This document shows positions 1 to 43,553 of a stretch of 43,553 bases of DNA, one piece after another. Each line of letters starts with the position of its first letter. The first letter of the stretch is position 1. The notes under the pieces were generated by a model. That model was not told where the DNA came from, did not search any database, and saw only the letters and a list, made by a program, of their open reading frames with translations. The position numbers and the translations under genes are program-made. The DNA comes from Candidatus Woesearchaeota archaeon. Its GTDB lineage: Archaea > Nanobdellota > Nanobdellia > Woesearchaeales > GW2011-AR9. Location of the stretch: the NCBI GenBank assembly GCA_016181265.1, contig JACOZP010000002.1:1-43553 (forward strand), given 5' to 3'.

Positions 1-20
1 TCTTTGCCTTTGCTTGAAGC

Positions 21-90
21 TGCGAGCGACCCGAGCCCGTAGGCGAGCATGCCATCCGGTGTAGAGTTCCACCGGTGGTGGTCGCTCGCA
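21..90. repeat. Inverted-repeat element 1 (nested)
   Basis: TGCGAGCGACC 21-31 / GGTCGCTCGCA 80-90 (11 bp perfect); inner CCGGTG 56-61 / CACCGG 70-75. Confidence 0.75.
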
Positions 91-119
91 TTTGACAAAA
101 CTTGCGAAGTCCTTTTTTT

Positions 120-1484
120 TTACACCGGCACTCTCCATGCCGCTCTTTGCACTACCTCAGACAAGGCCGGATGTACGTGCACCGTCGAACGAAGAATCTC
201 CAGCGCCTTCTTGCGATTCGCTCTCATCGCCACACAGACCTCATGGATCAGCACCGATGCCTCCGGTCCGAGAATATGGCAGCCGAGAATCTCTTTCGTC
301 CTCTTGTCGACGAGGAATTTAACAAATCCTTCTTCCTCACCAAGAGCCGCACCCATCCCCGTATTTTTGTATTCATATTTTCCCGTTACATATTTCTTCT
401 TCAATTCCCGCGCTTTCTCTTCCGTCAATCCTACTCCCGCCACCTGTGGCGAACTAAAGATGGCGTGTGGCATCGGATAATAATCCACCTTTTTCCTTTT
501 GCCCAACACGGCATTTAATACACACTCCGCTTCCAAGTTTGCGCTGTGCTTAAACAGATAACGGCCGACGACATCTCCCAACGCCCAGATATTCTTGACG
601 GATGTCTGCAAATACATGTCCACCTCAATAAATCCTTTCTCGTTAACCCTTACACCTGTATTCTCCAGACCCAACGAATCTGTATTTGGCCGCACTCCTG
701 TTGCGATCAGGAGCTTCTCGCACTTCAACATTTTCTTTGTTCCTCGGCTATTGCACGTAACTCTGATCTCTTTCCCGAAACGCGACACGACCGTTACATC
801 CGTATTCAGCTGGATGTTCATTTTCTTCGCCCAGAGTTGTGTAAATAGCTCCGCAACCTCTTTATCTTCTTGTGGGATCAAAGCCCCGCCTCGCTGGACA
901 ATCGTCACTTCTGTCCCTAGTGCTGAAAAGAAATGTCCTAATTCTGCGCCGATATATCCTCCTCCGACGATCACCAGGCTTTTGGGCAGCGTCGTCAAGC
1001 GCAACGCTTCCGTACTCGTTAAGAATGGAACCCTCTCTAATCCTTTGATCGGCGGAATCGCTGGTCGGGAACCAGTCGCAATGACAATTTTTCTCCCTTG
1101 AATATGTTCACCATTCACTTCAATCGTATGGCTATCGACAAATATACCTCTTCCTTTGAACAACGTTTCGTTGCGCGCTGCGCGTACTCCTCTCTCGATG
1201 CTCCGCGCATCGCTATCGACCATAGAATTCGCCCGATCCGTCACTTTCTTGAGAACAACTGCTCCTAATCTCCCGGAGAGGCCGACGTTCTCAGCTTTCG
1301 TAATTGTTTCCGCAACATCGGCAGAATGAATCAGCATCTTGGAAGGGATACAACCGCGGTTTAAGCAGGTCCCCCCCAGCGGGCCATCTTCAATGATCGC
1401 TACTTTTAGCCCCGCGTCTGCCGCTCCTGCTGCGACATCTAATCCTGAGCCAGCGCCGATGACGATGAGATCAAAAACGTGCAT
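120..1484 (-). CDS. Dihydrolipoyl dehydrogenase / pyridine nucleotide-disulfide oxidoreductase, class I
   Basis: N-terminal FAD motif DLIVIGAGSGLDVA, redox-active GGTCLNRGCIPSK, NAD motif VIVGGGYIGAELG, C-terminal HVHPALSEVV. Confidence 0.93.
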   Translation of the reverse strand: MHVFDLIVIGAGSGLDVAAGAADAGLKVAIIEDGPLGGTCLNRGCIPSKMLIHSADVAETITKAENVGLSGRLGAVVLKKVTDRANSMVDSDARSIERGVRAARNETLFKGRGIFVDSHTIEVNGEHIQGRKIVIATGSRPAIPPIKGLERVPFLTSTEALRLTTLPKSLVIVGGGYIGAELGHFFSALGTEVTIVQRGGALIPQEDKEVAELFTQLWAKKMNIQLNTDVTVVSRFGKEIRVTCNSRGTKKMLKCEKLLIATGVRPNTDSLGLENTGVRVNEKGFIEVDMYLQTSVKNIWALGDVVGRYLFKHSANLEAECVLNAVLGKRKKVDYYPMPHAIFSSPQVAGVGLTEEKARELKKKYVTGKYEYKNTGMGAALGEEEGFVKFLVDKRTKEILGCHILGPEASVLIHEVCVAMRANRKKALEILRSTVHVHPALSEVVQRAAWRVPV

Positions 1485-1595
1485 ATCTCTACCTCTTTTT
1501 ATCAGAAATGAATGTTCAAAAGTATTTAAAATATTCGTTGGGCCTCCCTAACCAGAAATCGTAATCTTTATTAACCTTTAAAATAGCATTTTCTT

Positions 1596-4109
1596 GTGGA
1601 AAAGCAAACACATCAGACTCTTGGCGCAAACGTCACTCCTTCCCATTACGACCTGCTCTTCGAGCCCGACTTTAAGAAATTCACTTTTCAAGGGACGGCG
1701 TACATCGTTGTTTCTATCCGAGAACCGACCAAGACGATTAAACTTCATGCCAAAGAGATTCAGATCAAAACAGCAGAACTTCGTCAGAGAAATCTTTCCC
1801 TCTCTGCGAAAACAAATTATAATTCTCAGAAAGAAGAATTGACCCTGACGTTCCCCCAAAAGGTCCACGGTACAGCACAACTTCACATTCAATTCAGCGG
1901 AACACATAACGACGGCATGTATGGTTTCTATCGTAGTTCCTACCAACACAACAGAAAGACAGAGTATCTTCTCACTTCTCAGTTCGAGGCCGCTAATGCG
2001 AGAGCCGCTTTTCCCTGCTTTGATGAGCCCGCGTTCAAGGCGACATTCGATGTCACATTCATTGTTGACAGAAATCTCTTCACACTCTCCAATATGCCTA
2101 TTAAGAAGGAAAAATCTCTTCCCGATAACAAAAAGCGCGTTTCGTTTCTCACTTCTCCTCGTATGTCCACGTATCTCCTCTACCTTGGTGTAGGGCACTT
2201 TAAGTTCATTCAGACAAAGCATCGTCATATTCTCATCCGCGTCCTGACTACACCCGAAAAAATTCATCTTGCTCATCTCGCTTTGGATTATACCAAAAAA
2301 TTTTTAGCTTTTTTTGAGAAATATTTTCAAGTCAATTACCCCCTTCCCAAAGTCGATATCATTGCCATTCCTGATTTTGCCGCTGGCGCGATGGAGAATT
2401 GGGGTGCTATTACCTTCAGAGAGATCGCGCTCCTTGGAAACGAAAAGACTTCCGTCGCCGTCAAACAGAATATTGCCATTACCGTCGCTCATGAACTTGC
2501 GCACCAATGGTTCGGCAATCTCGTGACGATGCAATGGTGGGATGACCTTTGGCTCAATGAAAGCTTTGCCACATTTATGAGCTATAAAGCGGTCAATGCT
2601 GCGTTTCCCGAATGGGACTTGCCGCTGCAATACTTTGAAGACACTATCGCTGATGCTCTTTCTGCGGATGAGATCGAAGCAACACATCCGATCAATGTCC
2701 ATGTTAATACTCCCGGCGAGATTGATGAGATCTTTGATAACATCAGCTATGACAAAGGCGGCAGCGTCCTGCATATGCTTGAAGATGCGGTAGGAGAAAC
2801 CGCCTTCCGTAAAGGACTTACGCTCTATCTCAAAAAGCATGCGTACAAGAATGCGACAAAACACGATCTGTGGACTGCGATTCAGGAAGCGAAAAAAGAG
2901 AATTTTGTCTCGACCATGGTGCACGGTTGGATTACCCAATCTGGTTACCCGCTTGTTTCCGTAACAAAAGAGAACAATAAATATCATCTTTCACAGCAAC
3001 GCTTTTCTCTTCTGGGAAAACAGCATTCCGAAAGCTGGATCATTCCTCTGCGCTATACCACGGATCAGGGTAAAGCGGGAACAACCATTCTCCGGGAGAA
3101 GACGACATCCTTCCCCTCTTCTACTCGTTGGATTAAAGTAAATTACGGCCAGCCAGGATTCTATCGCGTCCGATACGACTCTTCGCTTCTCGCTCAGTTA
3201 GGGGCGAGCTTGCGTCGGCAGAAGATTTCCTCTCTCGATGCTGCAGGCATTGAGAACGACCTCTTTTCATTGATGATTTCTCGACAATATTCTCTTTCCG
3301 AATATCTGAGTTTTATTGAACAATATTGTCTTGATGCCGAGTATCCGCTCAACTCCAGTATCTCTGGGCATCTCGGCTGGCTTCTTCGTCTCGCGGCCGG
3401 AAGTGATCTGGAACCCGCAGTCAGAAAGACTAGCCTGCTCTTTCATCTTCAACAGTTAAAGAAAATTGGCTGGCAGCGTGCAAAGCATGAACGAAACACC
3501 ACGACACTTCTCCGTTCGATGGTCATCAGCAATTTGGGGTTAGCCGGCCACGCCGAGACGTTGAAGAAAGGAAAAGAACTCTTCCGGCAGATCCAGCGTG
3601 GTCACGATTCGATCGATCCTAACTTACGAAGCACAATTTATCTTTTAGCTGCTCGCCAAGGTGACGAAAAAATGTTCTCCTATTTCGTCAAGCAATATCA
3701 GAAAGAGACGCTGCCTGAAGAAAGTCGTCGCCTCCTTCGTGCTATTGGTATGTTCCGTCAAAAATCATTGACCGAGAAAGCGCTAGCTTTTTCTCTCTCT
3801 GCTGTCCGTCTGCAAGATTCCTACATCATTCCTTTCATGGTCTCGCTGAATCCTGGCACTAATACACTGCTCTGGTCGTGGACGAAAAAACACTGGCCAT
3901 CGTTTATGAAAAAATTCACCAGCGGCACACACATGCTCGGTTCCTTTGTCCGTACGATGTCTTCGTGTTCAGGAGAAAAGATAGAAGAAGACATCGCCCA
4001 TTTCTTCTCGTTGAAAAAGAATATGCGTGATGATGTCAAGCTAGTCGTCAAACAAGTATTGGAACATCTTGAGATCAACCGCAGATTTATGGAGAAGAAT
4101 TTGAAGTGA
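1596..4109 (+). CDS. M1 family zinc aminopeptidase (GTG start)
   Basis: GAMENWGAITFRE exopeptidase motif and HELAHQWFGNLVTMQWWDDLWLNESFA zinc site; 837 aa. Confidence 0.95.
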   Translation: MEKQTHQTLGANVTPSHYDLLFEPDFKKFTFQGTAYIVVSIREPTKTIKLHAKEIQIKTAELRQRNLSLSAKTNYNSQKEELTLTFPQKVHGTAQLHIQFSGTHNDGMYGFYRSSYQHNRKTEYLLTSQFEAANARAAFPCFDEPAFKATFDVTFIVDRNLFTLSNMPIKKEKSLPDNKKRVSFLTSPRMSTYLLYLGVGHFKFIQTKHRHILIRVLTTPEKIHLAHLALDYTKKFLAFFEKYFQVNYPLPKVDIIAIPDFAAGAMENWGAITFREIALLGNEKTSVAVKQNIAITVAHELAHQWFGNLVTMQWWDDLWLNESFATFMSYKAVNAAFPEWDLPLQYFEDTIADALSADEIEATHPINVHVNTPGEIDEIFDNISYDKGGSVLHMLEDAVGETAFRKGLTLYLKKHAYKNATKHDLWTAIQEAKKENFVSTMVHGWITQSGYPLVSVTKENNKYHLSQQRFSLLGKQHSESWIIPLRYTTDQGKAGTTILREKTTSFPSSTRWIKVNYGQPGFYRVRYDSSLLAQLGASLRRQKISSLDAAGIENDLFSLMISRQYSLSEYLSFIEQYCLDAEYPLNSSISGHLGWLLRLAAGSDLEPAVRKTSLLFHLQQLKKIGWQRAKHERNTTTLLRSMVISNLGLAGHAETLKKGKELFRQIQRGHDSIDPNLRSTIYLLAARQGDEKMFSYFVKQYQKETLPEESRRLLRAIGMFRQKSLTEKALAFSLSAVRLQDSYIIPFMVSLNPGTNTLLWSWTKKHWPSFMKKFTSGTHMLGSFVRTMSSCSGEKIEEDIAHFFSLKKNMRDDVKLVVKQVLEHLEINRRFMEKNLK

Positions 4110-4722
4110 GAAACTCTCTAATTACTCTTCTCTCGAAAGAAGAAGGGAGGTCCATTTTTAATCGCTCACGCAGCCTATTCACGTTCCACGCGTAATTTCT
4201 AGATGCTATTCTGTATATTCTTCGATCTTTAACGTTATCGGGCATAGATTTTAGTTGGTTTTCATAGGCTCTCACTTCCATAACGTAGTGGATAACATCG
4301 GGGGAGAGATTTTCACAGTTCATCAATGTTATTTTCCTCTTCGAACTAATTGAGATTCCCTCAGCCCAATCGCTTGCATGGACATATTCGTGATCACGGA
4401 GGATAGATAGTATTTCTTCAAGATCAAATCTTCCGATTGCCGAAAATACAAAAATCCCGGCCGGCCTGTGTAATCCTAAAGCATAAGGGTCACAGATAAC
4501 ATAGGCCATAGCTCCTCTTATTAGTTCTCCTGCCCAGTGTTTTTTTATCTCTTCTTCAGTCAAGACCACTCCGTTAGGTCGGTGTTCCCGCACAGCATGT
4601 GCATATCTTTCTAGCGTTGGACAATACACGACTTCTGATACTGCTTTGCAGGGATGTCTTTCTAGAAATGTACTTAGGTAATCTTTTAGTTCCCCTTCTT
4701 TCCACTCGTATAAGCGGCTCAT
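4087..4722 (-). CDS. Uncharacterised protein with HEXXH motif, possible small zinc metalloprotease
   Basis: DHEYVHASDWAEG (HEXXH) followed by EVRAYENQ; convergent with the M1 peptidase, 3' ends overlap by 23 bp. Confidence 0.6.
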   Translation of the reverse strand: MSRLYEWKEGELKDYLSTFLERHPCKAVSEVVYCPTLERYAHAVREHRPNGVVLTEEEIKKHWAGELIRGAMAYVICDPYALGLHRPAGIFVFSAIGRFDLEEILSILRDHEYVHASDWAEGISISSKRKITLMNCENLSPDVIHYVMEVRAYENQLKSMPDNVKDRRIYRIASRNYAWNVNRLRERLKMDLPSSFERRVIREFLTSNSSP

Positions 4723-4831
4723 TCGTATTAATAATCGGGAATTCTTTTAAAATTCTAGCTCCGAAATGAACCATTACCCTTCTTCCATAGTGAACAATCT
4801 TTATATAGAAAAATAGGCACTCTTCTTCGAG

Positions 4832-5809
4832 ATGCACAAACCCAAAGTCTTTGTTACTCGCAAAATTCCCGATGCCGGAATAAGCTTACTAAGAGAATGT
4901 TGCGATGTGCGCGTCTATCCTAAAGATCAAGTCATCTCACGGAAGGAACTTATGAACGGAGTGAAATGGTGTGATGCTCTTCTCTGCTTGCTTACCGAAA
5001 AGATCGATAAAGAAGTTTTTGATACCAATCCTCATCTAAAGATCATCGCAAACTATGCCGTCGGTTTTGATAATATTGATGTTAAATATGCCACTAGCAA
5101 ACGGATTCCTGTAACCAACACTCCCGGCGTGCTTGAGGATGCCGTCGCAGAACATACCTTTGCTTTGCTTCTAACCATCACCAAAAAGATCGTTGAAGCC
5201 GACACGTTTACCCGTGCCGGGAAGTATAGATTTTGGGAACCACTCTTGTTTATCAGTCCCCAATTGAAAGGGAAAACACTGGGAATCATCGGACTCGGTC
5301 GTATCGGCAGTCTCGTTGCCGAGAAAGCTGTAGCTATGGGGATAAAAGTGATCTACACAGATATCCAGCGTAACTCTTCATTTGAAAGACAATTCCATGC
5401 TCGATTCGTCTCCAAGGAAGTGCTGTTGGAAAATGCAGATTTCGTCAGCCTCCACGTTCCTCTTCTTCCTTCCACGCATCATCTGATCGGCAGCAAAGAA
5501 TTAAATATGATGAAAAAGACAGCATATCTCATCAATACTTCTCGCGGTCCTGTCGTTGACGAGAAAGCGTTGGTACAAGCGTTAAAGAAGAAAATGATTG
5601 CTGGCGCTGCGTTAGATGTGTATGAGTTCGAGCCGAAACTAACGTCTGGTCTTACCAAGCTGCGCAATGTCGTTCTTACACCACACATCGCCTCTGCTAC
5701 ACGGGAAGCTCGCCAAGCGATGTCCATTATCGCAGCAAAGAATATTCTTGCCGTCTTGAACGGGAAGAAAGCACTTACCCCTATCAATCCAGAAGTGTAT
5801 ACTAAATAA
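4832..5809 (+). CDS. D-isomer specific 2-hydroxyacid dehydrogenase (glyoxylate reductase-like)
   Basis: IIGLGRIGSLVAEKA Rossmann motif, NTSRGPVVDEKALVQAL, VVLTPHIASATREAR. Confidence 0.92.
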   Translation: MHKPKVFVTRKIPDAGISLLRECCDVRVYPKDQVISRKELMNGVKWCDALLCLLTEKIDKEVFDTNPHLKIIANYAVGFDNIDVKYATSKRIPVTNTPGVLEDAVAEHTFALLLTITKKIVEADTFTRAGKYRFWEPLLFISPQLKGKTLGIIGLGRIGSLVAEKAVAMGIKVIYTDIQRNSSFERQFHARFVSKEVLLENADFVSLHVPLLPSTHHLIGSKELNMMKKTAYLINTSRGPVVDEKALVQALKKKMIAGAALDVYEFEPKLTSGLTKLRNVVLTPHIASATREARQAMSIIAAKNILAVLNGKKALTPINPEVYTK

Positions 5810-6844
5810 TTATGTTCGATATCTTCTCATCGTCTTCCACTCGATCAGCGACTTTAAGAGACCAGGAATAATTCCCGTGCAGACAAATCTCTTGTAGATA
5901 AAAATACCATGCTTCGCACCAAGACTGATGACCATGGGGCGCGGATGGGAAACGTAGTGTTTTAACTTCTCTCCGGATTCTAGAGCGAGAAGATTATCGA
6001 CAACTAGTTTTGCTTGTTCTTCTGCTCCCTGTGCCGTTTTCTCTTCGCGAAGATCATTACAATCACCTGCTGCAAAGAGATGAGGATGATGCGGCAGCTG
6101 CAAGAAATTATTCACTTGAATAAAATTTTTCTCATTGAGAAGATTGGAGAGATGCGGGGCGAAAAATTCCGTGTTAGGAGAAATACCAATACAGAGGAAG
6201 ACAAGGTCAGCAGAAAGTTTCTTCCCGTTATGAGTGGTATATATCTTTCTTTGCCCTAAGTTCACTCTCTCTCTAAAGAGAATTTGTACGTTTCGTTTTC
6301 GCAGAAATGCTTCAGCATATGTTTGCGCACGCCGCGGCGTACGTTCGAGCAAAGTATTCTGTGCATGAGCGACTGTCACTTTCTTGTTTGGATATCGTTC
6401 AATGATTTCCGCCGCTAACTCCACGCCCACAACACCGCCACCGACGATCAAGATTTTCTTTGCGTCCTCCAATTTCTGCGCATACTCGCGCAACTCTTTA
6501 CCACGCGCGGCAATCGCAATATTCTCCTCTTTGATCGGCGTGGTATAGTGCGAACCGGAAGCGATAACCAAATAATCAAACGGATAATGTTTCTGGTCGG
6601 CGATTACTTCCGCGGATGTAAATTCTGTTACCGCTTTCTGGATTATTGTAGTGTGCCGTAAGTAAGCGCTATGCTTCACTTCGATCTTTTTGAGATGGTC
6701 TGGTTGAACTAAAGTACGCAGCACCGAAGGCGTGAATTCAAAATAATCTTTCGTATCGAACAGCGTGACGTGGAATTGCTGTTCGAGTTTTCTAGCGATA
6801 TACGATCCGGCGAATCCGCCGCCGATGATGATGAGGTGTTTCAT
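5810..6844 (-). CDS. FAD-dependent NADH dehydrogenase, type II-like (NDH-2)
   Basis: LIIIGGGFAGSYIARKL, ILIVGGGVVGVELAAEI, LFAAGDCND. Confidence 0.88.
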   Translation of the reverse strand: MKHLIIIGGGFAGSYIARKLEQQFHVTLFDTKDYFEFTPSVLRTLVQPDHLKKIEVKHSAYLRHTTIIQKAVTEFTSAEVIADQKHYPFDYLVIASGSHYTTPIKEENIAIAARGKELREYAQKLEDAKKILIVGGGVVGVELAAEIIERYPNKKVTVAHAQNTLLERTPRRAQTYAEAFLRKRNVQILFRERVNLGQRKIYTTHNGKKLSADLVFLCIGISPNTEFFAPHLSNLLNEKNFIQVNNFLQLPHHPHLFAAGDCNDLREEKTAQGAEEQAKLVVDNLLALESGEKLKHYVSHPRPMVISLGAKHGIFIYKRFVCTGIIPGLLKSLIEWKTMRRYRT

Positions 6845-6894
6845 GGATTCGTCTAGAAACAGAATTGTATTATATAATTATTTTCTTTTATGGA

Positions 6895-7227
6895 CTATCT
6901 CTTCACTTCTTTTAGAGTAACGTATCCTTCACTAACCAACCGTGCGTATGCAGAACTTAACTTTTCCATTACCCCGCGTATCGCCCTGGCAGACCACCCA
7001 TTACTCTGCAGATCACTTGGAGCATCGATGAAAATTCTTTTTGCCGCATCATAACGAAGAAACGCTTCCGTGGTTACCGCTTCGATCTCAACCGTCACTC
7101 CGACGGCATACAAAGGCCCATTTCCTTCTGCTCTCGTCTTCAGTCCTATTTTTCCTTTCGTGGTAACAGCTCCTGTTTTCTCTTCCACGGAAAAGACAAC
7201 CTCATCTAGAGAAACTGCGTGTGACAT
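6895..7227 (-). CDS. Hypothetical protein
   Basis: Complete 110 aa ORF in an intergenic slot with no better overlapping ORF. Confidence 0.6.
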   Translation of the reverse strand: MSHAVSLDEVVFSVEEKTGAVTTKGKIGLKTRAEGNGPLYAVGVTVEIEAVTTEAFLRYDAAKRIFIDAPSDLQSNGWSARAIRGVMEKLSSAYARLVSEGYVTLKEVKR

Positions 7228-7267
7228 GATTCCTAGGAGCCCGTTAATCTATTTAAGAATTCCGGTT

Positions 7268-7291
7268 AAAATAAAAAATAAAAAATAAAAA
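7268..7291 (-). terminator. Oligo-T tract downstream of the DUF5679-like gene
   Basis: Minus strand reads TTTTTATTTTTTATTTTTTATTTTAA just past the 7302 stop; archaeal RNAP terminates at oligo-T. Confidence 0.45.
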
Positions 7292-7301
7292 GCGTAAGTA
7301 T

Positions 7302-7469
7302 CTATTTCTTCGCACCCATAATTCGGAACATGGTTGTTCCACACTTAGGACATTTTCCTTTCATCGCTCGGCGAGTAACACCGCCTTTTCCTTTCATCGC
7401 TACTTCTTTACCATCCGCCATTTGGCGTTTTGCTTTACACTTGACACAATATGCTTCTACTCCTGCCAT
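7302..7469 (-). CDS. Small zinc-ribbon protein, DUF5679-like (55 aa, not in ORF track)
   Basis: Manual translation MAGVEAYCVKCKAKRQMADGKEVAMKGKGGVTRRAMKGKCPKCGTTMFRIMGAKK; two CxxC knuckles. Confidence 0.85.
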   Translation of the reverse strand: MAGVEAYCVKCKAKRQMADGKEVAMKGKGGVTRRAMKGKCPKCGTTMFRIMGAKK

Positions 7470-7707
7470 TATTCACACCTCGGTTTTAATCTTAAGAACG
7501 TTACGTTAACTCTCTCACGCCCTTTGTACGGGTATAAGCGTGTTTCCCCTTAAAAAGCTTTCGTAAGATTAGGCTGGAAACCCGATAGAAATACCTCATT
7601 CAGCATTAATTCCTGTTCTTCTCTCTTCTATTAATTTCTATCAAAATATTCCTCTAAGAATTATTCTCACAATCTTTTTTTTAAAGAATTGATAATCTCT
7701 AGAGATC

Positions 7708-8424
7708 ATGACTTCATTTCCGACAGTTACTGATCTCTTGGCCGAGCATGGTTCATTGCAGAAATACACCTCACCAACAGGTAACTACTTCCTCGTTTTC
7801 CCTACTTGTCAGGTTCCTCTTGAATATCTGTTCGAAGAACGATGGCATCCTTTCGATAAAAGAGTTAACCATGGGAATTTTCGTCGTGTTCGTCACATCG
7901 CTAAATTAGAGGATGGCACTAAAGCAAATTTTTATGTTAAGTCTCCGGAAGTAGTGTTCACTGCTTCCCGTTCAGTTCTGGAAAAAGGAAAATACTGGTG
8001 GGGTGGGCCACGATCTGGAGAAAAATCCGTGGCCATCGTAGATCATCCTCTGATTCAAGAACAGAGCCAATGGGAAGCATTGATCCTTCTAGGATTATAC
8101 TCCGCTCATATTGCTGCTGAAATCCCTTATGCTCTTTTGGTAACCCCGCAAGGTAAACAAGAATTGATTGTAGGTGAAGTGCGAGACGGGAGTCATTCTC
8201 GGGAATACTATCCTCCTCGGAATTATCTCGAATTAGAACGTGCCGTCCACGAGGCCGGTTTCACTGAGAACGATTTTGCTGGTCACAACATGCTTCAACC
8301 AAAGGATGGCCTTCTTACGATTATCGATGTCAATCGCTGGCGCTGGTCTCCATATACCGATGCCTTTGATCAACAACTCTTAACTCTTGTCAAAGAAAAA
8401 GCTGGATCCGTAGTGAAGAAATAG
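7708..8424 (+). CDS. Hypothetical protein, possible kinase/phosphotransferase-like fold
   Basis: 238 aa ORF; ENDFAGHNML (DxxxxN) followed by LLTIIDVNRW resembles an APH/kinase catalytic core. Confidence 0.6.
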   Translation: MTSFPTVTDLLAEHGSLQKYTSPTGNYFLVFPTCQVPLEYLFEERWHPFDKRVNHGNFRRVRHIAKLEDGTKANFYVKSPEVVFTASRSVLEKGKYWWGGPRSGEKSVAIVDHPLIQEQSQWEALILLGLYSAHIAAEIPYALLVTPQGKQELIVGEVRDGSHSREYYPPRNYLELERAVHEAGFTENDFAGHNMLQPKDGLLTIIDVNRWRWSPYTDAFDQQLLTLVKEKAGSVVKK

Positions 8425-8427
8425 TTC

Positions 8428-10875
8428 TTATCTCACAATCCCAACCCTAATCCCAAATAGTTCAGTCTCTAGTGTTGTCGTTCCAGAAAAGACGATTTCT
8501 TTCACATTCAGTACAGATTTCAAATCGTCTTCAATAGGTCCGATCGTGGAAGAGAAATCTTTCTCAACATTAACCAAAATCAGGACTTTAATTTCTTCTT
8601 TCAATGATACTTGCTGTTCTGATTTGAAACGACGCACGCTATTGATAATATCGAGGCCAACTTCTCCCGTAAGCTCCGCTTTTTCATCGATCTGGTGATG
8701 GTCATACTTCGGCCAAGAAGAGATATGGATGCTCTTCTTTCCTTCACGGGCGGCGAAGAAGAGATGATAAATCTCCTCGGTGATATGGGGCGTGATTGGT
8801 GCCATCATCTTAAGCACGGCTGACAACGCCTCATATAATGCGTATTGCGCACTGCGTCGTCCTTTCATCCCGCGTGCATCTGGATTATATAATCTGTCTT
8901 TGACAATTTCTAAATAATTATCGCAAAGATCATGCCAGAAGAAATGTTCCACTCTAGATTTAGTCTTAGAATATTCATATTTTTCAAAACTGTCGGTACT
9001 TTCCTGGATGATCTTATGCAGCTTACTGAGCAGCCACCGATCAAACACTTCCGTAACGGCAGATGATTCTAAGCCGGGATAATCTTCTAGATGCATCAGA
9101 CAAAACTTGGAAGCGTTCCACATTTTAGTCACAAATTTTTGTCCTGTCACCAGATCTTTATCTTGAAATGGCAAATCATCGCCGAGCGTTGATCCTGCTG
9201 CCCAGAAGCGTAATGCATCCGCAGAATATTTTTTGATCATCTCTTGCGGCTCGATGATGTTCCCTAATGATTTTGACATCTTCCTGCCATGCGGATCTTG
9301 CGCGTGACCAGAGATCATGACCTTATCCCAAGGGATCCTGCCGTGATGATAATAGCTCTTCACAAGAGTGTAGAAGAGCCATGTGCGAATAATGTCGTGT
9401 GCTTGCGGGCGAAGAGCGAACGGTTTATCTTGAAAGACGAGATCATATTCTCCTTGATGCGCCCAATTGCTCGTAATTTGCGGCGAGATAGACGATGTCG
9501 CCCACGTATCGAGGACATCTGTTTCTCCTTGAAAAGTGGTTGCTCCGCAAGAGCATGCTTTTTTCGGCTTGTCAATAGTCGGATCGACAGGGAGATCATT
9601 CCGTTCCGGAACGACGTATTTCTTACATTTGACACAGGTCCAAACGGGGATGGGAATACCGAAGTGGCGCTGTCGAGAAATACACCAATCCCAATTTAAG
9701 TTTTGCACCCAATGATCGTAGCGCACTTTCATATGCTGCGGATACCACATGATCTTATTAGCTTGCTCCAGCAGTTCTTCTTTTTTGTCAAGAACTTTAA
9801 TGTACCACTGTTTCGTTTTAAGAAATTCAATTTCAGTTTTACAGCGTTCGTGAACATTGACGGCGTGGGTGATTTCTTTCTGGCGAAGGAGGATTTTCTT
9901 TTCTTTCAACTGCTCAATGATGGCTAGTCGAGCATCTTTCATCTTCATTCCTTTGAATTCACCAGCAAGCTCGTTCATCCTGCCATTTTTTTCAAAGACG
10001 ACACGTAAGGGGAGTTTGAAGCGGAACCATTTATCGACATCTTCTTTATCTCCAAACGTGCAGACCATCATCAGACCAGTACCTTTTTCTCTGTCAACAG
10101 ATTCATCGGCAATAATAGGAATCTCATAATTGAACAACGGCACCTTAGCAAATTTTCCCTTCAAACCCTGATAGCGTTCGTCTCCCGGATGATAGAACAA
10201 TGCGACGCAGGCGGGAATCATTTCCGGCCGAGTCGTGGAGATCACTAATTCTTTTCCACCGGAAGTGAACATGATATCGTTAAAGTATGACTTCATATCT
10301 ACTGATTCGAATTCGGCTTGAGCGATGGCCGTTTGGCAAGCAACACAATATGAACCAGGAGCTTCTTGTTGATAGATTCGTCCTTTTTGGAATAAGTCTA
10401 TAAAAGATGCTTGTGATGTTATTTGACAATGCGGGTTAATTGTCGAATAGGATCGTGTAAAGTCCGCGGACATCCCGATATCTTTCCAGCTCTGAATGAA
10501 TTTTGGCTTTTCTTGCTTGATGAACTCGTTGCAGATGGCGACGAATTGCTGCCGCGGCATCTGCGTTGAAAGAATATTTTTACTCTTTTCCACTAGACGC
10601 TCTGTTGGCAAGCCGTTGTCATCAGTACCGAAAGGGAAGAACACATTCTTTCCGGTCATCCGTTGATAGCGTACAACAATATCTTGTTGGGTATAGCTGA
10701 ACGCATGCCCCATATGCATCTTTCCTGAAACCGTAGGTGGTGGCGTGTCAACGGCATATGTTTCCCGTTTAGGATCAGGATGATAGACAAAGATCTCTTG
10801 ATCAGCCCAATATTTCTGCCAGCGCGGTTCGGCTTCTTTAGGGTCATAACGTTGTGGAAGGTTCATGTCTTGCAT
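8428..10875 (-). CDS. valS: Valyl-tRNA synthetase
   Basis: PPPTVSGKMHMGHAFSYTQQDI (HIGH-type), KMSKSLGN, valine-type editing/anticodon domain organisation. Confidence 0.95.
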   Translation of the reverse strand: MQDMNLPQRYDPKEAEPRWQKYWADQEIFVYHPDPKRETYAVDTPPPTVSGKMHMGHAFSYTQQDIVVRYQRMTGKNVFFPFGTDDNGLPTERLVEKSKNILSTQMPRQQFVAICNEFIKQEKPKFIQSWKDIGMSADFTRSYSTINPHCQITSQASFIDLFQKGRIYQQEAPGSYCVACQTAIAQAEFESVDMKSYFNDIMFTSGGKELVISTTRPEMIPACVALFYHPGDERYQGLKGKFAKVPLFNYEIPIIADESVDREKGTGLMMVCTFGDKEDVDKWFRFKLPLRVVFEKNGRMNELAGEFKGMKMKDARLAIIEQLKEKKILLRQKEITHAVNVHERCKTEIEFLKTKQWYIKVLDKKEELLEQANKIMWYPQHMKVRYDHWVQNLNWDWCISRQRHFGIPIPVWTCVKCKKYVVPERNDLPVDPTIDKPKKACSCGATTFQGETDVLDTWATSSISPQITSNWAHQGEYDLVFQDKPFALRPQAHDIIRTWLFYTLVKSYYHHGRIPWDKVMISGHAQDPHGRKMSKSLGNIIEPQEMIKKYSADALRFWAAGSTLGDDLPFQDKDLVTGQKFVTKMWNASKFCLMHLEDYPGLESSAVTEVFDRWLLSKLHKIIQESTDSFEKYEYSKTKSRVEHFFWHDLCDNYLEIVKDRLYNPDARGMKGRRSAQYALYEALSAVLKMMAPITPHITEEIYHLFFAAREGKKSIHISSWPKYDHHQIDEKAELTGEVGLDIINSVRRFKSEQQVSLKEEIKVLILVNVEKDFSSTIGPIEDDLKSVLNVKEIVFSGTTTLETELFGIRVGIVR

Positions 10876-10974
10876 AGAGATAAGCTATATTTAAAAATTG
10901 TTGCTTCAGAAGCAGTCAGTGCGGCTGAGCTGTTTTCCGAATCCTTTATATACCTAAAACTCTTCCCTCAGAGC

Positions 10975-11700
10975 ATGGTGTTAGAAGCGTTAAGTGAGTT
11001 TCTTTATCTCTCGACCGTCGCATTTGCTTTAATCACTGCTCTTGCTGGTTTATTTATGCTCAACACGTTATTTGGCAACAAGATCAAAGAATTATTTACC
11101 GACAAAAATTTCTTCATCTATTTTTCTCTAGTCGTCGGCTACTCCCTTTACGCTCTCGGCGAACTGACGTACTATCTTATCTTCACGGTTTACGACGAAG
11201 TTCCGCCGGCAAGTATGCCTGATGTCTATTGGGTATTAGGCGCAGCGGTTTTGATCCTTTCATTTTTCGCTTTCGCTTGGAATTGTTACAAAACACATCG
11301 AGAATCCTCTAAATTACTTGTGATGGTCGTTGGGGGAGTCCTTCTCTTCGGAGTTGTTCTCTTCTATTTGATCCAGAGCGAGGTCGCTAAACTTGCTACT
11401 AACCAAGGCCATCTCTTTGTCTCTTTCTTCTATCCGCTTGCCGACTGCCTCATCATCACCTTCGGATCAATCATCCCTCTATATTATTCAAAAATAGAAC
11501 ATTTCCGCAGCAGCCTTTTGATGTTATTTATCACCAGCGTCGGCATTCTCCTTGCCGATATTATCTACATCTCTTCCACCACCGGAGGGGTCGATTCTTC
11601 CGGCATGATCCGTAATATTCTCTACAGTGCCTCGTATCTCCTCGCCGCGCTTGGCTTTATCACCATGATCTTCTCTGCGCGAAGAAAAGCGAATGTGTGA
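10975..11700 (+). CDS. Multi-pass membrane protein of unknown function
   Basis: About 7 hydrophobic segments; ATG at 10975 preceded by TATA-like TTTATATA; the ORF-track start at 10780 overlaps valS and is probably too long. Confidence 0.7.
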   Translation: MVLEALSEFLYLSTVAFALITALAGLFMLNTLFGNKIKELFTDKNFFIYFSLVVGYSLYALGELTYYLIFTVYDEVPPASMPDVYWVLGAAVLILSFFAFAWNCYKTHRESSKLLVMVVGGVLLFGVVLFYLIQSEVAKLATNQGHLFVSFFYPLADCLIITFGSIIPLYYSKIEHFRSSLLMLFITSVGILLADIIYISSTTGGVDSSGMIRNILYSASYLLAALGFITMIFSARRKANV

Positions 11701-11885
11701 AGGAAATGTATGATGAAGAAGATTCAAATTGTTATCATTTATGGTTGAATGATATTTAAGAATAGAAAAAATTATCTCCGCTTTTTAAACTTAGATCTAA
11801 CTTATCGCTGTCTGAGAAGAACTCTGGACATCTGACGTTATTATTCTCAAAGGATGATGTTATTGACTCTTTAACTGTTCTCCAT

Positions 11886-13313
11886 TCACTCACTCAACTT
11901 CTGTCCGCGTTCTTTGCTCTCTTCCCAGCCGGCAGACGTGATCTGGATAAATTCGGCATTAGCTTGCATCTCCTGGATCGTCCGCGCACCGCAATAACTC
12001 ATCCCACTTTGCACTCCTTTCAACAAAGAGCTAATAACATCTCTCACCGGCCCTTTATAGTCAACGAGGATTGCCACGCCCTCTACAAAGACATCCAATC
12101 TCTCTTTAACCTGTTTCCCTTGTGAAGATTCTCGCCGCTCGTGGTTGCTATCATACGATGCGCTGCCCATATATTTCTTATAACGCTTACCATCTTTCAT
12201 GACGATTGGGCCTGGCGATTCGTCCGTCCCGGAGAATAAGAAGCCCGAAAAGATACTGCTTGCCCCGGCCGCCAATGCTTTTGCCACGTCGCCAGGAAAC
12301 TTCATCCCACCATCAGCACAGACCGGCACATGATATTTCTGAGCTACTTCCACAACATCCATGATCGCCGTGATCTGCGGTACGCCTGCTCCAGCAATGA
12401 TCCGCGTCGTACAGACTGGGGATGGACCAATTCCCACTTTCAAACCATCTGCTCCCGCTTCAATCAAGTCCCGTGCCGCTTCTCCCGTAGCGATATTTCC
12501 CGCCATCACGTCGATGGAAAACTGTGCTTTTAATTCTTTTAATCTTTGGATAGCAAAATCAGAATGGCAATGAGCAATATCCAGTACCAGCACATCTGCC
12601 CCAGCTTCGATCACCGCTTTGGCACGCTCTGATGTGTCTTTAACACCTACTGCTGCGCCAACTAACAGCCTACCTTTAGTATCACGTGCCGCATTTGGCC
12701 ACTGTTCTAACTTCTTGATATCTTTCGTTGTAATCAGTCCTTTGACAATATCATTTTCTACTAACGGTAGCTTCTCAATCCTGTGTTGATGCAGAAGCTG
12801 TTTTGCTTCCTCTAGGGTGATCTGTGGTGAGGCAGTAATCAATTTCTCTCGCGGTGTCATCACTTCACTTATCTTCTTGGAAAGATCCATTTCAAAGAGA
12901 TAATCGCGCGATGTAAAGATTCCCACCAATCTTCCCTGCTCAACAACTAATAAGCTTGTGACTTCCTCTTCTTTCATTTTTTGCGCCGCATCAGCGATCG
13001 TCATCGTGGGTGGCACAGAGATTGGATTCTCGATAACTGAGCTGGTACTGCGCTTGACTTTCTTGATCTCAGAAACCTGCTCCTCGATCGTGCTAAACTG
13101 ATGGATCACACCAAGACCACCATCTCGAGCTAAAGCGATTGCCGTTCGATGTTCAGTGACAGTTGCCATATTAGCGCTGACCAAAGGGTTGTTCAGCAGG
13201 ATATTTTTGGTAAAATGCGTCTTTAAAGTAGCTTCCGTCCGTGAAGATAATGGTGTTCGTTTGGGTACGAGAAGGACATCTGCAAACGTCAACCCCAAAC
13301 GTGTAATTGCCAC
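11886..13313 (-). CDS. guaB: Inosine-5'-monophosphate dehydrogenase with tandem CBS domains
   Basis: [57 protein letters not shown]. Confidence 0.96.
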
Positions 13314-13427
13314 GTGCTTTGATTATACTCCGTTTATTTAAATAGATTATGGAGGTGGAGAAGATGGGTCATCATCGGGCAAAATCTTATAAACTACGGA
13401 TCAAGTATACCCTCTGATGATCACATC

Positions 13428-14414
13428 ATGGCCCTCTTCAACTACATTATCGTCATCTTATTATTAACCCTCTCTGCTTTATTTTCCGGACTGACGCTTG
13501 GTTTGATGAGCTTAGGGCCGTATTCCCTACAGCGAAAGATAAAACTCGGCAACCCCGATGCTAAAAAGATCTACCCTCTGCGAAAAAAAGGGAATCAGCT
13601 TTTAAGTACTCTCTTGATTGGAAATATCGCTGTAAACTCAGCCATTGCTGTTTTCCTTGGTTCGCTGACCGCGGGAGTTGTTGCCGGATTTGTTTCCACC
13701 GCGCTGATTGTTATCTTTGGAGAGATTGTTCCTCAAGCCGTCTTTTCCCGCCATGCCCTCCGTTTCGGCGCACGGTTTACTTGGCTTGTCTATATTTTCT
13801 TTTATCTTTTTTTCCCGTTCACCTGGCCGATCGCCTACGCCTTGGACAAGCTGCTTGGCAAAGAATTACCTTCTGTTTTTACCAAGAGAGAATTCTTCCT
13901 CTTTTTGGAACAGCAGAAAGAATTGAAAGATGCGAAAAGTTCAGATATCAAAGAACATGAATTTTCCATTCTCCAAAAAGGTCTTACCTTCTCGGATAAA
14001 ACTGTCCGCGACGCAATGACTCCTTGGAAACAGACTTATTATCTTACTCGTTCAACACGGCTATCCAAAGTATCTCGTCTCGATCTTCATCGGCAAGGCT
14101 GTTCACGGATCCCGGTATATGACACAAAAGAAAAAAAAGTTATCGGAATCTTGTATGTTAAGGATCTGGTGAGTATGCCTCATCTTAACGACGTGCCCGT
14201 AGAAAAGATGATGCGTTCGATGGTTCATTATATTTTTGAGACCGATAAATTAGACAAAGTGCTTAATCTTTTTAAGAAAAATCGTGTTCATCTGTTCATC
14301 GTTGTTAATGCCGTCCATAAAGTTGTTGGGATTATTACGTTAGAAGATGTTCTAGAAGAGATCGTTGGTGAGATTTTTGATGAACATGAAGACGAAGCCG
14401 ATTTACTAAACTAG
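13428..14414 (+). CDS. CNNM/CorC-type membrane protein (DUF21 + CBS pair)
   Basis: N-terminal TM domain LTLSALFSGLTLGLMSL, then paired CBS domains RIPVYDTKEKKVIGILYVKDLV / VVGIITLEDVLEEIVGEIFDEHE. Confidence 0.92.
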   Translation: MALFNYIIVILLLTLSALFSGLTLGLMSLGPYSLQRKIKLGNPDAKKIYPLRKKGNQLLSTLLIGNIAVNSAIAVFLGSLTAGVVAGFVSTALIVIFGEIVPQAVFSRHALRFGARFTWLVYIFFYLFFPFTWPIAYALDKLLGKELPSVFTKREFFLFLEQQKELKDAKSSDIKEHEFSILQKGLTFSDKTVRDAMTPWKQTYYLTRSTRLSKVSRLDLHRQGCSRIPVYDTKEKKVIGILYVKDLVSMPHLNDVPVEKMMRSMVHYIFETDKLDKVLNLFKKNRVHLFIVVNAVHKVVGIITLEDVLEEIVGEIFDEHEDEADLLN

Positions 14415-14562
14415 TAAATGACAGAACTAAGTTATAATCGCCCTGTCATTTACTATACATGAAATGAGAAAGCGTTCTCATTTCAGTACCGAAAACAAAT
14501 TGTAGTTTTTTTTCCGGTATAGTGAGCGACCATTTTCAATAGTTTTCTTTTGTCGCTCACTA
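14412..14562. repeat. Complex inverted-repeat element A (tandem hairpins)
   Basis: 14412-14424/14443-14455 (13 bp perfect), 14460-14470/14475-14485 (11 bp), weaker 14487-14491/14515-14519, 14520-14530/14552-14562 (11 bp). Confidence 0.85.
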
Positions 14563-14605
14563 AACACTGGAAAAGTATAAAAAGAACTCTTTTTAGATAG
14601 ATATC

Positions 14606-15808
14606 ATGTCTCTCTTCACCATCAAATATACTCCCCACACTTCTGGGGAGATCATCGGTCAATCATTAGCGGTAGCTCAGCTCAAAGACTTCATTCTTCA
14701 TCACAAAGAGAAAAAACAGCATGCCGCCATCTTATATGGCCCGATTGGTGTCGGTAAAACATCATCAGTCTATGCGTTAGCCAATGAATTAAAGTATGAC
14801 CTCATTGAAATCAATTCATCTGATGTTCGTAATGCCGAGGCGATCCAGACATTCCTTGGCGCTACCCTCAACCAACAATCGCTCTTCTTCCGACCGAAAA
14901 TAATTCTCATCGATGAGATCGATGCTCTTTCCGGGACTAATGATCGCGGTTGCATCCCGGCGCTCGTCAAAGCGCTGGAAAAAGCAGCTTTTCCTGTTAT
15001 CCTCACGGCAAACGATCTATACGATGATAAGTTGAAAGCGTTGCGCAAGATCTGTTTGGAGATTGAATACTCTAAAGTAGATCACAAGTCCATCTTCCTC
15101 CTGCTGCAGCAAGTTGCTGAAAAAGAACATCTCTCCTGCGAAGAGAAAGCATTAAGTTCACTTGCTCGTCAGACGGATGGCGACGTACGTGCCGCTCTAC
15201 TTGATCTGCAGACCGTTTCTGCCGCCGGTCCTGTCACATTTAATGCAATCATGGAGCTCTCTGACCGCAGGCGCACTGAATCGATTCTCCATGCGTTGAG
15301 TATGATCTTCAAAGCTTCTACCGTGGACAATGCGCTTCCCGCGTTAGACAACTTAGATGTCGATCTAGAAGAAGTCTTTCTCTGGTTGGACGAGAATCTG
15401 CCTCGAGAGTATACCTCTCCTGCGGCGTTGGCTCGCGCTTACGAGCATCTCGCCCGCGCCGATGTCTTCCAAGGAAGAATCAAACGACGTCAACATTGGC
15501 GCTTCTTATCATATATCACTAACCTCCTTACTGCGGGCATCTCTTCTGCAAAAGATGAACGCAATCCTCAGTTTACCGAATACAAACGGACGATGCGCTT
15601 ATTGAAGATCTGGCAGGCCAATCAGAAATACGCTAAACGCAAAGGGGTCGCTTCTAAGATTGCTGCTCATACTCACACTTCTCGCAAGGTGGTGCTGGAA
15701 CACTTCCCTTACTTTCAAGTCTTGTTTGAGAAGGGGAATGCTTCTGCTCTAGCACAGGAATTAGGACTCACAGAGGAAGAGGCAGATTGGATGAGCAGCA
15801 AGGATTAA
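14606..15808 (+). CDS. rfcL: Replication factor C large subunit (clamp loader)
   Basis: YTPHTSGEIIGQ, Walker A YGPIGVGKTSS, Walker B IILIDEIDAL, archaeal RfcL-like sensor region GDVRAALLDLQ. Confidence 0.9.
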   Translation: MSLFTIKYTPHTSGEIIGQSLAVAQLKDFILHHKEKKQHAAILYGPIGVGKTSSVYALANELKYDLIEINSSDVRNAEAIQTFLGATLNQQSLFFRPKIILIDEIDALSGTNDRGCIPALVKALEKAAFPVILTANDLYDDKLKALRKICLEIEYSKVDHKSIFLLLQQVAEKEHLSCEEKALSSLARQTDGDVRAALLDLQTVSAAGPVTFNAIMELSDRRRTESILHALSMIFKASTVDNALPALDNLDVDLEEVFLWLDENLPREYTSPAALARAYEHLARADVFQGRIKRRQHWRFLSYITNLLTAGISSAKDERNPQFTEYKRTMRLLKIWQANQKYAKRKGVASKIAAHTHTSRKVVLEHFPYFQVLFEKGNASALAQELGLTEEEADWMSSKD

Positions 15809-17592
15809 AACTTTTCTTTCGTCGTTTTTGTATATCTCTCCCATAAATTTTGAAATGATTTTGACTCTCGTAATAACTGGTCAAAAGTTCCCGAGTAGAT
15901 GATTGTTCCATTCCTGAAATAATAGATTGTATCAAAAAGCGATAACAGATGAAGTCGATGCACTGAAGAGATGATCGTTTTTTCTTTGAATGCTTTAAAG
16001 ATATTTTGATAAATTGACAATTCATTTTTAACATCCACGCTACTCGTCGGCTCATCTAATAAGATAATCTCCTTATCTTCCGACGCCATCAAACCTCTTG
16101 CTAACGCCAGACGTTGCTTTTGTCCCCCACTGAGATTCACTCCTTTCTCTACGAGAGACGATTGCAGGCCGCGTGGCAATTGACCGATAACTTCTGTACA
16201 CGTCGCCATGTCTGTATATTTCCTAATCTCCTCTCGGGAATACTTCGCCCCAAATGTGATGTTCTCTTTAATCGTTGTTGCAAAGATTTCTGGTTCTTGC
16301 GGAATCAGAGAGATCATCGTACTGATGTAGCGAAAACCAGTTGGTAATTCTTTCCCGTCTAAAGAAATGTTACCTGATTTTTGATGGTAGATATCTCTCA
16401 TCACTTTCAGTAGTGTTGTCTTCCCGCTCCCGCTATCTCCGATGAACGCGATCTTCTCACCTCGTCTGATCGTAAAAGAGATGTTCTCGAGATGTAAGTC
16501 TGCTCCTTCTTCCGTATGGTATGAAAATGACAAGTCTTTGATCTCAATGTTCTTCCAACGCGGTGAAGGTCCTATTGTCTTCACTTTCTCTTGATTTCTG
16601 AACTCCCTCGCGATTTTCTCCCCATTCAAGACCGCCGTTTTCTGCTTGATGATGTCGCTATACTTGTAAGCGAAGCGATAGAACAACGTATTGATGTTAT
16701 ACAAATAACCATATAAAGCATAGACCGTCCCAATAATAATCACTGTGCCCGCCTTCGCTTGTGAATAAAGATACGTAAACAAAACGAGAGCCGTCATCGT
16801 CGAGGCAAACATTGAAACAAGGAACCATTTTACTTCATTAATCTTATTGTTGCGCAAAAAGAGTTTGAACGGCAGCATTATTTTTCGGAAAATGACATTT
16901 GATAACAGCTTCTCGATCCGTAGAATGATGACTGTCGTGATGTTGCTCAATGTGTCAAACACTTTTGCCGAGATGCCATTCTCCGCTTCGTACAGTTCTG
17001 AGTATTGCTTTACAAGAATCTTATCAAAACGCAAGATCACGTAGACAGTCAGAATTACCATCAACAGCACGAGATAACTTGCCTGAAAATTGAAGTAGAC
17101 GAGAGCGATATATGATCCGATAAATCGGACGATCGTTTCGATAACCTCAAATGAATCGGAAGAAAACTGAAAGAGCGCCGTCGTCGCCTTTTCGATCTTA
17201 TCGATCGTGTCTCCCGAATGGTGTTCCGTATGCCATTCTGCCGGGAGGCTCATCGTCCCATCAAGAAGATATTTCTTGTAATTCGCTTTGGCGAGGAACG
17301 CATTTCTATTTTCAATCACGCGAGCCGGGCCGTGAAAGATCCAAAATCCTACCGTTAGAACAAGGAAGAATGAAAAATACCAGATCAAAGTGGTGATATT
17401 CTGAGTCGTTACGCCATTTTCTTGGATAAAATTTAAGATCTTCGCGATCAATAAAGGCCATAACAGATCAATCGCGTTGGCGATGATAAATAGGGTAACG
17501 TAGACGATTATTTTCGACCTGTTTCCCTCAGAATATTTCCATGTTTTTCGTGTCAGAAAAACTACCGGTTCATCTTTCCACCCCATTATCAT
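15805..17592 (-). CDS. ABC transporter, fused permease/ATP-binding exporter type
   Basis: TM domain, Walker A FIGDSGSGKTT, signature LSGGQKQR, Walker B IILLDEPTSSVD. Confidence 0.93.
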   Translation of the reverse strand: MIMGWKDEPVVFLTRKTWKYSEGNRSKIIVYVTLFIIANAIDLLWPLLIAKILNFIQENGVTTQNITTLIWYFSFFLVLTVGFWIFHGPARVIENRNAFLAKANYKKYLLDGTMSLPAEWHTEHHSGDTIDKIEKATTALFQFSSDSFEVIETIVRFIGSYIALVYFNFQASYLVLLMVILTVYVILRFDKILVKQYSELYEAENGISAKVFDTLSNITTVIILRIEKLLSNVIFRKIMLPFKLFLRNNKINEVKWFLVSMFASTMTALVLFTYLYSQAKAGTVIIIGTVYALYGYLYNINTLFYRFAYKYSDIIKQKTAVLNGEKIAREFRNQEKVKTIGPSPRWKNIEIKDLSFSYHTEEGADLHLENISFTIRRGEKIAFIGDSGSGKTTLLKVMRDIYHQKSGNISLDGKELPTGFRYISTMISLIPQEPEIFATTIKENITFGAKYSREEIRKYTDMATCTEVIGQLPRGLQSSLVEKGVNLSGGQKQRLALARGLMASEDKEIILLDEPTSSVDVKNELSIYQNIFKAFKEKTIISSVHRLHLLSLFDTIYYFRNGTIIYSGTFDQLLRESKSFQNLWERYTKTTKEKF

Positions 17593-17703
17593 TCAAATGT
17601 CTGGAGAATATAAAAAGGTGCCGGCATCTATTTTAGGGATAGTTCCAAAAAAAACATATTCATCACAAAAACATTAATAAACCACCTTTCTTCCCTAGAC
17701 TAA

Positions 17704-19053
17704 ATGACCCACACTGCTCAAGATCTGGCGACATTCTGTAAAAAGAAAGGTTTCATCTACCCTTCTTCTGAGATCTACGGCGGATTGGCCGGTCTCTATG
17801 ATTATGGTCATTTAGGCACTTTGCTCAAACATCACTTTGAAGATGTCTGGCGGAATTATTTTTTGGGACTAGATCGTAATTTCTTTGAGATTGATACGGC
17901 ACAGATCATGCATGAATCGGTCTTCAAAGCATCTGGCCATCTTGAGAACTTTAGCGACCCGACAGTTGACTGTTCTAAATGTGATTTTACTGAGCGAGCG
18001 GATCATTTCGTGCAACAGGCGGCGAAACAACGTACAGAAGGTTTCTCTCCGGACGAATTAAATTCTTTGATCGAAAAGCATCATCTAATCTGTCCAAAAT
18101 GTAAATCCAAGCTCAAGCCGGTCACTGCGGTGAATATGATGTTCCCTTTGCAGTTAGGCGTCGGATCGACAACCCGTGGTTTTCTCCGGCCGGAAACAGC
18201 CCAATCTCCGTATGTCAACTTCAAACTACAATATGAATTACAAAGAAAGAAATTACCCCTCGGCTTAGCCCTCATTGGCAAGGCGTTTCGCAATGAGATT
18301 TCACCCCGTAATTTAACCTTACGCCAACGCGAATTTACGCAAGCAGAACTCCAGATTTTCTTCAATCCGAGTACGATTACTAAACATCCCCAGTTTTCTT
18401 CGATTAAAAATTACAAACTCCGCGTCTTGCTGGAAGAGGATCGTAAGAAAAATGTACCTGTAGAAAGGACGGCCGCTGAACTTCTCAAAAAAGGCTTGCC
18501 GGAGTTCTACGTCTACCATCTGGCCGTCATTCAGAAATTTTATGTAGATACGCTTAACATTCCCCTCGCAAAATTCCGTCTCTACCAATTAGATGACAAA
18601 GAAAAAGCTTTCTACAATAAATATCACTTTGATATTGAAGTAGAACTAGCCGATCATGGTTTTACGGAAATGGGTGGCTTGCATTATCGCACCGATCATG
18701 ACCTTGGTGGTCATCAAAAGATTTCTAAACAGAGTATGGAAGTTTTGGAAGAAGCAACAAGTGAACGCTTTGTCCCTCACGTCTTGGAATTAAGTTTTGG
18801 TGTCGATCGGACTGTTTACGCTCTCTTGGATCTCGCTTATGACGATGACCATCATCTAAAACCTTTCTACGATGAAGTCGCCTCGATCGGTCGTCGTTAT
18901 GCTCGTGCTGATGAGATCGGCGTCAAGTACTGTATCACTATCGATTTCGATTCTCTGACGGACAATGCTGTCACTGTTCGTGATCGTGATACGACGGAAC
19001 AGAAACGTCTTTCTCTGAACGAACTTCCGGCTTATCTTCACTCTCTACAATGA
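17704..19053 (+). CDS. glyS: Glycyl-tRNA synthetase, class II alpha2 type
   Basis: RGFIYPSSEIYGGLAGLYDYGHLG-like motif, LRPETAQSPYVNFK, IGKAFRNEISPRN. Confidence 0.95.
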   Translation: MTHTAQDLATFCKKKGFIYPSSEIYGGLAGLYDYGHLGTLLKHHFEDVWRNYFLGLDRNFFEIDTAQIMHESVFKASGHLENFSDPTVDCSKCDFTERADHFVQQAAKQRTEGFSPDELNSLIEKHHLICPKCKSKLKPVTAVNMMFPLQLGVGSTTRGFLRPETAQSPYVNFKLQYELQRKKLPLGLALIGKAFRNEISPRNLTLRQREFTQAELQIFFNPSTITKHPQFSSIKNYKLRVLLEEDRKKNVPVERTAAELLKKGLPEFYVYHLAVIQKFYVDTLNIPLAKFRLYQLDDKEKAFYNKYHFDIEVELADHGFTEMGGLHYRTDHDLGGHQKISKQSMEVLEEATSERFVPHVLELSFGVDRTVYALLDLAYDDDHHLKPFYDEVASIGRRYARADEIGVKYCITIDFDSLTDNAVTVRDRDTTEQKRLSLNELPAYLHSLQ

Positions 19054-19622
19054 ACAAGCGTGGCATCTCTTCCGTTTTAGTTATCATCTGTATTATTCTG
19101 CCTCTCTTTCTCATCGCTGTCTATTTTGTCTTTGATCACCCCATCCTAAGGATGTTAAGTCTTGCTTTTGCTGTCGCTCTTACTCTTCTCGATTTCCTCT
19201 ATTTTCCCCGTAGATGGTCCTCTTCTTTCCGCCGTTTCGATTCTCATCTGGACCGCGCCCAATCCTCACTATTCACCGAATCGTTATCTTACCTTAAAGA
19301 GGAATATCAGAAATTATATCATCAGTATGAAAAACTTCCGGAATCACACAAAGAGCGCTGCTATGGTCCGCTGATCCAGATTCGCAGTAAAATCGAAGAT
19401 CTTATCCAAGCCGTCAAGAAATTAGAAACACTTGTGCAGGAGGTCGGTCAAGGAACAGCACAGGGACAGCAGCAGCGTTATGAAGAGATGAACGAATTAT
19501 TCCAAAAGCTGCCGCGCAAAGAACAGAAACAATGGTATTCTCATCTTCGCCATGCGCGGGAAGCACTAGAAAAAGGTCAGCCCGAACAACTAGAACAAAC
19601 AGAGAAGAGCTCCCCATCATAA
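19050..19622 (+). CDS. Membrane-anchored coiled-coil hypothetical protein
   Basis: Two N-terminal TM segments then charged helical region; ATGA overlap with glyS stop. Confidence 0.75.
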   Translation: MNKRGISSVLVIICIILPLFLIAVYFVFDHPILRMLSLAFAVALTLLDFLYFPRRWSSSFRRFDSHLDRAQSSLFTESLSYLKEEYQKLYHQYEKLPESHKERCYGPLIQIRSKIEDLIQAVKKLETLVQEVGQGTAQGQQQRYEEMNELFQKLPRKEQKQWYSHLRHAREALEKGQPEQLEQTEKSSPS

Positions 19623-19671
19623 TTCTCTACAAGCGAAAACTATAAAAATGATTTTTATCTAGTTTCTACCC

Positions 19672-20112
19672 ATGGAAATCAAAGATGTCAAACCGAATCA
19701 GGGAAATATTGATCTTGTTGCCGAAGTTAAGTCCAAAGAATCACCACGATCATTTGAGAAATTTGGCAAAAAAGGGAAAGTATGTAATGCCACTCTCAAA
19801 GATAAGTCTGGCGAGATCACGCTTACTCTTTGGAACGATGATGTTGATGCTATCAAAGTTGGAGACAAGGTTCATCTGAAGAACGGCTGGTGTTCCGAAT
19901 ATAAAGGTTCTCGTCAGTTATCCACCGGAAAATTTGGGAAAATAGAAGTCATGGAAGCCGCGGCAGGCATGACTGCCTCGAAGACAGTCTTTACCAACGA
20001 TCCCGGGATGCTCAAGAAACAAGGTGTCGGCGGCGACGATGACGATGATGATGGAGATGATTCGGGTGAAGAAGAGCCGGAAGAGGAAGTTGATGAAGAG
20101 TTCATCGATTAA
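19672..20112 (+). CDS. OB-fold single-stranded DNA-binding protein (RPA/crenarchaeal SSB-like) with acidic tail
   Basis: IKDVKPNQGNIDLVAEV...GEITLTLWNDDVDAIKVGDKVHLKNGW; C-term DDDDDDGDDSGEEEPEEEVDEEFID. Confidence 0.88.
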   Translation: MEIKDVKPNQGNIDLVAEVKSKESPRSFEKFGKKGKVCNATLKDKSGEITLTLWNDDVDAIKVGDKVHLKNGWCSEYKGSRQLSTGKFGKIEVMEAAAGMTASKTVFTNDPGMLKKQGVGGDDDDDDGDDSGEEEPEEEVDEEFID

Positions 20113-20165
20113 GCATTCGTTGAGATACCATATCTTTTATAAACTCTCAGTACCTTCTCACTTCT

Positions 20166-20495
20166 ATGAGGTTACTTCCTTCATTAAAATTGCAAAAGCG
20201 TTACATCGTCTTCGCAATCAAAACGGAAAGAGCTTTCTCTGCTGCGGAAGTTCAAGAGGCAGTGCAGCAAGGGCTTCAGGACTTCCTTGGTCAGTTAGGC
20301 GTCGCTAAAGCATCTCCTTTGTTCTTGAAAGAACGCTTTAAAGACAACCAATTCACTCTTAAGGTCAATCATCGTTATGTCGATGAGATCAAGTCGGCCA
20401 TCATCCTAATCAAAAAGATTAAAAATACTCCCGTTCTCCTTCATTCAGTCACTACCTCTGGTATCCTCAAGAAGGCTGCCAGTAAGATGAGATAA
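20166..20495 (+). CDS. RNase P protein component Pop5/Rpp14-like
   Basis: LQKRYIVFAIKTE...VNHRYVDEIKSAIILIKKI; position directly before psmA as in the archaeal superoperon. Confidence 0.8.
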   Translation: MRLLPSLKLQKRYIVFAIKTERAFSAAEVQEAVQQGLQDFLGQLGVAKASPLFLKERFKDNQFTLKVNHRYVDEIKSAIILIKKIKNTPVLLHSVTTSGILKKAASKMR

Positions 20496-20504
20496 ACTGA
20501 AAAT

Positions 20505-20657
20505 CATCCTAAAAATGCGTGAAACCGTCTTACCCCGTCTCAAGAAATCAAACAAAGATTTGATTTCTGAGCAAGAATGAAGTCGTTGCTTCATTCTTTG
20601 CTTAAAAGACGGGGGGTTTGAAAAAAGACGGTTTCTAAACCCTGCATTTTTAGGATG
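20505..20657. repeat. Complex inverted-repeat element B (three stacked stems plus two terminal hairpins)
   Basis: 20505-20518/20644-20657 (14 bp perfect), 20521-20531/20625-20635 (11 bp), 20533-20540/20607-20614 (8 bp), 20543-20552/20559-20568 (10 bp), 20571-20582/20589-20601 (12 bp, one bulge). Confidence 0.9.
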
Positions 20658-20724
20658 TAAAATAGCCAGAGAAACTATACTATTCATCCCTTGACTAAAG
20701 TCAATGGTTTTCTGGCTATTTTTA
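20658..20724. repeat. Second inverted repeat (B2) immediately upstream of psmA
   Basis: TAAAATAGCCAGA 20658-20670 pairs TCTGGCTATTTTTA 20711-20724 (one bulge); internal TTGACtaaaGTCAA. Confidence 0.8.
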
Positions 20725-20751
20725 CATAATCGGAAAGCGAGGTGCTGTATA

Positions 20752-21477
20752 ATGAATCCACAAAAACAGATGATTGATAAGATGGGATATGATCGTTCTA
20801 TTACGATGTTCTCTCCTGATGGAAGATTACTTCAGGTAGAATATGCTAAAAAAACCGTGCGGCAAGGTTCGACGGCGTTAGGGATAACCTGTAAAGATGG
20901 TGTCGTTCTCGTCGCTGATAAACGGATTGGATCAAAGTTAATGGTCCCGGAAGCCATTGAGAAAATGTTTCGGGTTGATGACCATATTGCTGCCACTGCG
21001 GCAGGAATTATCTCTGATGCGCGAGTCTTGATTGATCGGGTTCAATTAAAAGCACAGCAGCATGCCGTGACCTACGATTCCAAGATCGATCTTCTTTCTG
21101 TCGTCAAAGAGATTGCGGACTTGAAACAAGTTTGCACACAAAGCGCAGGTCTCCGTCCATTCGGAGTATCTTTGCTCGTAGGTGGTGTAGAAGAAGATGG
21201 CAGCATTAAGCTCTTTCTCACCGAACCCTATGGTCTTTATTATCAATACAAAGCAGTCGTCATCGGAGAGGGAGAGGCAGAGATCGATGCCATCCTTCAA
21301 AAGAAATACAAAGCAAATCTATCTCTTGACGAAGGGATGAAGCTTGGTTTATCCGCAATGAAAGAATTTTTGGGTACTGAATTTAACGTAGAACGTGTTG
21401 ATGTCGTCTATGTTGATGTCAAGAATAAACGGTGGACAAAATTAAGCGATGACGAGCTGAAGAAGATCTTGAAATAG
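20752..21477 (+). CDS. psmA: Proteasome alpha subunit
   Basis: GYDRSITMFSPDGRLLQVEYAKKTVRQGSTALGI; ATG at 20752 preferred over the ORF-track start at 20704. Confidence 0.95.
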   Translation: MNPQKQMIDKMGYDRSITMFSPDGRLLQVEYAKKTVRQGSTALGITCKDGVVLVADKRIGSKLMVPEAIEKMFRVDDHIAATAAGIISDARVLIDRVQLKAQQHAVTYDSKIDLLSVVKEIADLKQVCTQSAGLRPFGVSLLVGGVEEDGSIKLFLTEPYGLYYQYKAVVIGEGEAEIDAILQKKYKANLSLDEGMKLGLSAMKEFLGTEFNVERVDVVYVDVKNKRWTKLSDDELKKILK

Positions 21478-21562
21478 AATTCCTCTAGTTTTTCTTATTT
21501 TTCTTAACACTTTCTACGGTAGAACCAAATAGTTTTTATACTCCTTGGTTCTCTTCCTAGAG

Positions 21563-23422
21563 ATGAGGTTGATAGGTATCAGTTTATTGTTCTTTGTCAT
21601 TCTTTTTCTGGTTGCCTGTTCACCTGATGGTGAAGCGCTCGTGGGAAAGGGGTATGCCGATCTCACAAATCAGCAGAAACAAGTATTTTGGCAATGTTGG
21701 ACAGTATCTTGTAAGCCTCTGTTCGATGAAGCACAGAAAACAAAAGATTTTGCTGCCTATCGTAGTTGTTCTTTAGATTGTTATGATTTTGCTACAGAGG
21801 CGACAAAACAAGTGTGGTGTACCGATTCTGATGGTGATAGTTATGTTACAAAAGGAATAGTCAAGACAAATATCTATCCCCAAGGAAAAGAGGATTTGTG
21901 CTATACGTTTCCCAATGGGAAGACTTACCTCTTTGAAGGCCAATGCGTCAATAAAGAATATCAATACATTCAGAAGAATTGTGCGGAATTAGGAAAAGAT
22001 TATTCCTGTGATAAAACCGCAGGAATCTGTGTCCAGAAAGCTACGGCAAGTGGAGAAGCGGTTCTACCACCGGTAGTGAATGTTAAAGATTTTGGCGCAA
22101 TCGGCGATGGTAATACCGATGACGGAAAAGCATTTCAGAATGCTTTAGATTTCATCGCGGGTAAGGGCGGTGGAAAACTATACCTCCCTGCTGGGAACTA
22201 TTTCATCGACCAAACACTTCTCATCTATAACCAGACAGAAATTTATGGGGAGGGAGATAAAACAATCCTCTTTCGCGGCGATAAAAAATCAAATGTTCCC
22301 TGGTATGGGGGACTCACCAACTGTGAAAAGAATATCGGTTTTGCAGGAAGAGTCCTCTTCTGGAACGCAAAATATAATTGTGGCAACAAGAAGATTTATC
22401 TTCATGATTTTATGATCGATGGAAGTAAAGTACTTACTGTTCCCGGTTCCGTGACCATCGCTTTTTCTGCAGTCGAGGATTTAACTATCGAAAACCTTCA
22501 CCTTTTGAATGTGCCCCAAGACGGTATTTTTGTGAGAAATGGAGGAGTTCACACTATTCTTAGAAACAATGTCATCGATGGTTTTTGTACACGTTGGTAT
22601 AATGGCGGAGGGATTAATATTGAAATGCATACTAAAGAAGGCGATTCTGGAAATTTTCCTACGCCACCAGGAGAGACAGTTCTCATTGAAGAAAATTTGA
22701 TCCTCGCTCGGGGACCAAATTTCTGTAAAGAAGATGGGACGACTGCCTGCTCGAGTAATGCTCAATGTAAAACGACGTGTGGTGCTGATGCTGCTGTTGG
22801 CATTTTGGCAACCTGGGTTAACGGTGAATTTGCTCCGCGAGTAAAGATGTCTAATAACAAAATTGAAGTCACCGATAAACATCTGGGCATTGGCTGTCAT
22901 GGTTGCCGTGATTCTATCATAGATGGGAATACCATTTCGCCCTATGAATCGGGGACGGATTGGAGTGGTCTTTTCATGGGGATAATCTCTGAACACCCTA
23001 AAGCAGGTCCAAGCTGGAACTTAACCATCATCAATAATATGATCCAAGGAAATGGAAAGCCTTTCGATGGAAGAGGAATTTTGGTATCAAGCAACTCACC
23101 GGAATCTAAAAAGCTTGTTCTCTCTAAGAATACGATCTCTAATAAGAATATAGTCAGTAATCTCGCCGCTCTTGAAGTAAGGGGATATAATGATTTTGAA
23201 GTAAGAGAAAATACTCTTACTGGAATCAGTACAGTTCCTGGCTTGGTCATTGGTATTTGTGATAAGAATTGGAAGCAAACTACGGGGGGGAAGATCGAGA
23301 GTAATACCATTTCTTTAAATGTTGATAATCCTTCGTATCCTTTTGTTTTGAGGAAAGTCGCTGATCTCTCTTTTGAGAATAATGTCCTCTCTCCGGATAT
23401 TAAACCGAAAGTAATCTGTTAG
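21563..23422 (+). CDS. Secreted lipoprotein with right-handed beta-helix / pectate-lyase-like domain
   Basis: Signal peptide with lipobox LFLVACSPDG; VNVKDFGAIGDGNTDDGKAFQNAL (Pectate_lyase_3-like), repeated N-rich rungs; CTDSDGDSYV Ca-binding-like motif. Confidence 0.85.
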   Translation: MRLIGISLLFFVILFLVACSPDGEALVGKGYADLTNQQKQVFWQCWTVSCKPLFDEAQKTKDFAAYRSCSLDCYDFATEATKQVWCTDSDGDSYVTKGIVKTNIYPQGKEDLCYTFPNGKTYLFEGQCVNKEYQYIQKNCAELGKDYSCDKTAGICVQKATASGEAVLPPVVNVKDFGAIGDGNTDDGKAFQNALDFIAGKGGGKLYLPAGNYFIDQTLLIYNQTEIYGEGDKTILFRGDKKSNVPWYGGLTNCEKNIGFAGRVLFWNAKYNCGNKKIYLHDFMIDGSKVLTVPGSVTIAFSAVEDLTIENLHLLNVPQDGIFVRNGGVHTILRNNVIDGFCTRWYNGGGINIEMHTKEGDSGNFPTPPGETVLIEENLILARGPNFCKEDGTTACSSNAQCKTTCGADAAVGILATWVNGEFAPRVKMSNNKIEVTDKHLGIGCHGCRDSIIDGNTISPYESGTDWSGLFMGIISEHPKAGPSWNLTIINNMIQGNGKPFDGRGILVSSNSPESKKLVLSKNTISNKNIVSNLAALEVRGYNDFEVRENTLTGISTVPGLVIGICDKNWKQTTGGKIESNTISLNVDNPSYPFVLRKVADLSFENNVLSPDIKPKVIC

Positions 23423-23539
23423 CGCTTATCTTTGACCAAATTCCTCTTTCTTGCAAGACATCAAAGAAGCGTATCGGAACCGTTACATTTTTAAATAAGA
23501 ACTGAATCGAAAGAGAAACAGAGAGATAAGAAGGAGGAA

Positions 23540-23623
23540 ATCCGCTGTTAATGGTGTTTCTTTCACTATTACACCATTATCAAAAACGTATAAAAATCAG
23601 ACAAATAGTCTCTCCCAGCGGAT
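23540..23623 (+). promoter_or_regulatory. Nested hairpin leader upstream of rrp4
   Basis: Outer ATCCGCTG 23540-23547 / CAGCGGAT 23616-23623, inner TAATGGTGT 23549-23557 / ACACCATTA 23571-23579; SD-like AAGGAGGAAA just upstream. Confidence 0.65.
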
Positions 23624-23634
23624 ACAAAATAAAT

Positions 23635-24366
23635 ATGAGTAATATTGTAGTTGAAGAACGGAATGTTGTGATTCCCGGAGAAATTCTCGCAGAAGGAATG
23701 GATTATCTTCCTGGCGACAATACCTATCGAGAAGGAGAAAAGATTTACGCCAAGGTCCTTGGACTTGTTTCCATTGCTGGTCGTGTTTTACGGATAATGC
23801 CTCTTGCCGGACCATATGTCCCCAAGATCGAAGACAAGATCATCGGAAAAGTTACTGATATTACGATGAGTGGTTGGCGTGTCGATACTGCGACAGCATA
23901 CTCAGCAATGTTAAATGTCAAAGACGCTACCACTCGTTTTATCAAGAAAGAAGAGGACTTAAGTAAGATTCTTGCCATTGGTGATTACATCATCGTTAAG
24001 ATCATCAATGTCACTTCTCAAAACTTGATTGATCTGACGATGCGCGAACCAGGTTTGCGTAAAGTTACAGAGGGGCGGATCATTAAAGTGAATGCGCAGA
24101 AAGTGCCAAGAGTCATCGGCAAGAAGGCAAGTATGATCACTTTATTGAAAGATAGGACTGGCTGTGAGATCACCGTCGGTCAGAATGGTCTCATCTGGAT
24201 CAAAGGATCGCCCGAAGGCGAACTTCTAGCAGAAAAAGCTATCAAATTGATCGAAGAAAAATCTCACACGGAAGGACTTACCGAACGTATGGAGAAGTTC
24301 CTGGGTGGTCATGTTATTCCTCGTGAAAAGCAGCAGATGGAACCAGCTACTTCGGAGGAAGCATAA
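23635..24366 (+). CDS. rrp4: Exosome complex RNA-binding protein Rrp4 (alternative in-frame start at 23551)
   Basis: VIPGEILAEGMDYLPGDNTYREGEKIYAKVLG; S1 + KH domains; upstream of rrp41/rrp42. Confidence 0.94.
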   Translation: MSNIVVEERNVVIPGEILAEGMDYLPGDNTYREGEKIYAKVLGLVSIAGRVLRIMPLAGPYVPKIEDKIIGKVTDITMSGWRVDTATAYSAMLNVKDATTRFIKKEEDLSKILAIGDYIIVKIINVTSQNLIDLTMREPGLRKVTEGRIIKVNAQKVPRVIGKKASMITLLKDRTGCEITVGQNGLIWIKGSPEGELLAEKAIKLIEEKSHTEGLTERMEKFLGGHVIPREKQQMEPATSEEA

Positions 24367-24367
24367 A

Positions 24368-25096
24368 ATGGTATACAAAGCACGCTTAGATGGAAGAAAG
24401 GATAATGAATTACGTCCGATGGAAGCAAAAGTTGATGTTGTCCCCAATGCGGATGGTTCTGCCTGGTTTAAGATTGGGAATACTTGGGCTATTGCTGCCG
24501 TGTATGGTCCGCGCGAGATCTTTCCGCGCTTCCTAGCCAATCCTAAAAAGGGAATTCTTCGCAGTCATTACACGATGATGCCTTTTTCAGGATCCGGTGA
24601 ACGTATCCGTCCGGGAACGAGTAGGCGGGCACAAGAAATCTCCATGGTCATGAATGAATCTCTTGCACCAGTTGTTGATCTTTCTGCTTTTCCTAACACC
24701 GTTGTTGATGTCTTCGTCGAATTGCCGCAAACGGATGCGGGTACACGTTGCGCTGCAATCTCTGCAGCTGCCATGGCACTCGCTCATGCTGGAATTCCGA
24801 TGAAAGATATGGTCAGTGCTGTCGCGGTTGGTCGCGTTGATGATCGTATCGTTGCTGATCTAGATTATCGCGAAGAGCATATCGGTGAATTTAATCCGGA
24901 ATCAAAAGGTGCGCCTGTTGCAGATACCCCAGTTGCCATGCTCCACGCTTCAAAACAATTGACCTTATTACAGATGGATGGTGAAGTTTCTAAAGAAACA
25001 TTGCTGAAATCGTTGGAGATGGGCAAAGATGCCACTGAAAAGATCTATCAGGTACAGGTCAAAGCACTGAAAGAGCGCTATGCTTCTTCAGAATAA
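24368..25096 (+). CDS. rrp41: Exosome complex exonuclease Rrp41
   Basis: RLDGRKDNELRPMEAKVDVV, RNase PH fold, SGSGERIRPGTSRRAQEIS; ATG at 24368. Confidence 0.95.
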   Translation: MVYKARLDGRKDNELRPMEAKVDVVPNADGSAWFKIGNTWAIAAVYGPREIFPRFLANPKKGILRSHYTMMPFSGSGERIRPGTSRRAQEISMVMNESLAPVVDLSAFPNTVVDVFVELPQTDAGTRCAAISAAAMALAHAGIPMKDMVSAVAVGRVDDRIVADLDYREEHIGEFNPESKGAPVADTPVAMLHASKQLTLLQMDGEVSKETLLKSLEMGKDATEKIYQVQVKALKERYASSE

Positions 25097-25117
25097 ATGT
25101 AAAAGGAGTTACTGAAA

Positions 25118-25909
25118 ATGATCGTAAATCAAGAAACAATAAAAACTTTGGCTGGACAGGGAAAACGCCTGGACGGACGAGGCTTGCGTGACTATCGCCA
25201 GCCACTACAGATAGAAACAGGAATCTCGTGGACCGCAGAAGGATCAAGCCGAGTCCAGATCGGCGAAACAGTTGTTCTTGCTGGCGTAAAATTGGCTATC
25301 GAGAAACCTTATCCTGACACTGCCGATGAAGGTGGTATCATGATTAACGCTGAACTTACTCCGTTATCTAGTTCAGAATACGAACCTGGTCCTCCGGGAA
25401 TAAAGGCCATTGAATTGGCACGTGTTACTGATCGTGGTATCCGCGAATCGAAAGCGATTGATCTCAAGAAACTGTGCATCACGCCGGGAGAGAAAGCCTG
25501 GTTTGTCACGATTGATATCGTTACGCTCAACGATGCAGGAAATCTTTTTGATGCAGCTAGCTTAGCTGCTCTCGCCGCTTTAAAATCGGCGAAATTTCCT
25601 ACTGTTGATGCTAAGACGGGCGGGATTGATTATAAAAAAAAGACTGATGTCTCCCTTCCTTTAGCAAAAGAACCAATAGCGATTACTGTCTATAAAGTGA
25701 ATGGCAAACTTCTTGTCGATCCAACATCTGAAGAAGAAAAAGTTGCTGAGGCGCGTCTGACCATCGCTTCAGATGCCAAAAATATTCTTTCTGCTCTCCA
25801 GAAAGGCGGCGAAGGTCCTCTTACAACGGAAGATATCGCTGCGATGATCGATCTGGCGTTTGAGAAAGCAAAAATGTTAAGGGAGGTCTTACGTAAACAC
25901 GTACAATGA
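25118..25909 (+). CDS. rrp42: Exosome complex component Rrp42
   Basis: [23 protein letters not shown]; RNase PH family; GGAG SD upstream. Confidence 0.95.
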
Positions 25910-26145
25910 AAAAAGCACACACTACCCCAATAATTGAAGGTCATATTGACTACACCAAGTACGAAAAAGCACGGATGATCGGTTCCCGTGCATTGCAATT
26001 ATCTATGGGTGCGCCCTTTCTCGTCAAGCTTGATGCGACCGAACTGAAGAAGATGAATTATGATTCTATTGAGATTGCATTGAGAGAATACGACGCTGGC
26101 GTCTTGCCGATCACTGTTAAGCGGCCTTCGCGAACCGCGAAATAA
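25906..26145 (+). CDS. rpoK: DNA-directed RNA polymerase subunit K (Rpb6-like)
   Basis: [24 protein letters not shown]...[32 protein letters not shown] overlap with rrp42. Confidence 0.92.
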
Positions 26146-26212
26146 CGGCCTTAATCTTAATTTGTTTTTTTCTCCATCTATTTTTTAAAATACTTCTCTT
26201 TTTAATCTAGAA

Positions 26213-26509
26213 ATGAATAATCTTATCACTGAAGAGAAACTGCAGAAATATTTTTCTGTGACGGAAAAAGCATTAGCTATGGCCAAGACTGCGTTTGATC
26301 CAACACGTCAAGAACAGGCCGCAGACTTCTTTCTGATGGCACAGTCATATTTCAACGATGCGCGGCACTTCCTCCACAAGAAGAACGATGCCGTTCTCGC
26401 GTTCGCTGCATTGAACTACGCTCATGGCTGGCTGGATGCCGGCGCGCGCATCGGTTTGTTTCAAGTGTCCGACAGCACTTTGTTCACGGTGGATAATACT
26501 ACTAATTAG
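26213..26509 (+). CDS. DUF357-like helical protein
   Basis: FLMAQSYFNDARHFLHKKNDAVLAFAALNYAHGWLDAGARIGLF. Confidence 0.8.
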   Translation: MNNLITEEKLQKYFSVTEKALAMAKTAFDPTRQEQAADFFLMAQSYFNDARHFLHKKNDAVLAFAALNYAHGWLDAGARIGLFQVSDSTLFTVDNTTN

Positions 26510-26610
26510 TGCTAAATCCCCCAAAAGATTTATAAAGTGCTCATCTCTTTAACCATCTATTATCGAGAAAGAGAGGTTCTTAGGGGTTTTATCCATTCGG
26601 AGGAAACACT

Positions 26611-27399
26611 ATGATCGTTCAAAAAGACTTCCTAAACAAACTAAAGGACTTCGGCTTAAATTCATATGAGAGCAAACTCTGGGTTGCGCTCTTATCCCGC
26701 GGCGTATCCACGGCAGGAGAACTTTCTGATATTTCTAACGTTCCACGTTCCCGTGCCTATGATGTTCTTGAGTCACTGGAAAAGAAAGGTTTTATTATCG
26801 TCAAAGTCGGCAAGCCGATCAAATATCTGGCTGTGCCACCTGCCGAAGTCATCGAACGAGTAAAGAAACACGTCGTTGAAGAAGCCGAAGAGAAATCAAA
26901 CATCCTCTCCCAACTTCGCGACAGCGATGTTCTCGGAGAATTAAATACTTTGCATACGGAAGGTATCAAATTAGTTGATCCCACTGACCGCAGCGGCGCC
27001 TTCCGTGGCCGTGACAAAGCATACGATCACCTTGCGTCCATGATCAAACGTGCAAAGAAAAGCATCACGATTATGACCTCAAAAGAGGGGATTGAGCGAA
27101 AACATGAAATATTAGGAAACCACCTCAAACGCGCTGCTAAAGCTGGTGTGGATGTCAAAGTTTCTATCCCTGTATCTGTGAACAAAGAATTGATGGACGA
27201 GCTCGATTTTGCGAAAGTCCGTCAACACAAGAATGAGAACGCTCGTTTCTGCATTGTTGATGGCAAAGAATTAATGCTCTTCTTGACTGACGATAAGAAT
27301 ATCCACAAGAGTTATGATTGCGCAGTCTGGATCGAAGCGCCTTATTTCGTCGATTACTTCAATGCTCTCTTTGAAAAAGAGTGGAAAGTAGGAAAGTAA
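26611..27399 (+). CDS. TrmB-family transcriptional regulator
   Basis: LKDFGLNSYESKLWVALLSRGVSTAGELSDISNVPRSRAYDVLESLEKKGFI HTH plus PLD-like C-terminal domain; GGAGG SD upstream. Confidence 0.92.
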   Translation: MIVQKDFLNKLKDFGLNSYESKLWVALLSRGVSTAGELSDISNVPRSRAYDVLESLEKKGFIIVKVGKPIKYLAVPPAEVIERVKKHVVEEAEEKSNILSQLRDSDVLGELNTLHTEGIKLVDPTDRSGAFRGRDKAYDHLASMIKRAKKSITIMTSKEGIERKHEILGNHLKRAAKAGVDVKVSIPVSVNKELMDELDFAKVRQHKNENARFCIVDGKELMLFLTDDKNIHKSYDCAVWIEAPYFVDYFNALFEKEWKVGK

Positions 27400-27400
27400 G

Positions 27401-27691
27401 ATGATGAAAGAACCGGTGAATTATAAACCATTAGCTTCTCTTACCAGTGGGTTTAATTTTATTTCTACTCTCGCACAGATTGGAGGGGTCGCAGAAATTG
27501 CCAGAGATGCTCATGATTATTCTGTTTCCGAAGGATACATTGGGTTGCATGCCGGTATTGGCATAATGTTATACGCGTCTGGGAGTCTCTTTAAGTGGGG
27601 CGTAGAAAGTGTTACGAGAGGAATTAATGCTCGATATCACTCTGCGCTGGAGAGAAAGCTAGCGGAAATTATGGTTAAGGAAGAAGAATAA
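27401..27691 (+). CDS. Small membrane-like protein, copy 1 of a paralog pair
   Basis: GIGIMLYASGSLFKWGVESVTRGINARYHSALE matches the 28059 ORF. Confidence 0.8.
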   Translation: MMKEPVNYKPLASLTSGFNFISTLAQIGGVAEIARDAHDYSVSEGYIGLHAGIGIMLYASGSLFKWGVESVTRGINARYHSALERKLAEIMVKEEE

Positions 27692-27705
27692 AAGGTGATT
27701 AAAAA

Positions 27706-28041
27706 ATGGCAGAAAATGGGATTAAATTTTTCGGAGCATTTTTTGCGGCATATCTTGCCGTCAATGTAGGAACATGTACTGATAGTATGCGTGGACGTGA
27801 TATTCAAGAGTCGCTGAGACAAGCTAGAAAAGAGATTCAATACGTTCGAGAGGATGTGCAACGTCTTGGAAATCCTGCAATGGATTCTAATGACTCGTTG
27901 GATCTTCGAGTAGAGAATGTTCTTGGTGGTCCAGAATTAGAATCATTCTATACTATTGAGGGTAAACGAGTATATGTTACTGTTGACGGAAGACCAGTAG
28001 AAGAATATTTCCCTTTGCAAGCAGAAAAAGGAACAGAATAA
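27706..28041 (+). CDS. Small membrane-anchored hypothetical protein
   Basis: N-terminal hydrophobic segment FFGAFFAAYLAVNVG; GGTGAT SD-like sequence upstream; tightly packed between the paralogs. Confidence 0.75.
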   Translation: MAENGIKFFGAFFAAYLAVNVGTCTDSMRGRDIQESLRQARKEIQYVREDVQRLGNPAMDSNDSLDLRVENVLGGPELESFYTIEGKRVYVTVDGRPVEEYFPLQAEKGTE

Positions 28042-28058
28042 GAAGGAAACTATTCAAC

Positions 28059-28328
28059 ATGAAATACAACAATCATTTTCTCGCTTATTTTACAAATAGT
28101 ATGACGTTCTTAGGCTCTCTTGGAAAAGTCGCCGGAGTTCTCGAGATTGCTCGAGGTGTTATACATGACGAAGAAAAAGTTCATGCTGCAATTGGAGCTG
28201 TGATTTATGCTTCTGGAACTCTACTTAACTGGGGAGTGGAAAGCATTGGAAGGACTCTCGATGTGCACTATAAGTCTGCCCTCGAAGATGCTATTCAAAA
28301 ACTAGAAGGAAATACTCGTTGGGATTAA
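28059..28328 (+). CDS. Small membrane-like protein, copy 2 of a paralog pair
   Basis: AIGAVIYASGTLLNWGVESIGRTLDVHYKSALE, paralogous to the 27401 ORF. Confidence 0.8.
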   Translation: MKYNNHFLAYFTNSMTFLGSLGKVAGVLEIARGVIHDEEKVHAAIGAVIYASGTLLNWGVESIGRTLDVHYKSALEDAIQKLEGNTRWD

Positions 28329-28364
28329 AGATACTTTTTTATACAACACAATCATTTCTACTCT

Positions 28365-28709
28365 ATGTCTTTTAAACAAGTTATTCTCGTCAGACAAGAC
28401 TTAAAGCTTCCGAAAGGAAAATTAGCCGCCCAAGCAGCCCACGCCTCCGTCGAAGCCGTCTTAAAGTCAGATCCAAAAGACGTGAAGACGTGGCGCGCGG
28501 AAGGTATGGCTAAGATTGTCCTCAAGGTCAAAGACGAAAAAGAGCTTGTCGCTCTTTTCCAAAAAGCTAAAGACGAAAACCTCGTTTCGTCGCTCATCAC
28601 TGATGCCGGTCGAACTGTCATCGCTCCCGGCACGAGAACATGCGCTGCCATTGGTCCTTCTGACGAAGAGGATATTGATTTGATTACTGGTAAATTAGCA
28701 CTTCTTTAG
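28365..28709 (+). CDS. pth2: Peptidyl-tRNA hydrolase, Pth2 family
   Basis: QVILVRQDLKLPKGKLAAQAAHASVEA...TDAGRTVIAPGTRTCAAIGP. Confidence 0.96.
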   Translation: MSFKQVILVRQDLKLPKGKLAAQAAHASVEAVLKSDPKDVKTWRAEGMAKIVLKVKDEKELVALFQKAKDENLVSSLITDAGRTVIAPGTRTCAAIGPSDEEDIDLITGKLALL

Positions 28710-28758
28710 GAAGCTTCTAAAGTGAATCTTTATAACTACTTCATTATTTTTGTATAAG

Positions 28759-29637
28759 ATGAATCGTCGTTGGCTTTTGGCTCTTCTCAGTACATGTGTC
28801 CTCCAAGGAGACAGACAAACCACTTCTCAGTTTCGCAATATTTTTTCGGAACATACCTTTCAAGAGATCGCAGCGAGCTTAACACTTCCTCTTCGTCATA
28901 CTCCAACATTAGTCGTCAACACAGATAATACGTATCATCTTACTGCTCTCAAAAGCGAGAAAGAAGGGGTCAAAGATCTTCAGAAGCTAGCGCAGAGAGC
29001 GGACCGTGAAGAAGTCTATGTTTTTCTTCCTGAAGAAGAGCGTTGGATTGAGATTGGATACAAAGAATCAGCGATCGAACTTCAAGTCACTCCTCAGGGT
29101 GAAGTTTACGGTAAAGTCACCGCAGCATGCGACCCCCTATTAGATATCTTTCTGGCACAACATAAATCCCTTGCCATTTATCACTTTCATCCGCGTCTCT
29201 TCAGAGAAAAAACGATTGCCTTACTAAAAGAACACCCTCCTAAGAAAGAAACGTTAGAAGATGCGATTGCATTTCAGCAGGATAACCATGTACTTCCCTC
29301 TTCCATCGATCTTTTTTCCATGATCACTGAGTCGGCGAAATATTATCATCAATATCATCCCGATGGCGAGATTGTATTCAATGTAGTCTCAGCAGAAGGG
29401 GTAACTCGTTACGAAATCGATTCAAATCTTCGGAAAGATTTCTCGCAAGGGGATTCACAGGAAGTTATCAGTTTTGCTCAGACCTTGGGTGCAGTCCATG
29501 TACATGTGGATCGGAAAGAATTCTGGAAACAGAACGGCCGAAACTTAACATCTTATATCCAGAGCCTGAACTTTCTGGGCGTCAGAATGCGTTATCAATC
29601 TTTTTCCGACCGAGACGACGCGGGCCAGACAAATTAG
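28759..29637 (+). CDS. Hypothetical protein, possible divergent JAB/MPN-like domain
   Basis: IYHFHP ... LPSSIDLFSMI resembles a stretched JAMM motif. Confidence 0.55.
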   Translation: MNRRWLLALLSTCVLQGDRQTTSQFRNIFSEHTFQEIAASLTLPLRHTPTLVVNTDNTYHLTALKSEKEGVKDLQKLAQRADREEVYVFLPEEERWIEIGYKESAIELQVTPQGEVYGKVTAACDPLLDIFLAQHKSLAIYHFHPRLFREKTIALLKEHPPKKETLEDAIAFQQDNHVLPSSIDLFSMITESAKYYHQYHPDGEIVFNVVSAEGVTRYEIDSNLRKDFSQGDSQEVISFAQTLGAVHVHVDRKEFWKQNGRNLTSYIQSLNFLGVRMRYQSFSDRDDAGQTN

Positions 29638-29698
29638 GAGGGGAGAGCGTTTTTGCTGGCGAAAGGCTTATAAATAAGCCCTTTGCTTAGGGTAGAGT

Positions 29699-30007
29699 AT
29701 GAAGATTCCTAAATCCATCAAGAAAATCTGCAAGCATTGTAAGAAACATACAGAACACAAAGTTGCGCAGAACAAAAAGCGCGCACCAAGTTCTTTAAGT
29801 CACGGGTCAAAATACCGTGCTCGCCTACGTGGCCGTGCCAGAGGCGTTGGTAACCTTGGCCGTTATTCTAAGCCTGCCGTGACCAAATTCAAACGTACCG
29901 GCGCTAAAAACACTAAAAAAACAGATCTTCGCTACACCTGTGTTGTCTGCAAGAAGACATCCTGCCAGAGCGAAGGGATGCGTTCCAAACGCGTGGAGTT
30001 AGTCTAA
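29699..30007 (+). CDS. rpl44e: Ribosomal protein L44e
   Basis: MKIPKSIKKICKHCKKHTEHKV...LRYTCVVCKKTSCQSEGMRSKRVEL. Confidence 0.95.
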   Translation: MKIPKSIKKICKHCKKHTEHKVAQNKKRAPSSLSHGSKYRARLRGRARGVGNLGRYSKPAVTKFKRTGAKNTKKTDLRYTCVVCKKTSCQSEGMRSKRVELV

Positions 30008-30008
30008 A

Positions 30009-30194
30009 ATGAGTCACTTTTCCGAAACCAAAAGCAAATTCATCAAAGTCCGTTGCGCTAAATGTAAGAACGAACAGATTATCTTCGGCAACACGAGCAG
30101 TAACGTCTTATGCTTAGTTTGCAATAAAGAAGTAGCCTATTCCACCGGTGGAAAATCGAGAATTTCTGCAAGAGTTCTAGAAGTTTTGGAGTAA
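30009..30194 (+). CDS. rps27e: Ribosomal protein S27e
   Basis: FIKVRCAKCKNEQIIFGNTSSNVLCLVCNKEVAYSTGGKSRI. Confidence 0.95.
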   Translation: MSHFSETKSKFIKVRCAKCKNEQIIFGNTSSNVLCLVCNKEVAYSTGGKSRISARVLEVLE

Positions 30195-30335
30195 AAGTCA
30201 TTCTCTTTATTTTCTCTTTCACTTTCTTTTCCTCATTCTTTCACCGAAAGATATATTTTGCTCTACCTCTTAACCAGCCCGACTTTCTACTTTCTAATCC
30301 AAACGTTTTTAAATAACCTTCATTCTTATTGAATT

Positions 30336-31115
30336 ATGTTTTATCAACGTAAAGGAATACCGGAAGAGAATGAGATCGTGTTGTGTAAAGTTACAAAGAT
30401 CTACCCTAACTCTGTTTTTGTCGATATCTTAGAATATGCTCGTCAAGGTATGATCCACATCTCTGAAGTCTCTCCGGGGAGAATTCGTAATCTCCGAGAT
30501 TTTGTCAGCGAAGGCAGACAGATCGTCTGTAAAGTTTTGCGGATCGATTACGAGAAAGGTCACATTGATCTATCATTACGTCGGGTTAATACGACCCAAC
30601 AACGAGAAAAATTAGATGACATCAAACAAGAGTTGAAAGCGGAAAATCTCGTCAAGGCCGTTGCTAAAAAAATAAATCAGCCAGTAGAAAAAGTCTATCA
30701 AGAGATCGCACCACCTGTTCTCTCTGAATTTCCTTATCTCTATCAGTGTTTTAAAGCTGTTGTAGATAAAGAAGCGGATCTTGAAAAGATGGGCATCCCC
30801 AAGAAATTGGCTGATGAATTAACTGCAGCGATTGCCGATAAATTTAAACCACCTAAATTTATCATCAAAGGGGAAATTGTCCTTCATACATACGCCGATG
30901 AGGGAGTAGAAAAAGTTCGGGTAACACTCCTTAAAGTTGAGAAAATATCTCCTTCCGTTCATGTTTCTTATCTTGGCGCAGGCCGTTATCAAGTGACAAT
31001 AGAAGATATTGATTACAAGCCTGCTGAAAAAAATCTAGCTAAAGTAGAAGAGATTCTGGAAGGGTTTAACGATAAGCTTTCCACCGCTACATTCCAGCGG
31101 GAAAAAACAGCCTAA
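30336..31115 (+). CDS. Translation initiation factor aIF2 alpha subunit
   Basis: S1 domain GIPEENEIVLCKVTKIYPNSVFVDILEYARQGMIHISEVSPGRIRNLRDFV. Confidence 0.95.
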   Translation: MFYQRKGIPEENEIVLCKVTKIYPNSVFVDILEYARQGMIHISEVSPGRIRNLRDFVSEGRQIVCKVLRIDYEKGHIDLSLRRVNTTQQREKLDDIKQELKAENLVKAVAKKINQPVEKVYQEIAPPVLSEFPYLYQCFKAVVDKEADLEKMGIPKKLADELTAAIADKFKPPKFIIKGEIVLHTYADEGVEKVRVTLLKVEKISPSVHVSYLGAGRYQVTIEDIDYKPAEKNLAKVEEILEGFNDKLSTATFQREKTA

Positions 31116-31294
31116 TGGTAGACAAACTTCATTACTGTTCTGGATGTCAGCAGTATACGATGCATGACAAATGCCCGAAGTGTGGAACAGAAACCCATAT
31201 CCCCAAGCCCCCGAAATTCTCACTTGTGGATAAATATGGTGCTTATCGTCGGGAAGTCAAAAAGAAGAAATTGATAGAAAAAGGATTATATTAA
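31115..31294 (+). CDS. nop10: H/ACA RNP protein Nop10 (59 aa, not in ORF track)
   Basis: Manual translation MVDKLHYCSGCQQYTMHDKCPKCGTETHIPKPPKFSLVDKYGAYRREVKKKKLIEKGLY; start codon overlaps the aIF2-alpha stop. Confidence 0.94.
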   Translation: MVDKLHYCSGCQQYTMHDKCPKCGTETHIPKPPKFSLVDKYGAYRREVKKKKLIEKGLY

Positions 31295-31355
31295 CTTCCC
31301 GGAACAGAGAGTTCCACCCTAATTGAGGATAGTCATTTTCAGGTTTTCTCTAACT

Positions 31356-32180
31356 TTACCAGACATTGATCCCTAATTCCTGTCCGCTGATCCCGATTCC
31401 TTGCATTGTCCCTTCCAATGTCGTAGCCGCAGTGACATTGCCTTCTTTTGAAGCCGAGAATCGACCTCTAAAAGAATATATCCTTACTGTTTCATCCTCT
31501 AATGTATAGGTCAATTTATCGGAGACTGTTAACGCACCGCTTCCGGAAGGGAAGTCGATCTCTTTTAAAGTTATTCCTCGCAAGTCAAACTTCCGATAAT
31601 GCAAATTATTAAGATTAATTGAAAGTGTTTTTTCAGAAGAGAAAGCAACATCGTTTACTTCAATCCTGTTGGCAGTGCCTTTTAGCCCCATTCCTTCCTC
31701 GCTAAACGCAATCGAACCGCTGAAGTCTTTGAGTGTCAGCTTAACTTCTTTCATATTATTTAATTCCAACTTATCATCATTAACATTGATTGTCGTTGTT
31801 AAGTCGTCAAAATATAACTCTATCTCTTCGACTTTCGTATCTTTCTTGACCGAAGGAATCTGATCAAAAGTTAGCAACATCGGAACTTCTTTACCGTTTT
31901 TAGTGACTTCCTCACTAAAGACTTTATTGATCTTTTGCTGTGTCGTTCCTGCTGATTCTGAAACTGCATCATCGGTAGATACTTTTGATAAGTTAGTCTC
32001 TCCTACAATCGCACTCGTCAGGCTGAAACCATTAGGATTATTATTATTTAGCAACAACAAGAATAAGACCCCGCCAACAACTAGTGTTATCATCACTATG
32101 TAGAATCGTAACCGTTGATGTCCGGAATGTCCTCCGCTAGTAGAACCTGGATGCATAGTTAAACACCTCTTTATCGTCAT
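31356..32180 (-). CDS. Membrane-anchored hypothetical protein
   Basis: Single N-terminal TM segment FYIVMITLVVGGVLFLLLLNNN then extracytoplasmic beta-rich region. Confidence 0.75.
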   Translation of the reverse strand: MTIKRCLTMHPGSTSGGHSGHQRLRFYIVMITLVVGGVLFLLLLNNNNPNGFSLTSAIVGETNLSKVSTDDAVSESAGTTQQKINKVFSEEVTKNGKEVPMLLTFDQIPSVKKDTKVEEIELYFDDLTTTINVNDDKLELNNMKEVKLTLKDFSGSIAFSEEGMGLKGTANRIEVNDVAFSSEKTLSINLNNLHYRKFDLRGITLKEIDFPSGSGALTVSDKLTYTLEDETVRIYSFRGRFSASKEGNVTAATTLEGTMQGIGISGQELGINVW

Positions 32181-32381
32181 CTTCTAGGTGTCTTAATTAA
32201 TAAACCTTTTGGTTACGAATAGGGAAGCCAAAAGAGCCGCAACCTTTTTAAAGAACCCACCCTCCCCAGCTCTATTCAAGAGATGCGTCGGTTTAGATGT
32301 CGTCTGACGTCTTTGCTTACTCATACTGGAGAACGTAGATAATTCTTCTTCTCCGTAGAACATAGATTAGAGGTAAATAAC

Positions 32382-32834
32382 ATGGCACGTATGCATTCCA
32401 GACGGAAAGGACAAAGTGGAAGTAAGAAACCAGTAGCAAAAGTACCGGGATGGTCTCCTTTCAAAGATAAAGAAGTAGAAAAATTAGTTGTTAAGTATGC
32501 TAGGGCAGGAAAATCTGCTAGTGAAATTGGTATGATCCTTCGGGATGCTTATGGCATCACTAGTGTTCGTACTCTTACCCAGAAGAAAATAACGATGATC
32601 TTGACCGAAAACGATCTTCTTAAGAAATTACCCGAAGATCTCCTCGCTTTGATCCAGAAACTGATTAATGTCAAGCAACATGTAGAACAGAACAAACACG
32701 ATACTAGTGCCTCTCGCGGCGTCATCTTGACAACCTCCAAGATCCGTCGTTTGACGAAATACTACAAACACACGGGTAAATTGCCGCAGGACTGGCAATT
32801 AGATATGGATCGTCTTAAGATGTATCTCGAATAA
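32382..32834 (+). CDS. rps15: Ribosomal protein S15 (uS15; S13e type)
   Basis: MARMHSRRKGQSGSKKP...VVKYARAGKSASEIGMILRDAYGI...RRLTKYYKHTGKLPQDWQ. Confidence 0.96.
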   Translation: MARMHSRRKGQSGSKKPVAKVPGWSPFKDKEVEKLVVKYARAGKSASEIGMILRDAYGITSVRTLTQKKITMILTENDLLKKLPEDLLALIQKLINVKQHVEQNKHDTSASRGVILTTSKIRRLTKYYKHTGKLPQDWQLDMDRLKMYLE

Positions 32835-32995
32835 GCCGAGATCTTTTATTTTTTTCTTTTAAATTTCTTTATCTAGAATATTTTGCGCTTGGATAACGCA
32901 AGAACTCTATCTCCCATAGCCGAGGCATAGGAAAATCTGTATAGCCCGCCACCTTAATATTTTTCCCGTCAAGATCAGAAGATAAAATCATACAT

Positions 32996-33024
32996 AAAAA
33001 ATGATCCCGTAAAGAACGGGATCA
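32996..33024 (-). terminator. Hairpin plus oligo-T, terminator-like
   Basis: Minus strand TGATCCCGT-tcttt-ACGGGATCA followed by TTTTTT; about 50 bp past the stop of the 33074-33352 gene. Confidence 0.7.
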
Positions 33025-33073
33025 CTTTCCCTAATCAACTCTAAATTGAAAAAAAATAATATCAACAATTATT

Positions 33074-33352
33074 TTACAATCTCGTCTTGATGCTCTCGAT
33101 ATTGGACGCGATTTCTTGACCTTTCTTTGTCAATTCCAGCAACTTCAATCGTCCTTCTTTTTTAAAGTTGATCAAATCTGCTTTCTGCATCTCTTGCAGT
33201 ATCTTCACGACATGACTGTACGTGCAGTCAATTTGTTTTGCTAGAACCGACGCATAAACACTATTGTTGGCATTCTTTAATTCTACTAACATCATTGCTG
33301 GTTTTTCACGAAAAAACACATCAAAGATAACCTTCTTTTTATTCTTGTTCAT
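33074..33352 (-). CDS. Winged-helix HTH transcriptional regulator (MarR-like)
   Basis: NNSVYASVLAKQIDCTYSHVVKILQEMQKADLINFKKEGRLKLLELTKKGQEIA. Confidence 0.85.
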   Translation of the reverse strand: MNKNKKKVIFDVFFREKPAMMLVELKNANNSVYASVLAKQIDCTYSHVVKILQEMQKADLINFKKEGRLKLLELTKKGQEIASNIESIKTRL

Positions 33353-33417
33353 GGTGACACCCCCCGATATTGACGTCCACCAACCTCTCGCTTAATTGGT
33401 GTTAAATATCCATATTT

Positions 33418-33470
33418 AAACATTTATTCAATACGATAGATATGTTACAATAGCCATTTAATAAATGTTT
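33418..33470. promoter_or_regulatory. Inverted repeat in the regulator's promoter, candidate operator
   Basis: AAACATTTATT 33418-33428 / AATAAATGTTT 33460-33470, 11 bp perfect; upstream of the 33352 start. Confidence 0.55.
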
Positions 33471-33565
33471 CGTCGTCACTCATTTCCTAATCAAATCCAC
33501 CCTACCCACCCCTCCGAGATCTTTCACCCTCTATCATCTGATGTCGCTGGTATATGTAAAGATTA

Positions 33566-33786
33566 TTAAAACGCGGAGTATTCCACTCCTCTTTTAAATG
33601 GTGGTTTGTGAGCAAACCACTGATTTATTTGTGGAATACTTGCGTGTAAGAAATGAGAAAAACGTTCTCATTTCTACACAGAAAAGAAATCGTCGTTTCT
33701 TTTCTTGTGTTCAAAATTAGGCCGGGGCATGAAATGAAAGAAGGATTTCATCTCTGCACCCCGGCCTATTTTGACAAACGTTTTAA
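33566..33786. repeat. Complex inverted-repeat element D (closing stem around four hairpins)
   Basis: 33566-33573/33779-33786 (8 bp); 33577-33586/33631-33640 (10) with inner 33601-33608/33613-33620 (8); 33649-33659/33665-33675 (11); 33680-33689/33696-33705 (10); 33718-33727/33759-33768 (10) with inner 33729-33735/33745-33751 (7). Confidence 0.9.
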
Positions 33787-33812
33787 ATGATTGGCTCTCT
33801 CCTCACTTCTTC

Positions 33813-35672
33813 ATGACTATTCCTCCCTATTTCCCCCATCTTTCTGTTCGCGTCGGACAGGAAGATTTTATTAACGATCTTCAGCTTGCATTTGAGCAGA
33901 AAACAATCCTTCTCGCTCACGCTCCTACGGGCTTAGGGAAGACGGCTAGTGCATTAGCCATTGCTGTCCAGCACGCATTAGAACACAAGAAAAAAGTGTT
34001 ATTCTTGACGAATCGTCATACCCAGCATCGGATTGCTATCGACACGATTGCCCTGATGCGGAAGAAGACTGACCGCGAAATCATCTCTGTCGATCTCATC
34101 GGCAAACGGTGGATGTGCAGCCAAGATGTTGCCGGTCTTTTTGGTAACGAATTTAATGAATTCTGTCATGCTGTCGTAGAAAAGGGCGAATGTGAATTCT
34201 ACAATACTGTTCGTGATAAAAAAGCATTGACTGTAGAAGGAAAAGCTGTCCTTGCCCAATTAAAACGGCAACCACCGTTGCATACGGAAGAACTATGCAC
34301 CACTGCTCGAGAAAAGACAATGTGTGGTTATGAGTTAGCGATGGCTTTAGCGAAAGACGCTCATATCATTGTCGGAGATTATTATTATCTGTTCAATCCT
34401 CATGTCCAAAGTTCTTTCTTCTCAAAAATAGAAGCGGAGTTAGAAGATATTATCGTCATTGTAGATGAAGGCCATAATCTTCCTTCTCGGATAATGGATA
34501 TGCTTAGCAATAATCTTTCCACTACGATGCTCCGCAATGCTATCATTGAAGCCAAGAAATTTAATTACGGTGGGGTTATCCATTGGTTGCAAGAGATCAC
34601 GCGAATCCTGACTGAGTTTGCTGATTTCACCCCTAGCAATTCGTTTGATAAAGAGAAAAAGATTACTAAAGATCAATTCATCGCTGCTATTAGAAAAACT
34701 ACTGATTATGATCACTTAATTGAAGAATTAGAATTAGCTGCTGACGAGATTCGTAAAAAACAACGCAAAAGTTTTCTTGGTGGCATTGCCTCTTTCCTTC
34801 AAGCCTGGAAAGGTGATGACGAAGGATTTGCTCGCATCCTTTCTGAGCGTTCCGGCAAAATGGGGCCATCTATTTCTCTTCAATATCTTTGTCTTGATCC
34901 TGCTTTGATCACGCGCGATATTTTTGCTGCTGTTCATGCTGGCGTGATTATGAGCGGAACATTAAGACCTATTTCTATGTACAAAGACGTCTTAGGCATT
35001 CCGAAAGGGATAGAGAGAGAATATGTTTCTCCCTTTCCCCCTGAAAATAAAGTGACCATCATCGTTCCTGAAACATCCACTAAATTCACCGCGAGGAGCG
35101 ATACCATGTTTCAAGTCATTGCCCGTAAATGCGGCGAACTTTCTCACCTGATTCCAGGAAATGTTGCCTTCTTCTTTCCTTCCTATGATCTTCGTGATCG
35201 CATTTGTTCCTTTCTCTCAGTCGAAAAGAAAACGTTCTGGGAAAAGAGTGAGATGACGAAAGAAGAGAAAGAACAGCTTCTTGCTTCATTTCACGCCGAG
35301 CGTAAATCTGGCGGTGTTCTTCTCGGTGTCACGGGTGCCAATTTCGCGGAAGGCGTCGATTTTCCCGGTGATCTGCTGAATGGGGTTGTCATCGTCGGCC
35401 TGCCCTTGGCAAAACCAGACTTGACTACCAAAGAATTAATTGCTTACTACGAACGAAAATTTGGTCGAGGCTGGGATTACGGATACATCTATCCTGCGAT
35501 GAATAAGTGTTTCCAATCAGCCGGCCGTTGTATCCGCTCCGAGACCGATCGTGGTGCAATCATTTACCTTGACGAACGTTTTTCCTGGCAGAACTATTTC
35601 TGCTGCTTTCCTCGAGAAGGTACGATCGTCAGCTCTCAATATGCCCGCATACTAACGGCATTTTTTGGTTAA
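33813..35672 (+). CDS. XPD/Rad3/DinG-family superfamily 2 helicase
   Basis: Walker A APTGLGKTASALA, DEGH box IVDEGHNLPSR, cysteines between, motif VI QSAGRCIRSETDRG; ATG 33813 preferred over TTG 33771. Confidence 0.92.
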   Translation: MTIPPYFPHLSVRVGQEDFINDLQLAFEQKTILLAHAPTGLGKTASALAIAVQHALEHKKKVLFLTNRHTQHRIAIDTIALMRKKTDREIISVDLIGKRWMCSQDVAGLFGNEFNEFCHAVVEKGECEFYNTVRDKKALTVEGKAVLAQLKRQPPLHTEELCTTAREKTMCGYELAMALAKDAHIIVGDYYYLFNPHVQSSFFSKIEAELEDIIVIVDEGHNLPSRIMDMLSNNLSTTMLRNAIIEAKKFNYGGVIHWLQEITRILTEFADFTPSNSFDKEKKITKDQFIAAIRKTTDYDHLIEELELAADEIRKKQRKSFLGGIASFLQAWKGDDEGFARILSERSGKMGPSISLQYLCLDPALITRDIFAAVHAGVIMSGTLRPISMYKDVLGIPKGIEREYVSPFPPENKVTIIVPETSTKFTARSDTMFQVIARKCGELSHLIPGNVAFFFPSYDLRDRICSFLSVEKKTFWEKSEMTKEEKEQLLASFHAERKSGGVLLGVTGANFAEGVDFPGDLLNGVVIVGLPLAKPDLTTKELIAYYERKFGRGWDYGYIYPAMNKCFQSAGRCIRSETDRGAIIYLDERFSWQNYFCCFPREGTIVSSQYARILTAFFG

Positions 35673-35701
35673 AAGCAATACCAGTGTGGGAAAAGGTAAC
35701 A

Positions 35702-35710
35702 TTTATATAT
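35702..35710 (+). promoter_or_regulatory. TATA-box promoter driving an unannotated transcript
   Basis: AACATTTATATAT; a second TATA (TCTTTATATACT, about 35811) lies before the 35836 ORF. Confidence 0.55.
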
Positions 35711-35835
35711 TGGTTGGTCTTTTCCAAGTATAACCCTATTATGATGATTGTGGGGCTCCTTAGATTCTACCACCCTCACCCCCTCTTTGGAGCCCCCTCC
35801 TTTCTAGATATCTTTATATACTGCTTCCCGACGCA

Positions 35836-36090
35836 ATGAAGGTGGAAGCTCTAGACTTAAAGTTAGAACCCGTCCCAGTATTCGATGACACGACGGGCGT
35901 TGGACAGCCGATGACGTATGTTGTTGCGGAGCACGACTCGCTAAGATACATCAGTGCTCAACAAGCTTTGGTCCTAACCAGAGATTTTCTTCACGTTGTT
36001 GATGCGGGCAGTGATCCGATAGCTGCCTACACTCCTTATTTACCGATACACAACCAAGTTGATCGTGATGGAGTTCGTAATAAAGAATAA
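35836..36090 (+). CDS. Hypothetical protein (84 aa)
   Basis: ORF with upstream TATA-like TTTATATAC; 3' end overlaps the convergent ORF. Confidence 0.5.
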   Translation: MKVEALDLKLEPVPVFDDTTGVGQPMTYVVAEHDSLRYISAQQALVLTRDFLHVVDAGSDPIAAYTPYLPIHNQVDRDGVRNKE

Positions 36091-36554
36091 AACTTAACAA
36101 ATTCCTCCTTTGAGATTTGCAGTCCTGCTTCTAAGAAATACTTTGCTAACGCGTACGCATCTTGATTAAAGTCTTTTGACTTTGTAAATGAAAGCAGCCG
36201 TTGTATCGTAAATGTGCAGAGATATCCCTGTTCAAAAGTGAGAACAATCTCTTTCGTCGTCTTCTTTTTTCTAAACGAACAATCCGTAGCAGAAAAGACA
36301 AGGCCATTCTGTTCATAATACTTATCTTGTATTGTAAATCCCAATGCTTTTAGATGACTTTCCACTAATGAAATTACAAACTCTCGTTTGTCATCGAGCC
36401 GTAGATTTTTTTCAATTTCATCCGGCAAAACGTATCTCTGTACTTTCCCCAGGTATTGCTTCACTTTCTGTCGTGGCCCTTTCTCTGTAGTTATACTCTC
36501 TACAAGATACGCATATTCTTGATTTTGAATTTTTTTGATGCGTACGTATGCCAT
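36036..36554 (-). CDS. Hypothetical protein (172 aa)
   Basis: MAYVRIKKIQNQEYAYLVESITTEKGPRQKVKQYLGKV; complete ORF with TATA-rich upstream region. Confidence 0.75.
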   Translation of the reverse strand: MAYVRIKKIQNQEYAYLVESITTEKGPRQKVKQYLGKVQRYVLPDEIEKNLRLDDKREFVISLVESHLKALGFTIQDKYYEQNGLVFSATDCSFRKKKTTKEIVLTFEQGYLCTFTIQRLLSFTKSKDFNQDAYALAKYFLEAGLQISKEEFVKFYSLLRTPSRSTWLCIGK

Positions 36555-36679
36555 CTTCGAAAGAACCCATTCATTTTATTTAAGTCTTCCTTCTCTCTAA
36601 AAGCATATAGTTAATATAATCGTAAGGTGAAAAATATAAATAGATCTCCTACCATATTCTTTCAAAAGAGGATGTAAAG

Positions 36680-36982
36680 ATGCTTGCCCCCTTCCATCGT
36701 TGTGTTGAATGCAATGATGTCATTGATAATCCTGTTTGTTCTGATTGTCTTTCTGAAAAAATGCAGGCACTCGTTGCGGAATATGATTCTCAATTAGCAA
36801 CTAAAATCACCAGTACCTCTATCTATGGTAGTAGCCTCTGCATCCTTTGCGGAAAAAATATGGCGCTCTGTCCAAATTGCTATAGCAAAGATATCTATCT
36901 CTTTCTTCAGAAGAAAAATAAACGTGTCGCGCGAGAATTTCTGGCTCGTTTTGATTTCGGTTTAAGGAAAGAGTTTCACTAA
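36680..36982 (+). CDS. Small zinc-binding protein
   Basis: CVEC...CSDC and CILC...CPNC pairs; TATA AAATATAAATA upstream. Confidence 0.75.
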   Translation: MLAPFHRCVECNDVIDNPVCSDCLSEKMQALVAEYDSQLATKITSTSIYGSSLCILCGKNMALCPNCYSKDIYLFLQKKNKRVAREFLARFDFGLRKEFH

Positions 36983-36998
36983 CTCTTTTAAAAGGCCA

Positions 36999-38360
36999 CT
37001 AACATTCAATACCGGCATCTTCGATTTGTTTAGCGGTCATACATTTTGCTAACAATTCACAGAATGAAGAGATATCCATGGTCGGATCAACAGCGAATCC
37101 TGCTTCAATAAATTTTGAGGGGAGAACATACATCTGTTTTTTTGTGTGTACCGCTTTGATATTTGTACAGCTAAGATCATTGCTGACTAGATCAAATGCT
37201 TCCCAACTCTTGAACTTGACCGCGAAGCCATACTTATCTGTATTATCACAATTCAGAGCAGCTTCTTTTACGGTATTTCCATTTTTCGTCTTTGTCACGC
37301 GATAAGAAGCGGCGTTATCCGCTTCTTCTACTTCGACGCAGAGATCGAATTGTTTTGCCAAACCATAAAACTGGTTGTTTTCCAGATTTTTCTCGATGTT
37401 CTCTTTCATCGCTGAGCTTAATTCTCCAGCATCTTTAAAATAAATGGCGTGACCCGTCGTAACTCCTTTCAAGACTAAAATAATCCCTACAACAAAGAAT
37501 AACGCGAAACCTGCTAATAACATCACTTTCTTCGAATCAACACCCGCTGGACCTGCTTGTCCTGTTGCCGTGCCTCCTTGAGCAGAACCTTTTGTCGCTT
37601 GTCGGTACGCTTGTTTGATATCATCTTCTGCCCAGCCGGCACGAAGTAATGTTTGATGGACTTGTGCGAAGCGCTGACCTTGTTTTGCTTGTTTGACGAT
37701 GTATTGTACTAAGCGTGGATCGGCTTTCTTTATCTTAAGATAATATTGCAATCCTAGAAAAAAAGCTCCACTAAGTAGAATCAATCCTAAAATAGTAACA
37801 ATTAACTTAAATCTCTGGATTTTTGCCACATCATCTTCCACCGTCTGGAGATCTTTTTTCGCTGCTCCTACATCTGTTTGCAATCCTGCTAATCCCGTTG
37901 CGACTGCCGTTACATCTTTTTGGATTGCCTCTTTGGATTGAACTTGTTGCGAACTAATCGAGTCTACCTTCTGTCCGAGAGTAGTTATTTGCTGCTGAAT
38001 CAAGAGGATAACTTGTTCGAGATTAGCAACTCGATCTTCCACACTCGCTGACTGTAACTGTAAGAGATTTAACTTTTCTTCTATGGCTTGTGTTGTAATT
38101 GAAGGCGCGGTTGATACATCTGTAACATTTTGAGTTGATTGGGTGTCGGCGATCTCTTCACTGATAAAACAAGTATAAGTCTCTTCAGAACAATAACATT
38201 CCTCGTTAGAACAGAAATCAGCAGCAGCCGTATCTACTATACAATCTTCACTCACTGAACAAATACTATCTGGAATCTCCGTATCGGCACCAAACACTAG
38301 CATACTACTAAGAATCCCAAGCACAACAGCTACAATGAATATGGCTTTTTCTCTTTGCAT
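36999..38360 (-). CDS. Membrane protein with signal peptide, Cys-rich module, coiled coil and two TM segments
   Basis: CSVSEDCIVDTAAADFCSNEECYCSEETYTC; coiled coil; RFAQVHQTLLRAGWAEDDIKQAYRQAT module; TM LLAGFALFFVVGIILVL. Confidence 0.8.
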   Translation of the reverse strand: MQREKAIFIVAVVLGILSSMLVFGADTEIPDSICSVSEDCIVDTAAADFCSNEECYCSEETYTCFISEEIADTQSTQNVTDVSTAPSITTQAIEEKLNLLQLQSASVEDRVANLEQVILLIQQQITTLGQKVDSISSQQVQSKEAIQKDVTAVATGLAGLQTDVGAAKKDLQTVEDDVAKIQRFKLIVTILGLILLSGAFFLGLQYYLKIKKADPRLVQYIVKQAKQGQRFAQVHQTLLRAGWAEDDIKQAYRQATKGSAQGGTATGQAGPAGVDSKKVMLLAGFALFFVVGIILVLKGVTTGHAIYFKDAGELSSAMKENIEKNLENNQFYGLAKQFDLCVEVEEADNAASYRVTKTKNGNTVKEAALNCDNTDKYGFAVKFKSWEAFDLVSNDLSCTNIKAVHTKKQMYVLPSKFIEAGFAVDPTMDISSFCELLAKCMTAKQIEDAGIEC

Positions 38361-38461
38361 TCTATCACTCTTAATAACGTTAAGTATCCTTTTTCGTATT
38401 TATATACTTTTGCTTTCTGCTAACGGAAAGTTTATATAAATCTCTTCCTCTGGCAAGAACT

Positions 38462-39757
38462 ATGTTAGACATCAATTTCGTACGTGAACATCCCGAGATT
38501 GTCAAACAGTCTGAGAAACGACGTGGTCATGATCTCTCGCTTGTCCCGCAAGTTCTGAAATTCGACGAGGAATGGCGTAAGGCTCTGAAAGAAGTAGAAA
38601 TCTTAAAGCACCAACGCAACGTTGTTTCCGAAGAGATCAATAAAGCGAAGAAAGCGAAAGAAGAAAAAAAAGCAGCTACAAAAATCCAAGAGATGCGCAC
38701 CGTCGCTGATGAAATCCGCAGGCAAGAAGAAAAAGTTGATGAACTCTTAAACCAACGGAATACTACATTAAAGAAAATTGGTAACATCCTTCACCCATCT
38801 GTTCCCGAAGGAAAAGATGAAGCTGATAACAAAGAGATCAAAAAGATTGGCAAACTTCCCAAATTTACATTTCCAATCAAAGATCATATTGAACTGGGTT
38901 TGGAATTAGATCTTATTGACCTAGAGACCGCAGCGAAAAACTCCGGTGCACGATTTTATTACCTTAAGAACGAAGCAGTCCTTCTCAGCCAAGCCTTGCA
39001 GCGTTTTGCCATGGATCGCCTCCTCAAAAAAGGATATACGCTTATCCAAACACCGTATATGCTTAATCGTGCTGCGTTGGAAGGCGGCGTCAATCTTGCC
39101 GATTTCGAAGAGACGATCTATAAGATTGAAGGCGAAGACTTGTATCTCATCGCTACCTCTGAACATCCCCTCGTTGCTCTTAAGAAAGACCAAGTGCTTG
39201 ACGAAAAAGAATTGCCGCTCAAGATTTGTGGGGTCAGCGCTTGCTTCCGTAAAGAATTAGGATCCCACGGCCGCGATACTAAAGGCATCTTCCGTGTTCA
39301 TCAATTCCACAAAGTGGAGCAGATCGTCTATTGCCTGCCTGAGAATTCAGAGAAGTTTTTCAAAGAGATGCAGAAGAACGCTGAGGAATTATTTGAAGAA
39401 TTAGAAATTCCCTTTCGGGTTGTGCAAATCTGTACTGGTGACATCGGTAACAAGCAAGCATTGCAATATGACATCGAAGCTTGGTTCCCGGGACAGAAAG
39501 AAAAGACCGGAGCGTATCGTGAAGTTACTTCCTGCAGCAATTGTACGGACTATCAGTCCGTTACGTTGAATACCAAAGTCTTGCGCAAAGAAGGGGCTAA
39601 GCAATTTGTTCACATCCTTAACAATACTGCTCTCACCGACACACGACCGATTGCCGCTATCTTAGAAAACTTTCAGACTAAAGAGGGCACGGTAAAGATC
39701 CCGAAAGCTTTGTGGCCGTATATGGGCGGGATGAAAGAGATTAAGCGGAAGAAATAA
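38462..39757 (+). CDS. serS: Seryl-tRNA synthetase, bacterial/common type
   Basis: MLDINFVREHPEIVKQSEKRRG, HQFHKVEQIVYC, SNCTDYQS. Confidence 0.97.
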   Translation: MLDINFVREHPEIVKQSEKRRGHDLSLVPQVLKFDEEWRKALKEVEILKHQRNVVSEEINKAKKAKEEKKAATKIQEMRTVADEIRRQEEKVDELLNQRNTTLKKIGNILHPSVPEGKDEADNKEIKKIGKLPKFTFPIKDHIELGLELDLIDLETAAKNSGARFYYLKNEAVLLSQALQRFAMDRLLKKGYTLIQTPYMLNRAALEGGVNLADFEETIYKIEGEDLYLIATSEHPLVALKKDQVLDEKELPLKICGVSACFRKELGSHGRDTKGIFRVHQFHKVEQIVYCLPENSEKFFKEMQKNAEELFEELEIPFRVVQICTGDIGNKQALQYDIEAWFPGQKEKTGAYREVTSCSNCTDYQSVTLNTKVLRKEGAKQFVHILNNTALTDTRPIAAILENFQTKEGTVKIPKALWPYMGGMKEIKRKK

Positions 39758-39758
39758 A

Positions 39759-40190
39759 TCATCCTTCCCAGCCAATACAACACAACTCTCCGGTCTTGCA
39801 GATGCGTGCTTTCTTGCAGCCCTCGATAGACGGGTATTGTTTGACTAACGATTCCATAATAGAATTCCAACGGCTGACCACATCAACCAAGACATCCTTA
39901 ACTTCTTTCTTTCGTGTTCCTCGTAATTGTTCATAGAGAATTTCCATCTGTGCAGTTACCCGATTAAGATAACGTTGGAATAATTCCTGTCGTGCCTGGA
40001 GGCGAATTTCATCTTTTTGATATCTTTGCAGATCATACCAATAATTTCCTGCTTTATCTATATCCTCTTTAATCTTTTGCAAATCTAATGCCAATAATTT
40101 CGCTACCGTCTGAGCTCGTGGCGTCAACCGATTATCATATTCTAATTTGCTTAACAGAGAAATAACACTCCACGATTGTTTGGGCGACAT
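39759..40190 (-). CDS. Hypothetical protein with C-terminal Cys motif (ORF may extend to 40286)
   Basis: MSPKQSWSVISLLSKLEYDNRLTPRAQTVAKLLALDLQKI... CKKARICKTGELCCIGW. Confidence 0.65.
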   Translation of the reverse strand: MSPKQSWSVISLLSKLEYDNRLTPRAQTVAKLLALDLQKIKEDIDKAGNYWYDLQRYQKDEIRLQARQELFQRYLNRVTAQMEILYEQLRGTRKKEVKDVLVDVVSRWNSIMESLVKQYPSIEGCKKARICKTGELCCIGWEG

Positions 40191-40320
40191 CAATGAAAGA
40201 AGAAGAGACTTACTTATATTTTTGATGGGTAGTAGGATAGTTATATTCGAGAAGAATAATTTTCTTACTATATCTCTCATTTTCATAACTTATTTAATCC
40301 CTCTTTCCATTTTACTTCAC

Positions 40321-40758
40321 ATGTCATTCCTTTCCACTTTTCGTCTTTCTCTTTTTGGTGAACCCCGCGTCCGTGGCTATGTTCATGATTCACAGAGTGG
40401 CGATACTCAATCTGTACAGAGATACTGCACAACTTCCCTCGCTTTTCTTCATCAACAGGGGATGATCAATCTCAGTGCTAGTCCGGCATCGTGGTACATC
40501 GGTCTTGTCTGGTACGATTCTTCATCTTCGGCAGACGTTCTTGATCTCTTTCATTTCAGCAACTATCAGGGATGGCCCGGCAATCCCGATGTTCGGAATT
40601 TTGTCGTACATCACGGTGTGTATCAACCCGGTCCGATCACGTGCACGCAAGGAATCATTTTGTTGGGTCAAGAAGAACAACTGCGCAGAAGAACATCCTC
40701 ATTAGAACATTATTTACAACAAACAGTGGATTTAGATTTGATAAACAAACTTCTCTGA
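40321..40758 (+). CDS. Hypothetical protein
   Basis: ATG at 40321; 145 aa; compact domain before orc1. Confidence 0.6.
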   Translation: MSFLSTFRLSLFGEPRVRGYVHDSQSGDTQSVQRYCTTSLAFLHQQGMINLSASPASWYIGLVWYDSSSSADVLDLFHFSNYQGWPGNPDVRNFVVHHGVYQPGPITCTQGIILLGQEEQLRRRTSSLEHYLQQTVDLDLINKLL

Positions 40759-40813
40759 CTCTATCCCTCTGCTTCCAAAATTAATATAAACTATCTCCTT
40801 CCTCTTCTCTATT

Positions 40814-41881
40814 ATGTCCTTATTCAAAGATATGCTCAAGAGTGGCGAATCTATTTTTCGTGACACCCTCTTCCTCAACTACGATTTCCAGCCGAAGACC
40901 CTTTTCGCTCGCGAGAATGAACAACAACGCTTTGCTGTTACCATCCGTCCTCTCTTAGAAGGACACACTGGTCGGAATCTGTTCGTCTACGGCGCACCCG
41001 GGATCGGTAAGACCACTGCCTGTAAACATGTCCTGCGTGAGCTGCAAGAAACCTCTGACGAAGTCGTCCCATTATACATCAACTGCTGGAAAGAGAATAC
41101 CACCTACAAAATATTCTACCGCATTTGTGAAGATCTCGGCTACAAATTCATCCAGAGCAAAAAGACCAATGAACTTCTTGCTCTTATCACTGCCAAACTC
41201 AACAAAGGTAGCGCTGTCTTCGTCTTTGACGAGATTGATAAATTAGAAGATACTGACTTTCTTTATAGCATCTTGGAAGATATCTATCGCAAATCGATCA
41301 TCATGATTACTAATTATCGCGATAGTTACAGCGAACTCGATGAACGCATCCGCAGCCGTCTTGGTCCGGAGTTTCTCTTCTTCCGTCCTTATAACGAAGC
41401 GGAGCTCACTCAAATCCTGACGCAGCGTTGCGAATATGCGTTTGTCCCTGGCTGCTGGGATCCGGAAGCATTCAAAGAGGTCGTCGAGAAGTGTGCTGAA
41501 GTCAAAGATGTCCGTGTCGGCCTTTTCTTGATGCGCGAAGCAGGTAATCTTGCCGAAGAGAAAAGCTCACGTAAGATCGTGGACGAGCACGTTGCCCGAG
41601 CCATCATGAAAGTAGATGATTTTTATATCAAACCAAAAGAAGGATTAGACGAAGATCTGCAGGTCATCCTTGATGTCATCCGTGACCACGGCGGGAAAAA
41701 GATCGGAGATATTTTTGGTGCGTACTCTGAGATGGGCGGGGAGTTAAGTTACAAGAGTTTCCAGCGACGGATCTTAAAGTTAGAAGAAGGCAAGTTTATT
41801 TCCACCGAAAAACAGTCCGGAAAAGAAGGTAATACCACTATTATTCATCACATCCCTAATCGAAAATTGACGGAGTTTTAG
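40814..41881 (+). CDS. cdc6: Orc1/Cdc6 replication initiator
   Basis: FARENEQQRFAVTIRPLLEG, Walker A YGAPGIGKTT, Walker B FVFDEIDKLED, C-terminal winged helix. Confidence 0.94.
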   Translation: MSLFKDMLKSGESIFRDTLFLNYDFQPKTLFARENEQQRFAVTIRPLLEGHTGRNLFVYGAPGIGKTTACKHVLRELQETSDEVVPLYINCWKENTTYKIFYRICEDLGYKFIQSKKTNELLALITAKLNKGSAVFVFDEIDKLEDTDFLYSILEDIYRKSIIMITNYRDSYSELDERIRSRLGPEFLFFRPYNEAELTQILTQRCEYAFVPGCWDPEAFKEVVEKCAEVKDVRVGLFLMREAGNLAEEKSSRKIVDEHVARAIMKVDDFYIKPKEGLDEDLQVILDVIRDHGGKKIGDIFGAYSEMGGELSYKSFQRRILKLEEGKFISTEKQSGKEGNTTIIHHIPNRKLTEF

Positions 41882-41970
41882 TAAACGACAAAATAAAGAT
41901 ATCACTAATCTTATCGTTTACTATATAGTGAGCGACACGTTTCTCTGCATTATTTATTATCGCTCACTAT
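41879..41970. repeat. Complex inverted-repeat element E (two tandem hairpins)
   Basis: 41879-41888/41914-41923 (10 bp), 41925-41935/41960-41970 (11 bp). Confidence 0.85.
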
Positions 41971-42012
41971 TTTGAGAGAAAGATTTTAAAGTTGTGAGTT
42001 AATTAATTATTT

Positions 42013-42573
42013 ATGGACAACATTAACGGGCTTCGTAAGCTGTATCAATTAAAGAACGTTGAAAGAGCTTGCTCTGTCTGGGGGAGAAAAGAAAGCACCG
42101 CCGAACATAGTTGGAGCTGTTTAATTCTCGCTGATTATTTTCTGAGTAGTATCAATAAGCCAGAGCTCAACCGTCTTAAAGTGTATGAACTATTGATGTA
42201 TCACGACGTGGTAGAGATTGAGACGGGAGATGTTAATATCACAAATGAGAAAATGCAAAAAGGCAAACAGAAAAGAGAGCAAGAAGCAATGCATGTTCTC
42301 AAAGAACATATCCCCGCTGTTTTAAGACAGAAATTTGTCAATCTTTTTACAGAATTTGAAGAGCAAAAGACGGCGGAAGCCAAGTTTGCTAAAGCTATCG
42401 ATGCGCTTGATGCAGAGATCCACGAATTAGATTACAAAGATGATTGGAAAGGCTGGACAGAAGAATTTCTCCGAAGAAAGAAGCAGCCTCTTTTTGAGAC
42501 TTTTCCAGAATTACGTGCGACGTTCGAAAAAACGATTCAATTCTGTCGCGAACACGGTTATTTCACTCAGTGA
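42013..42573 (+). CDS. HD-domain phosphohydrolase (YfbR-like)
   Basis: ENTAEHSWSCLILADYFL-like EHSW, YHDVVEIETGDV. Confidence 0.92.
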   Translation: MDNINGLRKLYQLKNVERACSVWGRKESTAEHSWSCLILADYFLSSINKPELNRLKVYELLMYHDVVEIETGDVNITNEKMQKGKQKREQEAMHVLKEHIPAVLRQKFVNLFTEFEEQKTAEAKFAKAIDALDAEIHELDYKDDWKGWTEEFLRRKKQPLFETFPELRATFEKTIQFCREHGYFTQ

Positions 42574-43201
42574 TCTTCGCTGATCGCGGTATTCCGATAT
42601 CTACGATCACGCTTTTTTCTTGAAACGTTTCCAATCCTTTTTTTAGATCATGCAAGGCCACAATTAGATCCACAGCACATGCTTTCTCCAGCACTTCTCC
42701 CGTATCGGGATGAATTCCCGTAGGCACATCTACTGCTACTTTGTAGCCGTTCAATGAATTGAAATAATCAATCGCCACTTTTATCTGCTCACGCATTGCG
42801 CCTTTCACTCCCGTACCCAATAGCGCATCGACGAGAATTAATTCCGCACCCTTTTGGAACTTAAATTTCTTCAGGTCTTCCTCATTTTCTACGGAAATGA
42901 TCGTGATTTGTTTTTGGATCTTCGCATAATTCTTTAATGTCTCTGGACCCATTTTCTCCTTTGATCCAAACAATAATACGATCACGGGACATTCTTCTGC
43001 GAAATACCGCGCGGCAACGAGTCCATCTCCTCCATTATTTCCCTGACCCGCAAAAATGACCACATGCTTATTCTTGATATCTGTCTTTTTCCGTACCATT
43101 CGGAAAATCTGTTTACCGGCATTCTCCATCATCTGATTGATCGATACACCATTATCGATCGCCAGAAATTCTAACTCTCTCATCTCATCTATCGTAATCA
43201 T
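42563..43201 (-). CDS. NAD(P)H-hydrate epimerase (YjeF N-terminal domain only)
   Basis: MITIDEMRELEFLAIDNGVSINQMMENAGKQI, VIFAGQGNNGGDGLVAARY, VDVPTGIHPDTG. Confidence 0.94.
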   Translation of the reverse strand: MITIDEMRELEFLAIDNGVSINQMMENAGKQIFRMVRKKTDIKNKHVVIFAGQGNNGGDGLVAARYFAEECPVIVLLFGSKEKMGPETLKNYAKIQKQITIISVENEEDLKKFKFQKGAELILVDALLGTGVKGAMREQIKVAIDYFNSLNGYKVAVDVPTGIHPDTGEVLEKACAVDLIVALHDLKKGLETFQEKSVIVDIGIPRSAKITE

Positions 43202-43250
43202 AAGTAGAAGGACAAAAAATCTGTTTATATAAGTTGTTGTCTTGGAGAAG

Positions 43251-43553
43251 TCAAAAGAGATAGATCAAGACCGCAACTGCTAGTCCGATTAACGCGCCGA
43301 CAACGACTTGTAGGGGGGTATGGCCCAGAGAATAATGGAAGCGTGATTTTAGATGATGCATCTGGAATAATTTTTGGATCGCCTTTCCTTCCATCCCTAC
43401 AGAACGACGTACCCCAAATGCGTCGCGCAGAACGATCAACGCCAAGACAAGACTAATCGCAAAAGCACTGGTTGTTCCTTCTCCTAAATAGATACTCGTT
43501 GCCAGTGCGACAACAAATGCTGAGTGTGAGGATGGCATCCCTCCCGTAACGAT
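43251..43553 (-). CDS. Divergent PAP2 family (DUF212) membrane protein, 5' end outside the window
   Basis: GMPSSHSAFVVALATSIYL...RDAFGVRRSVG...LGHTPLQVVVGALIG. Confidence 0.9.
   Translation of the reverse strand: MVTGGMPSSHSAFVVALATSIYLGEGTTSAFAISLVLALIVLRDAFGVRRSVGMEGKAIQKLFQMHHLKSRFHYSLGHTPLQVVVGALIGLAVAVLIYLF

Follow-up and report, generated by a model that had tools for sequence, protein, structure and literature searches.

Nesting of small mobile repeats in larger palindromic elements is known from Haloquadratum, where repeats with an unknown mobiliser insert into the palindromes of IS605-derived elements (PMC3119063). Among known systems, the Haloquadratum pair PATE and SMR-A (PMC3119063) is closest to the pair described here, an outer element (AD) and an inner double-hairpin element (DHE). 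The IS605-derived PATE of Haloquadratum walsbyi is, like AD, archaeal, short and non-coding, with palindromes near both ends; it inserts after a short target without duplicating it and is itself targeted by small elements (PMC3119063). AD differs in its target, TTNAAA, and in a palindrome that begins at the very left end. As in PATE/IS200-IS605 MITEs, we found in AD precise and duplication-free insertion (two empty sites), a conserved short 5' target that is also present in the empty sites, and palindromes near both ends (hairpins A and D) with no coding capacity; we do not assign AD to that class, because the search revealed no IS605-type transposon sharing its ends and several AD carriers yielded no Y1 gene.

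SMR-A, like DHE, is short, with many copies, inverted ends and an unknown mobiliser; it strongly prefers PATE/IS605 palindromes as insertion sites (PMC3119063), and some DHEs too lie in hairpin elements. It measures about 110 bp and makes no target duplication, whereas DHE has 60 bp, a 2-bp duplication and a complementary joint. DHE carries terminal inverted repeats (CAAGAAA ... TTTCTTG), as does SMR-A, and is not assigned to SMR-A because length and duplication differ. Two adjacent hairpins, dispersed and presumed mobile, also characterise the double-hairpin elements of Allomyces mitochondria and the hairpin repeats of sponge mitochondria (PMC2800124). Unlike DHE these are mitochondrial, those of Allomyces reportedly have no flanking duplications, and the text consulted mentions no complementarity between joint and target.

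REP/REPIN sequences are likewise small dispersed palindromes, often paired, whose transposition is presumed to proceed via RAYTs of the Y1 type (PMC3116915, PMC3733652). DHE departs from them in its 2-bp duplication, in the near absence of G.T pairs and in that a Y1 gene was not found in several carriers; the DHE consensus shows neither a GTAG nor a CGTC tag at the foot of its hairpins, and G.T pairs are often observed in GTAG REPs, in contrast to DHE (PMC3733652). IS608 and ISDra2 of the IS200/IS605 group recognise single-stranded DNA hairpins, as we propose for AD and DHE, and have a conserved 5' target, as does AD (PMC5934647). Their 4-base guide, which pairs with the target, lies 5' of each hairpin (PMC5934647), whereas the candidate guide of DHE comprises two bases between the hairpins; the DHE target is also duplicated over 2 bp, which is not characteristic of IS200/IS605. 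The open-access literature searched, which leaves most subscription papers outside it, gave no description of small mobile hairpin elements in DPANN archaea.

A composite hairpin region upstream of a helicase gene

The window, i.e., the whole stretch of 43,553 nucleotides that was analysed, is the entire contig G000:C2 of a 1.0-Mb draft genome. At 33566–33786 the first-pass annotation had described four hairpins, two of them with internal hairpins, enclosed by an 8-bp closing stem (TTAAAACG/CGTTTTAA). All are present at these coordinates, and the internal hairpins are confirmed within hairpins 1 and 4. Folded as RNA, the plus strand of 33560–33792 reaches −94.1 kcal/mol, whereas shuffled sequences average −47.3 (z −11.0), the minus strand gives the same z of −11.0, and DNA parameters give a z of −12.0. 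The comparison with shuffled controls that the annotation had suggested therefore finds excess stability on both strands, with no shuffle equal to the native sequence.

Comparison with related sequences indicates that the four-hairpin region most probably consists of two hairpin elements, both dispersed and non-autonomous, with DHE nested in AD (Table 1). The pairing of the closing stem exists, but the stem is composite and mostly host DNA: TTAAAA is the left flank, the next two bases, CG, are the first two of AD, and the right arm is wholly host DNA, most of it furnished by the TATA box of the helicase gene. Because TTAAAA is the target and CGTTTTAA includes that TATA box, the closing stem is a product of where AD happens to lie.

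Table 1. Positions of the hairpin elements and of adjacent features in the window
Feature	Position	Strand	Remarks
TTAAAA target motif (TTNAAA type)	33566–33571	+	Directly 5' of AD; left arm of closing stem
AD element carrying DHE	33572–33776	+	Starts CGCGGAGTATTCC, ends TATTTTGACA; conserved ends; copies in other genomes
Hairpin A of AD (hairpin 1) with inner hairpin	33572–33644	+	Folds; homologous copies
TG, left copy of 2-bp duplication	33645–33646	+	Flanks DHE
DHE (hairpins 2 and 3), between hairpins A and D	33647–33707	+	Covariance model R1, 80.2 bits
CA joint dinucleotide between DHE hairpins	33677–33678	+	Reverse complement of flanking TG
TG, right copy of 2-bp duplication	33708–33709	+	Flanks DHE
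Hairpin D of AD (hairpin 4)	33712–33776	+	Comparison with L090/L039, L103/L040
TATA box TTTTAAA of helicase	33781–33787	+	TTTWAA-type motif ~25–33 bp before ATG in many orthologues
XPD-like helicase	33813–35672	+	DEAD_2 / HBB / Helicase_C_2; orthologues align from about MTIPPYF
Second DHE of the window, TA..TA..TA	14456–14519	+	Covariance model
Third DHE of the window, CT/AG type	20539–20602	−	In loop of host hairpin CCCCGTC..GACGGGG

The mechanically called TTG start of the helicase frame, at 33771, falls within AD, and the gene most likely starts at the ATG at 33813, the start that orthology favours. AD adjoins the helicase TATA box on its upstream side and may affect the promoter, an effect that would be incidental to the nature of the element.

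The outer element AD

Aligned copies define a basic AD unit of ~152 bp, which reads CGCGGAGTATTCC...hairpin A...hairpin D...TATTTTGACA. Copies and partial copies are found in G000, in G002, in G031 and in other genera (most of the genomes compared are drafts, of which selected stretches were used); hairpin A has copies of 92–93% identity in G000 at C21:25100 and C15:3780, and a DNA search of that genome with the region returns 15 further partial matches, with many more in relatives. Different copies retain different hairpins, so that AD is modular. The inner hairpin of D (33728–33756) resembles what is left of another DHE, which is complete in relatives. TTNAAA precedes most of 20 distinct AD left ends, and the sequence after the right end varies.

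Two empty sites define the insertion. Among named relatives the nearest, G002 (locus L087), is a congeneric Candidatus Woesearchaeota genome; its helicase is 74% identical, and the spacer that separates its HTH and helicase genes lacks AD. At the orthologous position L087 reads TTGAAA^AATGTTTTAAA, with the motif uninterrupted and no target duplication. At the second site, the L093 copy of AD in G002 lies at CTTAAAA^TCGGC within another repeat; the alignment includes four copies of that repeat that are uninterrupted. The alignments show that AD entered the helicase promoter precisely on the 3' side of a TTRAAA motif and duplicated no target bases; the orthologous loci L256 and L257 are too diverged to be counted as empty sites.

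The orthologous spacer of the relative contains two other hairpin insertions (L087 3402–3470 and 3575–3745), one of them from an abundant G002 repeat. This repeat, GGCACAATCC...GGATTGTGCC, has many copies and is itself an AD target. In L003, L091 and L092 a diverged double hairpin (CACAGTGAAA..TTTCACTG, TAATGAAG..CTTCATTA) occupies the apical loop of AD hairpin A, a third insertion position within AD.

The inner element DHE and its joint

DHE has a fixed architecture, NN-CAAGAAA-stem-loop-stem-TTTCTG-nn-CAGAAA-stem-loop-stem-TTTCTTG-NN, in which the duplicated NN enclose 60 bp. Conservation is fair in the loops, many copies having AAACTA and TCGTTG, and the stems are variable. A covariance model built from 26 copies detects DHE in 42 of 51 genomes of the host's family and, weakly, in 5 of 48 from the order's remaining families; across a sample of the whole phylum, it detects DHE in 17/25 family genomes versus 2/216 others. 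The exact half-pattern has no match among viral contigs. Related DHEs sit at other positions and in other repeats, and several copies lie in AD and other hairpin elements. Palindrome loops, considered as the DHE target, show only modest enrichment over 92 sites (14% vs 5.5% with stems of at least 7, p 0.02).

In the window, the paired inverted repeats TAGTAAATGACA / TAGTGAGCGACA at 14412–14562 and 41879–41970 form another dispersed element, with a DHE at its centre in the former and none in the latter. A longer dispersed repeat of G000, AACCGACC...GGTCGGTT (C18:11656, C6:22853, C18:20632, C16:4869, C7:10753 and C4:47195; L023–L028), has several inner hairpins, one of which is a DHE, and was probably active recently, because its copies are nearly identical. 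A MITE-like repeat of ~300 bp (C1:3915, C1:42997, C14:199728, C15:42727, C17:15514 and C19:20053 of G000; L029–L036) has long inverted ends, GTACGTATTTAGTTGGCC...GGCCAACTAACTAAATACGTAC, and a DHE that is flanked by duplicated AA and whose joint, TG or TA, does not match. In L137 (G035:C197, 1480–1840) a DHE interrupts a tRNA-Ser-like copy around its D-loop, and this copy is adjoined by an intact tRNA-Ser(GCT) gene at 1621–1706; the array contains a second DHE. The DHE of L045 (G022:C43:2227–2290) may interrupt a gene, as an apparent open coding frame (..VNGNNINNQGRSRG..) results once the insert is skipped.

The flanks were analysed at 85 independent DHE sites with unrelated flanking sequence, which are best-scoring hits with duplicates removed by flank similarity only. 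A 2-bp flanking duplication is present in 74 of them (shuffle mean 15, max 26), and in 78 (shuffle mean 16, max 30) the left NN has its reverse complement in the joint nn. The duplicated dinucleotide is pyrimidine-purine in 58/74 cases and the flanks follow a weak symmetric consensus, TnnGR-YR-YCnnA, a pattern that looks like cleavage with a 2-bp stagger. An initial 4-bp flank match was reduced to the 2-bp duplication after aligning copies. Empty sites confirm that the duplication is genuine. Within one genome, L210 reads TATCTGG-CA-[DHE]-CA-TCCAAC and L264 reads TATCTGT-CA-TCCAAC. The AD copies L002 and L093–L096 join A directly to D, and TG is duplicated in the DHE-bearing AD; family III has an empty site with TA duplication, and the tRNA-Ser-like copy reads GG-TA-[DHE]-TA versus GG-TA-TA beside the intact tRNA-Ser gene.

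Nearest-neighbour elements share their joint in 25 of 69 cases (13 expected). As this inheritance is weak and the fit to the flank is close (78/85), the joint follows the insertion site more than ancestry. Where the two flanking dinucleotides are unlike, the joint matches one side in 10 of 11 sites. The exceptions to the match combine AA with TG or TT with TA, and family II reads AA/TG/AA.

The stems point to single-stranded DNA, not RNA, because their changes are compensated and very few G.T pairs occur. In the 26-copy alignment, for which copies with Watson–Crick stems were chosen, 98.6% is paired; the changes are two-sided in 113 pair cells and one-sided in a single cell. A fairer test comes from the larger set obtained with the model: 149 related double hairpins contain 3492 Watson–Crick pairs, 18 G.T pairs and 58 other mismatches, counts that lean somewhat towards paired matches because well-paired copies served to train the model. 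Of the non-Watson–Crick pairs, 24% are G.T versus 15% expected from base composition, so that it is scarcely better tolerated than any mismatch.

These observations bear on what the region is. That its hairpins arose in place, by chance or by local replication slippage, can practically be dismissed: A+T-rich spacers do readily yield short palindromes, and five shuffled windows gave 2–7 strong hairpins, compared with 17 observed, yet the fold z of about −11, the fixed DHE length of 60 bp, the loops conserved across genera and, above all, precise homologous copies with empty sites refute this origin. It is very improbable that the region encodes a structured non-coding RNA, as the first-pass annotation had in part proposed, or serves the helicase gene as a leader. 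The fold on the helicase strand is indeed very strong, but the opposite strand folds equally, the stems are almost without G.U (G.T in DNA), Rfam returns nothing credible at gathering or relaxed thresholds, the orthologous spacer lacks the element, and the TATA box lies downstream of it, so that the helicase transcript would begin past the element. The alternative reading of that annotation, a multi-cruciform, was right in kind, in that the region is multi-hairpin DNA with cruciform potential; a link to the helicase is not supported, since the orthologous spacer of the nearest relative is without the element and other copies lie at unrelated loci. The homologous structured spacers whose absence the annotation had named as a refutation do exist, but as copies scattered over unrelated loci. 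We also consider it unlikely that the repeat is useful to its host, as a terminator, a nucleoid or replication signal or a promoter module, and spreads secondarily rather than being purely selfish. All three DHEs of the window are intergenic and the 33647–33707 copy abuts the TATA box; against such a role, DHE varies from 0 to >50 hits among related genera, one copy interrupts a tRNA-like repeat, and positional conservation is not seen among the loci compared. AD and DHE, as two nested dispersed elements, are probably without host function.

Proposed mobilisation of AD and DHE

The compared copies show dispersal of both elements, in many copies, through one archaeal family, modular nesting, precise insertions (without duplication for AD and with it for DHE) and complementarity of joint and target. 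From this comparative evidence we infer that both elements are mobile, and the exceptions to the match keep strict guiding a candidate. No transposase could be tied to AD or DHE among the genomes examined. G000 has one copy of Y1 transposase, and the gene was not found in the carriers G002, G003, G017, G018, G031 and G064 (90–98% complete), nor in the AD carriers G002, G008, G016 and G031. Y1 was rejected as the mobiliser on account of this absence from several carriers and of the TnpA loci L113 and L114, whose ends, when read, differ from those of AD. A Y1 gene does lie at 923–1357 of L137, about 150 bp upstream of the DHE/tRNA array. Derivation of DHE as a MITE of IS630/Tc1-mariner was also discarded, because TA accounts for only 15 of the 74 duplications and DDE_3 does not correlate with DHE carriage (absent from the carriers G000, G002, G003, G031, G064 and G074), as was an IS110 or bridge-RNA system, as the DEDD_Tnp_IS110 recombinase is not correlated with carriers (absent from G000, G002, G003, G031 and G064).

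In the mechanism we propose, AD and DHE would be recognised as single-stranded hairpins by a protein acting in trans. AD would move like IS200/IS605-type elements, peeled out single-stranded and pasted 3' of a short target. DHE would leave its site as a circle or dumbbell of single-stranded DNA, with the two target bases paired mid-stem to the joint dinucleotide; in the computed circular fold of DHE plus NN, the retained NN does pair with the joint. Either this pairing would determine the next insertion site, as the 4-base guide does in IS608, or copying across the hairpin would re-establish it shortly after insertion.

A serious contender, to which we give somewhat less than an even chance, is that the match is made after insertion, when hairpin-templated repair or replication template switching copies the flank into the joint; the same process would keep the stems perfectly complementary, and the joint would play no part in target choice. 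The joint is nearly uncoupled from element ancestry, stem changes are compensated even among close copies, as hairpin-templated correction would give, and sites with unlike flanks still match the joint on one side, all of which favour rewriting. Such correction should, however, often rewrite a flank, yet the flanking pairs are identical in 74 of the 85 sites, and some insertions (family II) keep a mismatched joint. We tentatively put forward, as a possible reading, a DHE that moves as a minimal DNA dumbbell; its joint of two bases would be a programmable guide that pairs with a dinucleotide and so selects each new target, or is rewritten to match it.

In sum, elements of the AD/DHE type can form most of the structure of a spacer, and nested mobile DNA can underlie strong multi-hairpin folds in such genomes that resemble structured RNAs or riboswitches. 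The complementarity of joint and target provides a clean, testable signature for distinguishing DNA guide pairing from hairpin-templated rewriting. If the guide reading is true, DHE would be among the smallest guide-carrying mobile elements, moved by an enzyme of one archaeal family.
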